DNA of 64,000 nt. Origin: Syncephalis plumigaleata (lineage: Eukaryota; Zoopagomycota; Zoopagomycetes; Zoopagales; Piptocephalidaceae). How positions within the stretch are numbered: the stretch's first letter is position 1; every line of letters starts with the position of its first letter. Under the pieces are notes generated by a model. The model was given only the letters and a program-made list of their open reading frames with translations, was not told where the DNA came from and made no database searches. Below, one piece after another: positions 1 to 64,000 of the stretch. Location of the stretch: the NCBI GenBank assembly GCA_025201365.1, contig JAIXMF010000010.1, positions 310,001 through 374,000 on the forward strand, written 5' to 3'. The position numbers and the translations under genes are program-made.

Positions 1-651
1 TTAATTACCATCAAATGATTCCTCAATATCTGCCTCTGTTGGCTCAGGATTATTACGTAGTAGTGTGTACAACGACATAACAATGCCCGGTGTACAGAAA
101 CCGCATTGTGAACCATGTAGTAAAGCAATACGTTCCTGTACAGGATGTGGATTACTTGATTTACCGATACCTTCCACTGTAATGATATGCTTGCCATCAA
201 TGGCGCATAATGGTGCAAGACAAGCATTGACTGGGATATGTCTAAACGAGTGAATAATAAATAGATAAATAACATGTGCTATATGTACTTCAGTAAATTA
301 ACTAACCGAATGGAACTAGTGGTCGTGTCATAGCTTGATATCATTACGGTACAAGCACCTGTCAACAACGGAGTTAATCTTTTTGACATATCTATTGTAG
401 TTATAGGGTAATTACGTACCACAACCACCTTCACCGCAACCTAGTTTAGTGCCCTTTAGACCGGCATGACGAAGGTATTGCAATAAAGTGAGATCAGGGT
501 CTGGATTCTCTAGTTGAACACGTGCACCATTCACGTAGAACAGCAAGGTATTCGGCGATAATGTAGGCTTCACATGAGTAATGTCTACTGGTTGTTTGTT
601 AGTCATAGCAGTATGGCTGTTAGATGAGACAGTATCGACAGTGAAAGTCAT
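1..651 (-). CDS. Xanthine dehydrogenase, N-terminal part (runs off the window)
   Basis: This is the start of a molybdenum hydroxylase that oxidises hypoxanthine and xanthine to urate in purine catabolism. The first exon (651 to about 421) encodes a plant-type ferredoxin domain with the first 2Fe-2S cysteines in GCGEGGCG (about residues 71-78). The next exon completes it with ACTVMIS. A third exon carries the second 2Fe-2S motif, [10 protein letters not shown] (around 110-75). A GTACGT donor after TGT G joins exons 1 and 2 in frame. FAD and Mo-cofactor domains lie beyond base 1. The start at 651 is the first Met ahead of the conserved block. The family call is firm. Aldehyde oxidase cannot be excluded without the Mo domain, though fungi normally have XDH. 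Confidence 0.9.
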
Positions 652-1068
652 TGCTACAAAGAAGAAACGGAAGAAGTATCAAACAAAGTGAAAGAGAACA
701 GATAAATGTCGAGGGAATGAACAAGTGTTGTTAAGTGAAAGATAAAAGTAAAGTAGGTAGATAGAATAGGTGCGCGTAAGAATATAGGCAAGGGGAAATG
801 GTTACGTAGTGTTCTTATAAATTGATTTGTTTGCATATGAAAGAAGGAAAGGCCTAAGATGATCCTATGCTGCACTCTATACAAGTGAGGACGGAGAGAC
901 ATGAACGCGTCCATGCGGTCTTGTGACCGTTGATTCAGCAAACAATGCTGATGATTGGTTATAATTCAATTTCCATACCTGGTGTATTACTGTGTTCGAA
1001 TCAAGTAAGAGTGTTTATTAAATCTAGCATTCACATTATAGAACAAAGTTACGACGAGCAACTTGTAT
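652..1068. other. Intergenic, between XDH start and subtilase end
   Basis: The stretch is about 417 bases and holds the XDH upstream region. I see no conserved coding signal, only a short pyrimidine-rich strip (minus sense) just upstream of the XDH start. Confidence 0.5.
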
Positions 1069-3252
1069 CTATAGCAATAAGTAGGATCGCAGTTTAGACA
1101 ACAGCGATAATGATTTGCTTTTTATCGTATACTGAAAGCTCTTTATATTGCCATTCAGACCTAGATATGGTATGTAAATGGCATTATCGGAAGGCGCCTG
1201 TCCCTCGACGTGAGCCATATCGATAACAATGTAGCCCGAGTATACCCAACGTTTTTTGTAAGTGATCTCTGGTGGAATAGTAAAGTTGATATCAATGGAG
1301 AGCGATGATTTTGATGCTAATGGCACTTGCATGGATGGTGTAAATGTCGTTGCTCGACTTCGAGGAGTATTACGCGAATTGGCATTCGATGATTGAGCAA
1401 AGCCAACTTCGGCATGCGCGTCCAACAGCTCAATCGAGGGAAGATCAGCGCCTGAATCGTCAAATGATCGCATTGACATGGCGGGCAAATGTCTAATAGA
1501 GAGTAGCTTCCCCCTCTTGCCTTGATTGAGAAGAGTAATTGTGGCCGATTTACTGTATGCCTGCTCATTCACTGTGGGCATATCGCCAAGTCCAATGAAT
1601 AGTTCCTTCACTGAAATGTCATTCGTACGTAAGAGTCGATCGATACGGATGACACCTGCACCTTGTTGTGGTACTGGACCCGCCAATGAGGTGCCTGGTA
1701 TCATGTAGGAAGGGCTGTGCTCTGAATTAACGCTTGAAATATGGAGGGTGGAAATCGTGGTATTACATTCGATTTGGCATGATACTGAAGGAATAAAGCG
1801 GCCGATCCTGCTACATAGGGCGATGCAAATGAAGTACCGTCTGCAACCTTGTATCCTTTATCCTTAGCTGTAGTGGTGAACATTATCTTGCCAGGAGCAA
1901 TAACATTTGGATTCAGTCCAAGTTCAACACTAGGTCCCCAGAATGTTCGCATATCATTGAGAATTGGACGCGTGTCAGGTGCAAGCATGGTATCGCTAGA
2001 GAACTGAAGTGTCGGATTAGGTTGTTTTTCCATTAGATTGACCATTGTTTTGAATGAAGCCTCGCTAAGGCCGATTACTGGAAGTGGACAATTATCCAGT
2101 AGGTTTATAGGTTGACGTATGATAACGCCACCGGCACCGACCTTCTTTGCATTAGCAAGCAGAACATTGATATTACATTTGTTGGATGCAACCAATACTG
2201 CCTTGCCTCTTACATTAAATGGTAAGCTGCATGATATCATTTCGGGAGTAATCGTGAATAAGTTGAGATCGTTGATCAATAATGAGTTCATGGTACATGC
2301 ACTTTTATATGGAACTGGAATAGTTTCCTTTCCAGCAATGGTGAAGTAGCGCTGCTCGTCATAACGCAAGTCGAGAGAACCAACGGATACCGTATGTGGT
2401 GAGTTACCAAATAGTCTAGATGACCATGCTAAATTCATGCCCTCGACTATGTTGCCCGATGACACGATAATGATAATGTTCTTTCGATGATATTCCTCTA
2501 ACAGCTTGGCATAGAATCCCTCTCTATTATCTAATGTGTTAGCGCTTATATTGATGATGTGCATGCCATCTGCATCTGCACGTCAAATGCTTTTTTATAG
2601 GCTCAGCACAGTCCCCTGGAGTGCAACCCGCACACGATATGCACCTAGTGTAGCCTCAGGAGCCACACCAACGAAGTTAGCGGTGACAGCACCGATGACA
2701 CCCGCCACAAGCGTGCCATGTCCTTGACAATCCCTGGGATCATTGCTTTCTACAGCTTTACCCGTCTCGGCATACTTATCGCCGACAAAATCATGGCCAA
2801 ATTCAACTTTATAGCCAGCTCCAATGCCACCACCGAGTGCAGGATGAGTGTAATCAACGCCAGTGTCGATGATGCCAATTTTGACGCCCTTTCCAGTCAT
2901 ACCAAGTGCCTTTACGGCTGATACACCGGTGGCAAGATCTGGTGATAATGGTGGATATAGCTTCTTAGTTGTTGGATGCACTATGTATGGTTTGTCGTTT
3001 AACTGCTTAACCATAATGTTTCTGATGACCAATCTTAGTTTTGCATATTGCATGCTGTGCGACAGAAGTGATTCGTGGTACTCCTATTCCGTTAACATCT
3101 AACACATTGAATAGCGGTTTCTTTCTGCTTGGAAAGAATCTATTTAGTGGCCTTATTATGTTTGCACAAACAGCTTCATGTTGACCTATAAAGACCAGCA
3201 GTATAAGTAGAAGTAATAAGTTGAAAGTGCTAATGGAATAATACGAGTGCAT
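1069..3252 (-). pseudogene. Subtilisin-like serine protease (S8) with PA domain, frame-disrupted
   Basis: This is a secreted subtilase: a hydrophobic N-terminus (3252 inward), a propeptide-like stretch, then the catalytic triad. The Asp is in GIIDTGVDYTHP (about 2880), the His in CQGHGTLVAG (about 2725) and the Ser in GTSFASPYVAG (about 1830). A PA-like insert (RGKAVLVASNKC, VGAGGVIIRQ) sits between His and Ser as in cucumisin/Vpr-type enzymes, and a C-terminal beta domain follows. The gene has no introns, but the frame changes at about 3050, three times between about 2580 and 2640, and at about 1701. In the 2580-2640 cluster each change fits one missing base in a short homopolymer. All three catalytic residues are kept, so the decay is recent or the breaks are sequencing errors. 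It belongs to a multi-copy family where loss is easy. Confidence 0.8.
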
Positions 3253-3614
3253 ATCGTAATTCGATGCTAGGAATCAAAGAAATGAGGTAAGAGCGAGAGT
3301 GCGGTTTACTTGTATGTACAACAATAACAATCATTGAGTTCTTATAATCAGTATCCGCCATCATACTGTTGAGTAGATAGGTAATATATTTGGTAATGCC
3401 GTTTCAAGTCTATTAGATTTCCATACATGTAGATCATTATTACTAGAAATGGAATAGTCGGATTACAAAGTGACAGCTGTATTCGAAATTACAAAGAAAT
3501 GAACATCTCAAACCACATTATTAACACTCGCGTATAAAGTGAATATGAAATATTGAAATATTTGGAAATAATTCAAATTAGCAACTCGTGCTTTATTGTC
3601 AATATTAAGTCGAA
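3253..3614. other. Intergenic, between subtilase start and ABC transporter end
   Basis: About 360 bases, AT-rich, holding the subtilase promoter side and the ABC transporter 3' end. I see nothing else in it. Confidence 0.5.
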
Positions 3615-6600
3615 CTATTTCCTTTGTCGACGATCCCGAGTAATAATACGTAGAAATACTTCTTCCAATGTGGTTTGCGTGATGCCCCATCCTTGTACAA
3701 GATCTACATAGAGAGAGTAATTATTATCATGTTAAACAAGCAAATGAGCAAAACAACTTACTATGAGGATTATCTTCGACATAACGAATTAAATTGGTTA
3801 AATTCGTCAATGATGGAATTTGATAGACTAGAGATCCAGCTGCTGCATCGTGAAGACGAGCAGTTGGCACAATACGCGGTATAATCTCCTTCAAATGGCT
3901 CACATCCTCTCCTTTCTCGTTACACATGAGTGATACACGATAGCCGGCACCGAATTTATTCTTTAAATGAATGGACGTACCGAAAGCACTAGATACATTC
4001 AATCAAGTCGTTACTATTAGACGCGTGTATACCGCTGACGAGACACTTACACTAGTTTGCCCTTGGCCATCACGGCTATCTTATCGCCCAATGTGTCGGC
4101 CTCCTCCATAAGATGCGTGGATAGAATGATAACTCGGTTTCGCTTGAATTTCTCGATAAACGACCATACATGACGTCGATGCACTGGATCCTGTAGCGAT
4201 ATTAATACACGGACAGCACATTTAACTAGATGATAACAACTTACCATGCCGGTGGTTGGCTCATCCATGATGATGATTTTAGGATCACCGATAGTCGCGA
4301 TAATCATGGATAGACGTCGTTTCATGCCACCGCTAAACGCGCTAACCTGAGTGTGTGCCGCACTCGTTAAACGTACTTCCGACAATCGTTCATTAGCTAA
4401 CAGTTGTACTGCTGCTTTGGCAACACCTTTCAATCCAGCGTAGAGAATGATGTGTTCCTCGCCTGTAAGATCACTGAATAGAATGTCATGCTAATGCGAG
4501 TATAGATATGAATAGTTAATGAATATTACTTGATGCTTATTATTAATTGATGTTTGCATACCTGCGGGCACACGCCCATCATACCACGAATGGCATCCAT
4601 ATTACGCGAGATACTATGACCGTAGATGTAGGCATCGCCATTACTTGGCTTCAACGCACCATACAACATTGACATGGTTGTCGTTTTACCGGCACCATTT
4701 TGACCTAATAAAGCCAAACTATATGTCCATATATATATGGATTGCTAAGTAATCTAGTTGATTAAGGAAAAGCACAGCTTGTAAGCACTTACAGTTGACC
4801 CTCGGCAAATGACAAGCAAATATGATCAACGGCTAGTTTACTCTTCTGAGTCCATATACCATCCTTGTAATACTTTGTTAGATTAACAATTCTTAGAGCA
4901 ACTAGTTCGCAATACATAAGTAATTAGCATTATGAAGGATAGCAATAGCAACAATGATGCAAGCGAGCATTATAGATACTTACTACGCTGAGTGAGATTA
5001 AGCGTCTGGTGTCGTTCCTGGACAATATCAGAATCTTCATCTTTGTCGGATTTACCCTGCTTATTTGTTAGAGAATAGTCTTATACGTCGTTGCTGCTAA
5101 CTAGTATGTCCACTTACTTGATAGGCCATTTTAGTTACCGCTTCACGGGATACAGTTCGACTGCCCCAGTAGCCACTATCGAGGAAGAAGAGGAAGGGTC
5201 GACGATAACCGTAGGCATCGGGTACAACGTTGTCCAAATACCACGTAAGTAGAGACCAAACAAGGATGTCCAGAATCAAGAATAGTAGATGTGTATTAGG
5301 CATAGGCACAAGATTGCCATATCGACTACCGCCAATCTCTGGATGTTGATATAAATCCATAAATCGGAATCCTACATACATAGAAATACATTAGTTATCC
5401 AGCTTCTTGTTAATAGTCATGGGTAGAGATACACATACCTGGTCCCTGTACGAATCGTCCTGACAATGGATCATTCGAGCCAGATGACTTCATTACCACA
5501 TCGATATAAAGCTGACTGTAATTGAAGAACGGGAGGAACATGCCAATGACCCAGCCAGCTGTATGACCCGCCACTGGACTACCGCTTTTTGACCGTTCAA
5601 GATCGACATACCAAGTGAACCAGAAACTAGGCGATAATACTTGGTATATAATGGTGATAATGGTGATACCGAAACCTACACCCAGTGCCATTCACATTAA
5701 AGATGCTACACGTATAAATGATGTAAATCAGAATAAAACAATAAAGGATATCTGCTGTGCCAACTCGACTACATAGCGTGGACAGGAATAGAGCAAGGCA
5801 AATCATTGCCCAACCGTACAATACGAAAATACTATAGACGACCTACAAGAAGCGATTATAAGAATGATTACTAAACATCGTATATAATAATAATAATAGT
5901 CATTCAACTTACTATGAAATTAGTATTAAGGAAGAAGCTAAATTGGAATGCCATGCCAAATAGACATAGGAAAAGTGATTGAATCGCCACAAGTGCAGCA
6001 TAGATGATCCATGTGCTTAACCAGTAGACTGTCTGTGTCATACCCCTAAATGAAGAACAAGATACATATGTACGTATACACGCATATATATGTAAGTAAT
6101 TGACAAGTAAGCAAACAACAACGCAACATCTTCTTACATCATTTCCATGCTCTCCCTTAAACGCAATGACTTCTCTCGTACTATAGACGCTAACGCAGTG
6201 ACGAACAGAAGCATAATAGGTAGGAATAGGAATATACCACCGAAATTCCATACTGAATCCTTGTTACCAGCATAAATGGAACGACCAATATCGGGGAATG
6301 CCTTGAGACGTGCTCGAATATCGGCGGAATCACTCGAGGAGGATGCATCTATCGTGCTTAGAATGGCTTCATCAATACCACGCATCAATGATAGTAGTTG
6401 CACACCGAATTGGTCATCAATACGTGTATCACGAAGTGCACCTTCAAGTGCACTATTATCGAACACGGTATAGTTGGCTACATTGGTGAAGTTGTACCAA
6501 ATTTGATATTGATAATTGATATTGCCATTCGACTCTTGCTTATCAAATGCCACCGCTAATAATAATAATAATAATAGGACATGACAACTAGAGGTTAGTA

Positions 6601-7444
6601 ATCGTAGTGGTTATAGACAAAGTGCCATTTCTTATTTACCAAAGTTGGCGGATTCCGGATACTTGATTGCAAAGTCATAGATGAACTCCTTGGATGGTAC
6701 TGGCACAATGCCCATATTACGTTTAGGCGGTGTATCTTGTATATGTATATGCATGTATGAGTAAGAATATTACTACTGCTACTGCTAATCACGATGATGA
6801 TGATATTACTTACCCAAGGATAATGAACTTGATTCTAGATTGGGTGCCGATGTCGTACGACGAGCATTTTTACTAGTAAATGCTGTCATAAACTTTGTCG
6901 TCTCATCATTAACCGGTCCATACATTAGCGTAATGCAGGAATGACCAAGATATGGCTATTGAATGTATGCAATAATAAGTAATATGCTACATTAACGCAT
7001 TAATATATATTGTAATCACTTACAGTACAGCTAGATAGACCGGGTACATCCCATGTAGGTAGAGCACCACTACCGAAACCCGCACCATTACTACCCATAC
7101 CCATTTGTACGATAAATAGAACAAGCGTAACCACGAATGGTGCAATAAATAGCTGTACCAATGTAGTTATCCAATGTCGTTTCTACGTATGTATGCGCAT
7201 GCATATATTCAATCATATTAGTATATCTAAATCATTTTGTAACAATAGATAGATAAACAAATAAAGAGTAGCATACCATTAATATCCAATGCTTCCATAG
7301 TAGAATGGATAGTTGTCGACGGAATAATGCTTGACCGGTCAGCGTGCTTGCCGTATTAGAAGCATGCATTGACTTCAACTCATGCGACGGTGCTATATCA
7401 GTGCCACGCGACTGACCAGTTCTATTACGTAGGTGTAACCGCAT
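3615..7444 (-). CDS. ABCA-subfamily ABC transporter, half-size
   Basis: This is a membrane lipid-type exporter with the TM domain first and the ATPase second. The N-terminus ([14 protein letters not shown]) is the usual cytosolic helix of ABCA proteins before TM1. A long luminal loop and a block of membrane helices (6250-5400) follow. The nucleotide-binding domain has Walker [11 protein letters not shown] (about 4700), signature [10 protein letters not shown] (about 4310) and Walker [11 protein letters not shown] (about 4270). The C-terminus [16 protein letters not shown] with a TAG at 3615-3617 is typical of the family. It is split by many short introns, one of them U12-type (5685-5751). Only one ATPase domain fits in the span. 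The start at 7444 is chosen because the upstream in-frame Met at 7495 only adds a low-complexity leucine run. Substrate is unknown. Confidence 0.87.
5685..5751 (-). other. U12-type AT-AC intron in the ABC transporter
   Basis: A 67-nt intron on the minus strand. The donor is ATATCCTTT (exact U12 consensus), a branch-like TCTTTAAT follows, and the intron ends GGCAC with the branch A about 12 nt from the end. Removing it joins GCA G to TG GGT GTA and gives ...TAVGVGFGI... in one membrane helix. No GT donor with in-frame AG does as well here. Confidence 0.85.
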
Positions 7445-7852
7445 TATTACAATAAGTAGTAGTAGTAATAATAATACGAATAAGCAAGATGACAATAGTC
7501 GTAAGAATAAGCAAGTAAGCTAAGAATTAACGTAATTAAAAACAGAACACGAATAGGATAGTAGTAGGAGTAGGAGTAAGAAGTGAAGACGAATAAGTGA
7601 CGGCAATTAAAAAAGAAAAAGCGGGGTATTGGGGGAGTTTTGCTCCTTATTATTTATTGGAAACGGGTCATTGCTTAACACTTTCATAGTACACTGCCGC
7701 TCTGTTATCTTCATAGCATGATGGTTCTCAATCACTCGCCTTATTTCTTACTTTGACTATTATGGCTATGCTTTTATTTACTATATAGTATGTGTTTTTT
7801 GTAACACACGTGTTCCTAATGTTAATACACTAGAAGGGAGGAGGGAACAAGG
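7445..7852. other. Intergenic, ABC transporter promoter and zinc-finger gene 3' end
   Basis: About 408 bases holding the ABC transporter leader (low-complexity TAGTAG repeats near 7450-7475) and the 3' end of the zinc-finger gene. I see no coding signal of its own. Confidence 0.5.
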
Positions 7853-8670
7853 CTAGGAAGAGGAGAATCGGTTAATAAAACGACGCATAGCCGCGGTGAA
7901 TGCAGCTTCACTCGGTCTTTGATGACGTTGATTATTGGCAGCAGTAATACGAGAGGAAGAGGATGCTGCTGTTCCCTTCTTGGTACGCTTAGATTCACAA
8001 GCATGATCAATGGGTAGACGGTGTCGTACGCAATAATGACCGCCACACGCGTTGCAATCCATTTTAACGAGTAATTTAGTGGAACATTGACGTACCGCAC
8101 ACACTAACGACGATGGGCTAGGCGTATTTCTAGCTCGTAATGGTGCTAATGAATTAGTAGGAATGGCACTAGAACCAGCTATACCACCAGGTGTAGGACA
8201 ACCTTGACCAATATGTGAATCCACCTAAATGAAGCATATACAACGTTCAATAGGGTAAAGAGAGAAGAATGCTCGGTATTAGCTAGTAGTTCACTTGACT
8301 TACCGCTATATTAGGATCTTGTCCTCGATTGACAGGTATGGGTTGTTGACAGAGTGGACACACTGGTACTCGTACATCGATGGTATGCGAGTTAGCTTTA
8401 GCACATTGATGCGCTTCAACCTTCCAATGATCCTGACTAGTTATCTATTAGTTATGTATTTATATATGTATGTATATGTGCGTATCCATATAGTCAAACT
8501 AGGCTTACCAGAACTCTTTTAAACAGTGTTGACATTTGAATGGTAAATAATCTATAACATATACGAGTGTTATAATCATAGTATATACACTATTCACTAA
8601 TATATATATATTTACCATGTTGCGAACATGAAGAGAGTGCGCATTGTGCACCCACATGAGGTAATTCCAT
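7853..8670 (-). CDS. AN1-type zinc-finger protein, ZFAND2-like
   Basis: Two AN1 zinc fingers stand in series. The first is spread over three exons: MELPHVGAQCALSSCSQH, then LPFKCQHCLKEF, then CQDHWKVEAHQC. The pattern matches the AN1 cysteine/histidine order. A CPLCQQPIPV pair follows. The second finger (about 8110-7985) reads CAVRQCSTKL ... CNACGGHYCVRHR ... DHAC. Two AN1 fingers at the N-terminus are typical of the ZFAND2/AIRAP family, which works with p97 and the proteasome under proteotoxic stress. The C-terminus is serine-rich and basic, with no clear ubiquitin-interacting motif. Start at 8670 is the Met directly before the first finger. Confidence 0.85.
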
Positions 8671-8796
8671 GAATAGGAAAGGGTTTCTATTTCAACGAAA
8701 TGTAGAGATGAGAGGAAGGAAAGAAAAGCCTGTAGTAATCAAGGAAGCGAAGGAATGTAAACAATAACACAGTCATGTTATTTATAGAGAGTTTTA

Positions 8797-11032
8797 TTAC
8801 TGATATCGTTGATTACCACGCGGAGAAATCATCCATTGTCTTTTAATCACGCGAGACTTTTTCGCTGGTGCTTGTGCCACATCATTTGAATCTAGTTCAT
8901 CTCTTGTTATACTAGTACTCCTACTAGTACTACTGCTACCACTAGTTGTTGATTTCATATATTTCCCTACACCGGTTGATTTACCCTTGTTATTACCATC
9001 ATTGCTAGATGGCACTAGCCATGTCTCTTTCTCTTCCGTCTATTCAATCTTCATTAGTAAAATAAATGACAATGCATTAGAGATTAGACTTACACGAACT
9101 CGTTTTGTTTGTTGTTTCGCTTCCCTTAATTTGTCCAATTTACGTGATAATCGTTGTTCATACTCGTCAAATGGATCGACAAACACTTGAACATCTTGTA
9201 TGCGTATATCCTGCACTGGTCGATCCTTATCATCGGTGGAGATGGCCTCCATCTTATCAAGTACTGCCATACCACCCACAACATGTCCAAATATTGTATG
9301 CTTATTATCAAGATGTTGACATGGTCGGAAGGTGATAAAGCTAGTATAATTACGAGGATTGTTATTACTATTGCATTCATTCATTCATTCATTCATTGAT
9401 TACTTACAATTGTGATGAATTGGTATCTTTACCATGATTAGCCATGGATAGTATACCACGTTGATTATGTGTTAGATTAGGCTTGAACTCATCAGCGAAA
9501 TTACGCTTCCATGCTGATTCACCGCCTTTTCCACTACCTGTAGGATCACCACCTTGAATCTAATGTTATATAGAGAATAGTTAGAGATATGAACAATGCT
9601 AATAGTAATACTAATGATTACCATGAAGTTCTTAATTAATCGATGAAATACTGTATTTTTATAATAACCTGATTTGGCTAATAATATGAAGTTATGACAT
9701 GTTTCTGATATCTAATTGATTGTATTAGTGATTATTATTATTAGATTCATAATTCAACTTGCCTGATCGCAGTGTAATTCAACATTAATCTCGCCTAGAT
9801 TGGTCTTGATTTGGGCGTATCCTTTCGTTTTAATTGAGTCATACATGCGCTGATTTCTATCCAGTTGAATACGATCTGACGTTGTTTCCGGTACCATTGC
9901 CGTAGAGGTAAGAGATGCTGCTGCTCGGCCTGTTGAGTAATTAGATGCAAAGTAAGCTTTCTCTACCGAGTCAACTGTATTTCCTGTAGAGGATGTCGAG
10001 CTAGCACCTCTCCTGCTTCCCTCTCCGCTGCCTGTTTAGTGCTCTATACACACATTCGTTATTATGATGATGATACTGCTTATAAACTATAATACCTTGG
10101 TAGATTTAATTTCAGCTAATACTCGTTGAGTTAAACTGAACCTTTGATATCTGGTGTTGCTTCATCTAGTAACAATGATGGATCGATTAGATAACTATCT
10201 CCATGTATAGTAATGACTACATAATAGTTTACCTTAATTGCCTTCTTATTCGATTTCAAATGTTTAAATGTCGATAGATTCTGTTTCTCCAAATGTTGTG
10301 GATCCTATATACATATACACACATGTAACCAGAGACAATCAATATCAAATGATTATCGCATAACTGATTATACTATATTACCTGTAATGTAATGATATCC
10401 TTACGTGTAAATGGCTCATCCGTCATTAGATCTTGCCAGTGTTTTGCCTTGATGTTTAGACGTTCAACCGCATCATAAGCATAGACATTGCCACTAGTAC
10501 TAATGGCAACAATATGAGTATTTTCATTGAATACTCGCATAGTAATAGGACAATGATATTCATCTAATATAAATGTCAATATCATTCTATTCACCTATTA
10601 TATGTGTGTACTGCTTACCATTAGCGTTCTTGTAAAAGGTCAACTTCTTTAGGTCTTCCATCTTCAATGGTTCACCGGTAACTGGATCGGTTTTCTCTTT
10701 CTTTAGATATTTGGCTATATTCCTAGTTGCTTTCCTTTTAGCAAGTATACACATAGTGACATATCTCTACTTACTCCAAGTCATATATGATACCCTTTGG
10801 CGTGCATACTGGATGTTCAAAGGGACGTAGTGATAACGAGCAGCAATCAAATGGCAGTCGTCTAAATCCATCTTTTGCTTGTTGTCGCTTAGCACCACCA
10901 AACGACATGCCGCCATAGTCGTTACTCCACTCGGAATGAGTAATATACAGTTTGTCTATATTAGATACAAGCTAGTTGGTTATTCTATTATACTAATGAG
11001 CCATTGTCAATATTACCAGTCCATTTGCCCAT
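8797..11032 (-). CDS. PPIL2: U-box cyclophilin (peptidyl-prolyl isomerase-like 2)
   Basis: The N-terminus ([20 protein letters not shown], 11032 inward) and [18 protein letters not shown] are diagnostic of the PPIL2/Cyp60 family: a U-box-like domain with ubiquitin-ligase potential before a cyclophilin domain, in spliceosome-linked nuclear proteins. A second U-box block ([19 protein letters not shown], about 10560) follows. The cyclophilin domain starts at [18 protein letters not shown] (about 9820) and includes [30 protein letters not shown] and [18 protein letters not shown]. The C-terminal tail is Ser-rich, ends at 8797 and is basic. It has many introns; the one at 9712-9762 is GC-AG. The start codon is only 96 bases from the start of the divergent RTP1-like gene. 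Confidence 0.93.
9712..9762 (-). other. GC-AG intron in PPIL2
   Basis: Donor CAG|GCAAGT and acceptor ATTAG, 51 nt. Removing it joins ...VELHCDQ to [10 protein letters not shown] in frame inside the cyclophilin domain. Confidence 0.85.
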
Positions 11033-11128
11033 GATGATATAATAATATTGGTAGAGGGAGAAAAACAAGATAAAAAACAGGAGATTCATATCTAAAACCG
11101 TAAACCATTTTATTCTGTAATTATCACG
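11033..11128. promoter_or_regulatory. Compact bidirectional promoter, PPIL2 / RTP1-like
   Basis: Only 96 bases separate the two divergent start codons (11032 minus, 11129 plus). The DNA is A/T-rich with no clear TATA box. Both genes must take their core promoters from this gap or from each other's leaders. Confidence 0.6.
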
Positions 11129-14100
11129 ATGGAGGAAGCAACTACCACTACTACTACTAGTAATAGTGACCTTATGAATGCACTTGCTGCATTCACTTCA
11201 GGTAGACAATATTAGTTACAAGTTATTTACTATGACTACAACTGATTCTATAGACGTAATTCGTCTTGACACGATGACAAACCTTGATGCAAGGTGGCAG
11301 GAAAGACGCGGTAAACTAGTAATACAATGTGTGACACAGCTAGATCAGTATCATAACGAATTAACAAGTAGTAATGCAGGTAAATATGCGCAACTAGTCC
11401 ATACTAAGTAGCGGTATAGTAATAAACGATGTAGAACAGGATATGATAGATTTAAGCAGGATAAGAGACATGAAAACCATGTTGGAATTCATAGTTTGTT
11501 GGCATGTCTACCCTTTAATGAGCATGGGTGTAGGACAATCATTAAAGTATCGACTTAACTCTAATATCGCCACTAAAGGTAGCTAATAAATGATACTAGC
11601 TATGTAGATATATATATATATTGCAGATAATTATAATCAATTATAGTGGAACAGGCTAAGGACTTTGTTAAGGCGGCTATCAATGACGATACCATCAATG
11701 ACGAATATAGTTTGTTTATCCTACGTCGACTAGTCAACTGGTCGTTGGATAGCAATGGTTCATCATTGGCACGACTATTACGCAGTAAATTCCTTATGGA
11801 TATCTATACAGGATTGATAGATGAAGTCTATGGACCCTATTGTGATCTTGATATCAAAAGGGAATACGAACTATTGCTGCGTCAACTATTTGTTAGGTAA
11901 TATGACTGAGTGACATTGCAAGATCATTCATCGTTTAACGAGTAGTTAGTATTGAGCCAATGGATAATTTTGAAGTGCTCCTACCTCTCGTGAGAAGTGG
12001 AGAGCCACGTGGTTTACACGAGTGGTCAGTCGATATCTTAGCATTGTCGTGACAAGTAAGGAGGGTGTTCGACATTTGCTTGCCTATATATTTAGTAAGG
12101 ATCAAATTGAAGAGGAGACAGAGGAAGGTGAGCTATATAGAATATGTATAAAATAAGTATCATTTACCAATTGAGCATATATCTCCATTCAATAATGACA
12201 GTATCATTGGATGTTATCGATGGCATCTTTCGTTTATTAATGGCATTACCGGATAAACCAAATGGAAGAAGCAGGTTGCTATATGATGATGATGTAATCA
12301 TTATTGAATGGAATGAATACTAATATACTTGATTGTATTCAACTAGACTTACATACAAGTGGTTACATCGCAACTCATCAACATTCTAGCGGTACCATTA
12401 GAGTTGTGGCCAACATCTTCTGTTGATCAAGGTCAAGTAACATTGAAACCGATACAACGAGGAGCAGCAAGTGTTCTAGTTCGTTTAATGGACATTTGGT
12501 CTGGTGATGATTGGTATCGATTGGCAACAACAGCATTAGCACCAATACAATCAACGGTTGACTCGGATACTTGGTCAACTACTGAAATAGAAGTGAATGA
12601 AGATAAGAGTGTGCAAGCAATTATTTACTATATCAACTATTGATTAACGGAGAACCAGCAGCCGAACGATATCAACGACTATTAGCACCATGTCTCCCTA
12701 AACTATTTATCCTATGGTGTCTTGCTAGTCAACATGATCTTTATATGAAAACATTGCTGATGATTTATTCACCACGTATTTTCGAATTATCGATGATAAT
12801 GATGCATTACTACAATTGCGTCAATTAATATTTGAAGTAGATTACACGCGAATGCAATATATTGTTGGACCTAAAGGGAATCCAGTACTACTAGATATAA
12901 AAAAGTAAGCAATAGACTAGTTATTGATGTACTATCGACTAATGATGATAAAAGGGAAACATCATTGCCGCAACAGCGCAAGAAGCCGCTTATTCAAGTG
13001 ATTGATTCTGACGATGAACACGATGACGATCAAGATAGACCGGTGAATGGACATGATGTGGATGAGTTTTTCAACGAAGAATGGATAGCCAACTTGATTG
13101 AACTACTTGACAATGAGGCAATATCAGGTGGACTAGTTGCACTTTTACTGCAAGAATATCAAAATACCATGTCTCTATCTGCAAGTGAACAATCGGCTAC
13201 ACGGTAATTTAACTACATATCTATCTATGTATATATATGTATATTAGTACTAATCATGAGTATTGATACAGTATGGTACGAGCAGTTAATCTCCTATTAC
13301 TATTGCTTGATCGATTTGGTACTACCATTGTAAAGCAACCGTATCAAATAGTGAAACTGGCTATTCAAATACTTGATCATGATGAAATAGATACGAAAAA
13401 AGCACAACCTGCCAAAGAACCATCATCTATACTCTTTATGGTGGATGAAAGTAAAATCGTCAATCGGAACAAGAGGAAGAAGACGAGGAAGAATCATTGG
13501 CATTGGATAGTATTACATTAACGTTGCTTAACACAATTGTAACAGGTAAGTGTACATGTTCTCTTTCTCCTTCTTCATTCAACTAATCTAATATGAATTA
13601 TGCAATAATAATAGAACATCATGGTCTACCTACATCTTGTCAGACATTACGATTACCATTGATGGCCGTGTTGACTCGATTGCAACAACATCCTTCCCAA
13701 TTTATGGCTGATTGGCCAAAAGTATTCACGATCAATTAATGCCACAACAACAAGATGATGATGATGACACTAGCAATAATGGTACAAGTAACAACACGAC
13801 AAGAAGGGTAATCAATCACGAGAACAATATGAGGCAGCATTACGATCACTTCAGGATAAAGTGTTACCGGTAAGAGCCTATGGTATGGTAACATTACGTA
13901 ATATGATATTGGCACGAGATCCACTCTTTGATGATCCTACACTACTGGAGAACACGTTGCATTTGTTCATTTCTATGATACAAGATGATGATAGGTAATC
14001 TCGATGATAGATCGCGAATACCACTATCAAATGACTAATACACACAAATATAAATGACTTGATAGCTTCATTTATTTGAATGCCATTAAAGGATTGTCCT

Positions 14101-14771
14101 CACTGACCGATATTCATGGTGCTCATGTCATTCGACTATTAATGGCCGTCTACCTTGATACACGCGCTCAACTAGATCATCGCTTACGTATAGGCGAGGT
14201 ACTATTACAAACGATTAAACGATGCGGTACTGCTCTTGGTATTCATGGTAAGGCATTCCTATTATTTAATCGTGTACTATCCACTAATGTAACACTGTTC
14301 AAATGGTAGCGGATACGTTGATACATCCGCTCATGTATGTACTCCATCAAGAAACAACTAGAACGGAAATACGCCACTCTGCTTTATCCATCATCGGTGT
14401 CATGTGTGAAACTTATCCACTTGCTTTCCTAGCCCATCTAGACGAGCTAATCGACTGGGCTATGAATGCACTTAAACTTGAACCAGCTCTAGAGTTACGA
14501 CGTGGTAAGTGGATGTACTAACACAATTATTACGTTGCTTATATATTTATTTATTTATTTGTTAGCGGCTGCGGGTTTATTCATCTTTTTATTCCGAGGT
14601 TTAGGCACACATATGGTCGGTCAAATATCAACTAATCAGATACAATCGATTACCGCGACACTCCGATTGGCCGAACAAACAGATCCTGATGATCTCACGC
14701 GATATCAAGCACGTACGGCCATACTAACATTGCAACAAGTATTTGCACCACAATCATCTACAAGTAGCTAA
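11129..14771 (+). CDS. RTP1: RTP1/TANGO6-like HEAT-repeat protein (RNA polymerase II nuclear import)
   Basis: A long helical-repeat protein in about a dozen exons. The C-terminal part is the recognisable one: SLYLNAIKGLSSLTDIHG (14066 onward), RIGEVLLQTIKRCGTALG, RHSALSIIGVMCETYPLAFLA, then GLFIFLFRGLGTHM. These match the conserved C-terminal domains of Rtp1/TANGO6, which helps import assembled RNA polymerase II. An acidic EEEDEEE patch near 13470-13500 precedes a helical block, as in the family. The frame changes at about 13465, 13717 and 13807, each mended by one base. The N-terminal half is divergent, so the call rests on the C-terminus. Confidence 0.7.
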
Positions 14772-14872
14772 GAAGCAATACAATCTATGCCATTCTATTG
14801 AATTCAGTATAATAAACTTGATTAAATGGCATCTTATTACATGGGTTGTATATCAATCATGTTTGTTTATTC

Positions 14873-14896
14873 GATGATGATGATGATGATGATGAT
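14873..14896. repeat. GAT trinucleotide microsatellite
   Basis: Eight tandem GAT units in the gap between the RTP1-like gene and the NADH dehydrogenase. The gap (14772-15060) holds nothing else that I can see. Confidence 0.8.
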
Positions 14897-15060
14897 CAGC
14901 TTTATCTAAAATCAGTTGAATGGTTTATAGTTCCAAATAAGGCTGACATACATTCTACCTTATCCTTTTTCTTCTTCTTTTTTGCTATTACTGTTGCGGC
15001 CAGTGCAACATATATTGCTTTATATCCTATTAGTATTAATCTCTACTAGTACTAATACTG

Positions 15061-17868
15061 ATGTTGCGATCTCTAGTAACGCGTAGTTATCGCAGTGCTA
15101 CTGGCAGCGCCATTCGCACTAATGGACCCAGTGTCGCCTTTACTACTAGTCGAACGACATTAATTCGTCGATTGGCTACAACACAGGCGACACCGTCTGT
15201 TAAGCCAAAGCGATCAAAGTTGCGTATACTCGCTTGGACAGGCTACGGTGTTCTATGCACGGCCACGGGATATACGGGCATGAGTAAGAAGTCATATCCG
15301 TATCTATATGTAGACAATTATTAATGCGTCATTGATATCTAGAGATATATAACGACCAGCATCCATATGATCAACCAGCCCCAGGTGAAGATAAAAAGAC
15401 CCTAGTTATACTGGGCACTGGTTGGGGTGCTACTTCACTATTAAAAGGACTAAAGACGGAAAATTACAATGTGGTAAGGATAGGAGTGACACTATAATAA
15501 ATCCACTATAATTGCTCGTTAACTAATCAATTTATTCATTCATTGACTGATCAACTAGATTATCGTGTCACCGAAAAACTATTTCTTATTTACGCCACTA
15601 CTACCTAGTTGTACTGTTGGTACTATTGATCATCGTTCAGTAATGTAAGCTTACTAGTAAACTATCTACTTGTTATAGTTCATATTTATTGATGGACATA
15701 TTAATTGATTACTACTAGGCAACCTATTCGCTATATAACACGTCATAAAAAGGCTGCCGTCAAAGTATTAGAAGCAGAGTGCACCGCCATAGATCCAGTC
15801 AATCGTACCATTACTGTAGAGGGTAGGTGGTTGTATTCTTTGCTGTTGCTATTTACAATATTAGTGTATTGACTCGTAAAATGAATAGATAACTCGGAGA
15901 TTAGAGGCAATGTGGCCAGTGGCACCATTCCATTTGACTACTTGGTAGTAGCAGTGGGAGCAGAAAATCAAACATTCGGTATTCCTGGTTAGTATATGAT
16001 CTTCATCAACAACTTGTTAAACCATAACAAATACTGAATACTGAATACTGAATATATAGGGGTTGCGGAACATGCATGCTTCTTAAAGGAAATATGGTAG
16101 GGCAGCAATAGTCTAAATAATTGTATTGACATGTCTCGATTGATTACTTATACATTCATTCGATAGGGATGCTAAAAAGATTAGAACTCGTCTCATGGAT
16201 TGTAAGTATTACTAATGCTGATTATATACAAGTGTATCCTAACAATGATTAGGTATTGAGACGGCCGCATTTGCCGGACAATCTGAAGATGAAATACAAC
16301 GACTATTACACATGGTAGTTGTGGGTGGTGGTCCAGCCGGTGTGGAATATGCCGCAGAATTACATGACTTTATCACTGATGATCTGGTAAGAAGTAATCG
16401 TTGTATGAACATTTGATGATTACTAATAAATGGTATATATATATACATATATATATAGGCAAAATGGTATCCAGGTAAATAGGATAATGAATTACTAAAG
16501 ACGTACTAAATAACTATTAATCATGCGATTATAAGATATCGCGGGCAAAGTAAAGATTACCCTAGTAGAAGGTAATTTGTATTGATCATTTCTATCATCA
16601 TTACTGTTTGTTAATATTGGATTGGAATAGCATTGCCAAATGTATTGCCTGCCTTCTCCAAGCAACTTATTGACTATACAGAGTCGACATTCAAGGAGAA
16701 TAAAATTGACATTCTCACCAAGACTAAAGTGAAGGGTGTTGAGCAGGTATGGCCTATAAACAGCATAGCATAGCATAGCATAGCATGCGTGTATGAATAA
16801 ATATATCCCGTAATGCTAATCATGTCATAGAAACATATTGTTGTTGAAGATGCCAACGGTCAGACTATGGGTATACCATATGGTAAGTAATGGAATAAAT
16901 GCATACATACATACATATGTGATATGCGCCATTAGTCAACTATACTTATGCTTGACTATAGGTTTACTAGTATGGGCCACGGGTAATACATCACGTGCCG
17001 TTGTACGTAAATTGTTGGCTGCACTTCCTAATGAGCAAAAACAACGGTAAGTATTACAGAATCTACTGGATAATCATTAGTAATATTCCATTTACCTGCT
17101 TATCTGTATTGCTATTCTAGACGTGGTCTTATGGTTGATCAACACATGCAAGTATTGGGTGCCAATAACATCTTCGCTATTGGAGATGCCACAGCTACTA
17201 GGTAAGAGAGGCAGGCTTAACATTTGAAATAGAAAAGGGAACAGTTGAACTAATGAATGATGAATGAAATGAATCTAGTTATGCACCAACAGCACAAGTT
17301 GCTAATCAACAGGTAATTATAATGATACGATACTGCTATAGTAGATAAACATCTACTTATTACTATACATGTGTATATTAGGGCAAATATCTCGCTTCTT
17401 TATTCAATAAACTGGCTAGATCTGAGGAAGATGGCGTTAAAGTAACCGACATGAAACCATTCCATTACTCGCATTATGGCTCATTAGCGTAAGTGATTAG
17501 AGATGTGACTATATAACAATGATAACATATTAATTCCTATTGTCATAGTTATATTGGTGCCGATAAAGCAATTGCTGATCTGCCCATTATGAATGGCAAT
17601 GTATCAGTTGGTGGTGTTGGTAAGTTGCTCATTCATTTTGATTATATACAATTACGCATCTAACTTATTAATTACACTTCTTAGCCACTTATCTATTCTG
17701 GAGAAGTGTCTATTTGAGCAAGTAAGTGGAGATGTGCATTTGAATAATTAATTCATTATACTAATCAATTGTGTATCATTTAGTTTATTCTCCGTGCGTA
17801 ACCGGTGTCTAGTGGCATCAGATTGGTTTAAGCGTACATTGTTTGGTCGTGATATCGGTCGAGATTAA
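15061..17868 (+). CDS. NDE1: Type II NADH dehydrogenase, mitochondrial, rotenone-insensitive
   Basis: This enzyme passes electrons from NADH to ubiquinone without pumping protons. The N-terminus is an Arg/Ser-rich mitochondrial presequence ([16 protein letters not shown]). It is followed by a hydrophobic segment ([18 protein letters not shown]), which suggests an externally facing inner-membrane form. The FAD-binding motif is [16 protein letters not shown] and the NADH-binding motif [16 protein letters not shown] (about 16317). [10 protein letters not shown] is the second FAD motif, and the C-terminus ([18 protein letters not shown] ... [11 protein letters not shown]) is the usual membrane anchor. 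No EF-hand is inserted. It is cut into at least fifteen exons, several under 40 nt (for example AKWYP near 16460), and I found no frame break. Confidence 0.93.
16762..16785. repeat. AGCAT pentanucleotide microsatellite in an NDE1 intron
   Basis: About five tandem AGCAT units inside an intron of the NADH dehydrogenase gene. Confidence 0.75.
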
Positions 17869-18013
17869 AGGAGGAGAAGATACTATTCTCAATAAATTTA
17901 CTCTACAAGCTTATTATTCATTAGACTACTCTAAATGTTTGTTTATTGTGCTAATGCTATCACGATTTGGAGTCATTGTTGACATCTAACCACGACGCAA
18001 TGGATATGGACTA

Positions 18014-19120
18014 TTATAATGATTTGGGATAGTGGTGGCTTGGTGCCCGATTCTCACCCTTAAACCAAGCAAGCTTAAGCAACTCTAGAGGTGTGGCACG
18101 TCTTGCTGGACTCGGGATTCAACATGGCGGCAGTCACTTGATCTATATAACGATTCCAATGGCTCATCAATGGTTCTGGCCATTGTGTGATACGCGGATT
18201 GTAAGGTTGCATCAGTCTACCGCTGATAGAAGAATGGAGTGTGGCGCCCAATGACCAAACATCAGTCTTGACATAATTGATATCTTCTAGCGGTCTCATC
18301 CACAGTTCGGGTGCTCTGAATATCTTCGCACCAAGTACATGAGCAGGAGCATTTAGCGGTGTGGCATAACCGAAATCAATAAGTATTACTCGTAATACGG
18401 CTGGTTGATTATGATAATTTAGCACAGGTAGACCTTGGTAGGTGTTGTCAGCGGTAATTTGTTGGGGTGTGGGACTAGTGAATGCCACTTGAATGTTATC
18501 CGTTCTCAAATCACCATGAGCCAATCCCAATTTGTGAATGGCATCGAGGGTCAAGATAATTTGACGGAATAGTTCACGAGCGACAGCGTCTTTCTCCGAG
18601 TTATCTGCTTGCATGATAACATCGCCCAGTGGATAGCTCTTTCAAGTAGTTTGGTAACGATACAGTGGCATTTTTGCTGTGACATGCCAATGAGTGATGG
18701 TGAGAAAGCGTCCAATAGCTCGACTACATGTCTATTAATGAGCAATGAGTACGGTGCCATCAAACTGTTACGAATGGGGTTCATACTTCGCAACACACTG
18801 ACTTCATTGTCGAATAGGGCTTTATCTTCTTCGCTTAAACACTTCATATAGCCGGGTCGTCCATCCAATTGGACTAGCGCGGAGAACAGCGTGTTCTTTG
18901 TTGTTACGACATTATTGATAGTAAGTCTTGAAGTCAGAGCAGAGAAATTGGGGGCACCTTGGTTCGTTGGAAAGTTATTGCCAGCAATAGATTCCATGGC
19001 CGTGGACGGCATGATTAATGATGTAGGTGAAAGCACAACCACGCAGTAACAAGAAATGACATAGTGATGTAGCCAGACTGGCACACGATTTAGAAGGCAA
19101 TAGAGTAACCATAGTGGCAA
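18014..19120 (-). pseudogene. Protein-kinase-like gene, intronless, frame-disrupted
   Basis: A kinase fold is clear: VTKLLE hinge region (about 18650), FRQIILTLDAIHKLGLAHGDLRTDNIQ with an HGD catalytic loop (Arg of HRD replaced by Gly, Asp kept), DFGYATPL (about 18380), a short activation segment and FRAPELW (APE motif), then DVWSLGATLHSSISGR. The last part, ARRATPLELLKLAWF, is the usual C-lobe end and runs to TAA at 18014. The N-terminus is hydrophobic and may be a degraded signal peptide or anchor. The frame changes at about 18635 and 18110; each fits one missing base beside CC. No glycine-rich loop is obvious. A second kinase-like gene of this style lies at about 47.3 kb. Confidence 0.7.
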
Positions 19121-19655
19121 AGCAGATCGTAAATCCTTCCCTCTATCGATGTGTTGGTAGGAATGTCTTTTTGTCGTTTAGAAGCTGTTGTCGATATAGC
19201 TTTCTAATAATGGACAAATGATTGATTCATGCCATTATGATATTGTTACGCTGCTTTTATAGCATTTAATATGGAATTTACTGATAGTCTCTTTTCTTTT
19301 TCCTGAACATGTGTACTTCATACCGATAAATACTGGAAAGGTTCCATATTACCCGGTATAATGCTTGAAACACAACATAATAGTCCTATGCGTGTATATT
19401 GCTCGTAATTTACAAGTAACAGACTATAGGTCTATCTTTATCTTAATTCTAGGATAGGAAAGTATTGCGACACATGACATGTCAATTAAACAGGTTAACA
19501 TACATGTTGCACGTTGCGCTGTTACAATACCCCGTCTCATTAGTAGAGCCATGACAAAAAAGAAAATAAGTTTTATTATTGAATGGTAAGGAATCAATAA
19601 TGCTAATTCCTAATGGTGTGCAACACATACCGATTTGATTGTAGAGCACATTGTT
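19121..19655. other. Intergenic, kinase-like promoter side and glutamate kinase 3' end
   Basis: About 535 bases, AT-rich, with no supported gene. It holds the upstream DNA of the kinase-like gene and the 3' end of the glutamate kinase gene. Confidence 0.5.
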
Positions 19656-21350
19656 TTACTCCTTGTTCGGATAATGCTTCCTCTCCCATTGCTTCCAGTC
19701 ATCAAATGAAAGAGTACGTGCTAGGTTATCACGATGTACAACACACTCGGCATCGCATAGCCAAGTAGTTCAGCAATCTCCCAGCTATGTCGCCCCTTAA
19801 TACGTGCTATCTCCATACTCGAATAGTTAACTAGTCCGTGGCCAATTTCTAAATATTGCTCCGGTGCATCGGGTTTTTCACGATGCGCATAAACAATACG
19901 AATGCCTTGTTGCGCCACGAAATGTCCTTGTACATCCGTGATACCCGCCGAGAACAAACTGCCCTTATGGTGGAGTAATGCACGTACAGCACCTCGATCA
20001 ATTACAATAGTACCGGCATTATGCACGCCATGACGAATCCACCATTTGCGATCGCGTAATGGAGTACTCTTGCTAGGAAGCATGTATACAATAATTCGGA
20101 CGATTTACCAATGTTTGCCACACTAATGGTTAATGAGGCTGATCCCTCCGGAGTAACCGGTCTCGATGATTTAGACCGTGGCGAGGTAGTCTCGCATGGC
20201 GTGTTAGCTCGCGAGTTGAACACGGATACCTCATCGACAATTTTGATAACATTCGCAGGAGTCGACCACGTGCAATGAATGTAGTCACCCCGGCTGCTGT
20301 GGCTAATTCCGCGGCAATCAACTTGGTTACCATACCACCAGTACCGAGTGAAGTACCTGGTGCGGTAACTTTGACTAGAACATGAATTAGTTATGTCATT
20401 AGTCGTTAATGAATAGCTTACTTTCTTCTCGAAGTCACCGATATCTTCAACTACACGTACAGCTTTAGCATCCGGATTAGATCGTGGATTGTCCGTGTAG
20501 AGACAGTCTACATCGTTAACAAGAACAAGTAGTCTGCATTGACCATACCCGCTGTAATAGCACTTAGTGTGTCATTATCGCCAAATTTGATTTCCTACTC
20601 GTATGTGTTATCTTCATGTTAAACTTGCTTGACTACTAATTACTAATAACTTACAGCAGGACTAATCGTATCGTTTTCATTTACAATAGGCACCACATCC
20701 ATTTCTAACAGTTGATCAAATGTATTACAAGCATTAATGTATTGCGTACGCTATCACCAATAATGAATAAAAGAGATAATCGAATACTCGTTAGTGTAAT
20801 CTATTATCTCGATGTATCGTATACGTTACAGTCGATGATGACTTACATCGGCTAAATCATTACGAGTGAGTAGAATTTGCGCTACTGGTTGATTGAACTG
20901 CGAGAATAGCGTGTCGTATAAACTCATTAATCTACCCTGACCTACGGCGGCAATAGCCTAATACGTATAGTATCCATCAGTATATGACATGATAAATATA
21001 ACTATCGATAATGTATATCTATGCATATACCTGATTCTTAATGACCTCCTTGGGTTTTTGCGCAATATTCAAACAACGTAGTCCGACACCAATAGCACCA
21101 CTCGTTACTAGCACTACTCGGTGGCCTAGTTGTCTTAATGATATAATAGTCTCCACCACCGAAGATAGATTGGCTAAAAGTGGGTAGTGCGTGACAGGAT
21201 CACAAATCGACGAGGTACCAATCTTCAATACAATAGTAAGCCCGTGTCGTCGATTAATGCGACGGTCTGCCAGTTTAAACGGTACTGGCTGTACAATAGA
21301 CGTGCTGTAGTAGTTGCAGTAGCAGCTGTTACTGGTGGTGTTGAAGTCAT
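19656..21350 (-). CDS. PRO1: Glutamate 5-kinase, with several frame disruptions
   Basis: First enzyme of proline synthesis: phosphorylates glutamate to gamma-glutamyl phosphate in the cytosol. Conserved blocks are [10 protein letters not shown] (about 21220), [12 protein letters not shown] (about 21110), a segment near 20515 matching the ...LFLLTDVDCLYT region, [20 protein letters not shown] (about 20350-20290), and a C-terminal PUA domain (RDRKWWI, VDVQGHF-like, [26 protein letters not shown]). The C-terminus [10 protein letters not shown] ends at 19656-19658. It is a stand-alone kinase, as in fungi, not the kinase-reductase fusion of plants and animals. The frame changes at about 21300, 20517, 20259, 20083 and 19754. 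Five breaks in one CDS mean either real loss (proline auxotrophy) or locally poor sequence. The motifs remain well conserved. Confidence 0.88.
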
Positions 21351-21651
21351 GGTGCTAGTGTTGATGTATATATACGAAATGAAACTACTAGTGTGCATAC
21401 ACACACGCACGCACGCAATATAAATAGGAAAAGGTTCTAAGGAGGGGGAAATAATCAACGGACTAACACGGAAACACGCGTTCTATAAATGGAGATGGAG
21501 AGATGATTGCATATCCATTTATCTAATGATAGTAGCAATGATGACTCATACTTTGTAATAAAATCACTCTAATCAACTACTAATACTACATGCTAATAAC
21601 AATGGCAACAATAATAATAGCTCATATTGCTGTTTATTACGCTAATATGGT
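21351..21651. other. Intergenic, glutamate kinase promoter and ureG 3' end
   Basis: About 300 bases with a CA/CG-rich microsatellite strip near 21400-21416. I see no gene. Confidence 0.5.
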
Positions 21652-22616
21652 CTAGACACCAGTAAGTCTGGCATGAACAGCGGCAGCACCGCTCAACTTC
21701 CATGCATTGACGATTAGCTCGATAATTTCATCGACTGCTTTACCATGTTTAATGCTGGCGAACACGGTGGGACCTTGATCGCGCATACGATTGGCATCAC
21801 GACGCATGACATCAAGATCGGCACCGACTGCCGTGGCTAGATCTATTTTATTAACAATTAATAGATCACTCTGAGTGATGCCTGGTCCGCCCTTGCGCGG
21901 GATCTTATCACCGCCTGCCACATCGATGACGTAGATGATGTAGTCGGCCAGTTCACGACTATAATTGGCGGCAAGATTATCGCCACCTGATTCCACTAGA
22001 AGAAGTTGCGGCGTAAACTGCGCGTTCAACTCTTCCAACGCCATAAGATTGGCGGATATATCTTCACGAATAGCAGCATGCTAGTATACGTACATGAATA
22101 GGTAAGCAGGTAAACAGATCTATGTTTACTACTTACGGGACAACCGCCTGTTTCAATGGCTCGGATACGTTCTGGCACGAGTGCCTCATGGCGTACGAGG
22201 AACTCGGCATCTTCCTTTGTGAAAATGTCATTTGTAACGCAGGCAATACTGTATTTCTCGCGTAGTCGCTGGCACAGTGCTAGCATCAACGCTGTCTTGC
22301 CGCTGCCAACTGGTCTATAGATATATGTTAGTGTTTACGATGATTATGACTGCAAAGATACTTGCCCACCAATACCGACTGTAAACGCACGCTCCTCCCA
22401 GCTTCTACCGTCGTATTGTGGCAGTTCACGTTCAGGATAGCGTCCGGGATGCTCTAATATCTCGTGGGTGTGTCCATGTTCCTGACCATGGTCATGAGTA
22501 TGGCCATGCTCGTGTGTATGTCCTTGTTGAGCCTCGACACTTGCACTTTGCGCGTGGTTCTCGAAACGACACACGTTACCCGAACTAGGAGCGTTGTTGT
22601 TATTGTTATCGGTCAT
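21652..22616 (-). CDS. ureG: Urease accessory GTPase UreG
   Basis: SIMIBI-class GTPase that delivers nickel to urease. The N-terminus carries a His-rich nickel-binding run ([19 protein letters not shown]). The P-loop GGPVGSGKT is split by a GC-AG intron after GG. The rest matches the family: [38 protein letters not shown] (switch region with the CPH metal site split by an intron after GGCP), [36 protein letters not shown] and [10 protein letters not shown] (guanine specificity NKxD). The start at 22616 is chosen because the upstream in-frame Met at 22703 would add only a hydrophobic and poly-Thr lead. Three exons, no frame break. Confidence 0.96.
22315..22365 (-). other. GC-AG intron in the ureG P-loop
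   Basis: 51 nt, donor GG|GCAAGT and acceptor CTATAG. It splits the glycines of GGPVGSGKT, and the frame across it is unambiguous. Confidence 0.88.
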
Positions 22617-22869
22617 GTTAGTTGTAGTTGTTGTAGTTGTTGTAGTTGTTATAATAACAAAAGTGGCAAAAGGAATAAGGTGAATGTGATGACGTGTACA
22701 CAACGTGGATTAGATAATTGTGTAGAAAATACTCGCCTTTTCCCCTCTTCAAATGTCATTTGTGCAATATTCAATAATAAATGAACTCATATTTATTATT
22801 AACATATAACTAAATCGATTGTCATTTTATCATTGGAAACTATTATTATTTATATAGCATACAGGTCAA

Positions 22870-24951
22870 CTAATCATGATCAATTATCGTTTCCATATTG
22901 GTTTGTAATGCCGAATTTACAATGTAGCCATATCCACTTTGGAGAACGCTACTAGGAAGCGAGAATATGTTCTCATGTTCCGGCTGTACGAGTGTGGCGG
23001 ACGCATTCGTGACATGTGTGGCATTGGCAGATTTGAGTAATGAATGTGTTTGCGGAATATTATCCATTCGGTTGACTGGTGTATCTTGGGTATCCATTGA
23101 TGACCTTGAATTACCATGTCGCCATAATTTATACAAAGCGAATAAATCCGTGAAATGACTATAGGTGCGCTTGCTTGCAATATCGGACGGTAGGCGTAAA
23201 CTAAGCTCAGACTGTAGTATAAACAGTCCGACGACGCTATTCAGGTACCCGATAACGTGCATTAAGAATATACCAGCAACCGTGTATTTCTTCTCGCCTA
23301 GAAGCGGTGTTATATTCGTAGCTGCATTCACAATGAAACTGATCGAGCAAGCAAATGCTGTACGACTCAACTAGCAACCGTATCAAATGAATTCAATTAG
23401 CAAGACCATCATATTATTATTGCTATTATTACTACGTATAGTGAATGCGTCTACTTACTTGTGCTAATGCGCTATAGGTCGGCGAATTTTCGCTATATCT
23501 ATTCTTTCTACGCCGGAAGGATACACCTGTCAAACAAGCAAGTGTTGGGTTTACGTTAGCGTATGACTATCCTATTTTACGCACATTTCTACTCACCATA
23601 ATAAAAGAATAAGACACTAGCGGTGACTCGTAGTATCATACCAAAGTAATTGGCTATAGGCCAGAATTTGGATGTGAAATCGAATGACATGTAATAGGTG
23701 ATTGTTTTCATCGCTTGTAGTACCATTTGCAAGGCGAGTAGTATGTAAATAACGAACTTGAATATTAAAGCAAGACGTTTAACAGCGAATGCCGAGTAAA
23801 TGGAATACCTGTAATACACGGATGTCAGGACGTGAGTCGTGCTAAATATATATATATATATATGACCAGCTATCTGGCACTTACCAGATTAGCAATAGCA
23901 TGTAGAATGAAGTATTGAATAAAAGTGCACTAACAGCACGTATTTTCTTGAAAACATGCGTCGTGCAATCCATCGGGATGGTAATGGTGAATACTGTGCA
24001 AATAAACCACAATTAACTTACTTCTTGATACTCGAGAGTCATCATCATTCCACATCGACTTACATACTATTCCCGAAGACCTATGACAAAGGCGTAGGTA
24101 CGAAGTTCATTGCGAAGGTTCCTCGTTATTACCAGAGGAAAATGGTCGAGAGTGACCAAAGTGAAATGATACTATGCCAAGCAACATCGCCCATAAAAAT
24201 GCCTGATATCCTATGGAGAAGAAGACGGCATTCCAAGGACCTTGCTCTATTGGGATGTCAATCAATGTGTTGTATACCGACGCGCTAAACATCTTACCTT
24301 CCTCGATCGTTGCCGTTAAATATTCGTTTGTGTTATTTTGCAAAAGTGCCTGCACTTGTTCATGATACGTAAAAGGGACAATGGCCATCGGTGCATCCGG
24401 TGTACCATCTGGAATATCGGATGATCGTGTAGTATACTCGATCGAGTAAGGCTCGCCACCATCTCCTTTCCCGTGCTTATTGTACACGTAGAGCACCGCA
24501 CCCATTGGTGGCCATCCAAGCTTTTCCATCTCTTTGCCGAACCTTACAGCCGATCGACATGTCTACACGATGGCATTAGTCATACGTCAACGGTGCCTCC
24601 TTCTTAGCGACTTACATTGGCAAGTGTTGCACATTTACCGGCATTAGCGTCTTTATCTTTAATCACAATGATCGTATTGGTAAATGCGTGCGATGTCGTA
24701 TCATTTACACTAGCGATATCTGTTTGTGTTTCATTCAGCTCAAGTGTACACGCCTTCCCTTTACTAAATATCGGTGTCACCAGGACACCCGTGAATTTAT
24801 ACGGACTCAGGTTGTCGCCGTAGGGATCATAGGTGGGGTAGCTTACCGTCCGGTTGTTTATCATCAATGTAATCGATGCATCCACACCACCACCATCGCT
24901 AATAATAAGCCATACTCCTATACACTGTAGAATGAGAAGGAGAAAGAGCAT
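22870..24951 (-). CDS. PA-domain multi-pass membrane protein
   Basis: The gene starts with a signal peptide (MLFLLLILQCIGVWLII). A luminal or extracellular region follows that looks like a protease-associated domain: FSKGKACTLEL, TIIVIKDKDANAGKCATL, then EKLGWPPMGAVLYVYNKHG. A first helix (FSIGYQAFLWAMLLGIVSFHF) comes next, then several more over 23900-23270 (SALLFNTSFYMLLLI, LIFKFVIYILLALQMV, YFGMILRVTASVLFFYYG, AGIFLMHVIGYLNSVVGLFIL). A Ser/Thr/Asn-rich cytosolic tail follows. PA domain plus about seven helices suggests a receptor-like or trafficking protein. I do not recognise a named family. The frame is hard to follow between about 23950 and 24110, where an intron and perhaps an indel lie. 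Confidence 0.6.
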
Positions 24952-26201
24952 GATACTACTATTATAGTGGCATACGTCGAATAGGGTAGAGAATATTATA
25001 GGGATGTCGTGTATGATGCTGACCTGATAATGAAGGATGATAATAATGATAAATGCCCGTATGATAGACGAACCATTTATTTTGACGAAAGGCTTTCTAT
25101 TATAACGACAATAATCCGGTCATACTCACCAAGGCCTTAAACATGTGACAAGTATTATTCCGTACCAGTTGTAGCATCGTAATAAATCCGGTTATTGGAA
25201 AAATGGCACCGCACTTCTTGCGTGCCTGACCGCAAGGCTCGCCTAATTTACGATTATCAGCTGCCAGATAAACGTTTATTACGACAATGAAATGCTAAAG
25301 ATGAAGAGTAACGATATATTATTGCAAGTGAGCAGTTGAATCCTATTTGTTCCTGCTAATACGAGCAAGGAAAGTCATCCTACTTTATTGATTTATTATT
25401 GACATGACCGTGTTATTCATTGTCGTATATCTTTTCTGAGGTTGTTGACAATATTGTCATGCCATTCATCTACTACATTCTAAACCCCCAGTATTTGTAA
25501 CCGCATATACAGGTATTGGCATTCAATCAATTATTCGTCAATACCATGCATGCGGTCATTTACACATACTAAGATTACAGCATAGCCATGCCGAATACGT
25601 GAACGCAACGAACAACGTGATACCTTGCATGCTGATTGCAATAATTAAGCAAATACAAAACAAACGGGGAAGACGTGCTACCAGTTCAATCCTGTTTAAC
25701 CAGGGGAAAGCTAATACAACACATGCTGATGTATTCATTCAGTTATTTTATAGAAGTATCGGCCAAACAAGAACATGTATATATACGTTCAAAACGGCAT
25801 TTTAACATCATTTGTCTTGGCAATAGGATGACACTTACACATGTACTTCATGTATCCCTTCTTGCTTCATATTTGAGCAATATACAAGTGTTTATCTTCA
25901 TGTTACGATGATTCTTTATTCAATACGTAGCATCAAGTATGCCTTTATGTAATTCTGGTTGCAAGTCATACGTGTATGAAAGAAATAGGTCCCTGTTATA
26001 TTGCGCATCTCCTGCTATTATTATTATTGAGTGAAATGGTTGCATCGTCATTCTGCATACACGCACACACGCACGCATAAATATATCCATTTCATTTTAC
26101 CATTAACCTCTTGTCCATACAATAATCAGCTGTTTCTTTATTCTATCTACTAGGCTAGTTTCCCTCGCTTTACTTGAACTACGTTAAGCTGTCATCACAT
26201 C
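24952..26201. other. Mostly non-coding, with one exon-like fragment
   Basis: The minus strand at about 25290-25130 reads as a plausible exon (acceptor TTTAG, then ...AADNRKLGEPCGQARKKC..., then donor GTGAGT). It could be an upstream exon of the PA-domain gene or a relic. Nothing else in this 1.2 kb is supported. A CACACACGCACGCA strip lies near 26060. Confidence 0.3.
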
Positions 26202-27005
26202 ATGTCTAAGCAACACAAAGCGCTAGGCGAGGATGTCTGGAAGAATCGTGTGGAGCGTGTGGTAAGTACGACATCTGAAATAGGCACAACAGCAACAAGT
26301 AGTAGTAGTCTATGCTTACAAGTAATTGCGTCACCGGTTTTAGAATGCCGAACTATTCACGCTGACCTATGGCTCGCTAGTCGCTCAACTCATCAAGGAT
26401 TACGAGGACTATGGCGAAGTTAATAAGCAATTGGAAAAGATGTAGGTCGCTTCGTAGAATTATTGTCATCTACTCTATGAACTGCTCTTTCCTATACTCG
26501 CTTCTCTAACATTGTTATAGGGGTTACAACATTGGTATTCGACTTATCGAGGATTTCTTAGCTCGTACCGGTGTGCCGCGATGCGTTGATCTGCGCGATA
26601 CAGCCGAGGTTATCGCTAAAATCGGCTTTAAAATGTTCCTTAATATTACACCGCAAATTGGAGGCTGGTCTCCCGATGGTCGTGACTTTACGCTGCAATT
26701 CGACGATAATCCACTTGCTGAATTCGTTGAACTTCCCGAGGAAGCAGCCAAACATCTTTGGTATTCGAATATACTATGCGGTGTATTACGCGGTGCACTA
26801 GAGATGGTAGGTTGATGACATGCTTATCACTCTACTATTTATTAATCAATATTCAATGTTGTTATCCTCATCATCATCACCATAGGTACAAATGCAGGTA
26901 GAATGCCATTTCATTAGTTGCGCATTACGAGGCGATGAAGCAACCGAGATGCGTGTCCATCTAGTGCGCTACCTCGAGGAAGAAGTACCAGCTGGAGAGG
27001 ACTAG
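26202..27005 (+). CDS. BET3: TRAPP complex subunit Bet3 (TRAPPC3)
   Basis: Core subunit of the TRAPP tethering complexes, which activate Rab1/Ypt1 in ER-to-Golgi and Golgi traffic. Exons read [20 protein letters not shown], then [20 protein letters not shown], then [21 protein letters not shown] (the Cys is the palmitoylation-site region), [27 protein letters not shown] and [24 protein letters not shown]. Length (about 180 residues) and order match the family end to end. Four exons, no frame break. TAG at 27003-27005. Confidence 0.95.
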
Positions 27006-27070
27006 CATAGTTACTATTGAAGATTTATTAACGTAAACCCACGCTGGTTAAGATGACTCTGTAAAGCGAT

Positions 27071-27117
27071 TCATACATCTATCTATCTACCCATCTATCT
27101 ATCTATCTATCTATCCA
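27071..27117. repeat. ATCT tetranucleotide microsatellite
   Basis: Imperfect run of ATCT/ATCC units between BET3 and PEX10, convergent 3' ends. Confidence 0.8.
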
Positions 27118-27177
27118 TCGAATATAAACAAAACAAGTTTATTATAAATGATAATGGTAACAAATGATAAATGTCCC

Positions 27178-28748
27178 TTAAGCATTATGAACAACAAATA
27201 AATGAGATAACGGGGCTGGCTGCCGACATAATGGACATTCAGGCTGTAATGACATGTTAATATCAATTATATATAGGCATTCAATTAATGCTACAATGCT
27301 GCTTACCTTTGTTTGACACCATTGACAAATGCATAGCCAACAGAACATGTGGCCGCATGGTGTTGCAGTTGTCTCTTGACGTGGGCGAGACATAATGCGC
27401 AATTAGCATTAGGTTTATTAATATCCAGAGTGTGTCTACAATTGTACTGTCCTTCATGCCACTGGACAGGAAACTCATTTTACTAATGCCATATATACAT
27501 ACATACATACATACATAAGTATACGTGTATTAACCAATTAATAATGACTTACTCGGTTGACGGTGCAACTTCCACTTCTTGATCCTTTGCCAGTTCAACG
27601 GCATTCCTCGTTGCGAGATGGCGACGTAGTGCCATTAAACCGCGTACTGCAAATTGTATTACCATTAGCACACCAATAAACTCATAGCCCATCGGTTCCT
27701 CATTAGGCAGCAATTGACGTGTAAATATCTAGCATATCAATAAGCATATATGTATGTATATAGTCATTTACTTACATAACGAATACCGGTCAATCGTTTT
27801 GACAAATGGTAATAGGCACCGGCAAAGTAAAATATCGCTAGATGCGATGGATGCAATACTGCTTTCCATAACCAACCGAATCGTTCAAGCCATTGTTTAT
27901 TCTTCTGAACCCATTGCTCATCCCTAGATGATCTACGATGAATGTAATACTGAATCAATACCACTATTGTAATAGTAATAAATATTAACACTTACCACCG
28001 CCCTCACTCATAATTAGTCGTTGCTCTGTGGCCAGTATTCGTTGACGAAATCGATCCATTCCCTTGGTAATTACATATGGGAAGCATACTTGTAATAAAA
28101 TAGATAAGAAACGCTTCTGCTCAATACATTAGTTCTATTGTGATATGACAAGTGGCATTATGTCAATTACCATAGGACCTGGATAGATGGATCTCTTCGT
28201 GTCGACTTGTAATAGATCGCAATACTCCTCGCCCAATGTCTGTGATCCTATTCATTGTAATCGTATTAGCAAATAATGTAACAAGTCAATAAACTACTAG
28301 CTATTTACCAAATATCGTGGTCAATAGATAGTATAATGTATCTGATAGAGTACATATTTCCGCTTTATATCGTAGAAATCGACGGGTACCTATTATCAAC
28401 GTTATGACTTGTTAAGCAATAATAGTAACAGTGGCAGTCATATGGCAACTTACCGAGTGATTCGCGAAACACATAGTCAATCTCTTCTTGTAATTGCGTA
28501 CGATAGTAGAGATCCTTTTGATTGGCGCGAACTATACGAAATATATATATATATATGAGTTCATTGCTCAGTTATATGCAAGAGCAGCAATAAACTATAC
28601 GTGACTCTCGTACGTATAACCACTTACTTATGTCGGGTTGAGCCGCTGCAGGGAACGAACTGTTAAGAGGAGGTGGCTTGACCTGTGCCAAAGCACTCGA
28701 GGCTTGTCCTCCACTAGCAGCTGTCGAATGTTGATTGTTGTCAGGCAT
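27178..28748 (-). CDS. PEX10: Peroxisome biogenesis factor 10 (RING E3 ligase)
   Basis: Peroxisomal membrane RING ligase of the PEX2-PEX10-PEX12 complex that ubiquitinates the import receptor PEX5. The N-terminal part reads RANQKDLYYRTQLQEEIDYVFRE..., TRFLRYKAEICTLSDTLYYLL and TLGEEYCDL, as in other PEX10 proteins. The central helices are KAVLHPSHLAIFYFAGAYYHLSKR and GYEFIGVLMVIQFAVRGL. The RING is CALCLA ... TATPCGHMFCWLCICQWC, then PECPLCRQP across an intron near 27240-27305. The frame changes by one base at about 27385, between the first cysteine pair and TATPCGH, at a C run. Start 28748. Confidence 0.9.
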
Positions 28749-28883
28749 GGTACAACACGTAACTATTGACGGTAGAAACGGGAAAGAGTGATCCATCAAT
28801 CAATCCTTCATTCGTTCATTATTATGAAAATAATGCCACAATTCAATAATGTAGAACAGTCGTTGTTATAGCATTCGTTTATT

Positions 28884-30309
28884 TTAATAATAAGCATAAT
28901 CATCGGATGTGGTCACTTTACGATCAACGAAGAACTTGCCCTTATTCTCGAGTACACTCTTGTCGTTGCTCAATGCCAGATAAACTGGAGTATCAGATCC
29001 TTGTTCTAGTCAAATGATAGTGATATGATTAGATATTTGCTTACTTATATATATATGAAAAGTTCTTATTGCTTACCTGCACTATATGTTGCAGACATGC
29101 CTGCCAAATCGGTACGACACCATCCGGGACAACATGAAAAGTAGTTCACATCTTTACGTGCATGATGTGCTAGTGCACTAGTATAGCTAATACGCCCATT
29201 TTAGATACGGCATACGCTACATGAATACAAAGAAATAAAACTATATTAGTATGTTGTTCTATGCAGCATCGTTCACATCAACTCGGTGTGACACCTACTT
29301 TGACGTGGCCATCCTTTCTCTTCATACGTGTTATCCCCTACGGCTGACTAATTCAATGAAGAAGCATACATGTCATAAGTAGCTGCTATACAAATGTCGA
29401 TGTATGATAGTTTAGTTACTTACAATAAACTCGTTCATCAACGCACTAATCGATTCTTCCGTCTTGCTTTGATCCGTGAATCGTGAACGTAACTGTTCAG
29501 ACGACAAGTAGGAAAGACGAGCCGACTGACTGCCAATGTTAACCACTCGACCATTAGGTTTAATGATTGGCAACAGTGTCTTGGTTATCTATGATGATTG
29601 ATGATTAGTAAATGATTGATACTGAATAACTATCACATTAGATCTATTATACAAACATTGACGGTAGAGAAATAGTTTGTTCCAATAGTGTTACGAGCAA
29701 TCTCCACATTGAAATCACTGCCCTTAGAGGCTAATCATATACATATATATATATATACATCATCGAATGATATCAGTAGTAGTAACAGATTAATACATAG
29801 TAAATAATTATCAGTAAAATAAACATTCACCTACCAATACCGGCATTATTAACTAGGATATCCAAGCCTATTTACACATTTACAAGTTAATTAGTGATCC
29901 ACATTATAAGTGATATACAAGTATTCATTACCATCATGATCACGTTTAAGCGTATTATAAAATGCTTGAATTGATTCCGACTTGGTTATATCCAATTGAT
30001 GGAAGCGTAGATCAACCTGTACGGATTCTGACGAACTAGACTGGTCATGATGTATCTCCTCGTTCAGTTGACGTAGGGTAGTATGCCCGAGTTGTTCACT
30101 ACGTGCCGTCAAGTAGAGTACGAGTGGTTGTGTACACTGCGAGTATTCACCACGTCCATACTCTTTGGCAATCCGGGCGACAATCTCGCGTCCAATTCCC
30201 TTGTTCTAGATAGGATAGTTATTTTTTGCTAGTTAGTCGATAGTGTTATAACTAGATAGAGATAAACACTGCTTACTGCGCCAGTAACGACAATAATCCT
30301 GGAACTCAT
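28884..30309 (-). CDS. Short-chain dehydrogenase, carbonyl reductase (CBR1)-like
   Basis: NADPH-dependent carbonyl reductase of the classical SDR type. MSSRIIVVTGA and NKGIGREIV give the TGxxxGIG nucleotide-binding motif across the first intron. DILVNNAGI is the structural NNAG motif. SRFTDQSKTEE and a long insert before the active site resemble CBR1. AYAVSKMGV holds the catalytic Tyr and Lys (YxxxK). CCPGWCRTDLAG and EQGSDTPVYLAL close the domain. At least eight exons. One base seems missing at about 29190, just after SKMGV, since ISYTSALAHHA follows in another frame. It is divergent with URA5 (342-base gap). Confidence 0.85.
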
Positions 30310-30650
30310 AGTTGATAGAAATAGCAAATAAAAAGATGGCTAGTAAATGATGACGTCAATACTAGATGTAGATGAAAAAACAATGAATTGTACACATTAC
30401 ACGGGTATTCATGCAATATATAGGCAATTTGCCTGTCAGTCATTACTAATTTTTCCCTTATTTTTCGATCTTCTTGCTCGTTTCATGCGTGTCTGTGTGT
30501 GTTACCCATTCATGCATTGTTGCTCTTTTTCCTCCTTCGTTCACATATCGTCATTGCAAGAGAAAGAGATACGACATTTAAAACTTGTTCTATTCAACAT
30601 ACGTATACTATCCATATACCCACCCACCCATACGTTCATATTAGTCAGCA

Positions 30651-31310
30651 ATGAAGGATTATCAGCGTGAATTTATTGCCTTTGCTATTAAGCATGGTGT
30701 ATTACGTTTCGGTGAATTCACTCTGAAATCTGGTCGTGTTAGCCCGTATTTCTTCAATGCCGGTATGTTTGCTACGGGTGGTGCACTCGCGCAACTGGGT
30801 CGATTCTATGCCGCGGCACTGACGGACGATGCGCCCGAGCTCAGTTACGACATGTTATTCGGACCGGCCTACAAGGGTATTCCGTTAGCCTGCGCTACAG
30901 CTGTCGCCTTATTCGATCATCATGCGCGTGATGTACCCTACGCTTTCAATCGTAAAGAGCGTAAGGATCACGGCGAGGGTGGCACGCTAGTGGGTGCACC
31001 ACTTGCCGGTCGTGTATTCATCATTGACGATGTGATCACGGCGGGTACAGCTATTCGCGAGAGTTTAGAAATTATACGAGCGCAGAAAGAGGCAACACCC
31101 GCCGGTGTATTGATTGCTATCGATCGACAGGAACGCGGGCAACACAGCGCGCTTTCGGCCATTCAAGAATTGGAACAAGATGAACAGTTGCGTGTCGTCT
31201 CTATCGTGACACTATCCGATATTATCGCGTATTTAACCGAACAAGGAGGCGATCAATACACGGAGGCATTAAAGGCAATGCAGCAATATCGTAGTCAATA
31301 CGGTGTCTAA
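30651..31310 (+). CDS. URA5: Orotate phosphoribosyltransferase
   Basis: Fifth step of pyrimidine synthesis: orotate plus PRPP gives OMP. It is a single intact exon of 219 codons, the usual family length. Visible motifs are [16 protein letters not shown] at the start, [26 protein letters not shown] (the flexible catalytic loop with Lys and His) and the PRPP-binding motif [16 protein letters not shown] (about residues 123-138). It has no introns, which is unusual in this window. Codons are richer in C and G at the third position than those of most neighbours. Confidence 0.97.
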
Positions 31311-31572
31311 TTGGCATGACGAGCAAAAGTAAATAGTATTAAACATTTAGCAAGTAACGTGTGTCATTGAGTCATCCTGTATAATATGGTGTGAATATAA
31401 ATTGTATCGTATGCAGTTACTATAGTTTATTTCAACCAAATTAACGGTCATTTCATTTCATTACTACTCTTACTATTACTATTGACGTAGCATAGACTAT
31501 AGTGGAATTGAGTGCACGTTCGCTTGCTGTTTCTTTTATTATCTTTCTATAGCTTTATTAATACTTGTAGTC

Positions 31573-34500
31573 ATGGGAGTCAAGGATCTTTGGCAATTAC
31601 TTGAACCTGCGGGTCGCAAGGTTAATATGGAATCACTACAAGGGAAACGACTTGCAATAGATATCCTTTATTGAGTGCAGTAGTGTGACTAGCAACAAGA
31701 ATAGTAGTGAGTCTTTAACGATAGACTTCCGGATAGATTACATGCTAGTATTTGGCTTCACCAATTCCTAAAGGCTATGCAGGATAAAGAAGGCAAAGCA
31801 CTGGCAAATGCTCACTTACTAGGCTTCTTTCCGCGTATATGTAAATTGCTCTATCATAATGTAAAACCGGTATTTGTATTCGATGGAGCCACTCCAGAAT
31901 TAAAACGACGTACCATTGTAAGTAGACTTGCATTATTGCCATTACGTTCATTATAGCAAATATACATTGAATGAATAGATGCAACGCAAACGGCGACAAA
32001 TGGATGCAGAGGAGAACTTTCAACGGACAGCTAAACAGCTGCTTACTGCCCAGTTGAAGATGCGTGCACTACAAGCAGTTCATACGTAAGTGGCGTGTAT
32101 TATACCATCAACAACAACACTATCACATATCTAATCATCTTCTAAAGCAGCGATGAACAAACCACCAATCTATCCGATTTAACGAGTAATAAGCACAAAC
32201 GTAAACGTGATGACTATGATTTGCCGCCTATTGACACGCTAGCCAAGTAAGCAACTAAGTGTACATGAGTGGCTCATCGATTATAATAATAATAATAATA
32301 ATCCTACTGGTATATAGTTCCATGATACAACGGGCAGATCCACGATTTGTTACATCTCATGACGATGAAGCATTAGAGAATATGGAGGATATGCGTGATT
32401 TTATCGATAGACTGGATGCAAGTATACGCGATATAAATGACTACAATGCTATAACGAGTATATACTAATGACTGTATAACTAATGATAGACGGAGAATTT
32501 GGATTTTGACTCGGAAGCGTTTAAATCACTTCCATTGGAGATTCGATATGAACTATTACAGGATGCGAAACTACACAGCAGACAAACATCATGGCAACGA
32601 TTACGTAAGATGACCGCTAATGCAACTATATCCTTTACATTACACTATTGCATCTATTATCATATCAATTGTGTCATCTATTCTTAACCATATGCTATCC
32701 GATTACAATGCACTCGACTTTTCAAAGCAGCAGATTAAATTGTTGATGCGTCGTAATGATCTAACACAAAAGTACATGGATTTAGTCGGTCAGAATATGG
32801 GAGCAGTATCGATATCCGCTCATATTGCATCAGATCGTAATCGTTCCTACGTATTGGTGAAGAACGAGGATGGTCGTAGTGGTTGGTCGTTACAGTTCCA
32901 ACCATCTGTACCGAATGTGAAAGAGGACACGACGAGTACAACAGACGACGTGGACACGGAAGCGACAGCAGCCATGGAAGCCGAGTTCTATTTGGATAAT
33001 GAGATTGGTAAAGTTGAGAATGAGATGATGCAAGCGATTATGGCCAAGACATCGAACGAGGACAAGGCTACGCAAGAACCCGTCGATTCATACGAGAAAC
33101 TTCTTGAGGATGATGAATTAGAGCTTAATATATCGGATTATGAGTCGGATACATTAGAACCATCAGTAGATTCGATGCTTGATCAATGGTCGAATAATAA
33201 CAACAATGATGACCTATCGGAAGAAGAAGGAGAGGATAATATTATGGAAACTATGAGTACAGATGAAGATGATCAAGATTTCGTAGAAGTACCAGTAAGT
33301 ATCATTTATTCTAACGATTATGTAGTATCATCTAATCATATTATGATGATTACAGATGATGACAAATGGAACTCGTCAGATAAATGAAGAAAATGAAAAT
33401 CTAAACAGTAATGAGACATCATCTGTTGGTGTACTGCGTCATTGGCTTGCACGGGTTGATGGTCAAGTGGCACAATTATTCCCCGACTACCTTAGTCAGA
33501 TGCAGTATGATGCGAGTAATGCTGCAAGCATAGAGGAATTGGAAGATAAACTAGCATCCGAGATAAAGCGTTTAGGAAAAGAGAACACAATTGATGTAGC
33601 AGCAGATGTACGGGAAGCACGTCCATTCTACCGGCATTTTCTTGAAGATTTGATTAGAGTAAAACGGACACTCACATTGGCACCACAACAGGAGGATAGG
33701 GAACCTATTGACATGACGTCGGATCAAGTGCATCACTCGCCATCGGAGGATATCGAATTGAACTTGGATCTATCAGCTTCATTCTTATCATCGGACATAG
33801 TCACGAATACTAACAACACTAAACCAGCACCATCTGAAACTACTACAAGTTCGACATTATTAAATTCACCTGTAAGCCAAATACCGAATGAACTACCGAT
33901 TGATGGCAAGGAAGTTGCAGATAGCGCTGTAGAGATGAAGCATATTGAAGAGGAACTTTCCATAAACGATAATGCAAGCATTCCAGATGATGCATCGGCT
34001 TCTCTGGCTAAACTTGTAGAAGACACGGTTAAACGACACGGTGAACATTCCGAGTTTGCCAATCAGATTAAACAGCAAGGTGCAGAGACAGTGAAAGCGG
34101 ATCTTGCAGCCAAGGTCTCTCAATTGTACGAGCAACGACGCAAAGAGCATCGTGAACTTAATCAAGTGTCCAATGCAATGATTCAAGAGACTATGGTAAG
34201 TAATTGAGAATGAATATATATACACATAGACTGATTATTATCAAATAGGAATTGTTACAATTATTCGGTATTCCATATGTGGTTGCACCCACTGAAGCAG
34301 AAGCACAGTGTGCAACACTAGTACAATTGAACCTAGTCGATGGTGTCATCACTGATGATAGTGATATATTCCTATTTGGCGGTACCTGCGTATATCGCCA
34401 TGTATTTCAAACACATCGACACGTAGAATGCTACTTGACTAAAGATATCGAGCGTGAACTATTCCTGAATCGAGATCGACTTATCCAACTTGCTTACCTA

Positions 34501-35319
34501 CTAGGCAGCGATTACACCTATGGTATATCGGGTATTGGTCGGGTGACGGCAATGGAGATCATCAGTGAATGGCAGGGACCCGATGGATTAAGCGCATTTC
34601 GTGACTGGTTCACCGAAGCAGAACAGGATAAACATACTGCATCAGAAATAGAAATGGAGAACACTATACGACGTCGATTAGTAAGTACCCAATATATACA
34701 TGATCAAGTAATGTAGAAATGAAATGAAATAACACGTACATTCATCATCATTTAGCGTAAATTATGCCATAAAATAACAATTCCTCAGGACTTCCCAGAT
34801 CCACGAGTGGCTAAAGCATATCAATATCCAGTTATTGATGATTCACCGGAATCATTTGAATGGGAACTACCAGATCTTGATGGTATTCGATGGTAATCAT
34901 CATTGCTAATAGTATGATATTGTCATCTGACATGGTATTTAATTATTACTGTTATTACATAGGTATATGTCAAGAAAGGCCGATTGGGATCAAGTCAAAG
35001 TGGATGAACGTGTTCTGCCTATTATTCGTCGTCTGAATGAATTGAAGGTAAACAACTTTATATATTCTATCATATAGGCTACTAATTATTACCATTCTAT
35101 TTACAATGAATGTTAGCGAGAATCACAAACACAACTCGATCGTTATTTCCGAATTGACAGTGATCGACTTAGAGCTACGCAAAAGAGTAGTCGTGTTCGT
35201 AAAGCGGTGGCCAAATTGATGCCAGACAATCACAGCCTCGTAAATCTGCAAAGAAACAGCGTAAAGATACAACACGGATTGGAAATAGTGATGCATCCAC
35301 GAGTGATGACGAGGTGTAA
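31573..35319 (+). CDS. RAD2: XPG/Rad2 structure-specific endonuclease (nucleotide excision repair)
   Basis: Cuts 3' of the lesion in nucleotide excision repair. The N domain starts [17 protein letters not shown] and continues [28 protein letters not shown] long acidic spacer (32.9-34.2 kb) follows, as in Rad2/XPG but not in FEN1. The I domain begins [21 protein letters not shown] and has [14 protein letters not shown] and [21 protein letters not shown], with the catalytic acidic residues. After it, QTQLDRYF is a PCNA-binding PIP box, then basic nuclear-signal-like stretches and an acidic end. Two of its introns are U12-type AT-AC. One base seems missing at about 35222, after the PIP box. The stop is taken in the frame that gives the basic tail, at 35317-35319. 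Confidence 0.95.
31661..31741 (+). other. U12-type AT-AC intron 1 of RAD2
   Basis: 81 nt, donor ATATCCTTT at 31661, branch-like TCTTTAAC at 31712-31719, end TTAC at 31741. Removing it joins ATA G to AT GCT AGT ATT TGG and restores the conserved LAIDASIWL of the N domain. No GT-AG pair gives this. Confidence 0.92.
32628..32706 (+). other. U12-type AT-AC intron in the RAD2 spacer
   Basis: 79 nt, donor ATATCCTTT at 32628, branch TTCTTAAC at 32681-32688, end ATTAC at 32706 with the branch A about 19 nt upstream. Phase 0 join: ...MTANAT to [16 protein letters not shown]. The downstream block matches the Rad2 family LLLKR region. Confidence 0.9.
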
Positions 35320-35470
35320 AAGAAAACATTATGTAAAATAAATACAGTCATGTTACCGTTGCTTCAATTGAGTTCTATACATGTCAAATGCTCGATATTC
35401 ATGTTTATATAATAGATGTATATTTTAATGTCATACGTCATCATGCTAACGCCACGCTCATCGTCGTGTA

Positions 35471-37611
35471 CTACCAGCGAGCCCATGCTCTATGGAAAGC
35501 ATCTGCTAAATTGCTCAATTCTAAATGATTGATTAATACGAGTCTTTTCATATATTTATACATCAGCAATCAATGTAAAAGAAGAATTACCTGCGTGACA
35601 ATCTGAATTAGCGAGGGTAACCTGTGCTTCTGGCAGCCATTTCTCTAGATATTTAATACGCGATTCGTGACTCGGATGAGTACTAATATATTGGATGGGT
35701 TGCACCTTTTGCTTTTGATTCATTCTCTACATTACAATTCGATTATTATCATCGTTGTTATAACTCATTATCAATGATTTATACGTATACATATCATTAA
35801 ATACACTTACATGCCACATGGCAATTGCTACTCACAAGTAGATTAGATAATATTCATTCATAGTTTATCATAGATTAGATGACTTACCAGCAGATGGTTC
35901 ATAGCATGCCTGTGCCATTAATTGCATGCTAAATGACACTTTAATTATCATGCTAACTCTGACTAAAATCTAGTAATAACTTACCCGATCTATTAACCAA
36001 TCATTGCATTAGTCATTCGTTTAGAATAGATTATATTCCATCATTGTTACTTTTACTCAACTTACCTGATCAGCTTCTCGTTCACATTTACGACTGAATG
36101 GCAGCATGATGCCTAGTTCATTTTGCAAGTTATTTAGTTAATTATTATCATAATCATTAATATACCTACCGACTTGTTGAAAGAATTGATTAAACACGAG
36201 ATTTGGATCAATGAACAAGCTTAGAAATAGTTGAAACTACGGTAAATAATAGCTACTATTAGATGAATTGGTAGCTAATGGATGACTAGGCTACTTGCCA
36301 TGATGATCAGTTTCGTAAATGAAACCTTTTCTGCTGTATGTCTAACGAGTAGTTGTTTATATATGCAACACGCAAGTATTACTACATCAAGTATAGCACT
36401 ACTATTATTATTGCTCGTCCATTCAGCTTACCTTGCCACTTGATGTGCAATCTAGTTACAAGGCAGCATTAGTTATTGCTAGCTTATATTTACCGTATGT
36501 AGTTACTTGCCTCATGACCCAATACAGCAGCCATGCCTTGTTCGTCTTGTGTCATTGGTAGAATACCCTATGGTTGCTATTAGTGTAATCCATCATCGCA
36601 ATAAATATCGTAAATATTACCGTGAATACAAATACTTTGCCTCCTGGTAGAACAAATGCATTTGGAATGGGAGAATCGATCACGAATACTTCCCAGTTCA
36701 AATCAGTCATACCACTTGCTAGTGGCAGATCGTATATTAGCAATTGTTACGCGTTCATCTATTATAACAAAGCAGCTAACCTTGGATGATACGTTCTGCC
36801 ACTCGACGAACAAACACTGTAATCTACACACATGTATAATGAGCTTTGTATTATGTCATCTAGTCCTTGTATTCATGATTATTCAGCACTTACTGGATGC
36901 GATGGTGGTAGGATATTACGTCCAAACTATACACCATTCAATCAATAAGTAAGTACGTGGATAACTATCGAAACATTGCTTCTTTCTATTACCTCTTGCA
37001 TGACACCATTGTAGGATATCTTTGCCAGTTTCTCCTCGTTCTCCGGTGACATTGACATGAATCGACGTCGACCTAAGTAGCATTGTTTAGAATGGATGAT
37101 ATTCTACGCGACTATTGCAATATCTACCAGTCATAGGTACTGTCTCCAAATGAGTAACGTAATAGCCACCGATACCTAGTGCGCCACCACCCAACAATAA
37201 GGGTAATTGACGTCGCAATGTGGAATTCGAAGCTGATGGACCTATAGAACAGCAACGGAATTACATAAATACATAAATATTTAGTATAGCTGAATAGTTA
37301 CAACCCTATCACTTACGTTGTTTGAATCGTTTATACTCGGAAGTAGAGGGACGACCCAGTGGATTAGACCCATAGTTTATGGAACGTTTACTCACTGAAC
37401 AATCACTTTTATTATTATCGCTGTTGTTTATTAGTGTTACAGCAACAACAACTAACTTACTAGAATGCTGTATTGAAGAATGACGAGTAGGCAATTTCAT
37501 AGTGAATCGAGTGATACTATTCAGGTTCATTTCGTAACGATAGTGCACGGACAGTCTTGCGGGTAAATCACCGTAGACACGCGTACAACCGCGTAAATGA
37601 GTTAACAGCAT
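35471..37611 (-). CDS. OMA1: OMA1-like mitochondrial M48 metallopeptidase
   Basis: Inner-membrane zinc peptidase of the mitochondrial stress response. A long Arg/Ser-rich presequence ([20 protein letters not shown]) is followed by a helix ([18 protein letters not shown]). The conserved blocks are [44 protein letters not shown] and [23 protein letters not shown] then completes the HExxH zinc site across an intron. Further on come [11 protein letters not shown] (third ligand Glu) and [20 protein letters not shown]. The end is TAG at 35471. It has about fifteen exons. The intron before IAHQ has a GC donor and the exon itself is 20 nt (36432-36451). It diverges from the gene at 38110. Confidence 0.92.
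36237..36298 (-). other. GC-AG intron in OMA1
   Basis: 62 nt, donor ATG|GCAAGT at 36298 and an AG acceptor at 36237. It follows the exon [14 protein letters not shown] and leads into [15 protein letters not shown]. Confidence 0.7.
36432..36451 (-). other. 20-nt micro-exon completing the OMA1 zinc-binding HExxH
   Basis: Exon encoding IAHQVA(R), flanked upstream by a GC-AG intron (36452-36510) and downstream by a GTAAGC donor. The HE of HEIAH is on the previous exon. Losing this exon would abolish the active site and shift the frame. Confidence 0.85.
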
Positions 37612-38109
37612 ACTAACAATAATAATAACAAGGATATAAAAGAATACGGTGCGTAGTAGATTTCTCTGTTGCTATAACTGGATAATAAACAGCTGATTGA
37701 TTGATTGATTTGTTTTCTATTCATTCTTTATAATAAAAACTATTAATATACTCTTATTATTATATCGTTCATCTAACGTTGAAGAACAAAAGAAATACCA
37801 AGTCAATAGGTTACCGTTATATCGTCATCATTATTAGTGTAACCATTTGCTTATGATTTGTATCCAAATTTACTTCCATACAATGAGAAGCACAACAAAT
37901 TCGTTCACTTGTCGTCATATCAATCGGAATGCTAATCGTATGTTTGAGACATGAGTATGATGTCATTTGTGACTGACACAGGTTTCACTCTAAAATATTC
38001 CATAAATTGTTGGACTAGAGACGACTCTCCTCGTTGCATTTCTTATTTCCAATCCTTTGCTTTTACTATTTGATCTGACCATTTCGCTATTAGCCATTCT
38101 TCTTCAACT
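37612..38109. promoter_or_regulatory. Divergent promoter region, OMA1 / small mitochondrial-type gene
   Basis: About 500 bases between two divergent starts. Both genes have mitochondrial-type N-termini, so shared control is possible. I see no named motif. Confidence 0.4.
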
Positions 38110-38975
38110 ATGAGCCTACTTCCACGTATGTTACGCACACGAGTGGCTGTGTCTTCATTGATGCAGCGCCGTATGTTTATAGTGCCATCTATGGTGCGCT
38201 ACGATTCATTTGGCAGGTAGGAAGTGGTAGTAGTAGTAGGTCGTTCACTCTATCATGGCATGAGTATTAACATCACATATCATCTATTGATGCACAGTCA
38301 TATGAACGATAACAATCCAAAGATTATTGATCAAGAATTGCAGCGTAAAAATAATGGTAAGCATGATAGAGTATTTGAACATACATATATATATATATAT
38401 ATGGTTATCAGTGTTTTAGCCGGCAATCATGCTAATTAAATGATATGATTAGAGAAAAGGGTCGATACCTATCATCATATGGCACCAGGATGGAGTGAAG
38501 TAATGGCCTCGGAATCGGAAGCACAGGTATGTCGACGAATGATATAATGAATATGTGTAGGAATAGATTTATACTTATAACCATCCTATATACTAATAGG
38601 TTAAAGCGGATCGTTCCCCTCCAAAGTCATTCGAAAAGATGCAAGACGAATCCATCGATAAACTGTACATGGACGAGCTTATGGATGAAGGACCGGCCGT
38701 GCTAGAAGAGTCAGGCGGTCGCTGGAGGGAAGCACACGCCACAGAATCTGAAGCTAGTGTAAGTATGAACATTAATTATCAAATGATGTATAGGAATGTT
38801 GTGAGTACACGCATTCTCTCTCTCTCCCTTTCTCGCTTAGTTAGTGAGATCATTTTTAATTCAAAGATGCATCACCATAACATGAAACTATTGTATTCAT
38901 TTCTAACAAACTATTATTTAGGTTAAAGCGGAACGTGACGAGGCTCCACGTCGTCCTCCAGGACACTTATTGTAA
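38110..38975 (+). CDS. Small mitochondrial-type protein with repeated ESEAxVKAxR motif
   Basis: The N-terminus (MSLLPRMLRTRVAVSSLMQRRM) is an Arg-rich mitochondrial presequence. The mature part is short and hydrophilic: GWSEVMASESEAQVKADRS, then KMQDESIDKL, then a second copy, ATESEASVKAERDEAP. Each copy is split by an intron at the same point (after ESEAQ or ESEAS), so exon and motif were duplicated together. It has five exons and ends with TAA at 38973-38975. I have an impression that similar motifs occur in uncharacterised fungal mitochondrial proteins but cannot name a family. Function unknown. Confidence 0.75.
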
Positions 38976-39098
38976 ATAGTTTTAATGATTTCTTTGCTCT
39001 ATTCAGTTTGAAGCAATAAATATGGTATTATATCCATTGATCTCTCTTTGTCATCAAGCGAGTATTCATACTACTACGTTTCTCGAATACAAACATAA

Positions 39099-40241
39099 CT
39101 AGTGCAAATTAGTATTAAGATATTCGACAAAGGCATCGGCTACCCGGTCTTCCGGTAGTGTGTGTGCCTTATTGATATTAATAAATTGTCGTCGTAATCG
39201 ACGTAATTCCGGCATTAGAACTGCACGACCTGGTAGCTGTATCTTTAGATCAGTCTGTGGCAAGCTTACTACCGTAGTGCCTACACCTTCCTGCTGTACC
39301 TGTAATACGGCATCCACTGCTTGTTGCGTGATACGATCAAGTGCATGCAGTGTATTAGTGTCATTGACACGTCTCTATATAATTAAGATATAGACCATCA
39401 ATATAACGAGTCTTTGCAATATTATTTGCTTGTTTGCTTAACTAGCTACTCACCACAGCAGTGGCCATGTTAGGTGGAGGTGCCTTTCGAAGCATAAGAG
39501 CATTCCAAATATCATCCAGCGGTAATGTTTCATCCTCGGGTGTCACCACAAATAATGGAGCATCCCATCGACGCATAGCATCTGGCTCCTCATAACGCAT
39601 GGCCAATTCGTCAAATCTATCGTTATAGTTAGTCTACATACATATATACGTATCCCTTGTCATTTAACATACATTTCCGGTGAATATTGCTGATCTTCAT
39701 CCCGTGCCTGATTCCATTGTCGTGCTGTCTCTGTAGGAATACCACAATATACCTATTCGTTATCATTACTAAGGCTGCTAACTATCAATCGATACCCAAA
39801 ATAAGCCTTCATATACCCCTGTCCCTCACTTACAACGCAATGAGGTGTGCTTACGGCACGCGCCACACAATAGAGTTGATAGCGGAATCCTTTGACATAA
39901 TTGAGCGAATCTAAAACGACAATGGTATCACGATTGAGCCAACGTTCTACGGCTGACATTAGTGCGCCGCGTGCCTTCTTCTCCTCAGCTGGCACTGTTT
40001 AGCAATTAACATATGCGGATATGGACGTAGCATACTTGATTAGATGGCGTATATTGCTCGAGTTATTATGAACATTACCTGCGTAAACTGATCGAGCAAT
40101 AGCTAAAGTCTCGTCACTTACATACTGAACGCTAGCACGAGATCCGTCTTCCTCAATTCTGCCGCGTAAATACGCAATTAACGACTGTGCCCGTGTCGTT
40201 TTACCACTACTAGGCAATCCACTTAGAATAACAAGCGGCAT
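39099..40241 (-). CDS. KTI12: KTI12, Elongator-associated P-loop protein
   Basis: Regulator of Elongator, needed for tRNA wobble-uridine modification. MPLVILSGLPSSGKTTRAQSL is the N-terminal P-loop. VQYVSDETLAIARSVYAG, GALMSAVERWLNRDTIVVLDSLNYVKGFRYQLYCVAR, CGIPTETARQWN and FDELAMRYEEPDAMRRWDAPLF are family blocks. The C-terminal half (RRVNDTNTLHALDRITQQAVDAVL ... LPGRAVLMPELRRLRRQFI) is the tRNA-binding domain. Six exons, no frame break seen. The start at 40241 is the Met directly before the P-loop. One arm of a long inverted repeat begins 32 bases upstream, so the promoter lies in repeat DNA. Confidence 0.94.
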
Positions 40242-40272
40242 TACGACAAATATAGAGAGAAATGTAAATACA

Positions 40273-41255
40273 AAAAATAGCTGACATCGTGTAAAATACC
40301 CACCACTTTTCACTTTTTCGAATGTTTAGTTTCTTATCTCCGATTATAGCCTGTATAGAGAAGGGATACTACAATAATAAGCTTGCTTTAGTTGTTCATT
40401 TCTCGTAAAGGTGCGGTTATGTTTATCATGATAGTATTCAATGCTTGAATGTCTATCATTACCATTGACAGGTAACTATCAAATGCTTGGTTCCATGTCA
40501 GATTGGTTGCCATTTCATGATTAAAAGCAGCCATGGATTGTTCATAGCATCTATATATTGAATGGCAACATAACCATCATCATCATTGTATAATTAACGC
40601 GTTGAATGCCAATAAAGATCGGTATACTAATAGTTTGTGCATGACTGAATAATAGTCAGTATAACTATTGCATAGGCGAGACAGTATTCGAGTGGAATAT
40701 CGTGAATGCGCGCATGCTATTTGTATCATCTAATGCCTTTAATCCTTTGCTGCAACGTTAATTCAACTATCAATAGATAAGTGTGGCAAAGGGTAGTGGT
40801 ATAGTGTTGGGCATTGCTAGTAATTGCACTAATAGGGTTCAGTAGGTGCTACACAAAGGTGCGTGTCAATGAATTTACTAGATCGTCAAGTATGTTTTTT
40901 ACATAATGTGGTCAATACTAGTAATAGTAATAGTATCAGTAGTCGTCAATTAGCTACAATGAACTAGTCAGTATCATACCAAGCAGCAATTGCTTGACCG
41001 CTCATCACTTAGCATGACCATGCTCGACTAATAATCATAAATAGAATACACACGCACCTCAATTATTATAAACTAGGCATACTATCTCGGTATCCAATTG
41101 TATCCTACTGATCAATGACCGTTGTACATACAACAATAGAGCATATTGATTGGATAAATGTCGTATCGCATTATAGATACCATCAAGTATGTTCATGTCC
41201 ATATGATTGTAAGATCATTCGATGACATACCGTGACAGATTGCAATTAGTACCAA
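40273..41255 (+). repeat. Inverted repeat arm A (left), about 983 bp
   Basis: Matches the reverse complement of 59847-60833 almost end to end. I counted about ten differences by eye: single substitutions and one extra ATC unit in a small run. That is about 99% identity. No convincing ORF or transposase. It begins 32 bases upstream of the KTI12 start. Confidence 0.93.
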
Positions 41256-42410
41256 TAATCATACTAATGGAGGTTAGAACCTGCCTGATTGACTGGAGTG
41301 CATCGATGACTGATGTATGGAGCTTCCAACTGCCTATGATACGTTTGATCTCTTTGTATTTTTGAATCATACGCCTCTCGTATGATGCACAATGCTTTTT
41401 GATGTCATCACGTGTATTATTCTTTCTCTTTTTCTCTTTTCTTCCTTGCTGTAGTTTCGCCGTTTCATTGCTTTGATAAGTACCTTGTTAGATCAGTCCA
41501 GTAGACACTACACGTTTTAGAAAGGGGAGGTATAGGTTTGCATCGTCATCACTGCAACTATTCTCGACTATTACTAGAATAAACAGTTTGCCTTTATGTT
41601 TGATCTAATGGCTTCGTACTAGTTATACACTCGCCGTATCGTTCTTGTTTTCAACATCATTATTATTGTGCCATCAATGGAAACTCTCTTTAATATTACC
41701 AAAGGTTTATTGAATACATTCATGATGCTTTAGCTGTAAGCATAATCAAGCAACTACTCGATAATAATTATTAAGCAGGAGGCATGAGTACAGGTAACAT
41801 CTTCTACGGAATAGTTCAAACATTCCTAAAAATAACCATGCTCTTGCTTCACTAATAGTGCTCTAGTGATTTCACAAGAACAAATATCAAGTAAACACCA
41901 TGAGTCCATTAACAGTTCCTTTACCAATAGATATAAAACAAATATGTATGGTGGATAAAAGAATGACTGGTTTATGTTACAGGTTGAACCAGAAAAGATA
42001 TGAGAAGCACAATGTATCAATATACGAACAAATGGTAAAGGTACTCTTGAGGAGTACATGTACAACATGAAACATCCATTGCAATTATAACAAGGATTGC
42101 AAGTACATGCGACAAAATGTGTCAAATTGGTATTGACAGGACTTGGAATAACCACTACAGTACATACCTAATACTGGATAACTTGATGCACCGCCACATT
42201 GACGGGATAAACGTGGTCGTACATTGCACGATGCTGAAGGCTTACCAGCTTTATTTCAAGCATGCTATAATGATGTCTGGAGCAGTCTACTGTAAATACT
42301 ATTTAAACCGCCGCATTTTATTCGTCTTTGGCAATAAATCATCATCATCTTACACTCACAACAATCAGTACACCACGTCACGTTTTCTCAGTCATTATCT
42401 TGCAGTCAGA
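41256..42410. other. Non-coding stretch between repeat arm A and the oligopeptidase-like gene
   Basis: About 1.15 kb. Longest open frames have no recognisable sequence or codon bias. I see nothing I can name. Confidence 0.5.
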
Positions 42411-44810
42411 ATGTTCTGTTATCGTAATACAAGCAAGTTCGTAGCACTTGTCTACTTTGCAGTACTTATTGGATCGGCCGTACCATTACACGCACTTCCA
42501 GCATCTCAGTCGGAACAAGTACCGGTGGCCAAGACGAAACCATTCCAGCACAAGTACCATGGCGAGGTTATCGATGATCCTTACCAGTGGATAAAGGACG
42601 AAGGCAGGAACAGTACGGATGTGAAAGAGTATCTCAATGCCGAGACAGCCTATACTCACCGAATGCTTGCCAAGGATCAGCAACTTAAAGATCAGATTTA
42701 TAGTGAAATTGTCAAGGTTTCCAAGAGTAAATCCTTTTATACAGAAAGCTGGTATTCAGGAAATTACAGCTACTATTCCAAATCGATAGGTAAAGAAGAA
42801 GCTCTTGCTTTATACCGAAAGAAACTAGGATCAGAGAATGCACCCGAGGAACTTATCGTGGATCCTAATACATTGCCTGAGGGTCCAGAGATATATATGA
42901 TGGAAAGGCAAACAACAATCATAGCATGATTGCCTTTATTATAAGCAACCCCACCAGCCAAAAATTCAAGCTGCAATTCAAGGATCTCATTTCTGGAAAA
43001 TTGCTTTCAGATAAGATTGAGAATACTGATAGTACAATTGAATGGAGTGGCACTGGAAAGAGCATTCTATACACGATTGATGGACCTGATGGCCCTCGCC
43101 TAATGCGACATACTATCGGCACTTCTGCAGATAAAGATAGTGTCATCCACACCGGTCAAAAAGAATCATCTATTAGCGTAAAGAAATCCAGCAGCAATCA
43201 ATACCTTTTCATAAATATATCAAAGGAAAATGGCAATCAGCAACACTTTTATTTGGATGCCACCAATGATACTGCAAGTAAAATGGTACCTATTGAGGCA
43301 TTGTTGTCGCCTGGATCAGCTTTGGAGGTATACCATTTGAACAAGCAATTCTTACTTGTAGCCGAGTCTAAGGATACCAAGAAGAAGACGGCATACGTAT
43401 GCGATGTCGACAAGCTAAATGATAAAAGTGCCCATAAGCCAGTATTGGAAAATGTTAACTTTGGAATTAGCTCTATAGCCGCCTTCCGAAATCATATTGT
43501 ACTATTCGATGAGGTTGCACTCCCTCGGCAAGTCACCATATACGACTATGCAGCGAAAGAAGATTACAGCCTAATGCGAAATCACATAATATCGAGTTCC
43601 CAGCTAAATCATATCAGGCCTCTAATAGAGGAGTAGCTGATTATAACAGCGATACGCTCATATTTGAGTACTCGTCATTGATCACACCTCCAACAATCTA
43701 TTCCTACAACATGGCAACGAAGAAGGCAACGAAGACATATGTAGATCCAGTACCGACTACAATGAATCGGATTATGTTACCGAACTTATTTATGCTAAAG
43801 GCAAGCCAGATAGCAAGGGAAATCAACCTGATATTCCTATTACCATTGCCTATAAGCGTGGAATGCAGAAGAATGGTGCGAATCCTGCTTGGTTAATAAG
43901 CAATGGTGGCACCCTCAGGAATGAAATGGGCTTTAGGAAAGATTTCGCAATGCTACTTAAGCGTGGATTTGTCTGTGTTGTTGTTCATAACAGAAGAATA
44001 ACTGGAAAAACTTTGGCTGCAGGTGAACCAGCAACGATACAAAATGATAAACCAGCTCTCGTTGTGATTTTATGTCTGCCACTAATACGCTGGTATCCGA
44101 GAAGTATACCAATCATAATCTAATGGTAGTTGAAGGCTTTCTCGATGGTGCTACAGTTGTTGCTACTGCCCTCAATAGACAACCTGATATTGCCAAGGTG
44201 GCCATTATCGACAGTAAGTGTAAAGATCATACATTGAATAGTGCTAAATACTAATTTATATTTTAGTGCCATTTTTGAATAGCTTGGACAGGTAATGAGT
44301 AAGAACGAAGCCAGTCACTCAATGTTTATTGGTGAATGGGGTGATCCAGCTAAATCAATCAATGATTATAAGGCTATTCGGGCATTCTCACCATACGAGA
44401 ACATTAAGCCTAATACCGCATATCCCAATGTACTTGTGGTTACTTATTTTGATAACCCTAATGTAGCATACTGGGGTGAGTATGAGTGATCGATCGATCT
44501 ATTTATTAATTCGTACTAACTAGTGTCACTTATGATAGATTCTGCTAAATGGGTGGCAAAACTACGTGCTACCGCTGCTCAAAGTGCAAATAAGTGCCCT
44601 GATCCACGTACAATTGTTATGATATCACGCAATGATGAAAAACTAGGTAAGCAATTGCAACAGTATAGCGTATAATACGAAGTATATTAACGATTTATTC
44701 TAGATCATTCATTCCTTTCTCAAGATGCTGCTAAAATAGCATATGCACTTAGCAAGCTAGGAAAGGCAGTCAAGCCGTTGAATTTGCCTAATACATGGAC
44801 TATTGATTGA
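42411..44810 (+). pseudogene. Secreted prolyl-oligopeptidase-family (S9A) gene, catalytic Ser absent and frame-disrupted
   Basis: A signal peptide (FVALVYFAVLIGSAVPLHALPAS) precedes an S9A N-terminus (KYHGEVIDDPYQWIKDEG, with the typical DPYQW). A beta-propeller region (about 42450-43640) and an alpha/beta hydrolase region follow. The nucleophile elbow, normally GxSxGG, reads VVEGFLDGATVVA (about 44130), with Leu at the Ser position. The conserved block before it, usually YGGYG and a HxRGG loop, is SNGGTLRNEMGF and VVVHNRRITGK. The end shows MISRNDEKLG and DHSFLSQDAAKIAYALSKLG, a worn match to the Asp and His regions. The frame changes about four times (near 42925, 43630, 43850 and 44070). 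I read it as a decayed paralogue. A secreted pseudo-enzyme is possible if the breaks are errors. Confidence 0.75.
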
Positions 44811-45579
44811 TCAATAGGAATAAAGCTTACTTTTCTATTCTATTCTTACATTGTTGAACATGCATACACTAGAATGATAATGTCAAACGTATATCATTTG
44901 ATTTACATGTAGTCAACGCGTATATGTGTGAGGGAATGACACTTGAGGAATGATCATATGAATAAGATGAATGTCATATCGTATTATAGATACCATCGAG
45001 TATGTTCATGTTCCATTGACACATCCATATGATTGTGGGATCATTCGATGACATGTCGTGATGCATTGCAACCAGTGTCGATCATGTCAATTGACAATGG
45101 AATGAGCAATGATAGATGACATACAAATGAACATGTCATGTAGATGTCATGATAATGAATGGCATTTGTATGAATGTGACAATCAAGTCAGAATAATAAT
45201 TACATGCACGCTCTATCATCTCGTAGGCAATACCATTATGTAGTGATTCCATTTTAATAGAACATTAAGCAGTATCGATTATTGCACTTATAATGATTAC
45301 TACTTACTTGCTCATGTTATTACGTGTGTATGCTTTGCTATCTTGTGATTTATTTTAATTCATAAGCATCGCAATAGCTTACAATCAATGCTCGTGCTCC
45401 TACGTCATTGCAATATTAATACTACATGACTGGATGTTCTAATTTCATTTTTACGAGATTATTAGTGGATACACTTTGGATGATGCTAGTTCTTTGGATG
45501 ATTCAATACATAATTTAGCTTTTCTTTTATTAACATGTAATGGAACATTATTAAGTGTATATTAAATCCCTCATTAACA
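44811..45579. other. Intergenic, with partial repeat copy B
   Basis: The stretch holds the 251-bp repeat copy B (44966-45216) and otherwise AT-rich DNA without a supported gene. Confidence 0.5.
44966..45216 (+). repeat. Partial copy B of the inverted-repeat element
   Basis: Overlaps the last about 100 bp of arm A and continues through the about 135 bp that arm A lacks but arm C has. Its overlap with the other copies is clearly more diverged (roughly 85-90% by eye) than A is from C. Same orientation as A. Confidence 0.85.
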
Positions 45580-46665
45580 CTATGCTTCGTCATATAGTTT
45601 ACGTAGCCATGCTTTCGTGCGTGAAAGACCTTCAGCCTGATCGATCAATGGCTTGTAATCAAGCAGTCGCTGTGCTTTCTCCATTGAAAACGTATACGAT
45701 AATTCTACCAGTAAAACATCACGTATCCTTAATGGTGGCGTCCAATCGACCAATGGACGTAGTAATGCACTAATACCGTCAAGCATGTGTGCCACCACTA
45801 GTACGGGAAGTGCTGGACAACGCCATCGTAGCAGCTTATCCGCGTTTGGTAGTTCGATTTCCCGTGCCATTATTCGCGCCAATTCATACAGGTTAATCGC
45901 ATAACCGTCGTGAATGTTGAACGCCTCGCCATTAACCGCCGATCCAGGCTGTAAGCGCTCCTCGGCTAGGAGTAATGCATGGGCTGCATTCTCCACGTAC
46001 ATAACATTGGTGACACTGCCATCTCCCAGACAACAGCGACCAAATACAGATTTGATGAGAGGCACAATCACCGGTGCCAAATTACGGTCGCCATGCCCGA
46101 ACATGAGCGGTGGTCTAATCGCACACACGAGATTGCCCGTTCTCTTGCCCCATGCCATGACTAGTTGCTCTGCTTCCGCCTTCACCGCCATGTATGGATC
46201 CAATGGATCGACGGTATATGGCAATGTCTCATCGGCATTATCCAACGGGGCACGATTCAACACGACTGTTGCTGAACTAACGAAAATAACCCGTTTCACT
46301 TGATGCCTTTGAGCTGCTTCAAGTAGATAGCGCGTGCCATCAATGTTAACTTGGCGTAGCATTGCTTCATTAGGTGTAAGCAAGGAGGCAACGTGGAATA
46401 TCGTGGTAACACCTTGACATGCATCATATATACTTTGGCTATTTGTCAAGTCACCGAATACGTAGCTAACATTGGCTGGATCGTTAAAGTGGCTTTGTTT
46501 CCGAGCAAATACGCGTATATCCGCTGCTGTTCGATGCTGGATAAGTGCTTCCACCAAATGACGACCAAGTAATCCTTCACCGCCAGTCACCAGGTACACT
46601 TCTCCTGCTCCATTATACGGCGAAGCGTCGTCGTTTGTCCTTGTTTGCATATTGTATATTATCAA
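45580..46665 (-). CDS. ERG26: ERG26-like sterol 4-alpha-carboxylate 3-dehydrogenase (3-beta-HSD family)
   Basis: Extended SDR acting in C4 demethylation of sterols. Rossmann motif VYLVTGGEGLLGRHLVEAL, then VFGDLTN, TTIFHVAS, VKRVIFVSSATVV (the catalytic Ser region) and DPYMAVKAEAEQLVM with the YxxxK pair. AIRPPLMFGHGD and YVENAAHALLLAEERL are typical of the 3-beta-HSD family. The hydrophobic stretch ALPVLVVAHMLDGISALLRPL fits a membrane-associated C-terminus. It is a single intact exon of 361 codons, a usual ERG26 length. The first about 20 residues are not conserved and the second Met could be the start. A related dehydrogenase with another sterol or dihydroflavonol substrate is possible. 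Confidence 0.82.
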   Translation of the reverse strand: MIIYNMQTRTNDDASPYNGAGEVYLVTGGEGLLGRHLVEALIQHRTAADIRVFARKQSHFNDPANVSYVFGDLTNSQSIYDACQGVTTIFHVASLLTPNEAMLRQVNIDGTRYLLEAAQRHQVKRVIFVSSATVVLNRAPLDNADETLPYTVDPLDPYMAVKAEAEQLVMAWGKRTGNLVCAIRPPLMFGHGDRNLAPVIVPLIKSVFGRCCLGDGSVTNVMYVENAAHALLLAEERLQPGSAVNGEAFNIHDGYAINLYELARIMAREIELPNADKLLRWRCPALPVLVVAHMLDGISALLRPLVDWTPPLRIRDVLLVELSYTFSMEKAQRLLDYKPLIDQAEGLSRTKAWLRKLYDEA

Positions 46666-47154
46666 GTGGGGATAGACAAGAAGATAGTAAAGATTAAAGA
46701 GAAGTAAATGGTGTAATACTCGACAGACGATAAACAGAGGAAGTAATCAAGGAATAGTTGATATTCAATACCAATGAAAAAGGTGGCGCCACCATGAATT
46801 AACGATGCTGATTGGCCCTTTGTATGTAATATAGGATTAAATTTGTTCGTAGTCACACATACATATACACACACAATTAGTAAAGGATGCGGGAATACTT
46901 TGTATTGACGATATGTTGCTGACTAGCCATGCTAAATAATGAATGGAAACTGGCCAAATAAGTAAACTGTATGTGATGCAAAGTTATACATGATCTGGAC
47001 GATTAGAATGGCAAGTTCCGCGTGGTGTTTTTGTCACATTCAAATACTCAGCTATTCTCTTGAAAATAAAAAACACAAACAATTTACTAAAGATTCTTTT
47101 CTCTTTCTATTTCGAAATTATAACGATAACGATCAAGATAATGCGTCAGAATTA
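46666..47154. other. Intergenic between two divergent genes
   Basis: About 490 AT-rich bases. I see no gene. Confidence 0.45.
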
Positions 47155-48673
47155 CGTATATTCAATTATTATTAGGATCATTTGGATATGCTTGTTCATT
47201 AGGTCTAGCAAGTGCCGCGGAAATACCGTCAGAAAGTCAGTAGTTTGATGATTCAATAGTAGACCACTAATAGGCAGTGATTAGTTCTTAGGAAGCATAA
47301 ACTTATCATTGTTGGCGAGTATAAATATGACAGTCGACGTGTTTATTCCGTACCGGCAAAGCGTAAGACAGCTCTTGTCAACATTAAATGTTGGCCATCA
47401 AACCAGCACGATGACGAGTTCTATCTATACAAAGTAAGATAATGGCAATAGTTGACAATAATGCATTCTAATCATATCGTATGTTTAGACAATTACCGAA
47501 TCTCAATCTAATGCTAAAAACAATGACAAAAAGGAATATATTGCATATCCATTGGATGAGTTTAACTGGCCAACTACTTCCTGCTATGTATTAGTGTCGC
47601 CGTGTAAACAAAACCTATACGATTTCGTTAGTACCATGCCAGCACCAGTCAAGATGACCATGCTTCCAGCTATATTCGACAACATTATAACAGGTAACAC
47701 TAGTCGTCAGGATGCCTGTTCAGCATGATTAATGATACCATCGATTACTAGGTGTTGCCTATTTGCACCAGTTGAAATGGATTCATACGCGACTTACTCC
47801 AGAAGGTAGGATGCGCATGGATACATCTATTGCATGACTAACGTTAAACAATAGCCATTTGTATCGATACCGTAAAGGGTCAATCTTATGCACGAATCCA
47901 CGATCTGAATCATGTGGCACGTTTACGGGATCGCGACAATAAACCATTCGAGCATCAGACGGGACTACAACCATTTATTATTCGTCCATCATTGCCAAAT
48001 GGAACAAGCAAGTGGATGATCCATACAAGATGAACATGTGGAATATCGGTGCCATGCTTTATGGTTGACATTTGTGACATTGGCATACAAGCCGGCTAAT
48101 TCGCTAGTGGACATATATCCTACCATTGAGGAATTCCGTCCAATGATCAGGAATGCCATACGACAAGGCAATCCCATGCAAAAACTGAAAGATATACTGT
48201 TCGCCTCCATTGGAGGTGGATATCAACCCGATTGTACTTATTATAACAGGCACTTATAACGTGTATGCTAATGGCGACAGTACCTAGCAATTCGAATGGG
48301 AATATTCTCGTTTTTAAGCTAAACAGATACGACCATCCTTCATTTCAGAGCAAGCGCAAAACTAGCTATGGCATTGACTGTCATGCCATTACAAGAAATC
48401 GAGCGTGATCCGGAGGCAACTACAGCTATGAATGTGTTCTTCCAGCAACGACTATGGTGCATCGGTTATTACGACTATACGAAAGCACAAACTGACTACG
48501 CTAACATGATTGATCTCATTAACTATTTGCTACCCATTGATTTCGATAAGGTGCCCACTCCCAATGAATACGTACGAAAGAAAGAGGCACGCGCTAAAGT
48601 AGAGAGCAACTGGAATGACTTGAACAAGAAACCATCGATAAAAGCACTGTACAAGTCTTTTAGGCATAAATGA
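47155..48673 (+). pseudogene. Secreted kinase-like gene, degenerate
   Basis: A signal-peptide-like stretch (LGSFGYACSLGLASAAE) lies at about 47175-47225. A kinase-like fold follows: LIIVGEYKYDSRRVYSVPAK ... TALVNIKCW, CYVLVSPCKQNLYDFVSTMP (hinge), LPAIFDNIITGVAYLHQLKWIHTRLTPE (catalytic loop with Thr-Arg where Arg-Asp is expected), ARIHDLNHVA (DFG region, Asp kept) and YKMNMWNIGAMLYGL (helix F). A tail (PLQEIERDPEATTAMNVFFQQRL) runs to TGA at 48671-48673. The catalytic Asp is absent and the frame changes several times (near 48015, 48060 and 48260), so it is a pseudokinase and probably a pseudogene. It resembles the kinase-like gene at 18 kb in build. Confidence 0.55.
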
Positions 48674-48994
48674 ATAGCGGTCGATCTCCTATGTTAATAA
48701 ATAATGCCATAACATGACAAGCTCTATTGTATGATCGACTATAATTAGTGTACTCTTATTGCTATTGCTATTGTTATTATTTCAAGTCAATAGTTAATCC
48801 AAGGATAGTCGATTCTCTAATCAAAATAAAATAGTTTAATGAGTTATGTACAAATGGGATGTTGTGTCATGTTATTCCAATGACATATTCTGTATTGTTT
48901 CTCTTCTCTTTACCTCTCTTAATATTGCTCAAAAGGAATGTGAATTCAGTGAGACAGACACATATACAAACTACACTTTTATCGTTTGTAATTC
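48674..48994. other. Intergenic, Rai1 upstream region
   Basis: About 320 AT-rich bases upstream of the Rai1/DXO start. I see no gene. Confidence 0.45.
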
Positions 48995-50662
48995 ATGTCG
49001 TCATCACTTGCTGACCTTACTACTGAAAGTAATAAACGTCAAAGAGACGATACACTCAATAACAACGAGACATTCACGAAACGACGTCAGATTACAAAGG
49101 AGGAGGATAGTGCCGTAATTACCTTAAAAATGGCCACCACCGAGACTACAAATACCTTTAGTACACAGCCGGTAAAATCGTTTAATCTCCATATCCGGTG
49201 TATAAACAACCCGAAGAAATCGCTTGCTTCTCTAACGATGCTCAGCGACAGTTTGTCTATGGTGATCAAGCACTTGTAAGTATAGTCGATGCTATCATTA
49301 TCATTGTAATAGCTAATGGACGTATGATCGATCATCTTAGCGATACTATCATCCCGCTGACTTGTACACTGATTTAAATGATGGATTCGACGGTCGATAC
49401 GTGGAACGTGACCGAAGCAAACCTGATCATTTGGATGGTTTACTGGCTTCACTGTTGAATTACGGCGTCGTCATCCCGATGATTACGCAAAGACAAAGGC
49501 AGATATTGTATGTAAATGTTGCTAGTAGATATTTGATTTTAATTGCTCATTCACTCATTCACTCATTCATTAGGTATGCTATCGAGGAGTTATCACACGA
49601 ATCATGTGCTCCCCCTATGAACGACGAGATCCTTGGGAGTTGGGTATTACGCTGTATAAGGTAGGGAATATCGTAGGGAACGACGAACACTTGTGAGAAA
49701 GGATAATTAACTGGAATATAGGGCACATTGTACATAGAGGAACGAGAGACTGAACACAAACGACGGCAAAATGTTAATGCTACACGTCGCCAGCGTATGA
49801 TGGGCTACTGGGGCTATAAGTTTGAAGCGGTGTCGACACTATCCAAGCCGGCGAGTCAACTTCAACCCAATGACCCGGAACTGAATTCACGTAAGCGTGA
49901 AGTAGTCAATACGAATGAACAATACTGCTCGGTCTATCGAACTAGATTGGGCAAGCATAATATCATTATGGGTGCAGAAGTGGATTGTATATCAGGTAAG
50001 AGAGACTATTATGATTTAGTATATGTATATAACATATAGCGAGACAAAGTAATTACTAACTGTATCGTGAATAGATGTGAAGCAACCCGATAACCCATCT
50101 GCCAATTATATCGAATTGAAAACATCACGCGTAATGCAAACGGAACATGATCGTTACATGTTTGCAAAGTAAGCAGTATACATTCTATTTCAATGGCAAT
50201 ATTGATGATGATAGTGCTAACATAATTTATTCCTAGGAAAAAGCTAATCAAATTCTGGGCACAATCATTTCTCGCAGCGGTGCCCAAGATCATCGTGGGC
50301 TTTCGAGATGATCGTGGTCGAATACGTTCACTTGCCACTTATAAAACGATGGAGATCCCTAGATCCGTTAGGAATATGCCGGATATGTGGGTAAGTATTT
50401 GCTGTTTTATAGAGCATACATTACTGTTGGATATCTATTGGGTATGTGCTAATATAACCAATAGGAACCGCAAATATGCTTGAACTTCGTCGATAAGTTC
50501 CTAGACTGGCTGGTAACCATTGTCACCATCGATGATCCTCATGTGGTATATCGCGCCTACTACGGCGAACCATGGACAAGCATTACCGTGACGTGTCTTG
50601 GACGTGAAGGCACTTTTCTTATAGAGGATTACCTGACATCAGAGGAATCATTGTCGGTATAA
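48995..50662 (+). CDS. RAI1: Rai1/DXO family decapping and pyrophosphohydrolase protein
   Basis: Nuclear mRNA cap quality-control enzyme that partners the exonuclease Rat1 in fungi. The family motifs are in order: QPEEIACFSNDAQRQFVYGD (about 49205-49270), YVERD, MGYWGYKFEAVSTL (about 49800), HNIIMGAEVDCI with the metal-binding Glu and Asp (about 49970), NYIELKTSRVMQT (catalytic Glu and Lys, about 50105) and KFWAQSFLAAVPKIIVGFRDDRG. About seven exons. The frame changes by one base at about 49197, where a G run may be short. Upstream of it, MSSSLADLTTESNKRQRDD is a charged nuclear-type N-terminus. Confidence 0.92.
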
Positions 50663-50855
50663 CATCACACTATAGCGCAAATCATTATTGTCAAGTATAC
50701 AGTACATGACTTTTCCAACCAATTATATTTCGTTTCAATGACTTGTTCCTCTATTGGTTAAACCAGTTTACACTCTCAAATAATAGATATATCTTTCTCT
50801 CTTCCTATTGCCAATTCAATTCATCTCTATTGCTCTTCCTACTATTATATTCACA

Positions 50856-53630
50856 ATGACGCTTTGTGCCAATAAGGATTTTATCATACATCAGCTGCGT
50901 ATTAACTATTTACGCCATGTGGAGGATAGAGCGGCGGACCGAGTGTTCAGCTTCTTACCAGAAGAGGAATTACTCCAGAATCCGTTTATCAGAGCGAGCG
51001 ACGACCCATTCAATGAAATGGCCGTTTGCTACTCTCCCGATTTAACGAGTGTGCTTAGTCAACGAATGAGCGCGGACTTTCTAGGTCCCAACGGTAGACG
51101 ACGTTCATCTGTACGACGTAGCCTACGTAATAGTTACGCTAATCGTAACGGTGCAACCGGACAGCGTGGTAGAAATCCGACACTTAGTCGACGTACAGAA
51201 CGAACCTACGCGGAAGAGCCGGAAATCGATCAGGATGAAATGGATATTGAAAAGCCCGTGAACAGGCAAGTAATTAAGCTAGTTTATGTAACAATTACGT
51301 TATTAATAATATACACATAGGAAACCATTATTTACGAAACGCCGAATACAATCGGATGCAGCATCGGCGGATGCAAAAGCGGCAACAACGACAAATAATA
51401 CAGGGTCATTACAAGCAGATGCTAGTGGCAATCAAGAACAACGTGCCGAGGAACTGCGTGGTCCAGCTAGAGTTAGACCGCCCACACTACGTCAACCGGG
51501 ATTACCGGCTGTACCGGAGACGCAGACGTTAGATACACGGGAAATGCAATCGAATGTCACTGCCAATTCCATGGACGAAGAAGAGCAGCATGAGCTTAAT
51601 CAATCTACATGGACATTACCAGCTACGGGTGCAGCATCCCTACCTACGAATAATGCTAAATCAGCACTTACCGCTATGATTAATATGCGTCGTAGCGTTG
51701 TTAATAATCCATTAGCAGCCGAGTATGCATCAATAGTAAGTTGTAACACGATCATTAATATCACATTAATAGCCATAAGCCTAACCATTACCATTACTAT
51801 TATTATTATGTTATTAGGGCGGCACGAATGATGATAATATTCAACTAAAGATATGGCTACCACATTCGAGCGAGCCCAATAAACCCATGACAATATGTGT
51901 CAAGAAGGAGGCCACCGTGGAGGATGTGGTGGGCTACATCCTTTACCAATATATCGACCAAAAACGACAACCTAGTCTTGAAGGCAAGCTTAGTATTGTC
52001 TTTTGGAATATGCGTATAGTAGAGGATGACGGTGAAATTGACGAGGATTTCCCAGGTAAGCTTACCATTTATACGTATTACTATTACTATTAACTTAGGA
52101 AACTATGACAATTACATGTATTTCAATGATAGCTTTGGAGCGTGGACGTCAAATACAAAAGTTTGAATTTGGTGAATTTGCCCTTTGTTTAGCGACACCA
52201 GAGCAAGGTTAGTTTACATACAAACACACATACATGACGAGTAATTAATGTATTTATTAGTGAAAACAAATGAACAAGCATTACGTCTTCATAAGCCAAG
52301 CAAGGCCGATCTACTAGTTCCCATGATGAATGCGAATGCTATCTCATCGACACATAGCTTTGGACCCGCTAAATCCAATACAACTACCGGGACAAGATCG
52401 GATACACTCACCTTGCCCGCAACGAATCAGGGCGCGGCAGGCGATACAAGTACATTGACCGCAAATACCTCGACCAGCTCAGGTAGAACCTTGCAGCCTA
52501 AAGCATCAAACAATAGTCTCGTGCCAACGACAGGTGCATCAGGTGATGCGAGACCTCAGCGTCAATTAACCATTCATCTACATAATACGCTTATTGGTTA
52601 TCATACGGCATCGGTGTCAGTACCATTGAACATACCATTTGCCGATATACTAGTGGATATTTGTCGACGATGGAAGTTGGTACCACGCGAATACGCGCTT
52701 AAATTCATTGACACAAAAACAGACGTACCCAGTGAAATTACTCTGGAGCAACTTCCCGATCTAACGGAACTCGCACTAATGAAGAAAGGCAGTCGAGCCA
52801 GTGGTAAGTGTCATTGTCATTATTATTATTATTATCATTTGATGTCTTCTTAATATATATTAATCATCAATCGTTATTGGCATTTATAGGAGAGTTCGCC
52901 TTTTCCACACCAAGTGATCATCATCGTATATCGCGTACTAAGCCCAAGCTTAATATTGCCAATGGCTTGACCTTTATGTATCAGGTAAGATGATCGTCGT
53001 ATTATTCATATGTAATTATTTATTAACATATATGTGTATGCATGTATTAAATAGCGATTTACGGTTACACGTCGTATGCCCATGCTAGTTGGTCGACATG
53101 AACGAATACTGGCCATTGATGGCGAGTATATTCATATTATGCCACCGGAGAATCGTAATATGTTCGATAAAATGAAGACAACGGTAGGTTAATTCAATTG
53201 TTACACCATTGCCTATTGGAATGAAGACTCATATGTCATTTGTAATTATCTAGTCATCCTATCATATTAGTTCGGTGTTGTCATGCAAACAACACGGTAA
53301 GGTCTCTACTAAATTCAAACTGGTCGTTTATCGCGATCGTGATGTTAAAACGTACGATCTTGACGGCGCCACCGAGGAGGATGCCGGTAAGTGACTAATT
53401 ACCTTCTAGTAACCGGATATAACACTAATCATGTGATGAAATGACGAATAGTGGAAATTTGCGCACGTATCAATTTCCTGATGCGACTACATCGTGGAGA
53501 GTCACCATCCGCAGCAGCAGTCGCTCCAGCTGTCAGCGGAAAGGGTGCGCCGGCCAATGTCGTTCATGCTAACTCGGGATTCATGCTAGTACGACGGGAG
53601 GATGCATCCTACGACTTCCAATGGTTCTAG
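50856..53630 (+). CDS. AVO1: SIN1/AVO1, TORC2 subunit
   Basis: Scaffold subunit that brings substrates such as AGC kinases to TOR complex 2 at the plasma membrane. The start at 50856 gives MTLCANKDFIIHQLRINYLR, the conserved SIN1 N-terminus; the upstream in-frame Met adds an unlikely lead. A basic Ser/Arg-rich linker follows. The CRIM domain spans about 51640-52140 (SALTAMINMRRSVVNNPLAAEYASI, then IQLKIWLPHSSEP ... SIVFWNMRIVEDDGEIDEDFPALERGRQIQKFEFGEFAL). A Ras-binding-like domain begins LTIHLHNTLIGYHTASVSV (52560), and the PH domain ends the protein (TVTRRMPMLVGRHERILAIDGEYIHIMP ... DVKTYDLDG). At least nine exons and no frame break across about 2.2 kb of coding sequence. Confidence 0.94.
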
Positions 53631-55100
53631 AGGTTGCACTCGATCTCTGTTTATTTACTGTTGACTCCATTGTTATACGCAATCCATTGTACTGTTGTAA
53701 TTCCTTCTCTGTTGCGCTTCACATTTATTTTATATATACATCGTACTATTTTATCTATAATAAATATAATTTGTAAGTAGCAATCATTATGAGTGTAATA
53801 ATCGATACTGCTTATTATCATTCTAGTGTATGCATATTCAACAATGTAAGAATAAAAGGGCAAAGGTAAGCTTTATTCCTATTGATCAACAAACAATCCA
53901 TGTATTAAGCAGAATTCAATGGCTTGACTGCCTTTCCTAGCTTGTTAAGAGCGTACGATAATGTAACGGAATGTTGATCAAGGTATGAATCATCTAGAAT
54001 GGCTTGTTAGTATACAGCATACATATGCTACGTTGCAATTGCTTATCCTGTTCCTTATCATCTCATTCTAGCATAATAATTGTACGTGGATCAGTATTGC
54101 TCTTTGCATTTCAAGCACCATCTATCGTAAATGGCATTAGTTAGTACGAATTAATCAATAGACCGATTGACCATTCATACTTGTCCAATCCTCGTATATC
54201 ATCAGTCAATACAATGATGATTAAGGATTGATGTTGATACTAGTGTATACATGTACTCGTGCATAATGAGTAAACTGCTATCAATAATGCCGATTAGTGT
54301 TGTCTACACAATCATTCAAACACTAGTGTACATTGATGCGGTAGATACATGCGACGTGCAGCAGAACGTCCAGATCAAATTGTTAATGGTGCCATGATGT
54401 GCTATTGAAGAATACGTATCCGTTGCAACTATCTCTTTTTCTTTCTCTCTCTTTTTCACATTTGACTACGTCCTCCGTAATCACTTGTATGTGTATCGAA
54501 TCGTGTTTTCACCAATCCCATTGCTCACTGTTGTCATCACTCACTTCCATGCTGTTGTATCGTTTAAGCATTAAAGTATAGAAACGTAGACGTTATCTTT
54601 GTTCCTAGCATTACAGCAACACTAGACATAGTTATGACACGTTGTAATCCAAGTGTAATGACAATATGTAGGAAGCATAGTTCTAAGGATACTGACATAT
54701 GTGATGAAATAGCACTTGTGTAAGCAATATTCGACGACCTCACTCGATATACAATGCTCATTCATGGCACACGATAAGTAATAAGCATAGCTGGAGTAGA
54801 AGAAAGAGTCGAACGAGAAGTAAGATAAAAGAATGCCCTATAGCAATACATATTTATTCAATCAATGAACCAGCCATTAGTTGATATTTATGTAGTAGGA
54901 CCATGGATGAATAGACGTAAGAGACTTGTAGATACACTTGCTGGATCAAGAAATAATGACTTGCATGACATGGACACAAAAGGGTCTTGCACCAATACAT
55001 TCTTGACTTGAATACCTATAATATCTACTTGATGATGTCCTTGTCTTGCTCTAATTATAATGGATTAGTATGAGTATGATCATTGTGGATTATTACTTAC
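53631..55100. other. Non-coding stretch downstream of AVO1 and of the micro-exon gene
   Basis: About 1.47 kb with no supported gene. The end nearest the micro-exon gene has a further intron-like unit (donor at 55100, TACTAAT, acceptor AATTAG at about 55051), probably a 3'-UTR intron. Confidence 0.45.
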
Positions 55101-55103
55101 TGC

Positions 55104-58100
55104 TTAACTCTAGCATTTAAATAATGCATGTCGTATTGTGGTTAGTGCCTCATCCATTACAGTCAGAGTGGTGACTTACCCACTAGCATACGCAGACATA
55201 TGTGAATTATATGACATATTGGTATTAGTACCTCATTTCTTACGGTCAGAATGGTAACTTACAGCCTGTTATACGGGAACATGCGTAAATCGTGTGCCAC
55301 ATTGGTATTAGTACGTCATTTACTGCTATCAGAATGGTAACTTACGATCTATCATACAAAAACATATGTGGATCACATTGTAGTTAGTACCTCATTTATT
55401 ACAGTTAGAGTGGTAACTTACAGGCTATTATTCGTAAGCATACGTGGACCGAGTGACATATCTGATTAGTACCTCGTTCATTACAATCAGAATAATGACT
55501 TACTTTCTATTATACAACAACATACGTGGATCATGCGTCATACTGTAGTTAGTACTCATTCATAGATTACGATCAGAATGATTACTTACAGCCTAGCATC
55601 CACAAGCATACATGGATCATGTGTCGTATTAATATCAGTACACCCATATGTTATCATCGGGAATAGTAACTTACGCACTGTTATCCACAAATATATGGAA
55701 ATCATGTGCCATATTATCATTAGTACATCATTCGTTACGGTCAGAAGAATGACTTACAGCCTAGTGTATGCAATATATGTGAATTATACGCCATATTGGA
55801 ATTAGTACGCCATTCATTACTGTCGGAATGGTAACTTACGATCTATCATACAGGAGCATAAGGAAATTATGAGCCACGTTACAATTAGTACCTCATAGGT
55901 TACAATCAGAACGATAACTTACGCGCTATAATAAGGGAATCATGCGTCACGTTACAATTAGTACATTCATTCATTGCAGTAAGAATGATTACTTACATCC
56001 TATCATACATGAACGCGTATTTGTTATGGATTATATTGGAATTAGTACGTCATTGATTAAGAACAAGTGGTAACCTACGGTCTATCGTACAAGGGCGTAT
56101 GCAAAACACATGCCATATCATAATTAGTAAGTAATGCACTACAATCGTGATGTTAACTCACCTCCTATCATACAGGAACATACGCGGATCATGTGCCGTA
56201 TCATAATTAATACACACATACGTTATCATCGGGAATAGTAACTTACGAGCTATCATATGCAGACATAGATGAAGCGTGTGCCACGTTATAATTAGTATTC
56301 ATTCATTCGTTACGGTCAGAATAATGACTTACGAGCTAGCAAACACAAACATACGCGGATCATGTGCCATATTATAATTAATAATCATATACATTATCAT
56401 CGGGAATAGTAACTTACGAGCTATTATACACAGACATAGATGAAGCGCGTGTTACGTTATAATTAGTGCACCATTCATTACGTTCAGAATAATGACTTAC
56501 GTCCTATTGCACAGGAACATACAGGATCATGCGCCGTATCGTAATTAGTGTGCCATACATTGCAACCGAAATAATAACTTACTCTCTAGTACACACAAGC
56601 ATACATGATTTGTGTGATATATCGCAATTAGTATCTCGATCATTACAATTGTAATGGTAACTTACTTGCTATCATACATGAACATATGTGGTAATGAGCC
56701 ACGTCGATATTAGTACATCAGGTATTACGGTCAGAATGGTAACTTACGTCCTATCATACGAGAACGTATGTGGATCATGGGCGATATCATAGTTAGTACA
56801 TCCATTCATTACGATCATAATGGTCACCTACACACTGTTATGGGCAGATATACGTATGGATAGAGGGTCAATTATCATTAGTACACCATAGTTTGTAAAT
56901 GGAATGATAACTTACACACTGCCATACCGGGGACATACGTAGGGATTATATGCCATACTACAGTTAGTATCCCCATTCATTACTGTCAGAGTGATTACGT
57001 ACCATCTATCACGCAAAAACATATGTGGATCATGTGCCATAACATGATTAGTATGTCATTTGTTACAATCAGAATGGTAACTTACTTTCTATTATACACA
57101 GACATATGTGGATTGCAGGACATATTATAGTCAGTATCTCATTCGTTACGGCTAAAATGATGACTTACTCTCTATCATACAGAAATGTATGCGGTTCATA
57201 TGCCATGTCATTATTAGCACGCCATACATTCAGCCAAAATGGTAACTTACAGCCTGTAATAAAAAACGTATTGATTACGAATCATATTGCAATCAGTATC
57301 TCATTCATTGCGGTCAGAATGATAACTTACAGGCTGTTATACACAGACATACGTGAATTATATGCAATATTGTGGTTAGTATCGCATATACGCTGTAGTC
57401 AGAACGGTAACTTACGTCCTATTGTTCAAAATATGTGTGATCGTATGCCATATTAGGATTAGTACGTCATTCATTACGGTCAGAAATGTTAACTTGCCCA
57501 CTAGCATGCAGGAGCGTATGTTAATCGTATGCCACACTATCATTAGTACATTTATTCATAACACTCAGGATGATGACTTACAGTCTATAATTCAGAAATA
57601 TATGTGGATCGTGTGTCATATTAGAATTAATATACCATAGATTGTAACCGAAATATTAACTTACGAGCTATCATATACAGACATGCGTTAATTGTGTGCC
57701 ACGTTATAATTAGTGCCTCATTCATTACAGTCAGAATGTTAACTTACCCACTAGCATACAGAAACCATGTGCCACGTTATAATTAGTACATTCATCCATT
57801 ACGGTCAGAGTAATGACTTACAGTCTATCATACAAGAAATCATGTGTCACGTTATCATTAGTACGTCCATGCGTTGCAGTCAGAGTGATTACTTACGCCC
57901 TATCATACAAGAACGTATATGAATCGTGTGCGATATTAGAATTAGTACGTCGTTTATTGCCATCATAGTGATAACCTACGCACTGTGATAGGCAAGTATA
58001 TGGATTGTGTGACAGATTGCGGTTAGTGTACCATGTATTACGATCAGAATGGTAACTTACAACAGCTTGAAATGATAGTCACATATGATGTTGGTTTGTA

Positions 58101-58407
58101 TTACAATTAGCACAGTACTTGTTATGGTCAATAGAATAGCTTACGAGTTTTTCCTAACAAATTTATAGATGGCATAAACATTGAAATGTGATTAGCATGT
58201 CAAAACAACCATTTAATATACATGAGCTTACCAGCTATCGGTAATCATTGGTAGACAATGAAACAATAGACTACGATTAGTACATCAATTGGTAGGGTCA
58301 CGGCTAGACATACCATGGCTGGTCCTCTTGCGCTTAGCTTCAACGGCGCCCTGACTGGTGAGAGCGACAACGGCGACGGCAATAGCGATAACGGCAGAGA
58401 ACTTCAT
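55104..58407 (-). CDS. Secreted cysteine-containing protein encoded by a chain of single-codon exons
   Basis: Exon 1 (58407-58314) encodes a textbook signal peptide (MKFSAVIAIAVAVVALTSQG, AVEA) and a KRKR Kex2-like site, ending in phase 1 before GTATGT. Exons of 3, 9 and 5 nt follow (58232-58234, 58145-58153, 58061-58065); with the hanging G they total 18 nt, reading AGKTPV, and leave phase 0. Then come 35 exons of exactly 3 nt at 57980, 57897, 57822, 57748, 57665, 57582, 57498, 57416, 57331, 57251, 57169, 57086, 57003, 56916, 56832, 56748, 56666, 56583, 56501, 56418, 56333, 56247, 56162, 56079, 55997, 55923, 55840, 55758, 55675, 55590, 55504, 55422, 55346, 55263 and 55180 (lowest base of each). 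The first 18 read CGTWLTWDPARKMCCDQR; the other 17 hold a Cys at residue 66 and end in Trp. The last exon (55101-55109) reads AGT TAA. Predicted product: 73 residues, Cys at 38, 51, 52 and 66. Introns are 70-84 nt. Function unknown; effector-like by build only. Confidence 0.8.
55110..58313 (-). repeat. Array of 39 related introns, about 83-bp period
   Basis: Tandem degenerate units covering 3.2 kb. Seen on the minus strand, each has a donor (GTAAG in most; GTAGGT, GTGAGT, GTACGT, GTATGT or GCAAGT in a few), a mid-intron CTGAC-like block, a TACTAAT-like branch site, a CACATGATCCACGTATGTTC-like block and a TAG or CAG acceptor. Neighbouring units share most positions. Units near the 5' end (58.0-58.3 kb) are the most diverged. 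A few (71-73 nt) lack the same roughly 8-10 nt block near the acceptor. Confidence 0.92.
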
Positions 58408-58439
58408 GTTGATGTTGGCCTAGTGGAATGGATAGATAG

Positions 58440-58557
58440 CTCAGCTGACTAGAACGAGAGTAGAAAGTAGAGAGAGAGAGTAGAGTAGAGTAGAAGAGAG
58501 TAGAAGAGTGAATATGAAGACGACAAGTCGAGTGTGTCAAAAAGTGCTCGATTTATA
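58440..58557 (-). promoter_or_regulatory. TATA box and pyrimidine-rich leader of the micro-exon gene
   Basis: On the minus strand TATAAAT (58551-58557) stands in a GC-flanked context about 145 bases before the start codon. A CTCTACT/CTCTCT-rich leader (about 58510-58445) follows, and a possible leader intron ends CACTAG at about 58422. TATA plus a CT-rich leader is typical of strongly expressed fungal genes. Confidence 0.7.
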
Positions 58558-59712
58558 GCCGAGATGATGCTAAACATCTAGGTGGAAAGCATGATGATGG
58601 CTATCGTGGCGTCATTCATTATACACGCCAGTAATTCCCCTAAGCATCTACTCCACATGCCGACATGTTGTAACGGCATGAAATGATAATGTAACGCTGT
58701 ATTACACATTTCACTACATTGTTTTAGCTCTAATAGGCCTTCTCTCCTTCTTTCCTTCACCTGGGATTCTTTTCAGGGGACTTTGTAACCTAATCCTATG
58801 TTGCCATCCACTATTTCCTCCATACTTGTCACTCCCATTTCTCCTTTTACCTGTTAGTTCCAGGAAGAAACATTCGCATTGGGATTATTTTGGTGGTGGT
58901 GTGATAGGGGACATTGTTGTTCAAAAGTAGCAGGACTGGTATTCGAATAGGCCAGTTTTGTAAGAAGAAGCCGGAAGGTCCCAGCACCATGGCTTTTGTC
59001 CATACGCTTTACAAACCCCACATGAGGGAACTGGACAGGTATTTGCTGGTCAAGGATTAAGCAGCTAACCTCAGTTTGAGTAAAACATACCAGTTCAACA
59101 GAGCGTATTACAGCCATTCCACTTTTGAATAGAAGTCTGGGCTAAATGAATAGAATAGCCAACCATTTAACGAGGAATGAAATAACCGTCATCTACGATA
59201 CAATGGCACAAATGCAAGCATACAACAATGTACAAGTGTTTAATGATATCCGTTGCTTTCAAAGTGATCGGATTGGTCAGTCCAATGTAAGCAAGCTGGG
59301 GAATATGAGCATTTGTTGAAGGAGGGAGTGTTTACTTGCTTGTAATTATCGAATGCAACTATCATTAGTATAGGAACTGACGTATCTCGTTTACATCCAC
59401 CTATTTGTTCGACATCATTCTTCCCGGCCAATAAAAGCACTCACTTCCATCTTCACTTGTTTTAACTCCTTAGTCGCACATTTCACCACCATTAGACATG
59501 ATGCTATGCTCGGATTGTTATGCGTATTACATGCATGTGTGGTGAGGATAGTCGGCTGTTCGATGAAGTCGATTAAGAAGTGGATAGGTAAGAATAGGAA
59601 GCATATCTGCCTAGTTGGACAGTGATGGCAAATCAAGTTGAATAGCCGATATTGTGCTCTTTTAGCATAGAAATACGTGCGAATTACGAACAATACACGA
59701 TAGCTTCCAATA
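58558..59712. other. Non-coding stretch between the micro-exon gene and repeat arm C
   Basis: About 1.15 kb. Short minus-strand open frames exist but show no recognisable domain. Nothing supported. Confidence 0.45.
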
Positions 59713-60833
59713 ATAGAGCGTGCATGTCATTATTATTCTGACTTGATTGTCACATCCATACAAATGTCATTCATTATCATGACATCTACATGACATGTTC
59801 ATTTGTATGTCATCTATCATTGCTCATTCCATTGTCATTTGACGTGATTGGTACTAATTGCAATCTGTCACGGTATGTCATCGAATGATCTTACAATCAT
59901 ATGGACATGAACATACTTGATGGTATCTATAATGCGATACGACATTTATCCAATCAATATGCTCTATTGTTGTATGTACAACGGTCATTGATCAGTAGGA
60001 TACAATTGGATACCGAGATAGTATGCCTAGTTTATAATAATTGAGGTGCGTGTATATTCTATTTATGATTATTATTCGAGTATGCTCATGCTAAGTGATG
60101 AGCGGTCAAGCAATTGCTGCTTGGTATGACACTGACTAGTTCATTGTAGCTAATTGACGACTACTGATACTATTACTATTACTAGTATTGACCACATTAT
60201 GTAAAAAACATACTTGACGATCTAGTAAATTCATTGACACGCACCTTTGTGTAGCACCTACTGAACCCTATTAGTGCAATTACTAGCAATGCCCAACACT
60301 ATACCACTACCCTTTGCCACACTTATCTATTGATAGTTGAATTAACGTTGCAGCAAAGGATTAAAGGCATTAGATGATACAAATAGCATGCGCGCATTCA
60401 CGATATTCCACTCGAATACTGTCTCGCCTATGCAATAGTTATACTGACTATTATTCAGTCATGCACAAACTATTAGTATACCGATCTTTATTGGCATTCA
60501 ACGCGTTAATTATACAATGATGATGATGATGGTTATGTTGCCATTCAATATATAGATGCTATGAACAATCCATGGCTGCTTTTAATCATGAAATGGCAAC
60601 CAATCTGACATGGAACCAAGCATTTGATAGCTACTTGTCAATGGTAATGATAGACATTCAAGCATTGAATACTATCATGATAAACATAACCGCACCTTTA
60701 CGAGAAATGAACAACTAAAGCAAGCTTATTATTGTAGTATCCCTTCTCTATACAGGCTATAATCGGAGATAAGAAACTAAACATTCGAAAAAGTGAAAAG
60801 TGGTCGGTATTTTACACGATGTCAGCTATTTTT
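59713..60833 (-). repeat. Inverted repeat arm C (right), longest copy, about 1.12 kb
   Basis: Bases 59847-60833 are the reverse complement of arm A at about 99% identity. Bases 59713-59846 are shared only with copy B. Near 59757-59810 an imperfect palindrome (CATACAAATG ... CATTTGTATG) could fold as a hairpin. The copy ends about 160 bases before the HIS7 start. No transposase or long ORF. Confidence 0.93.
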
Positions 60834-60994
60834 TTAGCTATGCTTTATACAGAATGATTTACTGATAACTCCTCCTTTTATTCTCCTTCTCCTTCTCTTT
60901 TTCAAGTGTAGTTTTTGTTATAGTCTCACGCTTTTCTATTGTAATCTGATACATCGACCGTTATAACTGTTCGCGAATAGTAGAACTCGACAGT

Positions 60995-62713
60995 ATGACT
61001 ATTTATTTATTGGATTATGGCGCGGGTAATGTGCGCAGTCTAGTCAATGCTGTAAAGCGTCTTGGCTATGAAATGGAAGTAATTAAGACAGCCGACGACT
61101 TTGACAAAGCTGAGGTAATAATAATAGTAATAATAATGCTATTATTAAGCAGACATATCATAGACGATTTATTTACCAGCGATGCAATACAAATAGAAAA
61201 TTATATTCCCTGGTGTAGGCGCGTTTGGACCAGCTATGGTGGCCATGCAGAAAAAGGGCTATATCGAACCGTTAAAACGCTATTTGGCCGATGATCGACC
61301 ATTCTTCGGTATTTGCGTGGGTATGCAATGCTTATTTGAGGGTAGCGACGAGTGTCCCGATGAACCTGGTATCGGCGTTCTACCGGGACGCGTTCGTCGT
61401 TTCTCGAGCACTACGAAAACCGTGCCACACATGGGATGGAATGGTGTGCGCGCCCCGAATGGCTCACTAAAATGGACGGGTATCAATCAGGAGCACTTTT
61501 ACTATTTCGTTCATTCATTCGCCGTGCCTTACACGAAAGCATCGGCATCGACTACATTGACGGTGACCGACTATGAGGATGAGACATTTATTAGTGCCGT
61601 GAAACGTGGTCAATTAGTGGCGACGCAATTTCATCCGGAGAAGAGCGGCTATGCGGGACTACGCCTGTTACAAGCATTCCTAAAGGGCGACATTTGTGAT
61701 GCATCCGTGGCACCCAAACATGATGACACGCATACACAATTGACGCGTCGTGTCGTGGCTTGTCTCGATGTTCGTACCAATGATAATGGTGATTTGGTGG
61801 TCACTAAGGGTGATCAGTACGATGTGCGGGAGACTGCCGAGAATGGTGGACATGTTCGTAACTTGGGTAAGCCCGTTGACTTGACGCACCGCTATTTCGC
61901 CGAGGGAGCCGACGAGATTTGCCTGTTGAACATTACGAGCTTCCGAAACTCGCCACTGGCCGATCAACCAATGCTGGAGGTATTGCGCCAAGCATCGGAG
62001 CGTGTCTTTGTACCATTGACCATTGGTGGTGGTATACGTGATCTAGTTGAGCCTGATGGTACGGCACGATCAGCACTAGAGGTGGCGGTGCCTATTTTCG
62101 ATCTGGTGCCGATAAAGTATCCATCGGTGGTGATGCGGTATTTGCGGCAGAAGCCTATTGGAATAGCAATCGACAGTGTACGGGCACATCAGCTATTGAA
62201 CAGATTTCTAAAATATACGGCGCACAAGCCGTTGTTGTGTCGGTGGATCCACGTCGTGTCTACGTGGATTCACCGGAAGCCGTTAGCGCTGCTCATCGTG
62301 ACAATGTGGTACCGGCCAATCCTCATGGTCCCAACGGTGAAGCCTGGTGTTGGTACCAGTGCACCGTGCGTGGTGGACGTGAAACTCGCGACATTGATGC
62401 AAGACAATTGGCCATAGCGTCGGAGGCATTAGGTGCTGGCGAACTACTCGTAAACTGTGTCGATCAAGATGGAACTGGTCTAGGATTCGACCATGCATTG
62501 TTGACCAATCTACGCAATGCCGTGCGCATTCCCATCGTCGCATCTAGTGGTGCTGGCTGCTCTGCTCACTTTGCCAACGTATTTAACGAGTGCAACGTAG
62601 AAGCTGCATTGGCAGCAGGTATTTTCCATCGACGAGAAGTGGCCATTGAAGAGGTCAAGGCTCATTTGCGTGATAGCAACATTATCGTACGTAATGCAGA
62701 GTTGCCTATTTAG
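60995..62713 (+). CDS. HIS7: Imidazole glycerol phosphate synthase, HisH-HisF fusion
   Basis: Fifth step of histidine synthesis, feeding AICAR to purines. The glutaminase half starts MTIYLLDYGAGNVRSLVNAV. A 104-nt intron (61115-61218) precedes KIIFPGVGAFGPAM. CVGMQCLF holds the nucleophile Cys, and QFHPEKSG the His and Glu. The cyclase half (from about 61745, RRVVACLDVR) has GADEICLLNITSF, PLTIGGGIRDL, then VVSVDPRRVYVD, NCVDQDGTGLGFDHALL and IVASSGAGC. One base seems missing at about 62087: the frame before reads LEVA and the next frame continues GAYFRSGADKVSIGGDAVFA without a gap. Everything else is intact, so this is either a one-base sequence error or a very recent loss. Its promoter adjoins repeat arm C. 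Confidence 0.95.
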
Positions 62714-62916
62714 ATGAAGTAGCGATCATTACTGCTATTCTACCATTTTTCTTCTCTAATTATTCAATAACACACAATGATTACAAATTTACATGTTTAT
62801 CCTCGTTTAATCCATTAAACATTACAAAATGTTCATATTAAAACAAGCGTTACGGGACAGATTAAGTAAGCATTTAGATTGCAAAATAGCCAAATATGCT
62901 TTGAATGTTGCCCGTA

Positions 62917-63922
62917 TTATTTCGCAGTATTGATTTGAGATAGGTGTAACATGCGATTCGTTTTAACATGGTGTTTTCTCCTGAATTTAACACGATTACG
63001 ACAACAATGACTGGTCAGTATTGTTGTAACAATGGCCCTAGTCATAATGGTTAGATTGTGTTTGCAATTAGTTGTACAAGAGTGCTTCTTACCAGTCCAT
63101 AATAAATAAAATATCCTGATTAATTAATTTAACTTGAGAAATAATGAGAAGAGCACAAGTGATATTGCATAGCAAGGCTAAGCACATTGTTTGTATGCCT
63201 TCACGCGCTAGACGTTTCCATAAGTCGGAGCCGTATAGCTGATATTGCTTGTAAGCTACGTAGCAGAATATAGTAGAGAATACTATGTTGAATGGGATAT
63301 TGATAGCCACCCAATACCACAGTATAAAAGATGGATAGTACATGGTACATCCAAGATTTGATTCTATCCTAATGAAGCTGTGAGATATTAAAATAAACGG
63401 GTAAGCAATCTGTGGCAGCGTCAATAGAACTCCAACGTATAGAACCCATTTACGCTTCATTAGCACCAGGTACGCCTTATGAAGTAGTATTAGATTGTTG
63501 CAAAGTATAGAAATGCCTAAAGCGACATCCATTCCCCAGACGGTTATGCGGCAGGTGAGATTCCTCGCTAGCGGCATCAATAAATAGACCATTGCCATTA
63601 TTACACTAAAGAATGATGACGAGAAGCAGCACCACGAAGGCAATGTGCGTGACTTTGATATGAGCATCCTTGATGCCATAATGAAGTTTCGAGCAAATAG
63701 ATATATAATAAGTACACTAGATACGATTTCAATCTGCAGGCCAGTCAATCGTTTACGCTGCTCGAGCAGATCCCCTGATGCTGCCATGTAATAATCCGAG
63801 ATGCTGATTTCACCTGCTTCATGCACTGGAATGCCAGCTATCGTACTGGCATTCTTCATCCATCCTGTATTAGCGGGATCGTTGTAATCGAGACCTGGCA
63901 TAGCGATGAGAATATTATACAA
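62917..63922 (-). CDS. Seven-helix membrane protein, receptor-like
   Basis: Seven hydrophobic segments can be counted: VSSVLIIYLFARNFIMA, CFSSSFFSVIMAMVYLLM, TVWGMDVALGISILCNNLILL, WVLYVGVLLTLPQIAYPFILI, LWYWVAINIPFNIVFSTIFC, IQTMCLALLCNITCALLI, and one that starts at the end of the first exon (DILFIMDW) and continues across an intron (donor CTG|GTAAGA, acceptor GACTAG) into AIVTTILTS. The C-terminal exon has a basic tail (RNRVKFRRKHHVKTNR) and a stop at 62917-62919. The N-terminus is short with no signal peptide; a second Met (about 63901) is an equally good start, and upstream exons may exist. The build is like the membrane part of the PA-domain protein at 22.9-24.9 kb. Family not recognised. 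Confidence 0.65.
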
Positions 63923-64000
63923 GAAAGAAGATAAATGAGATGTGAACAGACTACAATTTAGGAATTAAAAAATGGCCTGATCCCAATTCGCCGTTGCTAG

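Follow-up and report, generated by a model that had tools for sequence, protein, structure and literature searches.

An apparent 3-kb satellite in the genome of Syncephalis plumigaleata very probably consists of genuine spliceosomal introns between one-codon exons of a fast-evolving family of secreted-peptide genes, in which each codon and its intron would form a frame-safe cassette. A chain of introns between one-codon exons of a secreted-protein gene, read from genomic sequence, had originally been proposed for a locus in a stretch of 64,000 nucleotides (hereafter, the window). Absence of stop codons, in-frame exon lengths, phase closure, retention of cysteines, codon choice and partial agreement with deposited gene models all supported the one-codon-exon reading.

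Predicted exon layout of the window gene

The gene with one-codon exons is located on the minus strand of the S. plumigaleata window, from position 58407 to 55104, with the following predicted features:

58314..58407, minus strand: exon 1, with ATG, a signal-like peptide and the start of the propeptide (MKFSAVIAIAVAVVALTSQGAVEAKRKRTSH..); 94 nt, phase 1, donor GTATGT
58232..58234, minus strand: exon 2, CTG; 3 nt
58145..58153, minus strand: exon 3; 9 nt
58061..58065, minus strand: exon 4; 5 nt, bringing the frame to phase 0
55180..57982, minus strand: 35 one-codon exons, encoding CGTWLTWDPARKMCCDQRDLLLETDRIACAKPIAW, with introns of 71-84 nt; paralogs were read as well
56832..56918, minus strand: neighbouring Cys exons TGT and TGT of a C..CC..C framework, whose outer Cys exons lie at 57980-57982 and 55675-55677
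56177..56547, minus strand: duplication of codon-plus-intron cassettes with period 171 (two units), around CTC CTC CTC
55101..55109, minus strand: last coding exon, AGT TAA GCA, with one Ser codon and the stop; the donor GTAAGTAATA of an intron in the 3' UTR comes next, as in copy L015

A recount of the window gene reproduced the 35 successive 3-nt exons of the original prediction. Their acceptors were TAG (28 units) or CAG (7 units), and their donors GTAAGT (29), GTAGGT (3), GCAAGT, GTACGT and GTGAGT (one each). GC content of the triplets was 57/105, with four Cys codons, three Trp codons and zero stops, and the array introns had a median length of 80 nt. Upstream of the array, the 94 nt of exon 1 and the exons of 3, 9 and 5 nt add up to 111 nt and thus close the phase at 0, as had been claimed; TAA is the second codon of the terminal exon. 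In this copy, the splice parser described below picked an overlapping CAG|TAA end, and a stop is present there under either reading. The predicted spliced coding sequence of 222 nt and 73 residues matched the size forecast earlier, and its predicted product is MKFSAVIAIAVAVVALTSQGAVEAKRKRTSHAGKTPVCGTWLTWDPARKMCCDQRDLLLETDRIACAKPIAWS.

Within the 83-bp repeat unit, the conserved stretches coincided with intron signals, namely the donor GTAAGT, a CTAAY branch-point motif and YAG. In the copies that were fetched from the genome, the branch-point A was mostly situated 36-40 nt past the donor and 36-44 nt ahead of the acceptor. Another copy (L015) shared with the window gene both the acceptor of the terminal exon and the GTAAGTAATA donor that follows this exon. 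If transcribed and completely spliced, as we infer, the window copy would join 40 exons across 39 introns. Introns that are short and bear strong GTAAGT donors, together with CTAAY branch points and YAG acceptors, make intron definition the most likely mode of splicing. Dense splitting by introns is not general, since HisHF, an ordinary gene nearby, showed one intron in a tblastn comparison with a 548-residue relative. HisHF also matched Syncephalis pseudoplumigaleata at 81% identity over 73% of the query ORF, in line with the assignment of the window to S. plumigaleata (Zoopagomycota). Searches of Rfam at gathering thresholds gave zero matches within the 64-kb window.

Exon lengths, reading frame and stop codons

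The genome was searched with the exact pattern GTAAGT N55-85 YAG Nk GTAAGT and, as a control, with the reversed pattern. For k = 3, 1899 occurrences were found against 47 in the control, while those for k = 2 (13 against 42), k = 4 (18 against 88) and k = 5 (5 against 52) were all below their controls. The 3-nt spacing is thus beyond chance, as had been argued from the window alone. A smaller excess at k = 6 (89 against 30) was observed, and the 6-nt places listed came largely from contigs C58 and C223.

Exons were also called in 52 gene copies, which were read and parsed with a dynamic-programming splice parser that scored donors, acceptors and branch points, was blind to coding and had no length preference between 1 and 24 nt; training of the weight matrices used 3-nt units, with the exon bases left outside the matrices. 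This parser returned 1410 exons of 3 nt, next to 58 of 9 nt, 43 of 5 nt, 35 of 6 nt, 16 of 12 nt, 13 of 2 nt and 12 of 15 nt. Most exons of 2, 5 and 9 nt belonged to the upstream set, where they close the phase in varying combinations, and the stop-bearing last coding exon accounted for many of those of 9, 12 and 15 nt.

None of the 1410 one-codon exons in the 52 copies was a stop codon, where base composition predicted 46, and none occurred among 1261 distinct units, for which 42 were expected; as the units are kin by descent, a probability calculated from these counts should not be read at face value. In the genome as a whole, exact donors enclosed TAA or TGA four times beside the 1899 occurrences (16 in the control), twice on C68 and twice on C193. 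Among 1104 units of distinct context, NAA codons (135) and NGA codons (50) were common, yet TAA and TGA were both absent. Avoidance of stops is therefore separate from the avoidance of codons that resemble splice signals, which is described below.

Automatic scoring for a frame that opens with ATG and reaches a stop in one of the final two exons accepted 38 of the 52 copies, and 32 of these 38 had no irregular exons or ends. The irregular ones among the 38 were L026, L031, L032 and L060, with aberrant exons or ends, and L036b and L037a, in which a 24-nt exon ran into donor sequence. The 14 copies without such a frame included three with indels in the leader (L029, L040, L044), two with 2-nt exons (L016, L018) and one with an insertion (L022); in most of the remainder the parser seems to have erred at weak sites. 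The combination of stops, variable lengths and lack of protein conservation, named beforehand as the pattern in orthologous loci that would speak against one-codon exons, was not seen in these paralogs from the same genome.

Codon choice and splice signals

If the triplets are exons, the end of a codon should not present a good acceptor. Codons of the 1104 units of distinct context were therefore compared with those of ordinary ORFs in the window. Gln was encoded by CAA 39 times and never by CAG, against 61 CAA and 39 CAG in the ORFs (CAG 0/39 versus 39/100). A weaker bias was observed for Lys, with 69 AAA and 14 AAG in the units against 62 and 59 in the ORFs (AAG 14/83 versus 59/121), and no difference for Glu, with 27 GAA and 33 GAG against 71 and 67 (GAG 33/60 versus 67/138). 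Acceptor strength decreases from CAG to AAG to GAG, and the order of avoidance matched this usual ranking. NYA codons, which together with the G of the donor create a YAG acceptor, were rare (11/1104 units versus 450/2584 ORF codons), and YAG codons were absent (0/1104). Codon choice in the array thus fits the splice signals, with codons that create an acceptor at the donor being avoided.

The codon repertoire of the units was narrow, with 30 codons making up 90% of units as compared to 47 in ordinary ORFs. NYG codons other than ATG were scarce as well (7/1104 versus 274/2584 ORF codons), TAC did not occur (46 in the ORFs) and TTC occurred twice (51 in the ORFs); the splice reading does not explain these scarcities.

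A gene family with a shared leader

The window locus was as originally described, but it does not stand alone and belongs to a large family. A leader-exon pattern with at most three mismatches was found at 164 places in the genome and its reversed control at none. Several of these places lie on small contigs and carry near-identical copies; they probably represent second haplotypes, which puts the true number of loci below 164. Array DNA matched at least 72 places in the genome, with 40 of 182 candidates scored. Depending on the copy, the longest run comprised between 4 and 45 exons of 3 nt, with the maximum in L014. Phase was closed by different upstream exon sets (94+3+9+5, 94+3+3+5, 94+3+9+2 and 94+9+9+2 nt), all of which add up to multiples of three. 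In 120 random pairs drawn from 25 non-allelic genes, median identity was 0.93 for the signal part of exon 1, 0.94 for intron 1, 0.82 for the 5' UTR and 0.69 for array introns.

A protein search with the leader gave 133 places, of which 72 had an open frame of 38-45 residues, a length explained by the position of intron 1 directly after the leader. At 14 of the 133 places the frame extended over at least 100 residues; in one of these 14, P0142 at C340:439257, the leader and the rest of the protein form a single uninterrupted frame of 143 residues. Proteins from short contigs, probably environmental (jgi; one ena), had a leader of the form MKFSAVIAIAV..DATPVLDRR. Six of them (P0140, P0141, P0143, P0145, P0147, P0150) ended in an apparent read-through of intron 1, and three (P0139, P0144, P0148) continued past the leader without interruption. 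Uninterrupted proteins such as P0142 indicate that the leader is common to ordinary genes and genes with one-codon exons.

By eye, the leader MKFSAVIAIAV.. resembles a signal peptide. It is followed in most copies by RR, which we take to be a likely Kex2-type site, and in the window copy by KRKR, also recognised by eye. The family product would accordingly comprise a conserved signal peptide, a short propeptide, usually ending in dibasic RR and presumably removed by cleavage, and a hypervariable mature part, often with a C..CC..C framework. This framework with four Cys was present in 22 of the 38 copies with a complete frame. In L036b and L037a it was accompanied by a fifth Cys inside the false 24-nt parser exon, which was excluded from the framework; an alignment of 26 sequences (A1) took in L037a despite this false exon. 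L032 had the arrangement C..CC and L049 CC..C.C, and 12 of the 38 copies had two or no Cys, for example a His/Gly-rich peptide with DHHHGHHGGHH. Six family peptides and four related proteins matched no Pfam family above cut-off, and a sequence search of the PDB yielded no useful relative (best E 0.36). The genus Syncephalis has been described as mycoparasitic (PMC6784888). From the predicted secretion, the family size and the diversification, an extracellular role at the interface between parasite and host fungus appears most likely for the peptides.

Divergence between copies and codon-plus-intron cassettes

Thirteen pairs of related copies with an intron divergence of 0.048-0.141 were compared, with some genes occurring in several pairs. 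There were 2461 differences in 26406 intron sites and 243 in 1011 exon sites (divergence 0.093 versus 0.240), so that exons changed 2.6 times faster than introns. Cys was retained in 44 of 45 pairings of Cys units, as compared to retention of the residue in 188 of 292 other units. Among 126 changed codons, 105 changes were nonsynonymous and 84 involved two or three bases. Single-base changes leaned towards synonymous (18/42, against an expected 0.20), which indicates that the fast change was carried by replacement of whole codons. In the 12 of 13 pairs that had changed codons, introns beside changed codons were more divergent than those beside unchanged ones, as is expected if a cassette and its intron are replaced jointly. 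Pooling of eight near-identical pairs gave 8 differences in 693 exon sites and 256 in 18283 intron sites, a constraint on exons that was not clearly greater; an impression that near-identical copies lack exon changes, gained from part of the pairs, was abandoned after all eight had been pooled.

Linkage between codons and introns was analysed in 1340 units by identifying, for each, the nearest intron in another array, with 22 allelic or close-copy pairs left out. The nearest intron flanked the same codon in a fraction of 0.149 of cases for the downstream and 0.177 for the upstream intron, versus 0.034 by chance. This share generally climbed with intron similarity, to 0.32-1.0 in upstream bins of at least 0.4 similarity. 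Within arrays, upstream-intron bins above 0.6 similarity showed the same codon in 0.33-0.83 of units, with 6 to 12 units per bin. The relation was weaker, and the codon often different, where downstream introns were most similar. In the window gene, the CTC CTC CTC run sits inside the two-unit duplication of period 171. Together with this duplication and the range of run lengths, the similarity of introns around identical codons suggests that arrays gain and lose cassettes, with the frame kept. A codon and its intron would then constitute a cassette of 80 nt, whose duplication, loss or exchange would alter the peptide by whole residues, and recombination may be the source of the codon changes. 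As changes of this kind never break the frame, the array would represent a frame-safe device for diversification.

Deposited gene models

The leader search matched 18 named S. plumigaleata proteins, among which no model of the window gene was recognised. Four of the 18, which could be matched to fetched copies, were compared with the predicted codons; these models may derive from RNA or from gene prediction.

BDF22DRAFT_685685 (P0122), copy L023: 38 residues shared with one-codon exons, three gaps, no mismatches
BDF22DRAFT_685769 (P0126), copy L015: 40 residues shared, four gaps, no mismatches
BDF22DRAFT_698013 (P0124), copy L030: 6 residues shared, no gaps, no mismatches
BDF22DRAFT_657705 (P0133), copy L019: 25 residues shared, two gaps, no mismatches

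The deposited models omit codons or add one and in places read through introns. One of the gaps in P0122 coincided with a doubtful 19-nt exon called by the parser, P0133 contained one extra Gln at a position where an overlapping acceptor permits a 6-nt exon, and P0124 continued into an intron.

Alternative explanations

Under one alternative, the array would be a satellite of 83 bp without coding function, or a single long and repetitive intron, with AG-NNN-GT an accident of the repeat. This would account for the period-83 array reported by Tandem Repeats Finder and for the likeness of array introns drawn at random from different genes (median 0.69). These readings were rejected on the length spectrum and the absence of stops among 1410 triplets, and can be regarded as extremely improbable; the retention of Cys while other codons were replaced, a codon avoidance that fits splice signals, in-frame 6-nt exons, closure of the phase by differing upstream exons and the agreement of deposited models all contradict them. 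The original view that the apparent 3-kb satellite is a chain of introns was thereby upheld. The near contact of acceptor and donor is also a feature of ratchet points in Drosophila (PMC8605326), and the triplets could in principle be stepping stones for recursive splicing of one big intron, skipped and left untranslated. Skipped triplets are, however, not expected to be free of stops, to keep Cys or to change mostly nonsynonymously, and a YAG at the codon end, which would create a true zero-nt point, is precisely the state that is avoided (CAG in 0/39 Gln codons). Recursive splicing is therefore very hard to reconcile with the data.

The remaining explanations accept that the triplets are, or once were, exons. 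The architecture might have been coding in the past, with most copies now silent or part of a decaying repertoire, as the leader indels of L029, L040 and L044, the 2-nt exons of L016, L018 and L032 and the insertion in L022 would suggest. Decay would, however, have eroded both the absence of stops over 1410 codons and the wholly regular frames of 32 of the 52 copies, which makes this explanation improbable. Alternatively, the exons may be real and serve chiefly for combinatorial alternative splicing, with in-frame skipping of codons yielding many peptides per gene. In favour of this, array exons have phase 0 and, with few exceptions, a length of 3 or 6 nt, and single codons are missing from deposited models: the four omitted from P0126 were all at units with weaker donors, and P0122 lacked one codon at a GTGAGT donor and one at a GTAAGT donor. 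On the other hand, donors in general were mostly GTAAGT (29/35 in the window copy), and codons missing from models may be artefacts of the predictor; a chiefly combinatorial role seems unlikely. A broader proposal, in which peptides would be assembled residue by residue on a genome-wide scale, with thousands of mobile one-codon cassettes, a restricted dictionary and controlled skipping generating combinatorial secreted libraries against host fungi, is put forward tentatively, as a possibility that is itself doubtful.

Comparison with known systems

Micro-exon genes (MEGs) of schistosomes share with the Syncephalis family a parasitic bearer, tiny exons that are mostly multiples of three and fast divergence. 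MEG products are secreted and start with a signal peptide; the Syncephalis products, with their putative signal peptide, may likewise be secreted. Their exons are mostly 15 bp, with a minimum given as 6 bp in the results and 3 in the abstract of the source, their introns span 0.1-5 kb, and 35 genes have 10-20 short exons (PMC10526429). In Syncephalis, by contrast, exons are 3 nt and occur in runs of up to 45, introns are 71-84 nt in the window copy, and the leader occurs at 164 places. The 31 proteins matched by the family searches came from S. plumigaleata or unnamed sources, and sequence homology to a MEG was not found. Bicycle genes of aphids, with on average about 17 exons and internal exons that are almost all of phase 2 (PMC9168663), likewise form a family of putative effectors that are rich in micro-exons and highly divergent in sequence, whereas Syncephalis array exons are of phase 0 and carry one codon apiece.

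Conotoxins resemble the family in combining a conserved leader (0.93 here) with a hypervariable, Cys-framed mature part, although 12 of 38 copies had zero or two Cys. According to work cited in PMC10561478, divergence of their mature exons exceeds that of the non-coding DNA on either side by a factor of about three, as compared to the factor of 2.6 found here. Conotoxin genes typically have 1-6 exons (PMC10561478), unlike the mature part in Syncephalis, which is split codon by codon. Homology to conotoxins was not found, and six family peptides matched no Pfam toxin family above cut-off; the likeness is best described as an evolutionary analogy. The family thus belongs neither to the micro-exon effector genes, which it resembles in structure, nor to the conotoxins, whose mode of evolution it recalls.

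Spliceosomes can include exons of this size, down to 1 nt (PMC8831610). In plants and animals, microexons of 1-3 nt are single elements in ordinary genes, whereas in Syncephalis they account for nearly the whole mature coding sequence. Ratchet points also have an almost adjoining acceptor and donor (PMC8605326), but these zero-nt points leave nothing in the mRNA, in contrast to the three coding nucleotides and the avoidance of codon-end YAG seen here. Among the matches listed in literature searches, titles and abstract openings contained no description of runs of one-codon exons or of this Syncephalis family.

Implications

The partial nature of the deposited models that were compared suggests that ordinary annotation misses such genes, and similar families may be hidden elsewhere as apparent satellites. 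To our knowledge, no genes have previously been recognised in which the unit of splicing is the unit of the genetic code. Sequence evidence gives the one-codon-exon reading a high probability of being right. If transcripts confirm it, the family would represent an unprecedented way of building and diversifying proteins, one residue per exon, and would imply that a fungus is able to splice dozens of 3-nt exons in succession. It would, moreover, make testable whether introns hasten protein evolution by providing exchangeable coding pieces, in a system where the exchangeable piece would be a single residue and dozens of parallel genes are available for comparison.

Codon Composition and Exon Size in the Arrays

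In the arrays of one-codon (3-nt) exons, NYG codons other than ATG were nearly absent (7 of 1104). Near absence was likewise observed for TAC and TTC, with counts of 0 and 2, respectively. A splicing reason for the scarcity of these codons is not evident. Many 6-nt exons, each comprising two codons, occurred in the arrays of gene copy L024 and of G000 C223:612325-614641, and those of L024 encode a tail rich in Pro, Arg, and Asn.

In the entire S. plumigaleata assembly (G000), TAA or TGA was found between exact array-type splice sites (GTAAGT donor, YAG acceptor) at only four places:

TAA or TGA triplets between exact array-type splice sites in G000
C68:295206
C68:298100
C193:9005
C193:11913

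The pairs on contigs C68 and C193 may represent two haplotypes. Gene copies L022 (C193) and L010 (C68) had matching arrays, except that the array of L022 was split by an insertion of approximately 2 kb, which by eye looks transposon-like.

Other Loci

Additional chains of 3-nt exons were observed at G000 C1:1412781-1413732, C1:1415286-1416851, and C1:2256065-2256397. Their introns were unlike those of the Syncephalis secreted-peptide family in appearance, and the three chains possibly belong to other families of one-codon-exon genes. In HisHF, an ordinary gene in the window, the reading frame shifted at 62087-62099, where two tblastn matches in different frames overlapped by 12 nt; this shift reflects either an indel in the assembly or a damaged gene copy.

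Leader Exon and Intron 1

Among paralogs L009-L060, median identity of intron 1 was 0.94, versus 0.93 for the signal-peptide part of exon 1, whereas that of the array introns was far lower (0.69). Leader exon and intron 1 may be exchanged as one module. Proteins P0139, P0142 (G000 C340:439257), P0144, and P0148 carried a similar secretory leader followed by an uninterrupted mature region, thus indicating that the leader is common to ordinary and one-codon-exon genes.
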